A DNA stretch of 52,133 nucleotides, from contig NZ_JAPUVO010000140.1 in NCBI RefSeq assembly GCF_029255185.1, positions 1-52,133 of the forward strand. Reading direction: 5' to 3'. Below are positions 1 to 52,133 of this stretch, piece after piece. Source of the DNA: Propionivibrio sp. (GTDB lineage: Bacteria; Pseudomonadota; Gammaproteobacteria; Burkholderiales; Rhodocyclaceae). Within the stretch, counting starts at the first letter, position 1, and every line of letters begins with the position of its first letter. The notes under the pieces are model-generated. The model saw nothing but the letters and a program-made list of their open reading frames with translations, did no database searches and was not told the DNA's origin. Position numbers and translations under genes: made by a program.

Positions 1-56
1 CCCAAGCCGAGCTTGGCCCAACAGCCGGGGTCGTTCTGTGCGGAGGTAATGCCCTA
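1..56 (-). other. In-frame continuation of the DUF6701 gene beyond a TAG codon
   Basis: Reading the reverse strand past the TAG at 54-56 in the same frame gives GITSAQNDPGCWAKLGLG up to the window edge. DUF6701 proteins usually continue from LTAQN with a segment of the type AxGxTTQNYxGxFAKL, so this stretch resembles the expected continuation. A nonsense mutation, small indel or sequencing error are all possible. Confidence 0.4.
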
Positions 57-2798
57 ATTCTGCGCCGTGAGGCTAAACGCCGTCGTAAAACCATCCTGGA
101 CGAAATAGCTATAGCCACCGCAGGCCGGCGTGGCGGCGCCGGGCGCCAGGGCAAAATGATCGGGGATGAAACGGCCAAAGTAGCTGGTGGCCGAGGTGTT
201 GCCGAATTTGCAGCCGTATTGGCCGCCGACCAGGGCGTTGGAGAAATCATTGGTGCAGTCGCCGGCCGCCGAATCGACGGCGGTAAAGGTGTTGTCATAG
301 ACCCCCGTGCTGCCCAGCCGGAAGTAGCCGACCTCGGTGTAGCTGAAGGCGGCGCCGGTGGCGATGCCGGTCGCCGGGTTGGCGCTGGAAAAACTGCCGG
401 ACAGTGTGCCGGCCTGCACGGCGCCGCTGTGCGCCGCGAGGGTGCTGGTGTCAATTGCCGGTGTGCCGTTATAGCCGACCACCGCGCTGTCGGCGGTGAG
501 CGTGAAGTTGGCCCCGGTCTTGATGCGCGGCGTCGCGCTGGTGCTCACGCCGGTGGCGTCGGCCGAGGCCGTCGAGGTGACGCTCAAGGCGCTCGGGCGC
601 ACTGCGAAATCGTCGCTCGAACAGGCGACGATGTTCGGCGTCTGGTTGGCGTCGGTGACCCGGCAGCGCAGGTCGGCGTAGGCCTTGCTGACCGTCATGC
701 TGGCCGAGGCCTTGCGCCCGGCGTTGGCGGCGCTGAAGGTCAGTGTCTGCGACACCGCCGGATTGACCGCCGCCCGGCTGTCGCAGGCGGTGCCGCCGGA
801 GCCGTCGACCAGTTCGACGGTCACCGATTGGTCGACGCCGGCGGCGTAGCCGGTTTCGACGCTGTTGTCGGCCTTGAGGGCGACGACATCAACGCTGAAG
901 GGGGTGCCGGCGAGCTTGGTGTAAAGGTGGCCAGTGGCCGCCGTGGCGCCCGACTCGACACAGTTGAAGCTGGCCGGCGGGGTGATCACGCCGACGCCGA
1001 CCGTGATGTTGGGCCCGAACTCCGAGGTATTGCCACTGGCATCGGTCGCGGTGCCAGTGACTTTGTCGCCGACAATGACGGTGCTGGCGATGGTGAAGCT
1101 GCCGCTGAAGTTGCCGTTGGCGTCGGTGGTGACGGTGCCCAGATAGGTCTGGCCTTCGCCATGGGCGACGTTTTGTCCGTCGCCAGCGACGATAACGCCA
1201 TTGTTGTTGCCGTCGTCGCTGGCCAGGTAGACATCGACCAGGACATTGGCAAAGGTGCTCTGGTTGGCGGCGGAGCCTACGTAGCCGGCCACTTGCAGGG
1301 TCGAGGCAATGACGCCGACGGTGGTGAAGATGGGGTAGTCGATGCCGTTGTTGGCGGTGGCGCCGAACGCCCCGTCGTTGCCACTTACGCCGTCAGCGCC
1401 CAGATCAATGCCCAGGGCACCGTTGTGATGGATCGAATTGCCGCGGATGCTCACCAGCGTGCTGTCGTTCGCGATCTCGATGCCGCGACCGGTGTTCCGG
1501 GCGATGACGTTGCCGGCGCCAGTTGCTGTGCCGCCGATCACCATCGGTATGCTTTGATTGTTGAGCGCAATCTCGATGCCCTTGCCATTGGCCAGCGCCG
1601 TCGTGCCATCGGCAAGAACGCCGATGTAGTTGCCCTGCACAAGTTCACCAGGCACCCTACCCGCAGAACTTTCCAGGTGAATGCCTGCGGTTGAGTTGCC
1701 GGAAATGATGTTGCGTTCTGCCGCGGTTGTTCCGCCAATAATGCCGCCGTAACCAAAGGCAGCAACGCCGATGTTGTTTGGCAACGCAGCGGTCCCGGCA
1801 GCGTTGGTACCGATGTAGTTCCCCTGGATCAGCACTGTACGTCCCTGAGCGTAAATGCCGTACCCTGTCGTATTGCCAGAGATGACATTGCGTTCGGAAG
1901 CGATGGTCCCGCCGATTCTGGTGGGACCTAGGCCGCCCGCAGAGATGCCATAGAATCCGTTTGGCACCGCTGCGGTCCCTGCCGCATTGGTACCAATATA
2001 GTTTCCTATGATAATGGCATTCCAGCTGGTGCTGGTGATTCCAGTCGCTGATGTACCAGACACGACGTTGCCGGGCCCGATGACAGTACCCGATCCCCAT
2101 TCGTAGATGCCATAGCTAGTTTTTTTTGTAAGTGCGGCGGTCCCGGCAGCGTTGATGCCGATATAGTTGAACGAGATCGTGTTGTTGGAGCCCCTAACGT
2201 CTATGCCATAATGCGTAACGCCGATCACATTACGCGAAGCGCTAGTGGCGCCTCCGATCAGATTATTGGATGACGTTATTTCGATCCCATAGTTTTGTCC
2301 GAAAATTGAAGTTGTCCCACCCGAAGTCACGCCGATGAAACAGCGCTGAACATTATTGCTTCCATTGGTTCTCAGGGAGATCTGCTTATAAAACCCATTA
2401 ATGACTAGCCCCTGGACGGTGCTATTGCCGGCGGTGATATCGAGTCCAGTTGCATCAGAGGCCGACGCGCCGCTGATGACCACTTTTGGTGTCGTCAGGG
2501 TGTACCCGCTCTGCGTGGTCGCGTCGATGGTGACCGGGTAGGTGATGACCGGCAGCGCTGAGGCGGGCGTGATCGTGCAGATACCGGAGGCGCAGCCAGC
2601 ACCGACCACGGCGAAGTTGATGATGCTGGTGCCGCTGGCGGCATTCGAATCGATGATCGCCTGGCGCAGCGAGCCGGCGCCGCTGTCCAGCGTGTTGATG
2701 ACGGTTTGCGTCAGGTCGGCGTAAGCGCCCGGCGCGCCGAAGACGAACACCAGGAGGGCGAGCATTCGAAACCATCGGTTGCGCGTGGCCTTGGGCAT
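54..2798 (-). CDS. Secreted beta-helix / DUF6701 (MshQ-like) surface protein, probably interrupted at its 3' end
   Basis: A 914-residue reading frame with a signal peptide (residues 1-27, cleavage near AYA-D). Residues about 120-460 form a right-handed beta-helix with roughly five repeats of 45-48 residues built on NYIGTNAAGTAA and IGGT..ERNVISGN. A linker containing SEFGPNITVG follows. The C-terminal part carries the GRFIPDHFALAPG and ACGGYSYF signatures of DUF6701, a domain found in MshQ-type pilus-associated and surface proteins. The ATG is preceded by GGAG. The frame ends at a TAG (54-56) just after LTAQN, in the middle of the DUF6701 domain, and codons beyond it still look coding. The gene is therefore probably longer than this and either broken, misread or truncated. 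The role is likely cell-surface or adhesion, inferred from domains only. Confidence 0.72.
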   Translation of the reverse strand: MPKATRNRWFRMLALLVFVFGAPGAYADLTQTVINTLDSGAGSLRQAIIDSNAASGTSIINFAVVGAGCASGICTITPASALPVITYPVTIDATTQSGYTLTTPKVVISGASASDATGLDITAGNSTVQGLVINGFYKQISLRTNGSNNVQRCFIGVTSGGTTSIFGQNYGIEITSSNNLIGGATSASRNVIGVTHYGIDVRGSNNTISFNYIGINAAGTAALTKKTSYGIYEWGSGTVIGPGNVVSGTSATGITSTSWNAIIIGNYIGTNAAGTAAVPNGFYGISAGGLGPTRIGGTIASERNVISGNTTGYGIYAQGRTVLIQGNYIGTNAAGTAALPNNIGVAAFGYGGIIGGTTAAERNIISGNSTAGIHLESSAGRVPGELVQGNYIGVLADGTTALANGKGIEIALNNQSIPMVIGGTATGAGNVIARNTGRGIEIANDSTLVSIRGNSIHHNGALGIDLGADGVSGNDGAFGATANNGIDYPIFTTVGVIASTLQVAGYVGSAANQSTFANVLVDVYLASDDGNNNGVIVAGDGQNVAHGEGQTYLGTVTTDANGNFSGSFTIASTVIVGDKVTGTATDASGNTSEFGPNITVGVGVITPPASFNCVESGATAATGHLYTKLAGTPFSVDVVALKADNSVETGYAAGVDQSVTVELVDGSGGTACDSRAAVNPAVSQTLTFSAANAGRKASASMTVSKAYADLRCRVTDANQTPNIVACSSDDFAVRPSALSVTSTASADATGVSTSATPRIKTGANFTLTADSAVVGYNGTPAIDTSTLAAHSGAVQAGTLSGSFSSANPATGIATGAAFSYTEVGYFRLGSTGVYDNTFTAVDSAAGDCTNDFSNALVGGQYGCKFGNTSATSYFGRFIPDHFALAPGAATPACGGYSYFVQDGFTTAFSLTAQN

Positions 2799-2845
2799 GG
2801 GATCAACTCCGAAGTGAACGGGCTGTCATGACAATCAGTTTTTCC

Positions 2846-4495
2846 CTAGAGGTCGACGCCATAGCGGCCCGGAGCAAGGATGTTGTCGGGATCGAGCGCT
2901 GCCTTGATCTTTGCATTCAGGCGCTGCATCTCTGGCGCATCCTTGAACAGCTCGCCCCAGCTTTGCAGGCCGGCGCGATATTGCTGGAATTGCCGCTCAC
3001 GCATGATGGCCAGAAGTTCCTCATAGAGTTGCACGCTGTGCGCCGTTTCGTCGGCGTCTTCCCGATCGTAGATTATGGCCATCAGGCAGATTATCGAGCG
3101 CGGATTCATCAGCAGCATCGCGACATAGAAGTCGAAGCCATGCGCGGCGAAACGCAGCTTGCAGGCATCAAGGAATGGCCAGATATGAGTGTTGGAAAAA
3201 GGCAGGATGGGGGCGAACCAGATCAGTCCGCAGCGGTCGCGCGCCGGCTGAACGCCCTCTTGCGGTCGCGGGCGGCGGTAGCGGTAGTAGGCGTGTTTGA
3301 CGAAGTACTCGGTCGGGATACCCTGCAGGATTTTGTGCACGTAAGGTGCGGAGTCGAGCATCGGGAGCGAGGTGCGTGCCCCCAGTTCGATCAGGCGGCG
3401 CACAAGAGGGCTTTTCCACGACCAGTCGATGAGCCGTTGCAGGTAGGGCAGCAGCGCGTCCGAAATGAAGATCAGGCGCCCATACGGCGAGAGCGCTTCA
3501 CGCAGCAAGGAACGCTGGAGTTTGACCTGGCCACGCGTGCCGTAAATGCCGCCAGCACAGCTCCACGGCACAATGCAGTACTTGCGCCGCAAGGCGGCCA
3601 GGTCGGCATCGGTCAGCGGCCCGTGCTGTGCGACCTGCTCACTGATGCGTTGCGTCAGGATGGCCATCGAAACAAAATCGTTGATCATGTGCAGCTTGGT
3701 GTTGACGATAGCGGTCAGCGCCAAGCGGCGGAAGGCGTCGACCACCTTCGGCAGATGCCGTTCGTCGCTGACCTCAAAGACGAAGGAGTTGTGGGATTCG
3801 GGCTGCGGCATTAGCCAGATGCCCGCCTGGGTGACGATACCCAGGTTGGATTGGGTGAACAGTCCCTCCACATACGGCCCGACACCCCATTTGTGCGTAT
3901 GCCAGGTCTTGAGTCCCTGGGTTGTGCTACCGAGTTGCACCCGTTCGCCGTCGGCGAGAATGACCTCCAGTCCGCACAGATTGCCGAAGTGGTCGCCGTA
4001 GGGCGTTTCGCCGATACCGCGTTCGAGGGCATTGCCAATGACGCTGCCCTGACCCGAGCCGTCGGTGCAGTCAATCCACAGCTTGTGGCCCTTGCTGCGC
4101 AGATGTGCATTGAGCTGCGTGTAGGTGACACCCGGTTCGATCACCGCGTAGGCGAGTTCCTCATTGACTTCGAGGATGCGATTCATGCGTTCGAGGATCA
4201 TGACGATCGCGCCGTCGTCGATGGCGAGCGTCGTCCCGTAACCCCAGTTACGCCCCGTGCTCGATGGCCACACGGGAATCCGGTGCCGGGCGGCGATGCG
4301 GACGACTGCGGCGACGTCCTCGGCAGAGGCCGGGAAGACCACCGCTGCGCAAAGGCTTTGCCAGGGTATCGTGCACCGCGAGTAGCGGTCCAGATCGTCG
4401 GCGCTGGTGCATACGTTTGCGGAACCTAGGGCTGCGCGCAACTCGTTGGCGACTTCGTCATCAATGCGCGGTGTGCCGGGACGTGTTTCCATCAC
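2846..4495 (-). CDS. FAD-binding oxidoreductase of the vanillyl-alcohol oxidase / p-cresol methylhydroxylase type
   Basis: A 549-residue flavoprotein. The N-terminal half (about 50-230) is a PCMH-type FAD-binding domain: PVWPSSTGRNWGYG, then VIEPGVTYTQLNAHL, then DCTDGSGQGSVIGNALERG, the segments that bind the pyrophosphate and isoalloxazine. The C-terminal half, with CGLIWFAPILPFSNTHI and a final LAPGRYGVDL, matches the cap and C-terminus of 4-cresol dehydrogenase and vanillyl-alcohol oxidase. These enzymes oxidise para-substituted phenols, but the substrate cannot be read from the sequence. PCMH flavoproteins work with a cytochrome c subunit, and none is encoded next to this gene, so an oxidase or an unlinked electron acceptor is possible. 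Two adjacent ATGs (4495, 4492) are equally good starts. Confidence 0.8.
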   Translation of the reverse strand: MMETRPGTPRIDDEVANELRAALGSANVCTSADDLDRYSRCTIPWQSLCAAVVFPASAEDVAAVVRIAARHRIPVWPSSTGRNWGYGTTLAIDDGAIVMILERMNRILEVNEELAYAVIEPGVTYTQLNAHLRSKGHKLWIDCTDGSGQGSVIGNALERGIGETPYGDHFGNLCGLEVILADGERVQLGSTTQGLKTWHTHKWGVGPYVEGLFTQSNLGIVTQAGIWLMPQPESHNSFVFEVSDERHLPKVVDAFRRLALTAIVNTKLHMINDFVSMAILTQRISEQVAQHGPLTDADLAALRRKYCIVPWSCAGGIYGTRGQVKLQRSLLREALSPYGRLIFISDALLPYLQRLIDWSWKSPLVRRLIELGARTSLPMLDSAPYVHKILQGIPTEYFVKHAYYRYRRPRPQEGVQPARDRCGLIWFAPILPFSNTHIWPFLDACKLRFAAHGFDFYVAMLLMNPRSIICLMAIIYDREDADETAHSVQLYEELLAIMRERQFQQYRAGLQSWGELFKDAPEMQRLNAKIKAALDPDNILAPGRYGVDL

Positions 4496-4656
4496 TGATC
4501 CTTTCGCGGGGATAAAGCGTCAACTCGCTAGTGGCAAGCTTTCAGTCCTACGTATTGCAGCGTTTGAGTAGGATAGCATAGGCTGTTGGTCAACAACTCG
4601 TGTGGCAAGCAGTCGGTTGGACCGGTGGAGCATTCCCGCATCTGGGTCTTGATGTG

Positions 4657-4682
4657 AAAAGAGCCGCGTTATGCGGCTCTTT
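4657..4682 (-). terminator. Rho-independent terminator after the GST gene
   Basis: A 10-bp stem (AAAGAGCCGC / GCGGCTCTTT) with a 5-base loop, followed by a short T run on the minus strand, 19 bases beyond the end of the GST gene. The remaining spacer between here and the flavoenzyme start (4496-4656) holds nothing else I can support. Confidence 0.75.
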
Positions 4683-4700
4683 GGCGTTGGCTGCGTGATA

Positions 4701-5309
4701 TCAGCCTTGTGGAACAGTGTCGGCAAAGGCTGGACGCTGCATCAGTCTGGCGTATAGGCGTGCGAGGTTGGGGTGCTTTTGGCTCCACTCGATCTCGGGG
4801 AAGCGGAAGGCGAGGTAGCCGAGCGCGCAAACGGCGGCGACATCCGCTAGTGAGAAGTGCGTGCCAATGCAGCAGACGTTTTCGCCAAGTTGTTCAGCCA
4901 TGTAGTCGAGTCCGCGGATGATCTTGCTTTCCTGGCGGGCAATCCAGTCGGGACTTTGCAGTTTGGGCGGACGCTTTTTTTCGAGAAAGGCCAGTGCGGC
5001 GGCGTCGCAAATGCCATCAGCAAGGGCCTCCCAGCGCTTGACCTCAGTGCGCTCACGATTCGGCGCGGGCATCAGCTTGTTGTTTGGCGCGACATTGTCG
5101 AGGTATTCGCTGATCACCCGCGAATCGAAGAGAACGGTTTCGTCGTCAAGCACCAGCACCGGAATCTTTCCCAGCGGGTTGAGGTTCGGAACAGCCGATT
5201 CAGGCGTCCACGGTGAGTCAAGAACAAACTCGTATTCGATTTTCTTTTCGGCCAGAACGATACGCACCTTGCGGACGTAAGGGCTGGTGAGTGATCCGAT
5301 GAGTTTCAT
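4701..5309 (-). CDS. Glutathione S-transferase (YibF-like)
   Basis: A 202-residue soluble protein with the two-domain GST layout. The N-terminal thioredoxin-fold domain (1-78) has SPYVRKVRIVLAEK, the cis-Pro segment GKIPVLVLDD and the glutathione-gamma-glutamyl contact FDSRVISEYL. The all-helical C-terminal domain contains THFSLADVAAVCALGYL, the conserved N-capping box region of GSTs. The family conjugates or transfers glutathione; the substrate is unknown. The gene stands alone, divergent from purB, and has its own terminator. The 105-base gap to purB holds both promoters but no convincing consensus boxes. Confidence 0.88.
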   Translation of the reverse strand: MKLIGSLTSPYVRKVRIVLAEKKIEYEFVLDSPWTPESAVPNLNPLGKIPVLVLDDETVLFDSRVISEYLDNVAPNNKLMPAPNRERTEVKRWEALADGICDAAALAFLEKKRPPKLQSPDWIARQESKIIRGLDYMAEQLGENVCCIGTHFSLADVAAVCALGYLAFRFPEIEWSQKHPNLARLYARLMQRPAFADTVPQG

Positions 5310-5359
5310 GGCTTCCTGCAGGAGAACAATTTGAGCAGATTATAGCATCGCCGAGGTGA

Positions 5360-6789
<1,430 letters not shown>

Positions 6790-6790
<1 letters not shown>

Positions 6791-7092
6791 TGGACGAGCT
6801 CGTTGACTCCATCTCACGGGTCGTCGTCTGTCCGGGGTGTGAACGTGAAGTTCCCAACGGTTCGATCTATTGCCCGTATTGCTGCGGCGCCGATGGCCGG
6901 GACGGGGCAATCAAGCGTGGCGGATTCATTGGTGGCATCTGCGGCCTGATGGTCGGCGGCGTGCTTGCCGCCATCTGGTCTTCGCTTGTTGGCCCGGAGC
7001 GCGCTACCTGGGGCGTGACCTTCGGCGTCGCGGTGGCCTGCATGACAACGGGAATGCTGTGGGGAATGCTGCGCAAACGCGGGCAGCAATGA
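6790..7092 (+). CDS. Small zinc-ribbon membrane protein
   Basis: A 100-residue protein of unknown function. The N-terminal 35 residues carry two CxxC knuckles (CPGC and CPYC, 15 residues apart), the pattern of a single zinc ribbon. Two hydrophobic segments follow (about 45-65, glycine-rich GGFIGGICGLMVGGV, and 72-90), ending in basic RKRGQQ. It is probably an inner-membrane protein with the zinc ribbon in the cytoplasm. The start overlaps the purB stop and its stop overlaps the next ATG (ATGA), so expression is coupled to both neighbours. A TTG one codon earlier is also possible. Confidence 0.75.
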
Positions 7093-7427
7093 ATGGAGTC
7101 GATTACGTGTCGCAATTTGCCTTGAATCTGAAGAAGCTGCCGGGAATTTCGCATCTGGCGGCGATCAATCTACTCGATGCCGAGGGCAATGTCATCGCAG
7201 CCATTGAAAACAAGCCAGGCAGCCAGGGGTCGCTGTCCGTTTATAACCATCTGGCGCAGACCTACGGGGCGATAAGCCCGGAAGCAGCAAGAAAGGGGCT
7301 TGAGCTTTTTGCCGAGCACAGCGTGGATGCGCGCGAGCATCCGGGAAGACATCCGAATATCGACCGGCTGTTGGCCGTGATCGAGGAAAACAGAACCTTG
7401 CGAACCAAGCATGTCTTTGCGCTGTGA
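7089..7427 (+). CDS. DUF2322 family protein
   Basis: A 112-residue soluble protein. The segments LPGISHLAAINLLDAEG, AAIENKPGSQGSLSVYNHL, ARKGLELFAEHSVDA and HPNIDRLLAVI match what I recall of the DUF2322 family; its function is unknown. The ATG overlaps the stop of the zinc-ribbon gene (ATGA), marking translational coupling at the end of the purB operon. The reading frame is open further upstream (to 6870) but that part overlaps the zinc-ribbon gene and has no family resemblance. Confidence 0.75.
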   Translation: MNGVDYVSQFALNLKKLPGISHLAAINLLDAEGNVIAAIENKPGSQGSLSVYNHLAQTYGAISPEAARKGLELFAEHSVDAREHPGRHPNIDRLLAVIEENRTLRTKHVFAL

Positions 7428-7546
7428 GCGGTGAAACTTCTTGCTGAAATTATGCCTCTTTGATACAAAAGGCTGACGCTGGTCTGTTACCCTGACCGAA
7501 GCTACTGTTTTTCGACTTCCTCATCAACCACAACGGAGAAATAAGC

Positions 7547-8008
7547 ATGAAAAAATTAGTTGCCCTGCTTGTCCTTGCCGGCATTGCCAGCGCCTCGTTT
7601 GCCCAGCAGCCCCTCAAACCCGAGGAAATGATCAAAATCCGCAAGTCCGGCTACCGCTTCATGTCGTGGAACATGGGCAAAATCAAGGCTAACCTTGATG
7701 GCAACTTCAACAAAGATCAGGTTATTGCCGCCGCCAACGTTGTTGCGGCAACGGCCAACTCGGGTATGGGCGCACTCTTCGGACCAGGAACGGAAAAGGA
7801 AGTTGGCGACGAGAAGACACGCGTCAAGCCAGAGTTCTTCATGCCCCAGAATCAGGACAAGCTCAAGGAAGTGGCCACGAACTACATCCGGGAAGCCAAC
7901 GAGCTAGCCAAGGTTGCCGCGACCGGCGATGTGGCGGCAATCAAGGTGCAATTCGGCAAGACCGGCAGTGCCTGCAAGGGTTGTCACGACGAGTTTCGCA
8001 AGGACTGA
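7547..8008 (+). CDS. Cytochrome c' (class II c-type cytochrome)
   Basis: A 153-residue periplasmic haem protein. A signal peptide (1-19, cleaved after SASFA) is followed by a four-helix-bundle domain of about 130 residues, with RKSGYRFMSWNMGKI at the N-terminal helix and the C-terminal haem-binding CKGCH (Cys143, Cys146, His147), the class II arrangement. Cytochromes c' bind NO and CO at a five-coordinate haem and are linked to NO tolerance in denitrifiers, which fits the nir locus about 33 kb away. The spacer 7428-7546 carries the promoter region; GGAGAAATAAGC precedes the ATG. A strong terminator follows. Confidence 0.93.
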   Translation: MKKLVALLVLAGIASASFAQQPLKPEEMIKIRKSGYRFMSWNMGKIKANLDGNFNKDQVIAAANVVAATANSGMGALFGPGTEKEVGDEKTRVKPEFFMPQNQDKLKEVATNYIREANELAKVAATGDVAAIKVQFGKTGSACKGCHDEFRKD

Positions 8009-8011
8009 GGT

Positions 8012-8039
8012 AAAAAGGCCGCCAGTGGGCGGCCTTTTT
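8012..8039 (+). terminator. Bidirectional terminator between cytochrome c' and the toxin gene
   Basis: A 12-bp perfect stem (AAAAAGGCCGCC / GGCGGCCTTTTT) around an AGTG loop, with an A run and a T run at either end. It can end transcription from cytochrome c' (+) and from the convergent toxin-antitoxin operon (-). Confidence 0.9.
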
Positions 8040-8054
8040 ACCGGAGTGATGGCG

Positions 8055-8381
8055 TTATTTTGCTATTCCCAAAAAAACCGCCAAGCAACGTTCGACTTCA
8101 AGCATCTGGCCAGCATCGAGACGGCCAAAGCTGTCGCCAATCTTTTCCCTGGCCACAGTCATGCTCTTGTCCACCATGACTTGAGAAGGTTTGCGCAAGG
8201 CATTCGTGAGATTTGGTTTTACCGTCACGCGGAACAGTGGCATATCACGCAAGTCGCTGCTTACCGGTAGTATCGTAACCGACGGATGGGCGTCAAAAAA
8301 ATCGGACTGCATGATCAGTGCTGGCCACGGTTTGCCGTAGTCGCCTTGCAGCGCAATCGTAACCAAGTCGCCACGCTTCAT
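8055..8381 (-). CDS. MazF/PemK-family endoribonuclease toxin
   Basis: A 108-residue protein with the N-terminal MazF/PemK pattern MKRGDLVTIALQGDYGKPWPALIMQSD, then VTILPVSSDL and the conserved basic segment ALRKPSQVMVDKSMTVAREKIG, and a final helix LDAGQMLEVERCLAVFLG. Family members cut mRNA at short specific sequences; the cleavage site here cannot be predicted. The ATG overlaps the antitoxin stop by four bases (ATGA). The operon lies between two cytochrome genes, which suggests insertion as an accessory module. Confidence 0.92.
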   Translation of the reverse strand: MKRGDLVTIALQGDYGKPWPALIMQSDFFDAHPSVTILPVSSDLRDMPLFRVTVKPNLTNALRKPSQVMVDKSMTVAREKIGDSFGRLDAGQMLEVERCLAVFLGIAK

Positions 8382-8590
8382 TTCCAGCCCTTGGTATCGG
8401 AAGCCGCTTCAATCCAATCCAAAACTTCTCGCTCCTGATCGTCGCTACGCAACGATTCGGATTGGCGATGACATTCTTCTGCGAAAGAAGGGCGACGGGT
8501 ATCTGGCACCCAAAGCTGAACCGGACGAAGTCCGGCCATGCGGAGCGCTTCCCTGCGCTTGTGAACTCGTTCGCTAACCGATGTAGCCAT
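8378..8590 (-). CDS. MazE-like antitoxin (DUF3018 type)
   Basis: A 70-residue protein opening with MATSVSERVHKRREALRMAG and LRPVQLWVPDTRRPSFAEEC, which match the DUF3018 'antitoxin MazE family' group, followed by an acidic C-terminal tail (DDQEREVLDWIEAASD) expected to bind and neutralise the toxin. The first part is basic and probably binds DNA for autoregulation. GGAGG (8596-8600 on the minus strand) gives a strong ribosome site 5 bases before the ATG. It is the first gene of the pair, as usual for MazEF modules. Confidence 0.9.
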   Translation of the reverse strand: MATSVSERVHKRREALRMAGLRPVQLWVPDTRRPSFAEECHRQSESLRSDDQEREVLDWIEAASDTKGWK

Positions 8591-8604
8591 ATCAACCTCC
8601 GTTG

Positions 8605-8642
8605 GTTACATGTAGCAATATAGGCCAACGTTACGTTACATG
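8605..8642. promoter_or_regulatory. Candidate autoregulatory operator, two direct repeats 30 bp apart
   Basis: The octamer GTTACATG occurs at 8605-8612 and 8635-8642, 30 bp apart (about three helical turns). One copy overlaps the -35 box, the other lies just downstream of the -10 box. This is where a MazE-type antitoxin would be expected to repress. Inferred from position and symmetry only. Confidence 0.45.
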
Positions 8643-8645
8643 CAA
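8617..8645 (-). promoter_or_regulatory. Sigma70-type promoter of the toxin-antitoxin operon
   Basis: On the minus strand TTGCAT (8640-8645) and TATATT (8617-8622) are separated by exactly 17 bases, about 27 bases upstream of the antitoxin ATG. It overlaps the candidate operator repeats. Confidence 0.7.
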
Positions 8646-8686
8646 CGACTCGTAGACCGATAGATCCGGATGTCCCGTTATTGTTG

Positions 8687-9379
8687 TTACCAGGTCGGTG
8701 TGGTCTGCGCTGCGGCCGGTGGCGGTGGGGCTGGAAGCCAAGCGCCAGAGCCGACGTAGACGGCGGCCAGAGCGATCAGCAGCGCGACGATGAAGGCGAT
8801 GGCGCCGCCACCGGTGGCCGATTCGCCTTGCTCTACATCCTTCCAGCCGGTAATCATCGGCTTGACCAGATTGTCCTTCTTGACGTGGGCATAGAATGCG
8901 ATGGCGCACAGGTGAAGAATAATCAGCGCGATCAAGGCATTGCTGGTGAGTCCGTGGAATCCGCTCAGGCGGTCGGAAAGGTCTTTGCTGATCAGGTCGT
9001 AGAGCGGGCCACGGAAGGCGATGTCATCATTGCTAAAGAGGCCAGTGACGAGTTGCAGGGCAATCAGCGTTAACAAACCGAAGACCGAGAAAGCGCCCAG
9101 CGGGTTATGGCCGACCCCCTGCCATTGGCCGCGCAGATAAGCGCGAAGCGTGGCTGGTGTCGGAAAAAAACTCGCAAAGCGCGCATGGCTTGAGCCGACC
9201 AGGCCCCAGACCAGGCGAAAGACGACCAAACCAAGAATGACCAGGCCGATTCTCCCGTGCCAGTCCATGGCGCCGCCGCCGATATTGCCGGTGATCACGG
9301 CGGCACTGACAAAAACGACCAGCAGCCAGTGAAAGAGGCGGGTGGGTAGGTCCCACAACTTGATGCGTTTGATGCTCAT
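8687..9379 (-). CDS. Cytochrome b561-type membrane cytochrome
   Basis: A 230-residue inner-membrane protein of the prokaryotic cytochrome b561 / hydrogenase b-subunit superfamily. The opening KLWDLPTRLFHWLLV carries the first haem-ligand histidine; MDWHGRIGLV, SGFHGLTSNALI and LHLCAIAFYAHVKK supply further histidines on helices 2-4. A fifth hydrophobic segment (about 193-212) precedes a Pro/Ala-rich tail. Such proteins pass electrons between the quinone pool and periplasmic c-type cytochromes, and members of this group are often encoded beside cytochrome c'; here the two genes are convergent and separated by a toxin-antitoxin module. Confidence 0.88.
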   Translation of the reverse strand: MSIKRIKLWDLPTRLFHWLLVVFVSAAVITGNIGGGAMDWHGRIGLVILGLVVFRLVWGLVGSSHARFASFFPTPATLRAYLRGQWQGVGHNPLGAFSVFGLLTLIALQLVTGLFSNDDIAFRGPLYDLISKDLSDRLSGFHGLTSNALIALIILHLCAIAFYAHVKKDNLVKPMITGWKDVEQGESATGGGAIAFIVALLIALAAVYVGSGAWLPAPPPPAAAQTTPTW

Positions 9380-9402
9380 GCAATTCTCCCAATATTACGG
9401 AA

Positions 9403-9425
9403 ACGGGCGCCGATCTGGCGCCCGT
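9403..9425 (-). terminator. Hairpin after secF
   Basis: A 9-bp GC-rich stem (ACGGGCGCC / GGCGCCCGT) with a 5-base loop, about 30 bases beyond the secF stop on the minus strand and followed by TTT. It probably ends the queA-secF operon. Confidence 0.6.
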
Positions 9426-9455
9426 AAAACAGGATTGCCGCCGTGGTGTTCGACC

Positions 9456-10400
9456 TCAGACGACCGCGCCGTCCTCGTTGGCGCCTGCGATCTGCTTCTT
9501 GGCCTTGATGAAGTGTTCACGCGAAACGCCCAGCCACATCACCAGCGGGCTGGCGACGAGAACCGAGGAGTAGATGCCAAAGCAGATGCCGATGGTTAGC
9601 GCCAGTGCGAAGTAGTACAGGGTCGCGCCGCCGAACAGCAGCATCGACAGCACCATCAACTGTGTGCAGCCGTGCGTGATGATGGTGCGCGAGATGGTGC
9701 TGGTGATGGCGTGGTCAAGCACCTGCGGGGTACTCAGGCCGCGCATTTTCTTGAAGGTTTCACGAACACGGTCGAAGACGACGACCGATTCGTTGACCGA
9801 GTAGCCGAGCACGGCCAACACTGCGGCCAGTACGGAGAGCGAAAACTCCCACTGAAAGAAGGCAAAGAAGCCGAGAATGATGACGACGTCGTGAAGGTTG
9901 GCGATGATCGCCGAGACCGCGAAGCGCCACTCGAAGCGCAGCGCCAAGTAGATGACGATGCCGACAACGACCAGCAGCAGCGCCAGCGAGCCATTCTCGG
10001 CAAGTTCCTTACCGACCTGCGGACCGACGAATTCGACCCGGCGCAGCGTGGCGCCCGGAGCTTCAGTATTGAGTGCTGCCATCACCGCCTCGCCGATTTT
10101 TGTCGAGTTAAGTTCGCTCTTGAGCGGGAGGCGAATCATGACGTCATGGCTGGAGCCGAAGTTTTGCACGGCGATATCGGTGTAGCCCGATTTGTCCAGA
10201 CCCTGACGAATCTGTTCCAGATTGGCCGTCTGGGCGTAATTGACCTCGATCAGCGTGCCGCCGGTGAACTCGACGGAGAGGTGTAATCCGCGACTGAACA
10301 GGAAGAACACCGCCAGTAGAAAGGTGATCAGCGAAATGACGTTGAACATCAACGCATGGCGCATGAACGGGATGTCTTTTTTGATGCGAAAAAATTCCAT
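9456..10400 (-). CDS. secF: Protein translocase subunit SecF
   Basis: A 314-residue inner-membrane protein that, with SecD, uses the proton gradient to help complete Sec-dependent export. Helix 1 (about 16-35) leads into the periplasmic domain starting LHLSVEFTGGTLIEV, the SecF hallmark. Five more helices follow, with YSVNESVVVFDRVRE in the conserved cytoplasmic-side motif D..V..DR.RE and STISRTIITHGCTQL. Its start lies 12 bases after the secD stop. Last gene of the queA-tgt-yajC-secD-secF operon. Confidence 0.97.
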   Translation of the reverse strand: MEFFRIKKDIPFMRHALMFNVISLITFLLAVFFLFSRGLHLSVEFTGGTLIEVNYAQTANLEQIRQGLDKSGYTDIAVQNFGSSHDVMIRLPLKSELNSTKIGEAVMAALNTEAPGATLRRVEFVGPQVGKELAENGSLALLLVVVGIVIYLALRFEWRFAVSAIIANLHDVVIILGFFAFFQWEFSLSVLAAVLAVLGYSVNESVVVFDRVRETFKKMRGLSTPQVLDHAITSTISRTIITHGCTQLMVLSMLLFGGATLYYFALALTIGICFGIYSSVLVASPLVMWLGVSREHFIKAKKQIAGANEDGAVV

Positions 10401-10412
10401 CTTCTTGAGTCC

Positions 10413-12287
10413 TTATTTGGCTGGAGCCGCTTTGTTGCCCGGCTTCCAGATCTGACCGATGGCCAGTGATTCGAGCTTGCGGCGACGGCCGTAAATGAGG
10501 TTGATCAGCGCCCGCGAAACGACCACGGCGGAAAACAGCGAGGTCAGAATGCCCAGACAGTGCACCACGGCGAAGCCGCGTACCGGGCCGGAACCGAAGA
10601 TCAGCAGCGCAATGCCGGCGATCAGCGTGGTGATGTTCGAGTCGAGAATGGTGTCGAAAGCGCGTTCGTAACCGGTATGGATGGCCGCCTGCGGCGTTGA
10701 TCCGTTTCGCAGTTCCTCGCGGATGCGTTCGTTGATCAGGACGTTGGCGTCAATCGCCATGCCCAGCGCCAGCGCGATGGCGGCGATGCCCGGCAGGGTC
10801 AGCGTGGCCTGTAGCAGCGAGAGCAGGGCAACCAGGAATAGCAGGTTGGAGGCCAGGGCAATCACCGAAATGAATCCGAACAGCATGTAATAAAAAATCA
10901 TGAAGACGGAAATGGCGGCGAAGCCCCACATCGTCGAATGGAAACCCTTGGTGATGTTTTCTGCACCGAGGCTGGGGCCGATGGTGCGTTCCTCGATGAT
11001 CTCCATCGGCGCCGCGAGCGATCCGGCACGCAGCAGCAGTGCCGTGTCGTTGGCTTCCATGGTGCTCATGCTGCCGGAAATCTGTACCCGCCCGCCAGCA
11101 ATTTCGGTGCGGATCACCGGTGCCGTCACGACCTCGCCCTTGCCTTTTTCAATGAGCAGGATGGCCATCCGCTTGCCGACGTTTTCGCGCGTGATTTCCT
11201 TGAAGATGCGCGATCCGGCTGAGTCGAGGCTAAGGTGTACCGCCGCTTCCTGAGTCTGATTGTCGAAGCCGGGCTGGGCATCGGTCAGGCGGTCGCCAGT
11301 CAATACCACTTGCTTTTTGACCAGCAGAGGGCGACCGCCACGCTCAACGTAAAGCTCGGTGCCAAACGGGACCTGGCCGGTGGTGGCGGCTTCCAGCGCA
11401 CCGGGGCTGTCGTCGACCATGCGGATTTCCAGCGTTGCCGTGCGGCCCAGAATATCCTTGGCCTTGGCCGTGTCCTGCACACCCGGCAACTGGACCACGA
11501 TGCGGTCGGCGCCCTGTTGGGCGATTACCGGCTCGGCAACGCCGAGTTCATTGATCCGGTTGTGCAGCGTGCCCATGTTCTGCTTGATGGCGAATTCCTG
11601 AATGCGTTTCATCGCCGCTGGCTTAAGTGTGGCGTTAAGCTTCAGATCACTGCCATCGCCCTGGTCGGCGAGCAGCAGATCCGGCTGATTGTCGTCGAGT
11701 ATGGTGCGTGCCTTGTTGCGCGTGTCTTCATCGCGGAAGCGGATGACGATGCGCTCACCTTCACGGCTGATGCCGCCGTGACGAATATTCTTGTCGCGCA
11801 TCAGGCTGCGCAGGTCGGCACTGATTGAATCGAGGCGCTTGGTCAGCGCGCCTTTCATGTCCACTTGCAACAGGAAGTGGACGCCACCACGCAGGTCAAG
11901 GCCGAGGTACATCGGCAGCGCGCCCATACTGGTCAGCCATTGCGGCGAACTGGAGAGCAGATTGAGGGCGACGACGTACTGCGGGTCGCTGGCATCGGGG
12001 TTGAACTGCTTTTCGAGCAGATCCTTGGCCTTCAACTGAGTGTCGGTGTCATTGAGGCGAACCTTGACGCCATTGGTATCGAGGAAGGTTCCGCTGCTTT
12101 CGACGTTTGCCTGCTTGAGCGTCGCCACTACACGTTCGAGTGTTTTGGCGTCGACCTTGAGCGTAGCCTTGGCGCTGGACACCTGGACGGCAGGAGACTC
12201 GCCAAAGAAATTCGGCAGGGTATAGATGAAGCCGAACAGCAGTGCGAAGGCGACGATAAGGTATTTCCAGAGCGGATAGCGGTTCAT
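10413..12287 (-). CDS. secD: Protein translocase subunit SecD
   Basis: A 624-residue partner of SecF. The N-terminal helix (8-26) is followed by a large periplasmic domain with the family motif LGLDLRGGVHFLLQVD, and NRINELGVAEPVIAQQGADRIVVQLPG. The C-terminal membrane domain has GPSLGAENI, then LALGMAIDANVLINERIREE, which contains the conserved Asp, and RAFDTILDSNITTLIAGIALL. The length is normal for betaproteobacteria. The first residues NRYPLWKYLIV and the start codon match the family well. Confidence 0.97.
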   Translation of the reverse strand: MNRYPLWKYLIVAFALLFGFIYTLPNFFGESPAVQVSSAKATLKVDAKTLERVVATLKQANVESSGTFLDTNGVKVRLNDTDTQLKAKDLLEKQFNPDASDPQYVVALNLLSSSPQWLTSMGALPMYLGLDLRGGVHFLLQVDMKGALTKRLDSISADLRSLMRDKNIRHGGISREGERIVIRFRDEDTRNKARTILDDNQPDLLLADQGDGSDLKLNATLKPAAMKRIQEFAIKQNMGTLHNRINELGVAEPVIAQQGADRIVVQLPGVQDTAKAKDILGRTATLEIRMVDDSPGALEAATTGQVPFGTELYVERGGRPLLVKKQVVLTGDRLTDAQPGFDNQTQEAAVHLSLDSAGSRIFKEITRENVGKRMAILLIEKGKGEVVTAPVIRTEIAGGRVQISGSMSTMEANDTALLLRAGSLAAPMEIIEERTIGPSLGAENITKGFHSTMWGFAAISVFMIFYYMLFGFISVIALASNLLFLVALLSLLQATLTLPGIAAIALALGMAIDANVLINERIREELRNGSTPQAAIHTGYERAFDTILDSNITTLIAGIALLIFGSGPVRGFAVVHCLGILTSLFSAVVVSRALINLIYGRRRKLESLAIGQIWKPGNKAAPAK

Positions 12288-12376
12288 GTGGGCAGTGAGG
12301 AGTGAAGAGTAAGTGCTGCGGCGTAGGACGTGACGGAGTGGAGCACTTTACGCCTCACTTCCGCCCCCCTGTCTTC

Positions 12377-12730
12377 TTACAGATTTTTGAGCGTGCCTTT
12401 GGGCAGAACTAAGGTGATTGCGCCCTTCTGCATCTGGATCTCGACATTGTCAGCAATGGCGATCGAAACGAAGTCATCGCCGACCTTGGTGATGCGGCCA
12501 GCCAGACCACCCTGGGTGACGACTTCGTCGCCCTTGCCGAGGGCGCCGAGCAGTGTTTTGTGTTCCTTGGCTTTTTTCATCTGTGGGCGAACCATCAGAA
12601 AATAAAGCACAGCGAACATCAGAATGATCGGCAGGAACTGCGTGACGCTATCCATTGGTCCGGCGGCGGCAGCCGCAGTTTGAGCGTAGGCGTTACTGAT
12701 CAGCACATTAGTCTCCTGGGGGAAAAACAA
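12377..12730 (-). CDS. yajC: Sec translocon accessory subunit YajC
   Basis: A 117-residue inner-membrane protein of the SecDF-YajC complex. One transmembrane segment (about 31-47, FLPIILMFAVLYFLMVRP) is followed by QMKKAKEHKTLLGALGKGDEVVTQGGLAG, the conserved cytoplasmic domain. It lies 89 bases before secD and 23 bases after tgt in the operon. The 5' end has an Ala-rich stretch (YAQTAAAAAGP) usual in betaproteobacterial YajC. Confidence 0.95.
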   Translation of the reverse strand: MFFPQETNVLISNAYAQTAAAAAGPMDSVTQFLPIILMFAVLYFLMVRPQMKKAKEHKTLLGALGKGDEVVTQGGLAGRITKVGDDFVSIAIADNVEIQMQKGAITLVLPKGTLKNL

Positions 12731-12753
12731 AAAAACGATAGAAAATGAGCCGC

Positions 12754-14917
<2,164 letters not shown>

Positions 14918-14941
14918 GTGAAAAATTGTCGGCAGAGTGGC

Positions 14942-14970
14942 TTGTCGGTTAGGGTCGAATCGAGGATAAT
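14942..14970 (+). promoter_or_regulatory. Promoter of tRNA-Leu
   Basis: TTGTCG (14942-14947) and GATAAT (14965-14970) are separated by 17 bases and lie 34 bases before the tRNA 5' end. Confidence 0.6.
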
Positions 14971-15004
14971 TCGGCCTCCTTCAGTTCGTCTCGTGCGAAC
15001 CTTG

Positions 15005-15089
15005 GCCCCGATGGCGGAATCGGTAGACGCACGGGATTCAAAATCCCGCGCCGCAAGGCGTCCCAGTTCGACTCTGGGTCGGGGCACCA
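15005..15089 (+). tRNA. tRNA-Leu (anticodon CAA)
   Basis: An 85-base type II tRNA with encoded CCA. The acceptor stem GCCCCGA pairs with TCGGGGC; the anticodon arm CGGGA-TTCAAAA-TCCCG puts CAA at 15039-15041 (reads UUG). A long variable arm (CGCCGCAAGGCG region) and the TTCGA T-loop are present. Confidence 0.97.
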
Positions 15090-15147
15090 AAGATTACTTG
15101 TCTGATAGAGTTGGTTGATAAGGCCAGCAGCAGTTCACTAGAACCGG

Positions 15148-16056
15148 CTAAAGAATATCTGGATCCAGGCAGAAACGATTGCGCCCCGCTTCACGTGCGT
15201 TGATGAGCAGGGATTTGCTGCGTTCCAGAATCGCCGTCGAATTCTCTCCAGAGTATTCGGTGATGCCCCCGCTGACCGTTACAAACAGCCTGTCGTCGGT
15301 GACGGCCTGCAACTCGATAAGCGAGCGAAGGCGCTCCATCCCGATGATGGCGTCATTAAGTCGGACATTCGGTAAAATCAGCAGAAATTCATCGTTGCCG
15401 ATGCGGCCGACCATATCCATCTCGCGCACACTTTCGCGCAGTAGCTTGCCAATGCCGGCAAGTACCAACTCGCCTTTTTCCTGACCATGCTTTTGGCATA
15501 GTGACTGGAAAAAATCGACGTCAAGTTGTGCGACTGTGAACGGGGTGCCATAACGTTGTGCGCGGTGTATTTCGTTTTCGAGCAGTTGCGTGATGAAGCG
15601 ATGGTTGAAGGCGCCTGTCAGGGGGTCATGCGTTGTCAAATCGCCGATTTCACGTTGCAGGTCTTTCAGACGGGTCAGGTCGTCGAGTGTCAGGAGAACA
15701 CGGCGAACGCTCCCATTTTCCGAGAACACAGGCAGTGCATTGACGCTGAGCCAGGTGGTGTGGGCCTGCTCGTTGGTCAAGGCCATAATGCAGTCAAAAA
15801 CCGGTTGTGACGTGCGCAGCGCCAGGGTGAGCGGCAGGTCGTCATTGACCATGGTCTGGCCGCTTTCGTTCAACCAGTTGGGCGTGGCCCCTCCGAGCAG
15901 CTTGCCGGCCATATTGTTGTTCAGGAAAGGCGAAGCGTCGGAGGAAAAGACCATCAAACCGACGCCCAGACTGTCGAGCAATCCCGCGTAGCGTCTGATT
16001 TCATCGTCCTCAGCACAGGCGTTGGGCAAAGGCGAATAGCTGTTGGCAGAATTCAT
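15148..16056 (-). CDS. PAS-GGDEF protein with a variant GNDEF motif
   Basis: About 302 residues. An N-terminal PAS-like sensor (about 20-140; LDSLGVGLMVFSSDASPFLNN and WLSVNALPVF) is joined by DDLTRLKDLQREIGDL to a GGDEF domain beginning LTTHDPLTGAFNHRFITQLL. GGDEF enzymes make cyclic di-GMP from two GTP, but the signature here is GRIGNDEFLLILP: the second Gly is Asn, so activity is uncertain. No membrane segment exists if the ATG at 16056 is used. The frame is open to a TTG at 16128, which would add a short hydrophobic leader; neither start has a good ribosome site. Confidence 0.82.
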   Translation of the reverse strand: MNSANSYSPLPNACAEDDEIRRYAGLLDSLGVGLMVFSSDASPFLNNNMAGKLLGGATPNWLNESGQTMVNDDLPLTLALRTSQPVFDCIMALTNEQAHTTWLSVNALPVFSENGSVRRVLLTLDDLTRLKDLQREIGDLTTHDPLTGAFNHRFITQLLENEIHRAQRYGTPFTVAQLDVDFFQSLCQKHGQEKGELVLAGIGKLLRESVREMDMVGRIGNDEFLLILPNVRLNDAIIGMERLRSLIELQAVTDDRLFVTVSGGITEYSGENSTAILERSKSLLINAREAGRNRFCLDPDIL

Positions 16057-16155
16057 TCTGGGGCTATGGCTAAGCGAATTTCCGAATCGTAGCGCAAAGA
16101 AGGCGATGATCAGGCATAAACCTGACAATAGGTTTGAATGAGCAGACGAACGGGA

Positions 16156-17427
16156 TCATGTGGCGGCCAGTGCCTGATCGAGATCGGCCAGTAGATCGTC
16201 GATGTGCTCAATACCGATCGATAGGCGGATCATGTCTTCCGAGACGCCAGCCTTGGCCATTTCGTTCGCCCCGAGCTGGCGGTGAGTGGTTGTCGCCGGG
16301 TGACAGGCCAGAGATTTATTGTCGCCGATGTTCACCAGGCGGGTGAATAGTTGCAGTGCATCCTGGAAGCGGCCGCCGCCCTGACTTCCTCCTTTGACGC
16401 CGAAGGTGAGAATGCCGGAAGCGCGGCCACTCATGTATTTTTGCACCAGGGCATGATCCTTGTGTTCGGGCAGACCGGCGTAATTGACCCACGTCACTCT
16501 GGTGTGGCCTTTGAGGAATTCGGCAACTTTCTGCGCATTTTCGCAGATGCGGTCCATGCGCAGGGGCAGTGTCTCCAGGCCCTGCAGGATGAGAAAGGCA
16601 TTGAACGGTGACAGGGCGGCGCCCATGTTGCGCAGGGGGACGACGCGCGCACGTCCGATAAAGGCGGCAGCGCCAAGTGCTTCGGTATAGATGACGCCGT
16701 GGTAGGAGACGTCCGGTTCGTTGAGGCGCTTGAACTTCGCCTTGTGCTCGGCCCACGGGAATTTCCCGCTATCGACGATGATGCCGCCGATCGAGTTGCC
16801 GTGACCGCCAATGTATTTGGTCAGCGCATGCACCACGATGTCGGCGCCATGTTCGAAGGGGCGGCACAGGTAGGGTGAGGGTACGGTGTTGTCGACGATC
16901 AGAGGCACGCCATGGCGGTGGGCAATTTCGGCGAGTTGTTCGAAGTCGGTGACGTTGCCTAGCGGATTGCCGACCGACTCGCAAAAGATGGCCTTGGTCC
17001 GGGCGTCGATCAGCGTTTCGAAGGATGCCGGCTGGCTGTAATCGGCAAAACGCACCTCGATGCCGTACTGCGGCAGGGTATGGGCAAAGAGGTTGTAGCT
17101 GCCGCCATAGAGCGTTGACGCAGAGACGATGTTGTCGCCAGCTTCGGCGATAGTCATGATGGCGTAGGTGATGGCGGCCATGCCGGAGGCCAGCGCCAGT
17201 CCGGCAATCCCACCTTCCAGCGCGGCGACGCGCTTCTCGAGCACGTCCTGCGTCGGATTCATGATGCGCGTATAGATGTTGCCCGGGACCTTGAGATCGA
17301 AAAGATCAGCGCCGTGCTGCGTACTGTCGAAGGCGTACGAAGTGGTCTGGTAAATCGGGACGGCGACCGCCTTGGTCGTCGGTTCTGGGCTGTAGCCGGC
17401 GTGTACGGCGAGGGTCTCGAGTTTCAT
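16156..17427 (-). CDS. metY: O-acetylhomoserine sulfhydrylase
   Basis: A PLP enzyme of the Cys/Met metabolism family that makes homocysteine from O-acetylhomoserine and sulfide. The 423 residues contain TLAVHAGYSPEPTTKAVAVP, YTRIMNPTQDVLEKRVAALEGG, SASTLYGGSYNLFAHTLP, VDNTVPSPYLCRP and the PLP-lysine motif VHALTKYIGGHG. The extra length over cystathionine gamma-synthase (about 380) and the RFADYSQP region favour MetY. It lies alone on the reverse strand between lysS and the GGDEF gene, with GGAG... (tctcc on the + strand) just before the ATG. Confidence 0.93.
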   Translation of the reverse strand: MKLETLAVHAGYSPEPTTKAVAVPIYQTTSYAFDSTQHGADLFDLKVPGNIYTRIMNPTQDVLEKRVAALEGGIAGLALASGMAAITYAIMTIAEAGDNIVSASTLYGGSYNLFAHTLPQYGIEVRFADYSQPASFETLIDARTKAIFCESVGNPLGNVTDFEQLAEIAHRHGVPLIVDNTVPSPYLCRPFEHGADIVVHALTKYIGGHGNSIGGIIVDSGKFPWAEHKAKFKRLNEPDVSYHGVIYTEALGAAAFIGRARVVPLRNMGAALSPFNAFLILQGLETLPLRMDRICENAQKVAEFLKGHTRVTWVNYAGLPEHKDHALVQKYMSGRASGILTFGVKGGSQGGGRFQDALQLFTRLVNIGDNKSLACHPATTTHRQLGANEMAKAGVSEDMIRLSIGIEHIDDLLADLDQALAAT

Positions 17428-17478
17428 GGTGTCTCCAGAGGCGGTGTTGGATGTGACAGTCGAATACTAGCACTTGCG

Positions 17479-17571
17479 CTTCTTCGCGACGCAGCCTGCG
17501 CTGCGTCACTCAGGGCGCACCCCAAGAGTACTTCTTCGTAAGGTAGCGTTCGCTACCTTACTCAGGGCGCA
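17479..17571. repeat. Two tandem 52-bp repeat units with conserved flanks and different hairpins, after lysS
   Basis: Unit 1 is CTTCTTCG (17479-17486), a 21-base hairpin (17487-17507) and ACTCAGGGCGCA (17508-17519). Unit 2 is CTTCTTCG (17531-17538), a 21-base hairpin (17539-17559) and ACTCAGGGCGCA (17560-17571). The flanks are identical and exactly 52 bases apart. The hairpin stems differ (GACGCAGC/GCTGCGTC versus AAGGTAGCG/CGCTACCTT) yet both still pair. Unit 2 includes the last codons and stop of lysS, so unit 1 looks like a duplicated lysS 3' end. The hairpin after the stop may act as the lysS terminator. Confidence 0.7.
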
Positions 17572-19072
17572 TCTGTGGGAAAAGGATTACGTCGCGGATG
17601 TTGGCTGAATCGGTGAGCAGCATGACCAGGCGGTCGATGCCGATGCCGCAGCCGCCGGTCGGCGGGAGGCCGTATTCGAGAGCGCGGATGTAGTCGGCGT
17701 CGTAGAACATTGCTTCTTCGTCGCCAGCGTCCTTGGCCTTGGCTTGCTGCATGAAACGCGCCGCCTGGTCTTCCGGGTCATTAAGCTCGGAGAAGGCGTT
17801 GGCAATCTCGCGACCGACGATGAACAGTTCGAAGCGTTCGGTGATCTCCGGATTACTGTCGCTGCTGCGCGCCAATGGGCTGATTTCGGCCGGATAGTCG
17901 ATGATGAAGGTCGGATCCCACAGATCGGCTTCAGTCGTTTCTTCAAACATCAATAGTTGCAGCGTGCCCAGCCCCATGTCATTCTTGACCTCAACCTTCA
18001 TCGCTGTGAGTTTTTGCCTGAGCCACTGGCCATCATTCAATTGTTCGAGCGTGTATTGAGGGCGGTATTTGTGGATCGCTTCGACCATCGTTAGCCGGTC
18101 AAAAGGCTTGGACAGGTCGAGCGTGCGTCCCTGATACGCAAAGACTTCAGTGCCCAGTGCGTCGCGTGCCGCGTGGCGCAGCAGGCCTTCGGTGAAATCC
18201 ATCAACTTGCGGTATTCGGTATAGGCCTCGTAGAACTCCATCATGGTGAACTCGGGGTTGTGTCGTGGACTCATTCCCTCATTGCGGAAATTGCGGTTCA
18301 TTTCGAAGACTTTTTCGAAGCCGCCAACAACCAGTTTTTTCAGATAGAGCTCCGGCGCGATGCGCAGGAACAGTTCCATGTCAAGTGCATTGTGATGCGT
18401 CTTGAACGGGCGGGCCGAGGCGCCGCCGGGGATCGGGTGCATCATCGGCGTTTCGACTTCGAGGAAGCCGTGGTCGGTCATGTAGTTGCGGATCGACTGC
18501 ACGATGCGGCTGCGCGCGACAAACGTGAACCGCGACTGCTCGCTCATGATCAGGTCGAGGTAGCGCATGCGGTACTTCTGTTCTTGATCGGTGAGGCCGT
18601 GGAATTTTTCAGGCAGCGGGCGCAGCGACTTGGAGAGCAGCAGGATTTCCGAACACTGGACGGTCAGTTCTCCGGTTTTGGTGCGGAACAGGGTGCCGAC
18701 TGCGCCAATGATGTCGCCGATATCCCAGCGCTTGAAGGTGGCGTAGCTCTCTTCGCCAACCTTGTCGCGGGCAACGTAGAGCTGGATGCGGCCGGAGAGG
18801 TCGGCGATCGAGATGAAGGAGGCCTTGCCCATGACGCGCTTGAGCATGATACGGCCGGCAATCTTGACCTCGACCGGCGCCGCTTCGAGTTCTTCGCCGG
18901 GCTTGGCGGCGTAAACCTCGGCGATCTTGCCGGCAGTGTTTTCGCGGGAAAAATCGTTCGGGTAGGCCTTGCCGGTAGCGCGCCATTCAGCGAGTTTGAC
19001 CCGGCGCTCGGCGATGATGTGGTTTTCGTCCTGCGCAGCGGGGGCGGGCGTCGCGTTGCTTGGTTCGGACAT
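17558..19072 (-). CDS. lysS: Lysyl-tRNA synthetase (class II)
   Basis: Charges tRNA-Lys. The 504 residues show an N-terminal OB fold (about 60-170; [32 protein letters not shown]) that binds the anticodon, then class II motif 1 ([23 protein letters not shown]), motif 2 ([23 protein letters not shown]) and motif 3 ([13 protein letters not shown]). The ATG at 19072 (MSEPSNATP) is preferred; the frame is open to a TTG at 19090. It follows prfB in the same direction with a 46-base gap, the prfB-lysS order common in proteobacteria. Confidence 0.97.
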
Positions 19073-19118
19073 AGTGTGTCTCGCAATCAATGTTTGAAGT
19101 GAGGGGAAGGCGCCGGAC

Positions 19119-20223
19119 TCAGACGCCCTGTTTCAAGCTGGCTTCGATGAACTGGTCGAGATCGCCGTCGAGCACGCTCTGGGTGTGGCCGACTTCGACG
19201 TTGGTGCGTAGATCCTTGATGCGCGACTGGTCGAGCACGTAGGAGCGTATCTGGTGACCCCAGCCGATGTCGGTCTTCGAATCTTCGAGTTTCTGTTGTT
19301 CGGCTTGGCGCTTGCGAATCTCGGCTTCGTACATGCGCGATTTGAGCATGGCCATCGCCTCGGCGCGGTTGCGGTGTTGCGAGCGGTCGTTCTGGCACTG
19401 CACGACGATTCCCGTCGGGATGTGCGTGATACGCACCGCCGAGTCGGTCTTGTTGATGTGCTGACCGCCGGCTCCCGAGGCGCGGTAGGTGTCGACGCGC
19501 AGATCGGCCGGGTTGATGTCGATTTCGAACGAATCGTCGATTTCCGGGTAGACGAAGATCGAGCAGAAGCTGGTATGGCGACGAGCGTTGGAGTCGAACG
19601 GCGATTTACGGACCAAGCGATGAATGCCGGTTTCCGAACGCAGCATGCCGAAACAGTAGTCGCCGGTCAGCTTGATTGTCGCCGTTTTGATGCCAGCGAC
19701 ATCGCCCTCGGATTCTTCCATCACGTCGACGGTGTAGCCCTTGCGCTCGCCGTATTTGATGTACATGCGCAGCAGCATCGACGCCCAGTCCTGGGCTTCG
19801 GTACCACCGGCGCCGGACTGGATGTCGATGAAACAGTTGAGCGGGTCGGCCGGGTTGTTGAACATGCGGCGGAATTCGAGCGTCGCAATCCGCTTCTCGA
19901 TGTCGTCGACGTCGCTGGCCACGGCATTTAGCGTGTCATCATCGCCCTCCTCGCGCGCCATGGTAAACAACTCGTCAGCGTCTTTGAGGCCGTCGCTGAC
20001 CTGGTCAATGGTCAATACGACGTTTTCGAGCGATTTCTTTTCTTTGGAAAGTTCTTGCGCACGGTCTGTGTTATCCCAGACCTTCGGGTCTTCAAGCTCG
20101 CGTGATACGGCGCCTAGCTGATCGAATTTCTGATCGTAGTCAAAGATACCTCCGCAACTCGGTGGCGCGTTGGGCGAGATCCACGAGTCGGTTGGCGATG
20201 ATATTGAGCTGTTCGGCTTCCAT
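19119..20223 (-). CDS. prfB: Peptide chain release factor 2, with programmed +1 frameshift
   Basis: Releases nascent protein at UGA and UAA. The product is made from two frames: 20223-20143 ([20 protein letters not shown] to ..LRRYL) and, after skipping base 20142, 20141-19119 ([10 protein letters not shown] onward), 367 residues in all. The shift site reads CGGAGG-TAT-CTT-TGA-C on the minus strand: an internal Shine-Dalgarno GGAGG three bases before the slippery CTT and an in-frame UGA (20140-20142), the classic RF2 autoregulatory design. The SPF stop-codon recognition motif (RKSPFDS) and GGQ (GAGGQHINK) are present. A TATAAT (20254-20259) lies 31 bases before the ATG. It overlaps the upstream GIY-YIG reading frame. 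Confidence 0.96.
20140..20145 (-). promoter_or_regulatory. prfB programmed frameshift site
   Basis: Minus-strand CTT-TGA, followed by C, preceded by GGAGG and TAT. Low RF2 levels slow termination at UGA and allow the +1 slip CTT to TTT, giving full-length RF2. This is established for prfB in many bacteria. Confidence 0.95.
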
Positions 20224-20586
20224 GATTGTTCTGAGCACTGAAATAAACTGTGCATTATATACGCTGCCAGGGTTCGATCGAATGGCTGTACGGATGATTA
20301 AGGGCGCGTGTGTAGACAACTGCGCAACCAAAAGTCGTTTTGCCGCCGGCCTGAGTTGCTTGATCCGGTATTCGGCCTTCAAGGCGCTGGAGCGATCCGG
20401 ATAAGCCATGGTCGCCAGCAATCTGGCGGGCGGGTGGGTGCGCGTATAGCGGGCGCCTTTGCCGCTGACGTGGGCCGCATAGCGGGCCGCGACGTCCAGG
20501 GCGATGCCGGTGTAGATGCTGCCGTCAAGGCATTCAATCAGGTACAGGAACCAGGTGGCCGGCTGCGGCGCAGCGGCATTTTTCAC
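20140..20586 (-). CDS. GIY-YIG nuclease-fold protein that reads in frame into prfB
   Basis: Residues 11-90 form a GIY-YIG domain of the YhbQ/UPF0213 type: [22 protein letters not shown] carries the two Tyr motifs, [14 protein letters not shown] the conserved Arg/His region, and [14 protein letters not shown] the catalytic Glu. Single-domain relatives end near residue 95-100. Here no stop appears: the frame passes through about 30 unrelated residues, the prfB ATG and the first 26 codons of prfB to the UGA at the frameshift site, for 148 residues. A GTG at 20586 is the apparent start, with GAGGG about 13 bases upstream. A lost stop or a real overlap are both possible. Cellular role unknown. Confidence 0.75.
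20254..20259 (-). promoter_or_regulatory. Candidate -10 box for prfB
   Basis: A perfect TATAAT on the minus strand, 31 bases before the prfB ATG and inside the 3' extension of the GIY-YIG frame. The -35 position (TTCGAT, 17 bases upstream) is poor. Confidence 0.4.
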
Positions 20587-20607
20587 GCTTGATGCGCCCT
20601 CTTCCGT

Positions 20608-21519
20608 CTACCGAGCGTTTCGGGCTGGCTTTTCCTGCTCGCCGCCCAGGGCTGCGAGCAGATCATCAAGCAGGCGTGCGACTTCGCCGGACATCAGCGC
20701 GAAATCGATGTCGAAGCGTTCCTCTTCGTTTTCGGCCTGACCATCCGCTTCTTCCTTGAGAATATCGAGGAAGCTCAGGCGCTTGATTTGCAGATTCTCG
20801 TTGAGTAGGAAGGAGATGCGCTCGCCCCAGGTCATCGCCAGTCGCGTGACGACCTTGCCGGCAGCAATGTGCTGGCGAATTTCCTCACCTTCCAGGGTGT
20901 GCTTGACATAACGCACCGTCGCGTTCTCAGCCGAGCGCAGTTCGAGATCCTGATCCAGCGTAAAGCTGCCCGGCGCCTCGCCATCAGCGACCCAGCCGGT
21001 CATTGCCGCCGAGGGCGATTGCGTGACCTGAAGCAGCCTGGCTGGCAGGCTGTCGACCGATTTGTGCAGATGTTCGAGAAATTCCTCGGCCTTGGCCGGG
21101 GAGGCGGCGTCGATGACCAGCCAGCCGTTGAGCGGATCAATCCAGCCCCAGGTGGTACGGCGGCGAATGAAGGCGCGCGGCATCAGTTCGATGCTCATCG
21201 CTTCGCGCAGTTCGCGCATTTCCTTGCGGCCAACCCGGCGACCTTCGCGGTCCTCGATGTCTTTCGCACGCTCATCGGCGAACTGCTTGACCACCGAGGC
21301 GGGCAACAGTTTTTGTTCGACGCCGAGCGCCAGTAGCCATTGCCGGTTTACGGCATGGACCAGCGGCCCGCCAGGGCGTGGCGCGACCCAGCCGATGCTC
21401 TGCATGGCGCTTGCGCTGCAGGGCAGCAGGGTTTGCGCGGACAGCTTTTGTTCAAGCTGCTCAGGATTGGCTGCCCAGTTTTTGGGTAGGCGGTAGAGCT
21501 GGAGGTTTCTGAACCACAT
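20608..21519 (-). CDS. rdgC: Recombination-associated protein RdgC
   Basis: A 303-residue nucleoid-associated protein that forms a DNA-encircling ring dimer and limits RecA activity. The opening MWFRNLQLYRLP, then GWVAPRPGG, LLPASVVKQFADERAKDIE, GRKEMRELREAMSIELMPRAF, GWLVIDAASPAKAEEFLEHL and TWGERISFLLNENLQIKRLSFLDIL are typical. The length matches the family (about 300). Encoded alone, ahead of the GIY-YIG and prfB genes on the same strand. Confidence 0.96.
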   Translation of the reverse strand: MWFRNLQLYRLPKNWAANPEQLEQKLSAQTLLPCSASAMQSIGWVAPRPGGPLVHAVNRQWLLALGVEQKLLPASVVKQFADERAKDIEDREGRRVGRKEMRELREAMSIELMPRAFIRRRTTWGWIDPLNGWLVIDAASPAKAEEFLEHLHKSVDSLPARLLQVTQSPSAAMTGWVADGEAPGSFTLDQDLELRSAENATVRYVKHTLEGEEIRQHIAAGKVVTRLAMTWGERISFLLNENLQIKRLSFLDILKEEADGQAENEEERFDIDFALMSGEVARLLDDLLAALGGEQEKPARNAR

Positions 21520-21650
21520 GCGGAGGACTCAAAAAAAGAGGGGAATTATAGGGCTGAACGCAGCACTAAATCGATTGTTTTGAGTTTATTGGCCTGCTAC
21601 ATTTTTCGGGAGTATTGAACGAGTGCCGCTCAGTGGTCCATAATGTCGGC

Positions 21651-21980
21651 ATGAACGATCCAGAACCCATCGATCCGCGTCGTCGGATTCGCGAACTGAC
21701 TGCCATCCCTGAGCGGGATCGTACCGATGAACAGTGGGACGAGTTGAACGAGCTCGAAATCCGCACGGCACCCGGAAACAGAGAGTCGGCCCGGCAGGCT
21801 GAAAAGCGACCGGGTGGTTCATCGGCTCAGTTTCGTCGGCCCGATCATAACTTGGGGGCCAAGAGCAACAATGGCCCACGACCGGACGCACGGCCCCAGG
21901 AGAATCGCCCTGACGGTCGGCCGCCAAAGCGACAGCATCGACGCCCAAAGCGTCCCACTGAGACGCCCGGTAACACTTAA
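21651..21980 (+). CDS. Small hydrophilic protein of unknown function
   Basis: I do not recognise this 109-residue reading frame. The first 35 residues (DPRRRIRELTAIPERDRTDE, WDELNELEI) look like an ordered acidic/basic helical segment; the remainder is disordered, rich in Arg, Pro, Gly and Gln. The ATG at 21651 is chosen because the frame before it (to 21615) lacks a protein-like pattern; there is no clear ribosome site. It lies divergent from rdgC and convergent with the coiled-coil gene. A chance open frame cannot be excluded for the C-terminal half. Confidence 0.45.
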   Translation: MNDPEPIDPRRRIRELTAIPERDRTDEQWDELNELEIRTAPGNRESARQAEKRPGGSSAQFRRPDHNLGAKSNNGPRPDARPQENRPDGRPPKRQHRRPKRPTETPGNT

Positions 21981-22023
21981 AGGGCTCAGGCTATCCGTGT
22001 TCGAGCCGGTTACTGCGCCCGGC

Positions 22024-22308
22024 TTACAACTGAGATTTGAAGTAATTGAAGGAGTGGATAAACGCGTCGCGAATTTTTTCCATTTCGCTGGCCGCGGTTT
22101 CCCAGGCGTCTTCACCAGCAGCTTTCAATTCATCGAGTTTGGCGATTGCCAGTTTGGACTGCTGATGCAGCTTGTCCATTTCTTCCTTGTATTTTTCACG
22201 CGCACTCTCCTTCGCTTCCCGTGCTTTGGCTTCGAGTTTGCTCAAATTCAAGTTCAACTCGTCGAGTTGGAGTTTCATTTTGGTGATATACAGATCCCTT
22301 TGCGACAT
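22024..22308 (-). CDS. Small coiled-coil protein
   Basis: A 94-residue protein, almost entirely predicted helix with heptad-like spacing: ITKMKLQLDELNLNLSKLEAK, AREKYKEEMDKLHQQSKLAI and DAWETAASEMEKIRDAF. It ends in an aromatic, amphipathic SFNYFKSQL. AGGAGC lies 8 bases before the ATG, a good ribosome site. Function is unknown; such short coiled-coil proteins occur in Rhodocyclales and sulfur oxidisers as hypothetical genes. Located between the unknown hydrophilic gene and dnaQ. Confidence 0.7.
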   Translation of the reverse strand: MSQRDLYITKMKLQLDELNLNLSKLEAKAREAKESAREKYKEEMDKLHQQSKLAIAKLDELKAAGEDAWETAASEMEKIRDAFIHSFNYFKSQL

Positions 22309-22484
22309 GGTATTCGCTCCTGGTAATTGAAAAAACAGGGCCGCGCACTGCTCAGTACTGTGCGTGGATTGATGTCATGTTCCCTTGCGTGCTTGACCAG
22401 GATAGTCGCGAAAAAACGAAAATTCCGTGCGCTGGCGTACACAGAGAGCGTGTCGCCAGTGGCGTTGTGAATCGGGCCTGCGCA

Positions 22485-23204
22485 TCAAGAGCCGGTTTCG
22501 CCCGCAAGCCATAGGCAATTGCCTTTGCTTTCTTTCTGGATGGTGGTGAGCAGCGCCGCGTGTTCGGCGAGTTCGTCCGCGCTGGCGCGCAGGATGCACT
22601 GTGACCGGCGTGGTCGGCCAGCCTGCGCCAGTTCATCGCTTGTCTGTTGGTCTGTGGTGTCGTTGGCCAGGTCCATAATCAGGCTTTCCTGACCGCGGGT
22701 CATCGCCACATAGACTTCGGCCAGAATCTCGGCGTCGAGCAGGGCGCCGTGCAGGGTGCGGCGCGAGTTGTCGACTCCATAACGTTCGCACAAAGCGTTG
22801 AGATTGTTTTTCTTGCCCGGATGCAGATCCTTGGCCATGCGCAAGGTGTCGAGCACGCCATGGCATACGGCGTCAATCGGCGCCATGTCGAGCAGGGCGA
22901 GTTCGGCGTTGAGAAAGCCGATGTCAAAGGCGGCATTGTGAATGATCAGTTCGGCGCCACGCACGAAATCGAGAAATTCGGCGGCGATGTCGGCAAAGTG
23001 CGGCTTGTCTTGCAGGAAATCGAGGCTGATGCCATGGACGGCGAGCGCTCCGGCATCAATGTCCCGTTCCGGGTTCAGGTAGCGGTGAAAGTGCCGATTG
23101 GTCAGGCGCCGGTTGCGCATTTCGACGCCACCTATTTCGATGATGCGGTGCCCGAGCTTGTGTTCAAGGCCGGTTGTTTCGGTATCGAGGAAGATCTGGC
23201 GCAT
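22485..23204 (-). CDS. dnaQ: DNA polymerase III epsilon subunit (3'-5' exonuclease)
   Basis: The proofreading subunit of the replicative polymerase. The 239 residues contain exonuclease motifs I (FLDTETTGL), II (HNAAFDIGFLN) and III (HGALLDAEILAEVY), the DEDDh set. The C-terminal tail after residue 180 contacts the alpha subunit. It follows rnhA in the same direction with a 47-base gap, the rnhA-dnaQ pairing seen (divergently) in E. coli. Confidence 0.96.
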   Translation of the reverse strand: MRQIFLDTETTGLEHKLGHRIIEIGGVEMRNRRLTNRHFHRYLNPERDIDAGALAVHGISLDFLQDKPHFADIAAEFLDFVRGAELIIHNAAFDIGFLNAELALLDMAPIDAVCHGVLDTLRMAKDLHPGKKNNLNALCERYGVDNSRRTLHGALLDAEILAEVYVAMTRGQESLIMDLANDTTDQQTSDELAQAGRPRRSQCILRASADELAEHAALLTTIQKESKGNCLWLAGETGS

Positions 23205-23251
23205 GCTTGCTTTGTCCGGTCAAGGTTTGTTCAGGGTAAATCGCATGTTGC

Positions 23252-23704
23252 TCAGCCTGCGGCCAGCAACTCGTCGATGCCGCGATTGGCCAGTGCGTCG
23301 GCGCGTTCATTGCCGGGGTGTCCGGCGTGACCTTTGACCCATAGCCACTTGATTTCATGAGGCTTGGCGAGGCCGTCGAGCTGTTGCCAGAGATCGGCGT
23401 TCTTGACCGGCTTCTTGTCGGTGGTGCGCCAGCCGTTGCGTTTCCAGTTGTGAATCCACTCGCTGATCCCTTTTTGTACATACTGCGAATCCGTGTGCAC
23501 GCGAACGGTGGCCGGGTGTTTGAGTGCTTCGAGTGCGCGGATGACGGCGGTCAGTTCCATCCGGTTGTTGGTGGTGTCCGATTCGCCGCCCCACAGTTCC
23601 TTCTTGCTGTCGCCGCTTTGCATGAGGACGCCCCAACCGCCCGGGCCGGGGTTGCCACGGCAGCCGCCGTCAGCGTAAACAACAATGATTTTTTCATTGG
23701 CCAC
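23252..23704 (-). CDS. rnhA: Ribonuclease HI
   Basis: Degrades the RNA strand of RNA-DNA hybrids. The 150 residues have [19 protein letters not shown] (catalytic Asp), [16 protein letters not shown] (Glu), [16 protein letters not shown] (Asp) and [18 protein letters not shown] (His and Asp), with the basic handle region [18 protein letters not shown]. The start is a GTG at 23704, one base after the stop of the methyltransferase gene, with AAGGAAA about 11 bases upstream. Open frame further upstream overlaps that gene and is not protein-like. Confidence 0.96.
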
Positions 23705-23705
23705 G

Positions 23706-24419
23706 TTATTCAATTTCCTTTTGGGTAACGGCGGTGAGCGCCTTGTGCGGTAATTTTTTCTGGTTCCAGGGTGGCAGGATGAGGCGCATGCCATGCACCC
23801 GCTTGACGGCGCGCAGGAGATACACACCACCGGCAAAGCTCCACCAGCGGTCACCGGCCGCTTCCATGAAATGCCAGCGTTTGAGCCAGTGCTCATGATG
23901 GCAAGGTGGTGCATAACAGCCAAAATTGCCCCGTTCGACTTCGAAGCTGAGCAGTTGCAGCCAGTCCTTTAGGCGCAGAACGGAAATGTAGTCGCCATTG
24001 GCCGGGAATTCATTCCGGCAGTTGGGCAGGCGCCGGCGTAAACCCCACAGCGAGAGCGGGTTGAAGCCGGTAATCACCAGTTGCCCTTCCGGAATCAGCA
24101 CCCGCTCAACTTCGCGCAGGATCTGGTGCGGATCGTCGTGGAATTCAAGGACATGTGGCATGACGACGAGATCGATGCTATTCGCTGCGAAAGGCAATTC
24201 GCGCAGGTCGCAGAGAACATCGACCTGCCCCGATTCGCCAGCGATCTGACGCAGCGGTATGCGGTTCTGGGCGAGCAAATCGTATTGCGGCAGTCCGAGT
24301 TGGAGCGCGTTATAGCCGAACAGATCGGCAACAACCGCGTCCACCTTGGCCTGCTCCCACGCCATCACGTAGCGACCTTGCGGCGAGTGCAACCAGTTGT
24401 CGATTCCGAGAATTGACAT
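23706..24419 (-). CDS. SAM-dependent methyltransferase (YafS-like)
   Basis: A 237-residue class I methyltransferase. The opening [22 protein letters not shown] is characteristic of the group encoded between gloB and rnhA (E. coli yafS position). [36 protein letters not shown] covers the SAM-binding acidic residue and motifs [19 protein letters not shown] follows. The substrate is unknown. The ATG at 24419 has GGAAA 3-8 bases before it; the frame continues upstream to 24944 only antisense to gloB. It heads the unit methyltransferase-rnhA-dnaQ, divergent from gloB with 27 bases between the starts. Confidence 0.88.
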
Positions 24420-24446
24420 TTTCCGCAGTTCTTCCACAATCAGGGC

Positions 24447-25208
24447 ATGTTTGACGTCATCAGGATTCCAGCCTTCAAGGATAACTACATCTGGCTGTTG
24501 CGCAAGGGCGCCGCAGCGGTTGTCGTCGATCCCGGCGATGCACGCCCGGTACTCGAGGTGCTTGAGCGAGAAGGGCTGACGCTGGTTTCCATCCTTGTAA
24601 CCCATCATCATGCCGATCATCAGGGCGGGGTGGCAGATCTGCTGGCGCATTTTCCGGCCGAGGTGTTCGGTCCGGCGACTGAGTCTATCACAGCCCTTAC
24701 TCAGCCTTTGCGCGGTGGAGAAACGATCTGCCTGAGCTCGCTGGGTGCCGACTTTCAAGTGATTGCGGTTCCTGGGCATACCCTTGGTCACCTTGCCTAT
24801 TATGGTTGTGGCTGTCTGTTTTGCGGTGACACGCTGTTCGGCGGCGGTTGTGGGCGGCTGTTTGAGGGGACGCCGGCGCAGATGCTCGATTCCTTGACGC
24901 GATTGGCGGCACTGCCCGAGCAAACCGCTGTGTATTGCGCACACGAATATACCGAAGCCAATCTGCGTTTTGCGCTGGCGGTCGACTCCGGCAACCGCTC
25001 ATTGCGGGAGCGGGTAGACGAGGTGGTGGTGGCGCGCGCCAAGGGTTGGGCGACCGTACCGTTTACGCTTGCCTTGGAGAAGGCGACGAATCCATTTTTG
25101 CGTTGCCGCGAAGCGGCGCTTGTCGCTACGGCACAGGCCAGGGTGGCGCAGGCACACGATGCGCTTGAGGTGTTTACCGTCCTGCGCGAGTGGAAAAACG
25201 TCTTTTGA
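24447..25208 (+). CDS. gloB: Hydroxyacylglutathione hydrolase (glyoxalase II)
   Basis: Hydrolyses S-lactoylglutathione to lactate and glutathione in methylglyoxal detoxification. The 253 residues include the metallo-beta-lactamase motif THHHADHQGG, VPGHTLGHLAYYG, LFCGDTLFGGGCGRLFEG and CAHEYTEANLRFA, all metal and substrate ligands of GloB. The C-terminal helical substrate domain ends in LREWKNVF. Divergent from the YafS-like gene. Confidence 0.96.
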   Translation: MFDVIRIPAFKDNYIWLLRKGAAAVVVDPGDARPVLEVLEREGLTLVSILVTHHHADHQGGVADLLAHFPAEVFGPATESITALTQPLRGGETICLSSLGADFQVIAVPGHTLGHLAYYGCGCLFCGDTLFGGGCGRLFEGTPAQMLDSLTRLAALPEQTAVYCAHEYTEANLRFALAVDSGNRSLRERVDEVVVARAKGWATVPFTLALEKATNPFLRCREAALVATAQARVAQAHDALEVFTVLREWKNVF

Positions 25209-25298
25209 AGAAGGGGTTCCAAGCCCAAACCCGAGAAATTTCTCGCTCTACTGCACGTGAAGAAATCCTTGTCAGTTTCTTAATTACAGCTGGATATC

Positions 25299-28200
25299 AT
25301 GCTTAATAAAGCGAAACTTCAGGCGGTTCTGAATTCCCAAAAAACGAAAAAATATGCGCTTCGGGTTCTACTTGCCTTTGTCATTGTCGGAGTTCTTGGG
25401 TTTTTTGTACTGCCGCCGCTGGTCAAATCGACGCTGCTTGAGCAACTGGGCAAAATCCTGCACCGTCCCGTTGCCGTCAAGAGCGTCAGCATCAACCCGT
25501 ACGCCCTGTCCATTACCCTTGAGGGCGTTGCCATTGCTGAGCGTGAAGGCGGGGAGACCTTTGCCAGTTTTGACCGCCTGTATCTGAATTTTGAATCGGC
25601 GTCCATTTTTCGGGGTGGGCCGGTCATTGGCGAAGTACGCTTGCTCAACCCCAGGCTCAGGGTCGTTCGCCTGTCAGACAAGCGTTACAACTTCTCAGAC
25701 CTGTTTGACGAATTCATGGCCAAACCCAGGAACGACGATCCAACACCGCCGTTCTCGCTCAACAACATTCAACTCACCGGCGGGGTGATCGAATTCGACG
25801 ACCGCCCGCTTGACGAAAAGCATGTTGTCAGCGACATCAACCTGTCCTTACCCTTCATTTCAAGCATGGCCTATGCCATTGAAAGCTTTGTCGAGCCCGT
25901 ATTTTCGGCGCGTATCGACCAAGCGCCGGTGCTCATCAAAGGCAAGAGCAAGCCATTCGCCCGCTCGTTGGAGAGTGAGGTCGCGATTGATCTTGATGAT
26001 CTGGAGTTGGCAAAGTACCTCGATTATGTTCCGTACAAATTGCCAATCAAGGTGCTATCCGGCACTCTGGAGAGCACACTGAAGCTCGCTTTCCATCAGG
26101 AAAAAGACAAGCCTTCGACACTGATTGTGTCGGGTACGGCGGCCATCAAGCAACTCAATGTCAATGATGCCTCCGGCGCACCGCTGCTTGCGTTCAAGCA
26201 ACTTGATCTGGCTATCGCTGCGGCCGATCTCTTGGGCCGCAAGTTCGTCATCGATCGTATTGCCGTGGATTCGCCGCAGATCAGTGCCCGCGTCAGCCGG
26301 CAAGGGACGATCAACTGGGTCGATCTTTTGCGCAATGAGCGGGCGGCTGGCAAGCCAAATCCGCCTGCCGCCAAAAAGCCGGAGCCTTCAGCACCGCTTG
26401 AGTGGTCACTCGGCGAGGTGAAGGTGGTCGGCGGTGTGCTGCGCTGGCTTGACGAGTCGCATGGCAGGCCGTTCAAGGCCAGCATTGAAGCCATCGAAGT
26501 CAATCTGAAGAAGCTTAACAGCCAAGGCGTAACACCCGCCGAGTTTGATCTTGCCTGGCGAGTAATTGCCGACGAGTGGCTGAAAATCGATACCGTCTCG
26601 GTCAAGGGCGGGCAACTTGATCTGAGCAAACACGAAGTGCGGCTAGGCAACGTTTTGGCACGAGGCGTGCGCAGCCTCGTCCGGCGCACGCCCGATGGCA
26701 AGCTGGACTGGCTTGAGCCGCCTGCGCTGCGCGTTGTCGAGGCGACGCAGAAGGATACCTCGGCGCCCTGGAAGATCACGCTGGCCAAATATACCGGCGA
26801 TGATATCGGCATTCGTTTTGAAGACCGGTCGGTTTCTCCGGTGGCGACACAAACCATCGATGCCTTTGGCATTGAAATGGAAAATCTGTCGACCGAGCCC
26901 GGGCAGACGGCCAAAGTGACGGCGCGCCTCAAACTCAATCGCAAGGGTGAAATTTCACTCGATGGCACAGTGAGCCCCTTTCCGCTGTCTGCCAACCTGA
27001 ATCTCGATATCAAGACACTTGAGTTGCTGCCGCTACAGCCCTATTTTGCCGAGAAACTTAATATCGCCGTGACCCGCGGACAGTTGACAGTCAATGGCAA
27101 TGTGCAACTGCGTCAGGATGGTGCCGGCAAAAAAGCCGAGGCTCCGGCACTGGCAGGCAGTTTTTCCGGGCAGGCGACAGTGGGCGATTTCTATGCGGTA
27201 GATAAGCTCAACTCGGCGGATTTTCTGCGCTGGAAATCGTTCTACTTAGGCAAAATGGATGTGCATCTGAATCCGGATTCGGTTTCCATCGGCGAAGTGG
27301 CGTTGTCCGATTTTTTTGCGCGGGTCATTATCAGCCCTGAAGGCAAGCTCAACCTGTTGCAGATTGTTCGCAAGAATGATGAGGGTGCAGTTGCCGTCGT
27401 TCCGTCGGCGGTAGATCAGGGCGTAACACGCGCGGTGGTGAGCACTGCGGGCGATGGCAAGGCCGTTGTTGACGTGAATCCAGTGGCTAAGCCGGTAATG
27501 CCGATCAAGATCGGCAAGATCACCCTGCAAGGCGGCCATGTCAGATTCAGCGATAACTTCGTCAAACCGAATTACTCGGCGAATCTGAAGCAGATTGGCG
27601 GTCGCATTACCGGACTGTCGTCGGAGCCGAGCAGCATTGCCAATCTTGAGTTGCGCGGCAGTTACGATGACGTGGCGCCGCTTACCGTGAGCGCACAGAT
27701 CAATCCTCTATCGGCCAAACCCTATCTTGATTTACAGGCGGAGATCAAAGGCATCGAATTGACATCGCTCTCTTCGTACTCCGGCAAGTACACTGGTTAT
27801 GCGATCGAGAAGGGAAAGCTTTCCCTGTTCGTCAAATACAAGATTGAGAATGATCAGTTGACGGCCGAGAACCGGATCTTTCTCGATCAACTGACGTTCG
27901 GTGACCCCATTGCAAGCCCGAGTGCGACCAAGCTGCCGGTGACGCTTGCCGTTTCATTGCTGAAGAACAGGAAAGGTGAGATCGACCTCAACCTGCCCAT
28001 TTCCGGCTCGCTCAATGATCCACAGTTCAGCATTGGCGGCCTGATCATCAAGGTCATCGTCAATCTCTTCGTCAAGGCCGTGACCTCGCCCTTTGCCCTG
28101 CTCGGCTCGATGTTTGGCAGTGCTGAGGAAATGTCGACGGTCGAGTTCGACTATGGGCGGGCGGCGATTACCCCGGCCGCAGAGAAACGCATCGAGAGCC

Positions 28201-28712
28201 TGGCCAAGGCACTGACCGACCGGCCGGCGCTCAGGCTTGAGATCGAGGGGCGCGTCGATCTCGAGCGTGATCGCGAGGGCCTGAAGCAGGCGCGCATCGA
28301 ACGCAAAGTGCGGGCCTTGAAGCGCGAGGATCTGACGAAAAATTCTATCGAAAGCGGTTCGGCGGAAACGGTCGAGGTGAGCGCCCAGGAGTATCCGGCA
28401 TTGCTTGAACGCGTCTATCGTGCCGAAAAATTCCCCAAGCCGCGCAATATGGTCGGCATGGTCAAAGGGCTGCCGGTTGAGGAAATGGAGAAACTGATAT
28501 TGGCCAACTCAACGGTGGATGACGACGATTTGCGCGTGCTGGGTGAGCGTCGGGCGAAAGCGGTGCGCGACTGGCTGGTGGCCCACGAGGTGTCTGCTGA
28601 CCGCGTTTTTCTGCTACCCAGCAAACCCGTCGAAACGGGCGCCAAGTCGGACTCGGACGAAAAGGCCAAGAGTAGTCGTGTCGATTTCACGCTCAAAGTA
28701 TTTTCCAATTGA
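25299..28712 (+). CDS. Large DUF748 / AsmA-like envelope protein
   Basis: A 1137-residue protein with an N-terminal membrane anchor (about 20-42, ALRVLLAFVIVGVLGFFVLPPLV) and a long periplasmic region. SVSINPYALSITLEGVAI, FASFDRLYLNFESASIFR and VRLLNPRLRVVRLSDKRYNF match the DUF748 repeat found in AsmA-like proteins, which are thought to bridge the periplasm and carry lipids. NGNVQLRQDG, GKITLQGGHVRFSDNF and FLDQLTFGDP show the same module recurring. The C-terminal part (FDYGRAAITPAAEKRIESLAKAL) resembles an OmpA-type peptidoglycan domain. TTAATTACAGCTGG precedes the ATG. Specific cargo is unknown. Confidence 0.85.
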   Translation: MLNKAKLQAVLNSQKTKKYALRVLLAFVIVGVLGFFVLPPLVKSTLLEQLGKILHRPVAVKSVSINPYALSITLEGVAIAEREGGETFASFDRLYLNFESASIFRGGPVIGEVRLLNPRLRVVRLSDKRYNFSDLFDEFMAKPRNDDPTPPFSLNNIQLTGGVIEFDDRPLDEKHVVSDINLSLPFISSMAYAIESFVEPVFSARIDQAPVLIKGKSKPFARSLESEVAIDLDDLELAKYLDYVPYKLPIKVLSGTLESTLKLAFHQEKDKPSTLIVSGTAAIKQLNVNDASGAPLLAFKQLDLAIAAADLLGRKFVIDRIAVDSPQISARVSRQGTINWVDLLRNERAAGKPNPPAAKKPEPSAPLEWSLGEVKVVGGVLRWLDESHGRPFKASIEAIEVNLKKLNSQGVTPAEFDLAWRVIADEWLKIDTVSVKGGQLDLSKHEVRLGNVLARGVRSLVRRTPDGKLDWLEPPALRVVEATQKDTSAPWKITLAKYTGDDIGIRFEDRSVSPVATQTIDAFGIEMENLSTEPGQTAKVTARLKLNRKGEISLDGTVSPFPLSANLNLDIKTLELLPLQPYFAEKLNIAVTRGQLTVNGNVQLRQDGAGKKAEAPALAGSFSGQATVGDFYAVDKLNSADFLRWKSFYLGKMDVHLNPDSVSIGEVALSDFFARVIISPEGKLNLLQIVRKNDEGAVAVVPSAVDQGVTRAVVSTAGDGKAVVDVNPVAKPVMPIKIGKITLQGGHVRFSDNFVKPNYSANLKQIGGRITGLSSEPSSIANLELRGSYDDVAPLTVSAQINPLSAKPYLDLQAEIKGIELTSLSSYSGKYTGYAIEKGKLSLFVKYKIENDQLTAENRIFLDQLTFGDPIASPSATKLPVTLAVSLLKNRKGEIDLNLPISGSLNDPQFSIGGLIIKVIVNLFVKAVTSPFALLGSMFGSAEEMSTVEFDYGRAAITPAAEKRIESLAKALTDRPALRLEIEGRVDLERDREGLKQARIERKVRALKREDLTKNSIESGSAETVEVSAQEYPALLERVYRAEKFPKPRNMVGMVKGLPVEEMEKLILANSTVDDDDLRVLGERRAKAVRDWLVAHEVSADRVFLLPSKPVETGAKSDSDEKAKSSRVDFTLKVFSN

Positions 28713-28817
28713 GGTATGAGCCTGAAGGATCTGCGAAGCGAGTGATTCTGTGATGTAGATTGAAGGGTTGAAAAGGTCTGTTCGCTTCATATGCAATCAT
28801 CAAATAGGGAGAGCTAT

Positions 28818-29165
28818 ATGATCTATAAGGGTAGCTGCCACTGCGGCAAAGTGGCGTTCGAGGTTGAAGGTGAGATCAACGAGGCATTGGCATGCAATTG
28901 CTCTATTTGCTCACGCAAAGGTTCGCTTTTGTGGTTTATGCCTCGCGACAAGCTTCACTTGCTTACTCCTGAAGATTCAGCCAGCACATACACATTCAAC
29001 AAGCACCTTATCAAGCACCGCTTCTGCCCCATTTGTGGCATTCATCCGTATGGTGAAGGGATTGATCCGAAGGGAAATCAAATGGCTGCCATCAATATTC
29101 GCTGCCTTGAAGATATTGATATAGCATCTATCCCGGTGCAGAACTTCGATGGTCGTTCAATGTGA
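28818..29165 (+). CDS. GFA-family protein (glutathione-dependent formaldehyde-activating enzyme-like), probable gene cassette
   Basis: A 115-residue protein with the CENP-V/GFA zinc fold: YKGSCHCGKVAFEV (C-x-C), ACNCSICSRKG (Cys-x-Cys-x2-Cys) and HRFCPICGIHPYGEG (CxxC). Family members bind zinc, and some are linked to glutathione-formaldehyde adducts, but most have no proven activity. The ATG at 28818 is chosen for GGGAGA 6 bases upstream; an ATG at 28791 lacks this. An attC-like site starts 9 bases after the stop, as in integron gene cassettes, where GFA genes are often found. The 105 bases between it and the DUF748 gene show no attC or attI site. Confidence 0.88.
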   Translation: MIYKGSCHCGKVAFEVEGEINEALACNCSICSRKGSLLWFMPRDKLHLLTPEDSASTYTFNKHLIKHRFCPICGIHPYGEGIDPKGNQMAAINIRCLEDIDIASIPVQNFDGRSM

Positions 29166-29174
29166 GACGGTTTC

Positions 29175-29243
29175 GTTCAACCCATCCATCGAGCGGGACG
29201 CCGCGCAAAAGCAGCGCGGCGTCCTTCATGTCAAACGTTAGGC
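29175..29243 (+). repeat. Integron attC-like recombination site 1
   Basis: A 69-bp site running from the inverse core GTTCAAC (fits RYYYAAC) at 29175-29181 to the core GTTAGGC (fits GTTRRRY) at 29237-29243. Between them is a perfect 11-bp inner stem (GGACGCCGCGC / GCGCGGCGTCC) with an AAAAGCA loop, and weaker CATCGAG / CTTCATG arms placed like L-boxes. Size and layout match attC sites. Confidence 0.75.
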
Positions 29244-29271
29244 CTTTGGTTAATCAGCGATCTCATAAATC

Positions 29272-29730
29272 ATGAAGCGCCTTCGCAACATTTGCCGCAT
29301 AGACAATGCCTCCCTTAATAGGCATGGCTGGCATGTACAGATTCAACGGGGAGGCAACAGCATCAAAAAAATGTTCTCGGATAGCGTTTTTGGCGGGAAG
29401 CAAAAGGCTTTTGCGGCTGCCATTGAATTTCGAGAGTCTCTTATCACTTCGCTTTCTTCGGCGGAGTACAACCTGTGGCATCGGACAATAGTTCGGCGCA
29501 ACAACACATCGGGCATTCCGGGCGTTGGTCTTTACAAAGGAACGAATGACTCGGAAAAATGGGTAGCCTTCTGGACTGATGAAAATGGAATTAAAAAATC
29601 ACGAACATACTCGGTTAGCATCCACGGAAAGCGCAAAGCGAAACAACTTGCCATTGCCGAGAGACAGCGCCAGCTAGAACGGATAGTTGAAATCAAAAAA
29701 ACTCAAGTTGGCTGGCCTAACGACAGTTAA
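29272..29730 (+). CDS. AP2-like DNA-binding protein, probable gene cassette
   Basis: A 152-residue basic protein. The N-terminal part (ICRIDNASLNRHGWHVQIQRGG ... FSDSVFGGKQKAFAAAIEFRE) resembles the first unit, and NNTSGIPGVGLYK ... WVAFWTDENGIKKSRTYSVSIHGKRKAKQLAI the second unit, of bacterial AP2/ERF-like DNA-binding domain proteins. These domains also occur in homing endonucleases. The stop lies inside the following attC-like site, and another attC-like site lies just upstream, so the gene sits in a 535-bp cassette-like unit (29238-29772). The ATG has no clear ribosome site. Target and function unknown. Confidence 0.75.
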   Translation: MKRLRNICRIDNASLNRHGWHVQIQRGGNSIKKMFSDSVFGGKQKAFAAAIEFRESLITSLSSAEYNLWHRTIVRRNNTSGIPGVGLYKGTNDSEKWVAFWTDENGIKKSRTYSVSIHGKRKAKQLAIAERQRQLERIVEIKKTQVGWPNDS

Positions 29731-29779
29731 CCGGACCTGCGCGAAAAGCCGTGCAGGCCGGTTACTTCTACGTTGGGGC
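29715..29779 (+). repeat. Integron attC-like recombination site 2
   Basis: Inverse core GCCTAAC (29715-29721, fits RYYYAAC), then TTAACCGGACCTGC pairing with GCAGGCCGGTTA except for one extrahelical A, the kind of unpaired base that orients integrase binding. The core at 29772 reads GTTGGGGC, which departs from GTTRRRY at the last position. The AP2-like gene stop lies within the site. Confidence 0.65.
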
Positions 29780-29782
29780 TCG

Positions 29783-30037
29783 ATGAGAACTCGTGATGCA
29801 TTGTTTCTGCTTGTCATTAGTGGTGCTGCCTGTGCCGCCGACCTTGACACCGCTGCCTTGGACGAATTGGCGGCACAGCAGAAATACAAAGCGGTTGACG
29901 TAATACTCGGGCAGTTGCCAGAAAGTGACCCACAAGTAATCGCTTGTGCTTGCAGGCCGCCCCAAGTGAGCAAGCTTTCAATCCACTGTAAAGTACGAGC
30001 AGAATTGACTAAAAATTTTGAAAGAACCAATGAGTGA
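29783..30037 (+). CDS. Small putative secreted protein
   Basis: An 84-residue reading frame. Residues 1-18 form a signal peptide (RTRDALFLLVISGAACAA), followed by LDTAALDELAAQQKYKAVD, a helical segment resembling fragments of small secreted helical proteins, then a less protein-like tail. It begins 4 bases after attC-like site 2 and overlaps the first codons of rmuC. It may be a further cassette gene or a remnant. No function recognised. Confidence 0.4.
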   Translation: MRTRDALFLLVISGAACAADLDTAALDELAAQQKYKAVDVILGQLPESDPQVIACACRPPQVSKLSIHCKVRAELTKNFERTNE

Positions 30038-31382
30038 ATATTTGTTGTACGGGCTAGCAGCGCTTAGCCTTATCGTGCTTTTGTTGCAGCTTCTCTTATG
30101 GCATCGTGCCGGACGTCCGGGCGATTTGCTGGGGCCCTATTTCCGCTCGCTCGAAAGCGGTCTGGAACGGGTCGAGCGGGAATTGCGGCAGGAGATGGCG
30201 CGCGGGCGTCAGGACGCCGCAACAGCGGCCCGTGGGGACCGTGAGGAACAGTCGCAGGCGCTCGATCGCCTGTCCAAGACGTTGTCGGCCCAGGTCGGGC
30301 AACTGGGCGCTTTGCAGGGGCAGCAACTCGAAGCGTTTGCGCAGCAGTTGGCCCGCCTGACGCAGAGCAATGAGCAGCGTTTCGAACAGTTGCGCCTGTC
30401 CATTGAAGCGCGCCTTAGCGTCATGCAAGCCGATAACGCGAACAAGCTTGAGGAGATGCGCAAGACCGTCGATGAGAAGCTGCACGAGACGCTGGAGCAA
30501 CGTCTGGGTGACTCGTTCAAGCTGGTCAGCGAACGGCTGGAGTTGGTGCACAAGGGGCTCGGTGAAATGCAGACGCTGGCCGCCGGGGTCGGCGATCTGA
30601 AAAAGGTGCTGACCAACGTTAAGACCCGTGGCACTTGGGGCGAAGTGCAACTGGAGGCGCTCCTCGATCAGGTGTTGACTGCCGAACAGTTCGAAAAGAA
30701 TGTGATTACCCGCCCGAATAGTAGCGAGCGCGTTGAGTTCGCCATCCGTCTGCCGGGGCGCGAGATGGGCGAGGACGACAAACGTCCAGTGTGGCTACCG
30801 ATCGACGCAAAATTCCCCATGGAGGATTATCAGCGCCTGATTGAAGCCCAGGAGCGGGCCGACCCAGTGGCCGTCGAACTAGCCGCCAAAGCCCTGGAGA
30901 TGCGCCTGCGCGACGAAGCTAAGAAAATCCGCGACAAATATATCGAGCCGCCGTTCACCACGGATTTTGCCATTCTCTACCTGCCGACCGAAGGCTTGTA
31001 TGCCGAAGTACTGCGCCGTCCCGGACTGGCCGATGGCTTGCAGCGCGATTTTCGCATCAGCATTGCCGGCCCGACAACACTGGCGGCACTGCTCAACAGC
31101 TTACAGATGGGATTCCGAACGCTGGCTATTGAGCAGCGTTCGTCGGAAGTCTGGGGCGTCCTGGGAGCGATCAAAACCGAGTTTGGCAAATTTGGCGAAG
31201 CTCTGGAAAGCACGCGCAAGAAGCTTGAGCAGGCCACCCGCAGCATCGAATCCGCTGGCGTAAGGACCCGCCAGATCGAGCGCAAGCTCAAAGGCGTCGA
31301 AGCCCTGCCGGTGATCGAAGCGCAAGCCAGGCTGGGTGCACTGGAGGACATTGAGCCGGTTGACGTTGACGAGGAGGAATGA
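30030..31382 (+). CDS. rmuC: DNA recombination protein RmuC
   Basis: A 450-residue protein with an N-terminal membrane segment (about 3-22, EYLLYGLAALSLIVLLLQLLL), a coiled coil (about 40-190) and a C-terminal nuclease-like domain: LTNVKTRGTWGEVQLEALLDQVL, VEFAIRLPGREMGEDDKRPVWLPIDAKFP, and FAILYLPTEGLYAEVLRRPG, all RmuC signatures. RmuC limits DNA inversions at short repeats and is linked to phage defence in some systems. The ATG at 30030 is used; a TTG at 30018 is also in frame. Its stop overlaps the next ATG (ATGA), coupling it to the DUF3293 gene. Confidence 0.94.
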   Translation: MSEYLLYGLAALSLIVLLLQLLLWHRAGRPGDLLGPYFRSLESGLERVERELRQEMARGRQDAATAARGDREEQSQALDRLSKTLSAQVGQLGALQGQQLEAFAQQLARLTQSNEQRFEQLRLSIEARLSVMQADNANKLEEMRKTVDEKLHETLEQRLGDSFKLVSERLELVHKGLGEMQTLAAGVGDLKKVLTNVKTRGTWGEVQLEALLDQVLTAEQFEKNVITRPNSSERVEFAIRLPGREMGEDDKRPVWLPIDAKFPMEDYQRLIEAQERADPVAVELAAKALEMRLRDEAKKIRDKYIEPPFTTDFAILYLPTEGLYAEVLRRPGLADGLQRDFRISIAGPTTLAALLNSLQMGFRTLAIEQRSSEVWGVLGAIKTEFGKFGEALESTRKKLEQATRSIESAGVRTRQIERKLKGVEALPVIEAQARLGALEDIEPVDVDEEE

Positions 31383-31792
31383 AGACGCCAGCCCTTGATG
31401 CCGCGTTCCGGGCAACGAGCTATCGGGTTGACACCGCCACAGGGATGTTCGACTTGCGGATTGGCGTGTTTGATTTGGCGTTTGATAATTTTCTGCGCTG
31501 GCAAGGTGTTTCCCGCTGGGGAATCGTGACCGCCTGCAATCCGGCTGGAATTCCCACGCCAAACCAAAACGCAGAGCGTCAAAGCGCCCTGCTGACCAGG
31601 ATAACGGCCCTCGGATGGCGTTATTGCCCAGCGGTCAATCACGCTCATTCCGGGGGTTGGCCTGACGAACCGGGCTTTTGTGTTCTGGATGCAGACGAGG
31701 CGGCGTTGTGTATTCTGGCCGCTGATTTTGGTCAGCTGGCTGTGGTTTGTGGCGAGGTTGGGAAGAGTGGTGGGCGGCTTGTCTGGCTCTGA
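31379..31792 (+). CDS. DUF3293 family protein
   Basis: A 137-residue soluble protein. AFRATSYRVDT, then WGIVTACNPAGIPTPNQNAERQSAL, then GWRYCPAVNHAHSGGWPDEPGFCVLDAD and FGQLAVVCG match my recollection of DUF3293. The function is unknown. The start overlaps the rmuC stop by 4 bases, so it is co-translated with rmuC. The following 168-base gap holds TACAAT (31931-31936), a possible -10 box for the kinase gene. Confidence 0.8.
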   Translation: MKTPALDAAFRATSYRVDTATGMFDLRIGVFDLAFDNFLRWQGVSRWGIVTACNPAGIPTPNQNAERQSALLTRITALGWRYCPAVNHAHSGGWPDEPGFCVLDADEAALCILAADFGQLAVVCGEVGKSGGRLVWL

Positions 31793-31960
31793 GCGCTTCC
31801 ATGTCCACGCCGATGCGTTTCTGTAAGTAACAACCCCCCGGCGCCAGTGCCCGGATCGAAGTGCACGAATCGGTGAACACCGTGGGGTGCAATGCAATCA
31901 ACTGTACCACGTTCGATATATCCCACCGGTTACAATGATCGGACAGGAGTGATTGGCGCT

Positions 31961-34366
31961 ATGGGCGAGGAAATAGGACGTTTCGAGATCGTTCGTGAAT
32001 TGGGCCGGGGTTCCCAGAGCGTTGTTTATCTGGCCCGTGACCCTCATTTGCAGCGCGAGGTGGCGATCAAGACGCTGCATTTTTCGCGTCCTGATCCGCA
32101 GAAGAACCAGCAACTGCTTGCCGAAGCGCGCATGGTCAGCCAGCTACGCCATCCCAGCATCGTTCCTATCTTCGAAGCCGGCGAAGAGCAGGGGGATGTC
32201 TATCTCGTCTTTGAGTATGTTGCCGGAAAAAATCTTGGCGATTACCTGAAGAAAAATGGCCGCTTGACGCCAGTCAAGGCGATTGCGATTCTGCATCCGG
32301 TGCTCGATGCGATTGCCCATGCCCATGCGGCAGGCATTATTCATCGTGATCTCAAGCCGAACAACATTCTGATCGATAAGGAAGGCTTGCCGCGCGTGAT
32401 GGACTTTGGTATTGCCGCGCGTGTCGAGGCGCAGTCGAGTGATGATGAGGCGTTTATGGGAACGCCGTCGTATATGGCGCCCGAGTATATTGTCAGCCGC
32501 GAATGCAGCGAACGAACCGATGTCTTTTCGGCCGGCCTGGTGTTCTATGAGTTGCTGACCGGGCAGCGCGCGGTGCACGGTGACACGGTCTATGAAGTCA
32601 TGCACCGGCTGGCCAATGAAGACATCAAATTGCCGACCAATGCCTTTAGCGATCTCGATGACCCGCTGGTCAGCATACTCTACAAGTCGATCGCCCGGAG
32701 TCCGCAGCAGCGATTCGCTTCGGTCAGCGAGATGCGCGAAGCGCTTGATCGCTATCTGGAGCCGGACGATCCCGTGCCTTCAGAAGATGCCAAGCAGAGT
32801 ACCATCGACTTTCTTTTGCGGCGCATGCGGCACAAGAGCGATTTCCCGGCACTGTCCGAGTCGGTCAGCACAATCACTAAAATTACGAGTTCTGACAAGG
32901 AGAGTATCTCCAATCTCTCAAATTCGATCCTCAAGGACTTTTCGTTGACCAACAAGATTCTTCGTCTGGTCAACTCCGTGTATTACCGCCAGGCGGGTGG
33001 CGGAAACATCAGTACGATATCGCGCGCCGTGCTGGTCCTCGGCTTTGACGCCGTGCGCAATATTTCGATCACGGTCATGCTCTTCGAGCACTTGCAAAAC
33101 AAAGGCAACGCCAGCCACCTCAAGGAGGAGTTCTTGCGCGCCAATCTGGCGGCCATTCTGTCCAAGGACATCGTCGAGAAATCGTCGACGCGGGACGCCG
33201 AGCAAGGGTTCATCTGTGCCATGTTCCATAATCTTGGTCGCTTGTTGTGCCAGTATTATTTCCCCGATGAAAACGAGGAAATAAAGCGCGTAATTGATCA
33301 AAAGCCCTGTAGCGAGGAGGCGGCGACGGCTCAGGTGCTGGGCATTTCGTTCGAGGATCTGGGTATCGGCATTGCCCGCACCTGGGGATTCCCCAGTCTG
33401 ATCGTCAATAGCATGCGCAGACTGCCGGAGGGCAAGGTGCGCAAGGCCAATACGGTCGATGAGCGCATGCGCATTTTATCGGCGCTGTCCAATGAGTTGT
33501 GCACGATGATTTCGGTCGGCGATCCCGAGCAGCGGCAAAAGGAGTTGCGCAAGGTCACGGCCCGTTTTGGCGAAAACATCACGCTCAACGAGCAGTCGTT
33601 GCTGCAGGTGATGGAGAAATCGTTTCTGGAGGTAGCACAGTTCGCCTCGATCATCGGCATCAATCTGAAGCAATCCACGTTTGGCCGGCAGATGAAAACC
33701 TGGAGTGCTCGACCGGAGTCCGGAGCGGATGTCGAAGTGGTTCTGGCGGCAGACATTACCAGCGCGGAAACGGTTCTGTCCGACGTCGTTCCGGCGGGAG
33801 CGCCAGGCAGCCCGGTTATCCAGGGGGAAATGGACGCCGACACCAGCGTTGGCGATCCGGAAGTCATCCTGATGGCGGGAATACAGGATATCAGCAATAC
33901 CCTGGTTGAAGATTTCAAGCTCAATGATGTGCTGCGCATCATTCTGGAAACCATGTACCGCGCCAAAGGGTTCAAGCGGGTCATCCTTTGCGTTCGCGAT
34001 GCGCGCAGCAATTCGATGCTTGGCCGTTTCGGCTTTGGGCCCGATGCGCCGGAAATTGCACGGCGCTTTAATTTTTCACTGACGTTTACTCCCGATATCT
34101 TTCACGCTGCCTTGTCCAAGGGGGTGGATATCCTGATCAGCGATACCCGTGACCCGAAAATCGAAACTCGCCTCCCGGAGTGGTTTCGCAAAGGGGTCAA
34201 TGCTGGAACCTTTGTTATCTTTCCCCTGTGCATCAAGGGCAATGCGGTCGCCATGATCTATGCCGATTGCGATGGCGCCGGCGAGATCGTTATCCCCGAG
34301 AAGGAGTTGTCGCTGCTGCGAACCTTGCGCAATCAGGCGGTTCTGGCGATTAAGCAGTCAAGCTAA
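31961..34366 (+). CDS. Serine/threonine kinase - HDOD - GAF signalling protein
   Basis: An 801-residue cytoplasmic protein with three modules. Residues 7-270 are a Hanks-type kinase with the glycine loop LGRGSQSVVYLA, ATP lysine VAIKTL (Lys37), catalytic HRDLKPNN (Asp130), DFGIA (148-152) and GTPSYMAPEY, all intact. Residues about 300-500 are an HDOD domain (ISNLSNSILKDFSLTNKILRLVNSVYY, FICAMFHNLGRLL). Residues about 640-800 are a GAF-like domain (ILETMYRAKGFKRVILCVRD, IFPLCIKGNAVAMIYADCD). The last segment resembles HDOD-GAF sensors. The kinase is probably controlled by a ligand on the GAF domain; targets unknown. The ATG at 31961 has AGGAG 12 bases before it. Confidence 0.92.
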   Translation: MGEEIGRFEIVRELGRGSQSVVYLARDPHLQREVAIKTLHFSRPDPQKNQQLLAEARMVSQLRHPSIVPIFEAGEEQGDVYLVFEYVAGKNLGDYLKKNGRLTPVKAIAILHPVLDAIAHAHAAGIIHRDLKPNNILIDKEGLPRVMDFGIAARVEAQSSDDEAFMGTPSYMAPEYIVSRECSERTDVFSAGLVFYELLTGQRAVHGDTVYEVMHRLANEDIKLPTNAFSDLDDPLVSILYKSIARSPQQRFASVSEMREALDRYLEPDDPVPSEDAKQSTIDFLLRRMRHKSDFPALSESVSTITKITSSDKESISNLSNSILKDFSLTNKILRLVNSVYYRQAGGGNISTISRAVLVLGFDAVRNISITVMLFEHLQNKGNASHLKEEFLRANLAAILSKDIVEKSSTRDAEQGFICAMFHNLGRLLCQYYFPDENEEIKRVIDQKPCSEEAATAQVLGISFEDLGIGIARTWGFPSLIVNSMRRLPEGKVRKANTVDERMRILSALSNELCTMISVGDPEQRQKELRKVTARFGENITLNEQSLLQVMEKSFLEVAQFASIIGINLKQSTFGRQMKTWSARPESGADVEVVLAADITSAETVLSDVVPAGAPGSPVIQGEMDADTSVGDPEVILMAGIQDISNTLVEDFKLNDVLRIILETMYRAKGFKRVILCVRDARSNSMLGRFGFGPDAPEIARRFNFSLTFTPDIFHAALSKGVDILISDTRDPKIETRLPEWFRKGVNAGTFVIFPLCIKGNAVAMIYADCDGAGEIVIPEKELSLLRTLRNQAVLAIKQSS

Positions 34367-34382
34367 GGTGATGGCTACCAGA

Positions 34383-34551
34383 CAGGGTAAATTTGTTCTA
34401 CCGCTAACTTATTGATTTATAGTCATTCCGGGCTTGACCCGGAATCCAGTTCGTTTATCAAACAGGTCTTTTAACACCTTGATCAGATGGACGAATCTGG
34501 ATTCCGGCTTGCGCCGGAATGACGATGGATGGTTAGAACAAATTCACCGTG
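34383..34551. mobile_element. 169-bp MITE-like element with 10-bp flanking direct repeats
   Basis: Termini CAGGGTAAATTTGTTCTA (34383-34400) and, inverted, CACGGTGAATTTGTTCTA (34551-34534) match at 16 of 18 bases. Each end is directly flanked by GGCTACCAGA (34373-34382 and 34552-34561), as a target duplication would be. Inside lies a second inverted pair (34422-34449 and 34497-34523), each arm itself a hairpin of type TTCCGGG..CCCGGAA. No coding capacity. CAGGG ends and 8-10-bp duplications recall the ISAs1 family; that link is an inference. Confidence 0.75.
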
Positions 34552-34553
34552 GG

Positions 34554-35348
34554 CTACCAGAGCTTCCACCAGGGTTCTTTGCGTTCAAGGCCGCGGGTAT
34601 AGTAGGCACTGTTCGGGTAGTTCTTGCGCATCACGCGCTCGATATCGTCGCGCAGGTCGTTCATGCCCATTAGGTCGTAGGCCTTGACCATGATGAACAG
34701 GGCTTCTTCGGTGGCCGGTGCTTCCGGGTAGTTTTTCAAGGCGAACTGGGCACGGTTGATAGCGGCCACGTAGGCATTGCGTTTCATGTAGTAGCGAGCG
34801 ATGTGCACTTCGAGTGAGGCCAGTGCATTGACCAGGTACTTCATGCGCAGGATGGCATCCGGCGTATATTTGCTGTCCGGAAAGCGGGTTACCAGATCCC
34901 TGAAAGAATCAAAGGACTCGCGAGCGCCTTTCGGGTCACGTTCGGTCATGTCCTGCTGACTAATCTGGCCGAGAAGGCCCAGATCCTCGTTGAAGTTCAC
35001 CAGTCCGCGCAGGTAGTAGATGTAGTCGACGTTCGGGTGGTTCGGGTGCAGCTTGATGAAACGGTCGCAGGCGGCCACGGCTGAGGCAGGTTCGTTGCTC
35101 TTCCAGTAGGCATAGGCGATGTCGATCTGGGCCTGTTGAGCAAAACGGCCGTAGGGATAGCGCGATTCCAGCTTTTCAAAATACTTGATCGCCTTCTCGT
35201 AGGACTCTTCGCTCAGCGCTTGCTTGGCTTCGGTATACAACTTATTGGCTGACCAGCCGACCGTTTCATCTTTTACTTCGGGGAGAAGTCCGCAACCGGT
35301 GATGAGCGTGGCGAGGAAAAGCGCTGCGATAACCGCTAGACTACGCAT
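34554..35348 (-). CDS. bamD: Outer membrane assembly lipoprotein BamD
   Basis: A component of the BAM complex that folds outer-membrane proteins. The 264-residue precursor has a lipoprotein signal (1-18, lipobox LITGC) and five TPR-like repeats, e.g. ANKLYTEAKQALSEESYEKAIKYFEKLESRYPYGRFAQQAQIDIAY and VAACDRFIKLHPNHPNVDYIYYLRG. RDLVTRFPDSKYTPDA and HIARYYMKRNAYVAAINR are typical BamD. The ATG at 35348 (MRSLAVIAAL) is the lipoprotein start. The last bases and stop lie in the right-hand 10-bp repeat of the MITE-like element, so the insertion sits at its very end. A TATAAT (35418-35423, minus strand) may be its -10 box. Confidence 0.95.
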   Translation of the reverse strand: MRSLAVIAALFLATLITGCGLLPEVKDETVGWSANKLYTEAKQALSEESYEKAIKYFEKLESRYPYGRFAQQAQIDIAYAYWKSNEPASAVAACDRFIKLHPNHPNVDYIYYLRGLVNFNEDLGLLGQISQQDMTERDPKGARESFDSFRDLVTRFPDSKYTPDAILRMKYLVNALASLEVHIARYYMKRNAYVAAINRAQFALKNYPEAPATEEALFIMVKAYDLMGMNDLRDDIERVMRKNYPNSAYYTRGLERKEPWWKLW

Positions 35349-35403
35349 GATGAAAATTCCACATAAAAAAACAGGAGTCGATCTGCCCAAAGAAAATGCT
35401 GGC

Positions 35404-36468
35404 GTGAGCAAGGAGCGCGCAGATTATAGCGCAAACCCCCGGCTTGCTCTGAGCGTTCCGGCCGATTGCGGAGGGCAGCGTCTGGATCAGGTTCTTGCCC
35501 GGCTTCGGCCACAGCATTCACGCAGCCGGCTGCAGAACTGGATACGTGAGGGCCGGGTTGAGGTTGATGGCGTACTGGTTAGCGAAGCGAAGCAGAAACT
35601 GTGGGGCGGAGAGCGCATCGAACTGGCCGAAGCACCCGATGAAAGCATGCAGTCGTCGTCTCCCGAAGCCATTGCACTGAATATTCTCTACGAGGATGAG
35701 ACGCTGATCGTGCTCGACAAGCAGGCCGGTCTGGTGGTCCATCCGGGCAGCGGAAACTGGAGCGGAACTCTGCTCAATGCCCTGCTTTATCACGCTCCCG
35801 CCCTTGACAAGGTGCCGCGTGCCGGCATCGTGCATCGTCTCGACAAGGACACCAGCGGCCTGATGGTTGTCGCCAAGACGCTTGAGGCACAGACCGATCT
35901 GGTACGCCAGATGCAGGCACGCACGGTCAAGCGCTACTATCAGGCGCTGGTGCGCGGCAAGGTCGAGTGCAGTGGTTCCGGCGGAAGCGTCGACACCCCG
36001 ATTGGCCGCCACCCGACACAGCGAACCAAAATGGCCGTCGTAAAAACCGGCAAGCCGGCGCGGACGCACTATCGAATCGTCGAACGCTTCATGGATTGCA
36101 CGCTGCTTGACTGTGCGCTCGAAACCGGGCGGACGCACCAGATTCGTGTGCACATGACCTCGATTGGACATCCACTGGTCGGCGATCCGGTGTATGGCGG
36201 AGGAACCAGTCGGGTGCCCAGTGGCCCCGAATTCCATCGTCAGGCCCTGCACGCTCGACGTCTTGGTTTGGTGCACCCGGCCAGCGGCAAGCCGATGCTG
36301 TGGAAGTCGAACCTGCCCGAGGATATGGCTGAACTGGTCCAGACCGCGCGCATGCTGGCTTTCGAGGCGCGCGTGGTGGACGACGAGGATGCGGATTGGT
36401 GTGACGACCTTGAGGGCGGCCCGGAAATCATCTATGTTCATGGTGGCGATGATGACGCCGAGCAGTGA
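35404..36468 (+). CDS. rluD: 23S rRNA pseudouridine(1911/1915/1917) synthase
   Basis: Makes three pseudouridines in helix 69 of 23S rRNA. The N-terminal S4-like domain (QRLDQVLARLRPQHSRSRLQNWIREGRVEVDG) is followed by the catalytic domain with AGIVHRLDKDTSGLMVVAKT (catalytic Asp), TVKRYYQALVRG and LETGRTHQIRVHM, and GDPVYGG. A GTG at 35404 is chosen because it gives an N-terminus of normal length for the family; the frame is open to 35224, but that part is antisense to bamD. It is divergent from bamD and followed closely by pgeF, the order bamD/rluD-pgeF found in many proteobacteria. Confidence 0.93.
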   Translation: MSKERADYSANPRLALSVPADCGGQRLDQVLARLRPQHSRSRLQNWIREGRVEVDGVLVSEAKQKLWGGERIELAEAPDESMQSSSPEAIALNILYEDETLIVLDKQAGLVVHPGSGNWSGTLLNALLYHAPALDKVPRAGIVHRLDKDTSGLMVVAKTLEAQTDLVRQMQARTVKRYYQALVRGKVECSGSGGSVDTPIGRHPTQRTKMAVVKTGKPARTHYRIVERFMDCTLLDCALETGRTHQIRVHMTSIGHPLVGDPVYGGGTSRVPSGPEFHRQALHARRLGLVHPASGKPMLWKSNLPEDMAELVQTARMLAFEARVVDDEDADWCDDLEGGPEIIYVHGGDDDAEQ

Positions 36469-37204
36469 TTCCTGGATTATTCCTGACTGGCCGGCGCCAC
36501 AGAATGTGCGTGCTCTGTTGACCACCCGGCACGGCGGGGTGAGTCTTGGGCCCTATGCGAGTCTCAATCTCGGGCAGCACGTTGGCGACGACCCGGTCGC
36601 GGTCGCCACCAATCGAGCACGGCTCAGGCAAAGGTTGGCGGGAGCGGGCGATCCGGCCTGGCTGGAACAGGTGCATGGCAGGCGCGTAGTCGATGCGATG
36701 GCATGCGCAGCAAATGCGCTTCCGGCGCGGGCCGATGCAGCATTTTCACGCCAGCCGGGGGCGATCTGTGCGGTGATGACCGCCGATTGCCTGCCGGTGT
36801 TATTCTGCGATGATGCGGGAAGCGTCGTCGCTGCGGCCCATGCCGGCTGGCGTGGTTTGCTCGCCGGGGTGCTGGAAGAAACTGTCGCCGCCCTGGCCGT
36901 ACCGGCCGCCAGGCTGTTGGCCTATCTGGGGCCGGCCATTGGGCCGCAAGTCTTCGTCGTTGGTGATGAGGTGCGTTCGGCCTTTGTCGCTGCAGATGGG
37001 GTAATGGCAGCAGCCTTCACGCCAGCGCTAGCGGGCAAGTTTTTGGCGGACATTTACCTGCTGGCGCGCCTGCGTCTGGCCGAGCAGGGCATCGACCGGG
37101 TGTTTGGCGGGGCGTACTGCACGGTCAGCGAGTCGGATCGTTTTTTTTCCTACCGGCGCGACGGCCAGACCGGACGCATGGCGTCGATGATCTGGCTTGT
37201 TTGA
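36449..37204 (+). CDS. pgeF: Peptidoglycan editing factor PgeF (YfiH, DUF152)
   Basis: A 251-residue multicopper-oxidase-like protein of the DUF152 family; YfiH in E. coli removes wrongly inserted L-Ser muropeptide precursors, and relatives act as purine nucleoside phosphorylases. VRALLTTRHGGVSLGPYASLN, EQVHGRRVV (His), TADCLPVLFCDD (Cys), AAAHAGWRGLLAGV (His) and YLGPAIGPQVFVVGDEV give the zinc site and fold. The start overlaps the rluD end by 20 bases; two adjacent ATGs (36449, 36452) are possible. A 6-bp inverted repeat (CCGGCC/GGCCGG, near 37238-37261) follows but lacks a T run. Confidence 0.94.
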   Translation: MMTPSSDSWIIPDWPAPQNVRALLTTRHGGVSLGPYASLNLGQHVGDDPVAVATNRARLRQRLAGAGDPAWLEQVHGRRVVDAMACAANALPARADAAFSRQPGAICAVMTADCLPVLFCDDAGSVVAAAHAGWRGLLAGVLEETVAALAVPAARLLAYLGPAIGPQVFVVGDEVRSAFVAADGVMAAAFTPALAGKFLADIYLLARLRLAEQGIDRVFGGAYCTVSESDRFFSYRRDGQTGRMASMIWLV

Positions 37205-37309
37205 GTAGTAAAGAAATTTGGCATTGATTGGACTGCGCCGGCCTAGGATACTCAAGGCCGGTGCCTGAATTTCCTGTTCTTCCCTTGTTTACTGATTCGG
37301 AGGTGGGTC

Positions 37310-38287
37310 ATGATTCACAGAATTTCGCGATTACTGGTGAGTGCTCTCGTTTTTCTTGGCGCCGCACAGGCCTATGCCGAACAGTACCCCGCCAAGGTGA
37401 TTACCATCATCGTGCCCTTTGCTGCCGGCGGCCCGTCGGACACGATTGCGCGTCTGACCGCGCAGGCCATGGGCACGATACTCAAGGGCACGATGATTGT
37501 CGAGAATGTGGCTGGCGCCGGCGGCACCATCGGCGCCGCTCGACTGACCCAGGCCAAGCCTGACGGCTATACGCTATTCATCCACCATATTGGTCATGCC
37601 ACCGCGCCGGCGCTCTATCGCAAGCTGAGCTATGACGCAATGAGTGACTTCGAACCGGTCGGCCTGATCAACGACGGGGCGATGACGTTTGTCGCGCGCA
37701 AGGACTTCCCGGCCAAAGATCTCAAGGAGCTTCTGGCCTACGTGGCCGCCAACAAAGACAAGGTCAACATGGCCAATGCCGGCGTCGGCTCGGCCTCGCA
37801 CCTCTGCGGCATGCTTTTCATGTCGGCGCTGAAGACCGATCTCACCACCATCCCTTACAAGGGGACGGGGCCGGCCATGAACGATCTGCTTGGCGGCCAG
37901 GTGGACTTCATGTGCGATCAGACCACCAACACCACCAGCCACATCAAGGCCGGAAAAATCAAGGTCTATGGTGTAACCACGCCGAAACGGATCGCCTCCA
38001 TGCCCGAAGTGCCGACCATGAATGAAGCAGGAATGCCAAACTTCACAGTCACCGTCTGGCACGCTCTGTATGCGCCTAAGGGGACGCCGAAAGCGATCGT
38101 CGACCAGCTCTCCAAAGCCCTCCAGGACGCACTGAAAGATCCGACGCTCAAGCAGCGCTTTGCTGATCTGGGTTCCGAGCCGGTGGCCCAGGAACGCGCC
38201 ACACCGGAGGCTTTGCGCGTGCAGCTTAAGTCTGAAATCGAAAAATGGGGGCCGATTATCAAGAATGCCGGTGTTTTTGCCGACTAA
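37310..38287 (+). CDS. tctC: Tripartite tricarboxylate transporter solute-binding protein (TctC/Bug family)
   Basis: A 325-residue periplasmic binding protein with a signal peptide (1-23, ...GAAQAYA). The Bug-family signature YPAKVITIIVPFAAGGPSDTIAR, then GAARLTQAKPDGYTLF, VPYKG-type TIPYKGTGPAMNDLLGGQVDFMCD and WHALYAPKGTPKAIV are typical. Bug proteins bind carboxylates with two bridging water molecules; the exact substrate is not predictable. GGAGGTGGGTC precedes the ATG. It heads the tctC-tctB-tctA operon. Confidence 0.95.
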   Translation: MIHRISRLLVSALVFLGAAQAYAEQYPAKVITIIVPFAAGGPSDTIARLTAQAMGTILKGTMIVENVAGAGGTIGAARLTQAKPDGYTLFIHHIGHATAPALYRKLSYDAMSDFEPVGLINDGAMTFVARKDFPAKDLKELLAYVAANKDKVNMANAGVGSASHLCGMLFMSALKTDLTTIPYKGTGPAMNDLLGGQVDFMCDQTTNTTSHIKAGKIKVYGVTTPKRIASMPEVPTMNEAGMPNFTVTVWHALYAPKGTPKAIVDQLSKALQDALKDPTLKQRFADLGSEPVAQERATPEALRVQLKSEIEKWGPIIKNAGVFAD

Positions 38288-38323
38288 GGATTGACGATTT
38301 TTCTGCATAACCAGGAGCATGTT

Positions 38324-38785
38324 TTGAACCCGATCGCACGCAATGCCAAAGATTTCTGGACCGGTATTATCTACATCGTGGTCGGTGGCGCCGCCATTAT
38401 CCTCGGCCGGGATTATGGCTTGGGGACGGCCATGAAGATGGGGTCGGCTTATTTTCCTGTCATATTGAGCGGCCTGCTGATTTTGATCGGATCGCTCTCG
38501 GTCATCCGCTCGTTCATCAAACCGGGCACTCCGGTCGGTACCGTCGCCTGGAAGGGGCTGACGATGATCATCGGCGCGACCGTCCTGTTCGGTTTCATCG
38601 TGCGTGGCGCCGGGATGGCCATCGCCTTGCCGCTATTGGTCATCATCAGCGCCTATGCCAGCAACCGCTTCAGTTGGAAATATGCGCTGGCTCTGGCCGC
38701 TGGCGTGACGGTGTTCTGTATTCTGGTCTTTCAGGTCGGTCTGGGCGTTCCGCTGCCGATTTTTGGATCGTGGTTCGGAGACTGA
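38324..38785 (+). CDS. tctB: Tripartite tricarboxylate transporter small membrane subunit TctB
   Basis: A 153-residue inner-membrane protein with four hydrophobic segments (about 10-27, 37-60, 76-100, 110-150), ending VGLGVPLPIFGSWFGD. FWTGIIYIVVGGAAIILGRDYGLGTAMKMGSAYFP matches the TctB fold, including the conserved G-T-A-x-x-M-G-x-A-Y-F-P stretch. The start is a TTG at 38324, chosen for AGGAG six bases upstream; the ATG between them (38319) is out of frame and would stop at once. Co-operates with TctA in the membrane. Confidence 0.88.
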   Translation: MNPIARNAKDFWTGIIYIVVGGAAIILGRDYGLGTAMKMGSAYFPVILSGLLILIGSLSVIRSFIKPGTPVGTVAWKGLTMIIGATVLFGFIVRGAGMAIALPLLVIISAYASNRFSWKYALALAAGVTVFCILVFQVGLGVPLPIFGSWFGD

Positions 38786-38821
38786 CCCCGGTTTCCCGGG
38801 ACTTGAACTCGCTGAGGTGTT

Positions 38822-40321
38822 ATGGGACTTATTGACAATATCGGATTGGGCTTCTCGGTTGCCTTGTCGGCGATTAACCTGCTTTACTGCCTGGCAGGTG
38901 TTTTCCTCGGTACGCTGATCGGGGTGCTGCCCGGCCTCGGGCCGACAGCGACCATTGCCATGCTGTTGCCGGTGACCTTTACCCTGCCGCCGGTTTCTGC
39001 CCTGATCATGCTTTCGGGCATTTACTACGGCTCCCAGTACGGCGGATCGACGACCTCAATCCTGGTCAATGTGCCGGGCGAAGCGGCTTCGGTCGTTACC
39101 GCGCTGGATGGCTACCAGATGGCGCTCAAGGGCCGCGCCGGGGTAGCGCTGGCCACTGCGGCGATCGGCTCGTTTTTTGCCGGAACGGTCGCCACCGTCA
39201 TCCTCGCGCTGTTTGCCCCGCCGCTGGCCGAGATCGCGCTCAAGTTTGGTCCGGCCGAATTCTTTTCGCTGATGGTTCTAGGCTTGCTCGCCTCTCTGGT
39301 GTTGGCCCGGGGTTCGCTGCTTCATGCTACCGGCATGGTCGTCCTTGGTTTGCTGCTCGGGCTGGTTGGCGCTGACGTCAACACCGGCACCCAGCGCTAT
39401 ACCTTTGGCATTCCGCAGTTGGCCGACGGCATCGGCTTTGTCGTCGTGGCCATGGGCATGTTCGGTCTGGCCGAGGTGATCCGCAATCTGGAGAACGAGG
39501 ACGACCGGCCAACGATTATCAGCAAGATCACTACGCTGATGCCGACCAAGGAGGACTGGAAGCGCATCATCGGACCGATCTTGCGCGGTACCGCCATCGG
39601 TTCGGCGCTCGGCATTCTTCCTGGCAGCGGCTCGATCCTCGGATCATTCGCCGCCTATGCCATCGAAAAGAAAGTCTCGAAAAACTCGGCTGAGTTCGGC
39701 AAGGGCGCGATCGAGGGGGTTGCCGCCCCGGAATCGGCCAACAATGCCGGCGCGCAGACCTCGTTCATTCCGATGTTGACCCTGGGCATTCCCTCCAACC
39801 CGGTGATGGCGCTGATGATCGGCGCGATGGTCATCCAGGGCATCCAGCCTGGCCCCTCGGTGATTACCGAGCAGCCTGCGCTGTTCTGGGGAATCATTGT
39901 CTCAATGTGGATCGGCAATCTTTTCCTGGTGATTCTCAACCTGCCGATGGTCGGCATGTGGGTGAAAATTGTCAGCGTTCCCTACCAATACCTGTTCCCA
40001 GCCATTCTGGTTTTTTGCGGCATCGGCGTTTTCAGCCTCAACAACACCGAGTTCGACGTCTATCTGATGGCACTGTTCGGGCTGGTCGGCTACATTTTCG
40101 TCAAACTCGATTGCGAGCCGGCACCAATGCTGCTCGCCTTCATTCTTGGCCCGATGATGGAAGAGTACATGCGCCGGGCGCTGCTGCTCTCGCGTGGCGA
40201 CCCGATGATCTTCCTCCAGCGTCCAATCAGCGCGACCATGCTCGCGCTTGCTGCGCTGGCGATTATCGTCGCCAGCCTGCCGATGTTTTACAAGAAACGC
40301 GAAGAGACCTTCCGCGAGTAA
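38822..40321 (+). CDS. tctA: Tripartite tricarboxylate transporter large membrane subunit TctA
   Basis: A 499-residue inner-membrane permease. GTLIGVLPGLGPTATIAMLLP and the repeat-related GTAIGSALGILPGSGSILGSFAAYAIEK are the two copies of the TctA signature; GGSTTSILVNVPGEAASVVTALDGY and PESANNAGAQTSFIPMLTLGIPSN are also conserved. About 11-12 membrane helices. GAGGTGTT lies before the ATG. With TctB and TctC it imports a carboxylate using the ion gradient. Convergent with nirE only 10 bases away. Confidence 0.96.
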   Translation: MGLIDNIGLGFSVALSAINLLYCLAGVFLGTLIGVLPGLGPTATIAMLLPVTFTLPPVSALIMLSGIYYGSQYGGSTTSILVNVPGEAASVVTALDGYQMALKGRAGVALATAAIGSFFAGTVATVILALFAPPLAEIALKFGPAEFFSLMVLGLLASLVLARGSLLHATGMVVLGLLLGLVGADVNTGTQRYTFGIPQLADGIGFVVVAMGMFGLAEVIRNLENEDDRPTIISKITTLMPTKEDWKRIIGPILRGTAIGSALGILPGSGSILGSFAAYAIEKKVSKNSAEFGKGAIEGVAAPESANNAGAQTSFIPMLTLGIPSNPVMALMIGAMVIQGIQPGPSVITEQPALFWGIIVSMWIGNLFLVILNLPMVGMWVKIVSVPYQYLFPAILVFCGIGVFSLNNTEFDVYLMALFGLVGYIFVKLDCEPAPMLLAFILGPMMEEYMRRALLLSRGDPMIFLQRPISATMLALAALAIIVASLPMFYKKREETFRE

Positions 40322-40331
40322 GAGCCACCAC

Positions 40332-41114
40332 CTACACGCGGGGCCAGTTGGACGGCTGGTACCACGCCAACTTCCGGTGCAGGCTGACTACCGTGCCGAC
40401 GATGATCAGTGCCGGCGAGGTGAGCCCGGCTTTTTCAATCTGCTCCGGCAAGGTCGCCAGATCGGCAATTAGCACCCGCTGCCGTTCGCTACTGCCGTTC
40501 TGCACCACGGCGGCTGGATGCGTCGCGGGCAGACCGTGCACGATCAGTTGGCGGCAGATTTCGCCGATGCCGCCGATCCCCATGTAAAAAACGACGGTCT
40601 GCTTCGGACGCGCCAAGGCTGACCAGTCGAGATCTACACTGCCGTCCTTGAGATGGCCAGTGGCGAAGGTCACGGTTTGCGCGTGCTCGCGGTGTGTTAG
40701 CGGAATCCCGGCGTAGGCGGCGCAGCCTGCGGCGGCGGTCACGCCGGGGACGACCTCGAAGGGAATGCCGAACTCAAACAGGGTTTCAATCTCTTCGCCG
40801 CCGCGTCCGAAGATGAAGGGATCGCCGCCTTTCAGACGGACGACTTTCTTGCCCTCGCGCGCCAGGCGCACCAGCAGCAGGTTCAGTTCATTCTGTGGCA
40901 CCGTATGGTTCGAGGCTTTTTTCCCGACACAGATGGCCTGCGCATCGTTGCGCAGCAGGCTCAGAGCCCCATCGGCGATCAGATGATCATGGACCACCAC
41001 ATCGGCTTCACCAATCAGGCGCGTGGCGCGCACGGTCATGAGATCAAGCGCCCCAGGGCCGCTGCCGACGAGATAAACGGTTCCTGCTTGGGCCGGGCGC
41101 TGGGTCGGGTTCAT
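40332..41114 (-). CDS. nirE: Uroporphyrinogen-III C-methyltransferase (NirE/CobA type)
   Basis: Adds two SAM-derived methyl groups to uroporphyrinogen III to make precorrin-2, used for sirohaem, cobalamin and, next to nirS, haem d1. The 260 residues contain VYLVGSGPGALDLMTVRATRLI, VVHDHLI, VGKKASNHTVPQNELN, RLKGGDPFIFGRGGEE, PGVTAAAGCAAYAGIPLTHRE and the helix VFYMGIGG, all SUMT signatures. It lacks the CysG dehydrogenase domain. It is divergent from nirS with an FNR-type box midway, which points to use in haem d1 synthesis. The ATG at 41114 lacks a strong ribosome site. Confidence 0.92.
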   Translation of the reverse strand: MNPTQRPAQAGTVYLVGSGPGALDLMTVRATRLIGEADVVVHDHLIADGALSLLRNDAQAICVGKKASNHTVPQNELNLLLVRLAREGKKVVRLKGGDPFIFGRGGEEIETLFEFGIPFEVVPGVTAAAGCAAYAGIPLTHREHAQTVTFATGHLKDGSVDLDWSALARPKQTVVFYMGIGGIGEICRQLIVHGLPATHPAAVVQNGSSERQRVLIADLATLPEQIEKAGLTSPALIIVGTVVSLHRKLAWYQPSNWPRV

Positions 41115-41209
41115 CGTTTTTCGGTGGCTTGATCGAAGCGTAAGCATAAGTGCCGCGCTGCGGGAGTTCAACAGGTCTTTTGGCTTTTGCCCAGGTCGAT
41201 AACAAATAG

Positions 41210-41223
41210 TTGATGTGCGTCAA
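41210..41223. promoter_or_regulatory. FNR/DNR-type operator between nirE and nirS
   Basis: TTGATGTGCGTCAA matches the FNR/DNR consensus TTGAT-N4-ATCAA at 9 of 10 positions. Its centre is about 102 bases from both the nirE and nirS start codons, so one site could switch on both genes when oxygen is low (FNR/ANR) or NO is present (DNR/NNR). Which regulator binds cannot be told from the site. Confidence 0.8.
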
Positions 41224-41317
41224 GGAATTAAGGGCGCAAGGGCCTCAGTCTCATGCTCTGTACCTGAGTACGTCGTTTACCGGGGGCGTTTGTCATTTCA
41301 AGAAGAGAGGAATAAGC

Positions 41318-42988
41318 ATGCAAAAAAATGTGAGGAATACGCTGATGCTAGCGTTGCTGCCGCTGGCGATGAACGTTGCCTTTGCTGCGACCAAGGCGGT
41401 AAAAGAGGCACCGGCTGCTGCACCGGCAGTGCCGACGCTATCGGCGGAAGATAAAGCGGCGACCGGCAAGATCTACTTCGAGCGTTGCGCCGGCTGTCAT
41501 GGCATGCTGCGCAAGGGCGCCACCGGCAAGAATCTTGAGCCGGTCAATACCGCCAAGCTCGGTTCGTCGCGCCTGGAAAAAATCATGACCTACGGCACCG
41601 AAGGCGGCATGGTGAACTTCGACGACATTCTGTCGAAACAGGAGATTGCCAATATGGCTATTTATCTCCAGATGCCGGCCGAAGCGCCACCCGAGTGGAG
41701 CCTGGCCGACATCAAGGGGAGTTGGAAGCTGCTCATTCCGGTCGATCAGCGACCGACCAAGCAGATGAACAATGTGAATCTCAAGAACGTCTTCTCGGTG
41801 ACCCTGCGCGATTCCGGCGAAGTGGCGCTGATCGATGGCGACAAGAAGGAAATCTGGGCGGTCATCAAGACCGGATACGCGGTGCACATCTCGCGCATGT
41901 CGACCTCAGGCCGCTATGTGCATGTCATCGGCCGCGATGGGCGCTATGACCTGATCGATATGTGGTCCGAAAAGCCAAGCACGGTGGCGACGTTAAAGGC
42001 TGGCTTCGAAGCGCGTTCGATCGAAACGTCCAAGTTCAAGGGCTATGAGGACAAGTATGCCGTCGTTGGGTCTTACTGGCCGCCGCAGTACACCATCCTT
42101 GACGGACTGACGCTCGAACCGCTGAAAAACGTTTCGACTCGTGGCAATACGGTTGATGGCGTTTACCACCCGGAACCACGCGTAGCCTCGATCGTGGCCT
42201 CCGAGATCAAGCCCGAGTTTGTTGTCAACGTCAAGGAAACCGGCATGATCAAGCTGGTTGACTACTCTGATTTGAATAACCTGAAGGAAACCACAATCAA
42301 CTCCGCCAAGTTCCTGCACGACGGCGGTTGGGATTCGACCAAGCGTTACTTCCTGGTCGCGGCCAATGCCTCGAACAAGATTGCCGTTGTCGATACCAAG
42401 GAAGGCAAGCTGGCGGCGCTGGTCGATACCGCCAAGATTCCGCACCCGGGTCGTGGCGCCAACTTCAAGCATCCGAAATTTGGTCCCGTATGGGCCACCT
42501 CGCACCTTGGCGCCGATGTGATCAGCCTGATCGGCACCGATCCGGTCGGCCATCCGCAGTACGCCTGGAAAGTGGTTCAGGAACTGAAGAACCATGGGGC
42601 CAACTCGCTGTTCGTCAAGAGCCATCCGAAGTCGTCCAATTTGTGGGCTGACGCACCGCTAAACCCGGACAAGAAATTGGCCGGTACGGTCAGCGTGTAC
42701 AAGATTGCCGACATGGACCAGCCAGAGCCGAAGGCCACGCTGATCGATGTCGCCGCGATGGCCGCGCTGGGCGAGACCAAAGGCATACAGCGCGTGGTTC
42801 ATGCCGAGTACAACGCTGATGGCGATGAAGTCTGGTACTCGGTATGGACCGGCAACAAAACCGAACCGTCGGCCATCGTCGTTCTCGATGACAAGACCCT
42901 ACAACTGAAGAAGGTCATCAAGGACAAGCGTCTGGTAACGCCGACCGGCAAGTTCAACGTCTACAACACCATGCACGATATCTACTGA
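41318..42988 (+). CDS. nirS: Cytochrome cd1 nitrite reductase
   Basis: The periplasmic NO-forming nitrite reductase of denitrification. The 556-residue precursor has a signal peptide (1-24), a cytochrome c domain with CAGCH (57-61; residues Cys57, Cys60, His61) and an eight-bladed d1 propeller. TGYAVHISRMSTSGRY gives the proximal haem d1 ligand His190; FLHDGGWD (His334) and IPHPGRGANF (His376) are the distal active-site histidines, 42 residues apart as in the Pseudomonas enzyme. Typical closing segment VTPTGKFNVYNTMHDIY. AGAGAGGAA precedes the ATG at 41318; the frame is open to 41210 but upstream codons are not protein-like. Followed by a terminator and the cytochrome genes. Confidence 0.98.
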   Translation: MQKNVRNTLMLALLPLAMNVAFAATKAVKEAPAAAPAVPTLSAEDKAATGKIYFERCAGCHGMLRKGATGKNLEPVNTAKLGSSRLEKIMTYGTEGGMVNFDDILSKQEIANMAIYLQMPAEAPPEWSLADIKGSWKLLIPVDQRPTKQMNNVNLKNVFSVTLRDSGEVALIDGDKKEIWAVIKTGYAVHISRMSTSGRYVHVIGRDGRYDLIDMWSEKPSTVATLKAGFEARSIETSKFKGYEDKYAVVGSYWPPQYTILDGLTLEPLKNVSTRGNTVDGVYHPEPRVASIVASEIKPEFVVNVKETGMIKLVDYSDLNNLKETTINSAKFLHDGGWDSTKRYFLVAANASNKIAVVDTKEGKLAALVDTAKIPHPGRGANFKHPKFGPVWATSHLGADVISLIGTDPVGHPQYAWKVVQELKNHGANSLFVKSHPKSSNLWADAPLNPDKKLAGTVSVYKIADMDQPEPKATLIDVAAMAALGETKGIQRVVHAEYNADGDEVWYSVWTGNKTEPSAIVVLDDKTLQLKKVIKDKRLVTPTGKFNVYNTMHDIY

Positions 42989-43015
42989 GCTGCGCTTACG
43001 ACAAATTTGCCGATG

Positions 43016-43041
43016 ACGGGGGCTGCGGCCCCCGTTTTTTT
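43016..43041 (+). terminator. Terminator between nirS and nirM
   Basis: An 8-bp stem (ACGGGGGC / GCCCCCGT) with TGCG loop and a run of seven T. It lies 28 bases after the nirS stop and 54 before nirM, so downstream genes would be expressed at a lower level or from their own promoter. Confidence 0.85.
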
Positions 43042-43094
43042 GAACCCATTGTCCTGCCAAGTGTCCCAAAGGCCACCAACGAACGGGAATGCCA

Positions 43095-43421
43095 ATGAAG
43101 CGACGGGCTTTACTGATCAGTATGCTGTTCTTGACTCAAGCGGCCTGGGCGGCTCCGGATAAGGATATGAAAGCGATGCTCGAACTCGCCGATGCCAGCC
43201 GTTGTCTGGTTTGTCACGATGTGGATGCTACGGTGACCGGCCCGGCCTGGCGGGATGTGGCCAGACGCTATCGCGACCACAAGGAAATCGAAGAGACTCT
43301 CGTCAAGCGCGTTCATGAAGGCAGTTCGGGCAATTGGGGAAAGGAAACCATGTCGGCCAACAAGCGCGCCGGGATCGACAATATCCGCGTCCTCGTGCAT
43401 TGGATTTTGACTCTGCGCTGA
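43095..43421 (+). CDS. nirM: Periplasmic cytochrome c (NirM / c551-like)
   Basis: A 108-residue precursor with a signal peptide (1-19) and a small class I cytochrome c domain: CLVCH (Cys37, Cys40, His41), VTGPAWRDVARRY after it, and the sixth-ligand Met in GKETMSANKRAG. Size and layout match cytochrome c551/c8, the electron donor to NirS. Start at 43095 is preferred (GGGA six bases upstream); the ATG at 43089 is in frame. The residues GPAWRDVA resemble the family's ligand-side loop. It could also be another small cytochrome c; context supports NirM. Confidence 0.85.
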   Translation: MKRRALLISMLFLTQAAWAAPDKDMKAMLELADASRCLVCHDVDATVTGPAWRDVARRYRDHKEIEETLVKRVHEGSSGNWGKETMSANKRAGIDNIRVLVHWILTLR

Positions 43422-43443
43422 TTTTGCACCAGCTGGATGAACC

Positions 43444-43776
43444 ATGCGTTATCCCGATTTTTTTGCCCTTCTGCTGTTTACCCCGCAGGCCCTGGTGCAA
43501 GCTGCATCGCTGGCGGTGCTGCCGACGCCGGAGCGCCAGAAGGAACTGGTTCATCTGGTCCGCCAAGACTGTGGTTCGTGTCACGGCATGACCTTGCAGG
43601 GCGGCCTCGGCCCAGCGCTTACACCGCAGGCATTGCGCGAAAAGCCAGTCGAATCGCTGGTCGCCACGGTGTTGGGCGGACGCCCCGGAACACCCATGCC
43701 GCCCTGGCATCGTTTCCTCAGCGAGAGCGAAGGCGAGTGGGTCATTGATCAGTTGTTGAAGGGCTTTCCCGAGTAG
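43444..43776 (+). CDS. nirC: Cytochrome c55X (NirC)
   Basis: A 110-residue precursor with a signal peptide (about 1-20) and a monohaem domain: RQKELVHLVRQDCGSCHGMTLQGGLGPALTP (Cys43, Cys46, His47) and GRPGTPMPPWHRFLSESEGEWVIDQLLKG. The G-x-P-x-x-P-P-W stretch with its Met and the TLQGGLGPALTP region match NirC, which helps donate electrons to NirS or mature it. It starts 22 bases after nirM, in the same operon. Confidence 0.85.
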   Translation: MRYPDFFALLLFTPQALVQAASLAVLPTPERQKELVHLVRQDCGSCHGMTLQGGLGPALTPQALREKPVESLVATVLGGRPGTPMPPWHRFLSESEGEWVIDQLLKGFPE

Positions 43777-43812
43777 TTTTTCGCCACACGTATTTTTTCA
43801 GGGAGTTATTTC

Positions 43813-44247
43813 ATGGAAATTGTGACCAACATCGTGGCCGCCGATGACGACGAATTTACGGCGGTCGGCGAATCGACCTGCCCGCTTGACGAATGGAGCG
43901 GTATCGAGACGCCCGGCCTGGATACAGTCAAGATCGCCACGCTGCATTGTCTGCTGACCGGTGACTCGCTGCAGATGGCGCTTGACATCTACGAGCCGGT
44001 TTATGTGGCCGCCAGCGAGACGGTCATTCTCCGAATTGCCGATGAATTGCTCGAAAAACTGGTGGCGCTTGACGACGATGCGCTGGACAACGTAGCCAGC
44101 GAACTGGCAGCGACCGAAGAATTCGAAAGCGGACAGTGGCACGTCGAGGATGTTCTTGCCCAGTTAACGGAGCTTGCCGAACTCGCGCAGCTTGCCGAAT
44201 CGCAAGGCCAGGTTCTGTTCGTCTGGATATATCTTGTGCCGCATTGA
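43813..44247 (+). CDS. Acidic protein of unknown function linked to the nir operon
   Basis: I do not recognise this 144-residue protein. It is strongly acidic (Asp/Glu-rich throughout, for instance AADDDEFTAVGES and ALDDDALDNVASELAATEEFE), with alternating acidic and Leu/Ala residues that suggest helices in the C-terminal two-thirds, and it ends WIYLVPH. No signal peptide, no Cys pair or haem motif, so it is probably cytoplasmic. The start has GGGAG about 8 bases before it, a good ribosome site. It follows nirC by 36 bases and faces ssb. A role in nitrite reductase assembly or regulation is only a guess from position. Confidence 0.7.
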   Translation: MEIVTNIVAADDDEFTAVGESTCPLDEWSGIETPGLDTVKIATLHCLLTGDSLQMALDIYEPVYVAASETVILRIADELLEKLVALDDDALDNVASELAATEEFESGQWHVEDVLAQLTELAELAQLAESQGQVLFVWIYLVPH

Positions 44248-44334
44248 AAAATCAATGCGAAGCCGATTTACCCTGGCTATCAACCGGTCCGGGTTTGTTT
44301 GCGCGCATCTACCGCTTACTGTACTGCTGACTGA

Positions 44335-44811
44335 CTAAAACGGAATATCGTCATCCATGTCTTCGAAACTCGGCGATTTTTTGGCTGGCGCAGCGCCACG
44401 AGACGCTGTGGGCGCCGCTGAAGACGGCATGCTGCCACCGTACTCGGCCTCGCCCTCGGACGATGACGTTGCATTCTGACGGCCACCGAGCATCTGCATT
44501 TCTCTGGCTTCAATCTCGGTCGTGTAACGTTCCTGCCCTTCCTTGTCCTGCCATTTTCGGGTACGAATACGTCCTTCAATGTACACCGCCGAGCCCTTTT
44601 TGAGGTACTGCCCGACGATCTCGGCAAGCTTGTTGCGAAAGACAACGCGATGCCACTCCGTAAGTTCTTTTTTCTCGCCGGTAACCTTGTCTTTCCAGGA
44701 TTCTGTGGTTGCCATACGGATATTTGCCAACGCGTCACCGTTAGGCATGAAGCGGGTTTCCGGATCGGCGCCCAGGTTGCCGACGAGAATTACTTTGTTG
44801 ACCGAAGCCAT
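44335..44811 (-). CDS. ssb: Single-stranded DNA-binding protein
   Basis: A 158-residue protein that coats single-stranded DNA. The OB-fold (1-110) has [58 protein letters not shown] and [22 protein letters not shown] Gly/Ser/Ala-rich linker follows, then the acidic tip DMDDDIPF that recruits partner proteins. Length is normal. GGAGGCAAC precedes the ATG. Encoded with the MFS gene just upstream, the uvrA/MFS-ssb order common in proteobacteria. Confidence 0.98.
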
Positions 44812-44854
44812 GTTGCCTCCATGTATGGTGTGCGAAACGGGGGATTATAAAGAT

Positions 44855-46060
44855 TTATTCGGCTGGCCGCCGCACACGCGCCGCCGGCATGGTCATGGAC
44901 AGCCCGAAACCGAGCCAGACCAGCGCCAGAATAGCGCAGGCGATCCATACCGCCTGCGCACCCGAGTGCTTGGCCAGCGCACCGCCGAGCACTCCACCAA
45001 GAAACAGGCCGAGCGACTGGGTGGTGTTGTATACGCCGAGCGCGGCGCCTTTGGCGTGTGACGGTGCGATGCGTGAAATCAACGATGGCTGCGTCGCTTC
45101 GAGAACGTTGAAGGCAACGAAGAAAAGCATCAGCCAGAAAGCCAGCGCATAAATGCTGTTCCCGAAAAATCCGAAGCCCACCTGCACGACGACCAGCAGG
45201 GTGATCGCGGCATTGAAGACGAGTTTCATCCGGCCGTGTTTTTCTGCGGCAATGATCGCCGGCACCATGATGACAAACGAAAGGAACACCGCCGGCAGGT
45301 AGATTTTCCAATGCTCGGCAACGGGAAACCCGCCCATGTGCACCAGCGCCGACGGCAGCAGCACCCACATCGCTGTCTGCATCAGGTGCAGTGTGAACAC
45401 GCCGAAGTTCATGCGCAGCAGTTGCGGGTGAGTCAGCACCTCGACAAAGCTCGGCCAGCCGGGTTGTCTAGGAATCACTGGCGCCGCCGGCACCACCTTG
45501 AGCACAACATAGATCGCCAGAATGGCCAGAACGCCGGTCAACGCGAAAATTCCCGGCATGCCGATGGTCGCATAGAGCAGCGGCGCGCCGACCATCGACA
45601 GCGCAAAGACCAGACCGATCGAGGAGCCGATCATGGCCATCACCTTGGTCAAATGCTGCTCGCGGGTCAGATCGGCGGCCAGCGCCGTCACTGCGGCAGA
45701 AATGGCGCCCGCACCCTGCAACACGCGACCGGCGATGATGCCGTAGATATCGCCGGCCAGCGCGGCGACGAAACTGCCGATGATGAACAGCACCAGCCCG
45801 AAAACAATCACCGGTTTACGCCCGAAACGATCCGACGCCACGCCGTAAGCAATCTGCAGGAAAGCCTGGGTCAGGCCGTAGGCGCCGAGAGCGAAACCGA
45901 CCAGGGCCATGTCATCACCGCCCGGTAAGTCCTTGGCATAGATCGAGAAGACCGGCAGGATCAGGAACAGGCCCAGCATGCGCAAGGCAAAAATGGACGC
46001 CAGTCCGACTCCGGCGCGGCGCTCGGCAAAGGTCATCGGATCATTGGTAGGAGATAGCAT
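44855..46060 (-). CDS. MFS transporter (YajR-like)
   Basis: About 401 residues with 12 predicted membrane helices. FALRMLGLFLILPVFSIYAKDL, then GLTQAFLQIAYGVASDRFGRKPVI (motif A, D-x-x-x-D-R-x-G-R-K), GRVLQGAGAISAAVTALAADL (motif B/C area) and IGSSIGLVFALSMVGAPLL. The sequence resembles E. coli YajR but lacks the C-terminal ferredoxin-like domain of that protein. Substrate unknown. The start is uncertain: ATG at 46060 is used, TTG at 46087 and ATG at 46036 are in frame, none with a good ribosome site. Divergent from uvrA, which starts 95 bases away. Confidence 0.88.
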   Translation of the reverse strand: MLSPTNDPMTFAERRAGVGLASIFALRMLGLFLILPVFSIYAKDLPGGDDMALVGFALGAYGLTQAFLQIAYGVASDRFGRKPVIVFGLVLFIIGSFVAALAGDIYGIIAGRVLQGAGAISAAVTALAADLTREQHLTKVMAMIGSSIGLVFALSMVGAPLLYATIGMPGIFALTGVLAILAIYVVLKVVPAAPVIPRQPGWPSFVEVLTHPQLLRMNFGVFTLHLMQTAMWVLLPSALVHMGGFPVAEHWKIYLPAVFLSFVIMVPAIIAAEKHGRMKLVFNAAITLLVVVQVGFGFFGNSIYALAFWLMLFFVAFNVLEATQPSLISRIAPSHAKGAALGVYNTTQSLGLFLGGVLGGALAKHSGAQAVWIACAILALVWLGFGLSMTMPAARVRRPAE

Positions 46061-46155
46061 CAGGGCAACAAAGGAGTAGCCGAACAAGGATTGGTTTGAG
46101 CGGTCGGAACCGCGTATATTAACAGGTTTGTTTCAGCCCTCAGGCAACAACCCCA

Positions 46156-49002
46156 ATGGACGAACTACGAGAAATCAGGATTCGCGGCGCACGCACGCAC
46201 AACCTGAAAAACATCAATCTCGATCTGCCGCGCAACCGACTGATCGTCATTACTGGTCTTTCCGGTTCGGGGAAATCGTCGCTCGCCTTTGACACCCTGT
46301 ACGCCGAAGGACAGCGGCGCTACGTCGAGTCGCTTTCAGCCTACGCCCGGCAATTTTTGCAACGCATGGACAAGCCGGATGTCGACCTGATCGAGGGCCT
46401 GTCACCGGCGATTTCGATCGAGCAGAAAGCAACCAGCCACAACCCGCGCTCGACGGTCGGCACAGTCACCGAAATTCACGACTACCTGCGCCTGCTCTTC
46501 GCCCGCGCCGGCACCCCTTATTGCCCTGAGCATCAGCAGCCACTCGATGCCCAGACCGTCTCGCAGATGGTCGACCACGTGCTGGCGCTGCCCGCCGAAA
46601 CCCGGCTGATGATCCTGGCGCCGGTAGTCGCCAACCGCAAGGGCGAACAGCTTGAGCTGTTTGCCGAACTGCGCGCGCAGGGCTTCGCCCGCTTGCGCGT
46701 TGACGGTGCAATTTACGAAATCGACGCCCTGCCCAAGCTGGCCAAAACGCGCAAACATACGGTCGATGTGGTCGTTGACCGCCTCAAGGTGCGCGCCGAC
46801 ATGCGCCAACGTCTGGCCGAATCGTTTGAGACCGCCCTGCGCCATGCCGATGGCCGCGCCATTGCCTACGAGATGGATGCGCAGAAGGAACACCTCTTCT
46901 CGGCCAAATTCGCCTGCCCGGTGTGTTCATACTCGCTGCAGGAACTCGAGCCGCGAATCTTTTCGTTCAATAACCCGATGGGCGCCTGCGCGTCCTGCGA
47001 CGGGCTCGGCGTGATCCAGTTCTTCGATCCCAAGCGCATCGTCGCGCGTCCCGATCTATCCCTTGCCGCAGGTGCAATCCGCGGCTGGGACAAGCGCAAC
47101 CAGTTCTATTTCCAGTTGCTTACCTCGCTGGCGGCGCACTATGGCTTCGACGTCGAAACACCCTTTGCCAGCCTGCCCGAAAGCATTCAGAAAATCGTTC
47201 TCCAGGGCTCGGGACGCGAAACAATCGCCTTCAACTACCTCAACGAACGCGGCAAGATCACCCGGCAGGAGCACAGCTTCGAAGGCATCGTCAGCAATTT
47301 TGAGCGCCGCTACAAGGAAACCGACTCGGTGGCCGTGCGCGAAGAACTCGCCAAACTGATTAGCAACAAGATCTGCCCGAGTTGCGAGGGTGCAAGGCTG
47401 CGCATCGAGGCGCGCAATGTGCGCATCGGCAGCAACGCCGATGCGCTGACCCTGCACGAACTAGGCCGCCTGCCGCTCTCCGATGCGCGCGACCATTTTC
47501 TGGCCTTGCAGCTCCTTGGTAACAAGGCGCAGGTCGCCGAAAAAATTCTCAAGGAGATTACCAGCCGCTTGCAGTTCCTGATCAACGTCGGCCTCGACTA
47601 TCTTTCGCTCGACCGTTCGGCCGAAACGCTGTCCGGCGGCGAGGCGCAGCGCATCCGCCTGGCCTCGCAGATCGGTTCGGGGCTGACCGGCGTCATGTAC
47701 GTCCTCGACGAACCGTCGATCGGCCTGCACCAGCGCGACAATAGCCGACTGCTACAGACACTCAAGCAACTGCGCGACATCGGCAACACGGTGATCGTCG
47801 TCGAGCATGACGAAGACGCCATCCGCAGCGCCGATTATGTCGTTGACATCGGCCCTGGGGCGGGCGTACACGGCGGCTTTATCGTCGCCGAAGGCACGCC
47901 GCAAGAAGTCGCTGACAACCCGGCATCGATGACCGGCGATTATCTTTCCGGCCGGCGCCGCATCGCAGCGCCCGGCAAGCCGCGTCAGCCTGACCCGGCG
48001 CGTCAACTGACGCTGACTGGCGCGCGCGGCAACAACCTCAAGAATGTCACGCTCGAACTGCCAGTCGGCCTATTCACGTGCATCACCGGCGTTTCCGGAT
48101 CGGGCAAGTCAACGCTGATCAACGACACGCTCTACAGCGCTGCCGCGCGCCATCTCTACGGCTCGACGGCAGAACCCGCCGAATATGACGAAATCATTGG
48201 CCTCGACCATTTTGACAAAGTCATAAACGTCGACCAGAGCCCGATTGGCCGCACCCCGCGCTCCAACCCGGCCACCTACACCGGCTTGCTGACACCGATC
48301 AGAGACCTCTTTGCCGGCGTGCCGGAAGCACGTGCACGCGGCTACGGCCCCGGCCGCTTCTCATTCAACGTCAAGGGCGGACGCTGCGAGGCCTGCCAGG
48401 GCGACGGCGTAATCAAGGTTGAAATGCATTTTCTGCCCGACATCTACGTCTCCTGCGACGTCTGCCACGGCAAGCGCTACAACCGCGAAACGCTCGAAGT
48501 GCACTACAAAGACAAGACCATCCACGACATTCTGCAAATGACCGTCGAGCTGGCACGCGAATTCTTCAACGCCGTTCCGGTCATCGCGCGCAAGCTGCAA
48601 ACCTTAGTCGACGTCGGCCTCTCCTACATCACTCTCGGCCAGGCGGCAACGACGCTCTCCGGCGGCGAAGCTCAGCGCGTCAAGCTGGCGCTCGAACTCT
48701 CCAAACGCGACACGGGGCGAACGCTGTACATTCTCGACGAACCGACCACCGGACTGCATTTCCAGGATATCGAAATGCTGCTCACGGTACTGCACCGCCT
48801 GGCCGATCACGGCAACACGGTGGTGGTCATCGAACACAATCTGGATGTGATCAGGACGGCAGACTGGATCGTCGATCTCGGGCCTGAAGGGGGCGGGGGC
48901 GGCGGACGAATTCTCGCCGCAGGCACGCCTAAAATCGTAGCAAAAACTGCTGGAAGCCATACTGGACGGTTTCTACGGCCACTGCTGGCACGCAACAAAT
49001 AA
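46156..49002 (+). CDS. uvrA: UvrABC excinuclease subunit A
   Basis: The damage-recognising ATPase of nucleotide excision repair. The 948 residues include two ABC modules with Walker [23 protein letters not shown] (about 33) and [15 protein letters not shown] (about 646), signatures [16 protein letters not shown] and [16 protein letters not shown], and Walker [14 protein letters not shown] and [13 protein letters not shown]. Zinc ligands CPVC...CASC and CEACQGDG...CDVCHGKRY are present. The C-terminus includes a Gly-rich stretch before GRILAAGTP. The start follows CAACAACCCCA without a strong ribosome site. The 68-base gap to the MFS gene may hold only a weak LexA half-site. Confidence 0.98.
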
Positions 49003-49078
49003 GCTTGAGGCCAGGCCAGTAAAGCGTTTTCGCATACAAAAAACAACAGAAATTTAAATTTCTTTGCAAATACTGTGC

Positions 49079-49108
49079 TTAACCCCCTTCCCAGCGGGCG
49101 CATAGAAT
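49079..49108 (+). promoter_or_regulatory. Candidate promoter of the HU gene
   Basis: TTAACC (49079-49084) and TAGAAT (49103-49108) are 18 bases apart and lie about 58 bases before the ATG. The -35 match is moderate. Confidence 0.4.
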
Positions 49109-49165
49109 GCAAGAATCGCGGCGGAGTACTGGTGTGGCTCTCAACAATTAACAACAGGAGATACT

Positions 49166-49462
49166 ATGAACAAGTCTGAATTGATCGACGCAATTGCTAC
49201 TCGTACCGAACTGTCCAAAGTTGCTTCCGGCAAGGCTCTGGATGCCGTTATCGAAACAATCGTTCAAGCAGTCGCCAAGGGCGATGGCGTAAGCCTGGTT
49301 GGTTTTGGCTCTTTCAAAGCTGCCGCTCGTGCTGCCCGCGAAGGCAAGAACCCGAAGACCGGTGAAAAGATAAAAATCGCCGCCACCACCGTTCCGAAGT
49401 TCTCCGCTGGCGCCACCTTCAAGGCCACCGTCGCCACCGCCAAGGGCAAGAAGAAAAAGTAA
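49166..49462 (+). CDS. hupB: DNA-binding protein HU
   Basis: A 98-residue histone-like protein that bends and wraps DNA. MNKSELIDAIATRTELSKVASGKALDAV (dimerisation helices), VSLVGFGSFKAAARAAREGKNPKTGEKI (with the GFGSF turn and the beta-arm start) and VPKFSAGATFKATV match HU. The C-terminal ATAKGKKKK adds a short lysine tail beyond the usual end near residue 90. AACAGGAGATACT precedes the ATG, a good ribosome site. Followed by a strong terminator. Confidence 0.96.
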   Translation: MNKSELIDAIATRTELSKVASGKALDAVIETIVQAVAKGDGVSLVGFGSFKAAARAAREGKNPKTGEKIKIAATTVPKFSAGATFKATVATAKGKKKK

Positions 49463-49480
49463 TCCGGATTTCGCCTCAAT

Positions 49481-49514
49481 AAAAAAGGCTTGCGTCAAGG
49501 CAAGCCTTTTTTTT
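49481..49514 (+). terminator. Terminator of the HU gene
   Basis: A 7-bp core stem (GGCTTGC / GCAAGCC) extended by A-T pairs, with GTCAAG loop and eight T. It begins 19 bases after the HU stop. Confidence 0.92.
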
Positions 49515-49609
49515 CGACAGCTTCCTTTAAAAACGCAAATCGAAACCGTTGTCATATTTCAAATTGACGGCCAAGAGCGTGACAACTGGATACGGCACAG
49601 CAATCGCGA

Positions 49610-49638
49610 TTGACGCGCCTTTCCTCGCCACGTAGAAT
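49610..49638 (+). promoter_or_regulatory. Promoter of tRNA-Ala
   Basis: TTGACG (49610-49615) and TAGAAT (49633-49638) with a 17-base spacer, 13 bases before the tRNA. Five of six matches in the -35 box. Confidence 0.75.
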
Positions 49639-49650
49639 TTCCGCCGTTCG

Positions 49651-49726
49651 GGGGGCGTAGCTCAGTTGGGAGAGCGATTGGTTCGCAATCAATAGGTCGG
49701 CGGTTCGATCCCGCCCGTCTCCACCA
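49651..49726 (+). tRNA. tRNA-Ala (anticodon CGC)
   Basis: A 76-base tRNA with encoded CCA. The acceptor GGGGGCG pairs with CGTCTCC and shows the G3-U70 wobble pair that marks alanine. D stem GCTC/GAGC; anticodon arm ATTGG-TTCGCAA-TCAAT with CGC at 49684-49686 (codon GCG); T arm GGCGG-TTCGATC-CCGCC. Accessory genes start shortly downstream, so it could be an integration site, but no second copy of its 3' end is visible here. Confidence 0.97.
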
Positions 49727-49916
49727 GTAATACTAAGGCTCACAGCAATGCGGGCCTTTTTCTTTTCTAGGCCGGGCTAACACTAATGGGAAAATTTGCT
49801 TAAATCACGGACAAAGAAAACCGGCCATTACGGCCGGTCGCTTGGACGTTCTTCTCTTGGGTGGAGTAGCATGAAACCCACTCTTTTGGCAGACGAAAAA
49901 CCGAGGGAACCTCAAG

Positions 49917-50927
49917 ATGATGACGTTACGCCAGTTCGCCACCGGGCAAGCTGCGATACCGCCAGCGACAGCATGGTATCTCTCTGACCTTGGCGAGTTT
50001 CGCGGCAAGCAGGAACTTTATACGCGTCAGTCGCCACAACGACTGAAAGCTTTGCGTGAACACGCGATGATTGAGAGTGCCGTGTCATCGAATCGCATTG
50101 AGGGCGTCTCTATCGATCCCGGACGTGTGCGCGATATTCTGGTGGCCCCGAAACCGCTGTTCCGCGACCGCGACGAAGAAGAAGTACGTGGCTATCGCGA
50201 TGCACTGGCCTGGATGCATGCCGAGGCTTTGGACATTCCGTCCGACGAGCAGACAATCAAGCGGCTACACGCACTGACGCGAGGGCAGATTTTGGATGCC
50301 GGACAGTACAAGGAAAAAGATGGCGATATCATTGAACGCTATCCGGATGGTAGTGAGCGGGTGCGCTTGCGCACTGTGCCGGCTGCAGAGACTTCGGCGC
50401 GAATGGTTGATCTGGTGCTGGACTGGCACCGCTGCCAGAATGAGGGATGGGTGCCGCCCCTGATTGCACTGGCCGCGTTCAACCTCGATTTTCTGTGCAT
50501 CCACCCGTTCCGCGACGGCAATGGCCGGGTCTCGCGTCTGATTTGGCTGTTGCAGAGCTATCAGCTTGGCTTCGAGGTCGGTCGGTATATCAGCCTCGAA
50601 CGACTGGTCGAGCAGAACAAGGATCGCTATTACGAAACGCTGGAAAAAAGTTCGCAAGGCTGGCACGAGGGCAAACATGATCCTTGGCCCTACATCAACT
50701 ATGTGTTGTTCATCCTGAAAACAGCCTACAAGGAGTTCGCTGAACGGGTGGGGGAAACCAAGGCGCCGCGCGGTGCGAAAACAGATCAGGTGATCTCGGC
50801 CATCGAGCAGGTTGTCGGGGAATTCTCTGTCGCACAGTTGGAAATGCGCTGTCCAGTAGTGAGTCGGGACATGGTGCGCCGGGTGCTGCGGGAACAACAG
50901 GCAGCAGGCAAGGTCGGGTTAGCGTAG
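49917..50927 (+). CDS. Fic-family AMPylation protein, C-terminus altered by a repeat
   Basis: A 336-residue Fic protein. The N-terminal part (1-70) carries the inhibitory helix motif SNRIEG (pattern S/T-x3-E-G), making it class II with the Glu that blocks ATP. The catalytic motif is HPFRDGNGRVSR, complete with His and the anion-binding loop. The C-terminal winged-helix-like segment (FSVAQLEMRCPVVSRDMVRRVLREQQAAGKV) then runs into the inverted repeat at 50911, which supplies the last codons GLA and the stop. Relatives usually continue some 20-40 residues further, so the end is probably truncated. Fic enzymes transfer AMP to target hydroxyls; target unknown. GAGG lies about 9 bases before the first of two ATGs. 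Confidence 0.9.
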   Translation: MMTLRQFATGQAAIPPATAWYLSDLGEFRGKQELYTRQSPQRLKALREHAMIESAVSSNRIEGVSIDPGRVRDILVAPKPLFRDRDEEEVRGYRDALAWMHAEALDIPSDEQTIKRLHALTRGQILDAGQYKEKDGDIIERYPDGSERVRLRTVPAAETSARMVDLVLDWHRCQNEGWVPPLIALAAFNLDFLCIHPFRDGNGRVSRLIWLLQSYQLGFEVGRYISLERLVEQNKDRYYETLEKSSQGWHEGKHDPWPYINYVLFILKTAYKEFAERVGETKAPRGAKTDQVISAIEQVVGEFSVAQLEMRCPVVSRDMVRRVLREQQAAGKVGLA

Positions 50928-50988
50928 CGTAACCCGACAGGGGTCGAACCCAGATCGTCTGTCGGGTTACGCTACGCTAACCCGACCT
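50911..50988. repeat. Perfect 30-bp inverted repeat (REP-like palindrome) at the fic/helicase junction
   Basis: Arms at 50911-50940 and 50959-50988 are exact reverse complements over 30 bases, with an 18-base loop. Each arm is itself nearly self-complementary (GTCGGGTTA...TAACCCGAC). The left arm carries the fic stop codon and the right arm abuts the helicase remnant. Confidence 0.92.
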
Positions 50989-51438
50989 ACACGCCTCGAA
51001 TTTCACCCGCAGGCCTACGCGCCCAGCCGCGATTATGACGGTCGCTTTGGCCATTTCGATTTCAGGAAACACTTTTACGGACGCATTGGCGATTTCGACA
51101 GCAAGGAGGAATTCGAGTGCGCCTGCTGGCTGGATATTCAGGCGCAGCAGGGCCGTATTCAGTTTTGGGTGCGCAATCTGGTGCGGCGCGAAGGGAGTTC
51201 GTTCTTCCTGCAAAAGGCGGACGGGCGTTTCTACCCGGACTTTCTGTGCCAGCTTCCCGAAAAATACGGCAAGCCTGGAACGATTCTCGCCGTCGAATAC
51301 AAGGGCGCCGACCGCTGGTTATCGGCCGAGGATGACCGATTGATTGGTGGGCTGTGGGCCAATCTTTCCGAAGGGCGCTGCCGATTCGTGATGATCAAGG
51401 ACAAGCGCTGGGATTGGATTGAGGAGCATCTGAAATGA
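50989..51438 (+). pseudogene. C-terminal remnant of a type III restriction / DEAD-helicase subunit
   Basis: The forward frame from 50989 encodes about 149 residues without a proper start: TRLEFHPQAYAPSRDYDGRF, GHFDFRKHFYGRIGDFDSKE, EFECACWLDIQAQQGRIQFW, VRNLVRREGSSFFLQKADG, RFYPDFLCQLPEKYG, AVEYKGADRWLSAEDDR and FVMIKDKRWDWIEEHL. The last part is the C-terminus of the Res/SNF2-like subunit of type III restriction systems and of related helicases, where VEYKGAD is a nuclease-like motif. The helicase motor is missing: the open frame runs only into the palindrome. A small ORF from a GTG at 51169 (89 residues) is inside this remnant. Confidence 0.8.
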
Positions 51439-51458
51439 CCTCGATGACAACTGAATCC

Positions 51459-51824
51459 CTAAGCATTCGTAAAAACCATCAGTACGTGAGGGATGAGTAG
51501 GCTGATGCCAAGAACACACATCGGCGTGTTGGATGCCTCATCTGCCATGCTTTCCGATGGGCGGCTCCATACGATTATTCCATTGACGGTAATTTCACCA
51601 TCGACCGCCTTATACTCAAGGGTAACCTGAAGCGCTTCGCTAAAGTCGCTTGCATCGCCATCCATCAATAAACTTGTGCCGTCTTCCGATATATTGCGGA
51701 CCGCCCGCACCGGGAAACGTTTGCCATCGATGAGCATACACATCGTCCCCTTGGGCTGTTTCGCTATGGTTACGCGTGTTTTGCTGCGCAGTTCTCGATT
51801 TGTCACGGCAACCCCAAAAGTCAT
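51459..51824 (-). CDS. PilZ-domain protein (probable c-di-GMP receptor)
   Basis: A 121-residue protein made of a single PilZ domain. The c-di-GMP signature is present: RSKTR (R-x3-R) in the N-terminal segment and NISEDG (D/N-x-S-x2-G) about 30 residues later, followed by beta strands VTLEYKAVDGEITVNGIIVWSR. No partner domain. The ATG at 51824 is chosen as it gives the domain a normal start; the frame is open to 51968 but the extra residues are not PilZ-like. It may read the c-di-GMP signal made by GGDEF proteins such as the one near 15.5 kb. The gap 51825-51997 shows nothing else I can support. Confidence 0.8.
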   Translation of the reverse strand: MTFGVAVTNRELRSKTRVTIAKQPKGTMCMLIDGKRFPVRAVRNISEDGTSLLMDGDASDFSEALQVTLEYKAVDGEITVNGIIVWSRPSESMADEASNTPMCVLGISLLIPHVLMVFTNA

Positions 51825-51997
51825 ACTATTCGTGCTCAAAAAACATCCGAATGTCGGTTCTGTGGACAAACACCCGACCGTCCGGTATCGACCGGATGCT
51901 ACCTGACGACCATTAGATTCTGTCCGCCAGTTTTGGTCAACTCTCACTCGAAGCATGACCTGGCACAACTATTGGCCGTCGCGCTTAGCACCATTAC

Positions 51998-52133
51998 TCA
52001 GCAGTCGGTAATATAGGCGACAGACGGCGCCTTGAAAAATGATCGGACGAGGTTGGGCAATTTTTGAAGTGTTGCAAGTTGCGCCTCTATTTTGTCGCGC
52101 AGTTTTTCGCCCTTTTGCAAAGGACGTCTTGCC
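51998..52133 (-). CDS. 3' end of an unidentified gene, running off the window
   Basis: On the minus strand an open frame enters from the right edge and ends at a TGA (51998-52000), giving about 45 residues: a Lys/Arg/Leu-rich helical segment LQKGEKLRDKIEAQLATLQK followed by LPNLVRSFFKAPSVAYITDC. It looks like a true protein C-terminus, but the family is not recognisable. The bulk of the gene lies outside. Confidence 0.5.
   Translation of the reverse strand, partial: ARRPLQKGEKLRDKIEAQLATLQKLPNLVRSFFKAPSVAYITDC

Follow-up and report, generated by a model that had tools for sequence, protein, structure and literature searches.

A cluster of attC sites lacking an integrase between a DUF748 gene and rmuC in Propionivibrio sp.

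The stretch of DNA analyzed in this work (the window, 52,133 nucleotides of Propionivibrio sp., corresponding to contig C140 of its genome) raises the question of what the small genes and hairpin sites standing between two host genes, a DUF748 gene and rmuC, represent, and of how they might have arrived there with no integrase gene beside them. A sequence-only reading had noted at this place a resemblance to a cluster of attC sites lacking an integrase (CALIN), and this assignment is borne out: two attC sites separate DUF748 from rmuC, and the contig has no integrase, which is what defines a CALIN, a passage of the IntegronFinder 2.0 paper (PMC9024848) giving the rule as at least two attC sites. 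Neither intI nor attI is present beside the array, which does not, accordingly, count as a complete integron. The cluster is an ordinary CALIN, that is, an element of a kind already known (both SALIN and CALIN are terms in use, as an excerpt of PMC12690207 attests), and the general picture of integrons is left unchanged by it. As for its nature and origin, we consider it likely that it consists of two cassettes, carrying a GFA-family gene and an AP2-like gene, plus the probable remnant of a third one, and that these were inserted by an integron integrase (IntI) acting in trans.

The attC sites and the cassettes

The two sites were evaluated using a covariance model (R1) built from 20 attC sites located near the integrases of relatives, none of the seeds being derived from the window or from its genome. 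Candidates were found around the intI genes of the relatives; the seeds were selected visually among the listed candidates (13 loci, 12 genomes), the rest of which was omitted, oriented according to the direction of the array and to the GGAC arm, and aligned (A1), and an attC-like structure was then written by hand. On this alignment, 79.6% of the cells are paired, versus 28-43% when the structure is shifted by 1-3 columns. Both sites are found at the places, on either side of the AP2-like gene, where they had been read, and the check by covariance model that had been proposed, carried out here with R1, gives high scores to both of them (Table 1). For comparison, the reverse strand of attC2 in the window scores 17.0 bits, the best unrelated place in the window 11.7 bits (filters off), and the two weakest matches listed for the whole genome about 15 bits.

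The core motifs attributed to the sites, GTTRRRY and RYYYAAC, are exact in both boxes of attC1 (R' GTTAGGC and R'' GTTCAAC) and in the R'' box of attC2 (GCCTAAC), but not in the R' box of the latter, GTTGGGG, the last base of which, a G, departs from the strict pattern. It is because of this departure that a regex-plus-fold finder, although able to detect attC1, misses attC2, and a covariance model is therefore needed. The main stem of attC1 is a perfect one of 11 bp with no unpaired base, its L-box side being irregular and its R'/R'' arms remaining unpaired in a free DNA fold; that of attC2 contains a single unpaired A on the top strand, which is the one extrahelical base that had been described. 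The two sites have the same reading direction as the genes and are separated by 471 bases. An Rfam search of 28500-30500 returned five matches, all of them under the gathering score and none of them to an attC family.

One might object that palindromes with a strong stem are common and that one of the R' boxes is imperfect, so that the sites could be chance hairpins, e.g. terminators, flanking ordinary genes. The probability that we assign to this idea is negligible: the independent model returns E values of 2e-10 and 4e-9, no terminator-like site was found in 28500-30200 (none versus 1.7 expected by chance), and the whole stretch is absent from relatives (see below).

The core with which a circular cassette starts is complementary to the R'' box at its end. 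This is the situation of the complete cassette 2 (Table 1), and the same complementarity is exact in five of the six other internal cassettes of this genome (three on C139, one on C132 and one on C49, the exception being on C81). When applied to the first cassette, the rule points to a probable left boundary at a core, GTTGAAA, sharing six of its seven bases with GTTGAAC, the complement of the R'' box of attC1. As had been reported, the GFA-family gene ends nine bases ahead of attC1 (stop at 29165) and the stop of the AP2-like gene (29728-29730) falls inside attC2. The span originally assigned to the element (29175..29779) does contain the two sites, but is too short, since the left cassette probably starts at 28768 and a third unit extends up to rmuC.

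Cassette genes often begin shortly after the cut point, and an 84-aa ORF belonging to no family starts at just such a distance from that of attC2. This ORF is probably what is left of a third cassette, truncated together with its attC; its position is the sole argument for a cassette origin, the ORF being without a convincing homologue. Among 398 further genomes of the order, 2 have weak matches (E ≤ 0.01), as do 2 out of 45 other relatives (E ≤ 0.1), G061 belonging to both pairs, and there was no match to plasmids, to PHROG or to PADLOC. The heptamer CCCCAAG near 29958 was considered as a possible R'' box of the third unit; it is a near match only, and no hairpin follows it by eye.

The analysis of 28500-30200 revealed one promoter-like site, within the AP2 gene, versus 1.4 expected. 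Since no such site occurs above chance, and since all the genes are co-oriented with DUF748 and rmuC, the cassette genes are probably expressed as part of the host transcript.

Table 1. Coordinates (positions in the window) of the host genes, attC sites, cassettes and cargo genes
Feature	Position	Strand	Basis and remarks
DUF748 gene, left host flank	25299..28712	+	Pfam DUF748, 1075.8 bits
Core GTTGAAA, probable left boundary of cassette 1	28767..28773	+	from the cassette rule
Cassette 1	28768-29237	+	cargo GFA-family gene; left end from the cassette rule
GFA-family gene, 114 aa	28821..29165	+	Pfam PF04828, E 4.7e-14 (scan on the longer frame from 28791); ATG at 28821
attC1	29175-29243	+	R1 42.6 bits, E 3.7e-9 (52-kb window, filters off)
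Cassette 2, complete	29238..29772	+	R' GTTAGGC at start and R'' GCCTAAC at end, exact complements (7/7)
AP2-like gene, 152 aa, cargo of cassette 2	29272..29730	+	Pfam PF00847, E 8.7e-14
attC2	29715-29778	+	R1 47.4 bits, E 2.1e-10 (52-kb window, filters off)
ORF without family, 84 aa	29783..30037	+	starts 10 bases past the attC2 cut point, ends inside the rmuC start
rmuC, right host flank	30030..31382	+	Pfam RmuC, E 2.4e-76; ATG at 30030 by eye; orthologues in relatives

The DUF748-rmuC junction in related genomes

DUF748 adjoins rmuC in every one of the 14 genomes of the genus whose junction can be read. This count derives from 27 genomes of the genus, 16 of which have a match to rmuC; G018, whose contig ends at this place, and G019, where no DUF748 gene lies upstream, were left out, and a second, equal-scoring rmuC match of G006 stands outside the count. 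The distance between the DUF748 stop and the rmuC match ranges from 7 to 153 bases in the 14 relatives versus 1326 bases here, all distances being measured to the start of the match, without an annotated start codon, and the DUF748 stop of one locus (L103) being taken as the next in-frame stop after the match. Between the two genes of the relatives, no match to the GFA gene, to the AP2 gene or to the third ORF was found (E ≤ 1e-3), and R1 revealed no attC in the rmuC loci of 16 relatives at E ≤ 5. The comparison of the junction, which the sequence-only reading had suggested as a check, is thus in its favor: the cassettes are absent from each of the 14 readable relatives, and a segment inherited vertically is not seen.

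The insert, about 1.3 kb long, has a G+C content of 0.489, versus 0.557 and 0.601 for the genes on either side; a value as low as this was found in 4 of 1017 same-length segments of the contig, and every segment within 0.01 of the G+C of the insert overlaps it. The intergenic stretch between DUF748 and rmuC differs too much among species to provide an exact empty site, and therefore the letters of the target and the right boundary are not fixed. On the left side, 54 bases (28713-28766) lie between the DUF748 stop and the first core. This flank may have been disturbed, since DUF748 ends here with FTLKVFSN before the stop and so carries an extra VFSN with respect to 13 of the 14 relatives, which end with F-x-L-K/R. 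This end of the gene (window positions 28693-28712) looks as if the stop had changed near the insertion.

The genome is a draft of 141 contigs, and cassette arrays are described as hard to assemble in the relevant part of PMC9024848; it could be argued, on this basis, that a contig of cassettes was fused by the assembly to a housekeeping contig. This appears very improbable, in that both flanks correspond to genes that are neighbors in the relatives, in the same order, and lie on one 52-kb contig.

Integrases and attC sites elsewhere in the genome and in the genus

The statement that no integrase gene lies in the window proved right, as none of the nine matches of the genome to the integron-integrase profile (TIGR02249) is on the window contig. 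The term “integrase-less” is correct locally, but not at the level of the whole genome, where contig C59 harbors a full-length intI (19905-20849; 502 bits versus a family cutoff of 265, in an open frame of 336 aa that contains no stops), the sole integron integrase of the genome above the family cutoff. Residues R144, K169, H275, R278, H301 and Y310, which we take to be the catalytic set of IntI, are invariant among 15 aligned IntIs. Contig C59 ends about 265 bases beyond the start of the intI gene; in its last 150 bases (L010), an attI-like core, GTTAGGC, precedes another reading frame, of which the contig end leaves just the start.

In the same genome, R1 gave 17 matches at E ≤ 5, and 15 of them have E < 0.03: four on C139, two each on C132, on the window contig, on C49 and on C81, and one each on C90, C117 and C124 (these last three scoring 23.5-30.7 bits). 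Seven contigs other than that of the window are therefore involved. The four sites of C139 (L150, 6434-8682) lie close to the contig end and belong to the minus strand. This array could be that of the C59 intI; the last 300 bases of C59 and the last 600 of C139, reversed, have no 11-mer in common. On C49 (L152, 10715-11237 and 11972-12127), two attC on the minus strand are accompanied by a 46-bit intI fragment on the plus strand, an arrangement that looks like a decayed second integron. On C81 (L153, 5126-7065), two attC are followed by two further frames and then by a homologue (72%) of the AP2-like gene; the first of these frames resembles a VOC/PhnB-type protein, the second an IS110 transposase.

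At the level of the genus, an integrase above the cutoff is present in 38 of 79 genomes, and attC matches (E ≤ 0.001, stricter filters) in 43 of 59, the genome analyzed here being included in both counts. The assembly of G010 comprises 4 contigs and 15 attC, of which 6 are at most 4 kb away from a full-length intI; the other 9 are more than 100 kb from any such gene or on another contig. G026 possesses three attC and no match above the integrase cutoff. Scattered cassettes thus exist in near-complete assemblies of this genus and are not just an assembly effect. In G010, partial matches to the integrase (one of 94.6 bits, containing a stop, at C1:627523, and one of 88 bits at C3:264187) are close to some of the outlying attC, and therefore not every outlying cluster need represent an insertion in trans.

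These two outlying places of G010, together with the wreck-like C49 of the same genome as the window, are in agreement with the idea that DUF748 and rmuC were once separated by a whole integron, whose own intI and attI were lost on the spot, and CALINs are regarded as degraded integrons in a portion of PMC9024848. For the window locus, we nevertheless consider this unlikely, given that its contig has no match to the integrase profile, that none of the 14 readable relatives has an integron at the junction, and that merely 54 bases separate DUF748 from the first core.

A different possibility is that ordinary homologous or illegitimate recombination, or else an insertion sequence, introduced part of a cassette array without the involvement of IntI. 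The left end, where the core-like GTTGAAA agrees in six of seven positions with the complement of the attC1 R'' box, speaks against such an event, and so does the fact that, of the three ORFs that were scanned in the insert, none is a transposase according to Pfam. The right end, on the other hand, is ragged, with no attC ahead of rmuC, and the frame resembling an IS110 transposase lies beside the cassettes of C81, so that such rearrangements may occur. On balance, we regard an import of this kind as rather improbable.

The reading that we favor remains the insertion of the cassettes by IntI in trans. The C59 IntI could move the window cassettes in this way, and CALINs are presented as mobilisable in trans in a section of PMC11389934. 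According to this model, the integrase of the genome would recombine a non-att site with the attC hairpins that the bottom strand of circular cassettes folds into, the target being a G/TT-type site just past DUF748, from which the core GTTGAAA at 28767 would result; more cassettes would have been added through attC recombination, and a deletion would then have taken the end of cassette 3 plus its attC.

Comparison with known systems and distribution of the cargo genes

The element shares with CALINs the presence of two attC in the same orientation, of cargo genes ending at the sites and of a contig without integrase; it differs in having no more than two sites, next to a third cassette that is probably truncated, and in the full-length intI located elsewhere in the genome. 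In attG insertion, the cut occurs after the G of a GWT triplet. Insertion of cassettes at attG sites is reported in the work of Loot et al. 2024 (Nat Microbiol). The window cassettes resemble those insertions in their chromosomal location off the integron, in the probable G/TT-type left junction and, as we infer here, in the action of IntI in trans, whereas the empty site is not readable to the base in our case and the right end is eroded. Both CALINs located away from intI in Xanthomonas and the spread of attG in E. coli are dealt with in part of PMC12444791. The Xanthomonas CALINs outside the ilvD locus, as that part presents them, parallel the present case in that intI is at one place and the CALINs are at other chromosomal places; however, their places recur across species, whereas the junction analyzed here is empty in the 14 readable relatives. 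Lastly, the attC type is that of the arrays found by the intI genes of relatives, as in a sedentary chromosomal integron, but neither intI nor attI is present at the window locus. The locus represents a clean natural case of cassettes standing apart from an integrase that their genome has kept, at a junction empty in 14 relatives, and supports the view that chromosomes, and not just integrons, act as stores of cassettes. Our search for literature on integron attC in Rhodocyclaceae found none.

Concerning the cargo of the first cassette, which the sequence-only reading had called a frequent one, 3 of the 19 loci outside the window that harbor a GFA homologue (L168, L180 and L176) have a co-oriented attC match no more than 100 bases downstream. 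In one of them (L168, 64%), the homologue is on the intI contig of G013, with an attC match on each side. The attC matches beside GFA homologues are weak (20-25 bits). At another locus (L177) an attC lies about 570 bases upstream, and the closest homologue (L167, 68%) has no attC match nearby.

The analysis also points to the AP2-like gene as cassette cargo. Since Pfam reports two AP2 stretches in its product, at an E limit of 1, a DNA-binding role is a fair guess; the protein has no match in PADLOC and a weak match to an HNH endonuclease in PHROG (E 0.005). The genome harbors three AP2-like genes (in the window, on C81 and on C61), two of which are beside attC. The C81 homologue, downstream of its two attC, keeps at its end the letters GCCTAAC of the attC2 R'' box, and no attC match was found there; the C61 homologue (41%) has no attC match nearby. 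Among 398 further genomes of the order, 3 have a homologue (L158-L160, 30-34%), in no case with an attC match nearby, and 45 other relatives yielded none. We found no literature on the AP2 domain in integron cassettes, which does not show that AP2 cassettes are unpublished. One might speculate that the small AP2-like proteins form a family of DNA-binding regulators, carried as integron cassettes between bacterial orders and acting on the cassette clusters or on the host genes among which they arrive, an idea that we put forward as a doubtful one. In a wider set of genome contigs, five AP2 homologue loci were found, four of them with no attC at E < 0.1; in the remaining one (L186, a Sulfuricaulis MAG of the Gammaproteobacteria), the homologue (49%) lies between two attC of 38.8 and 48.7 bits.
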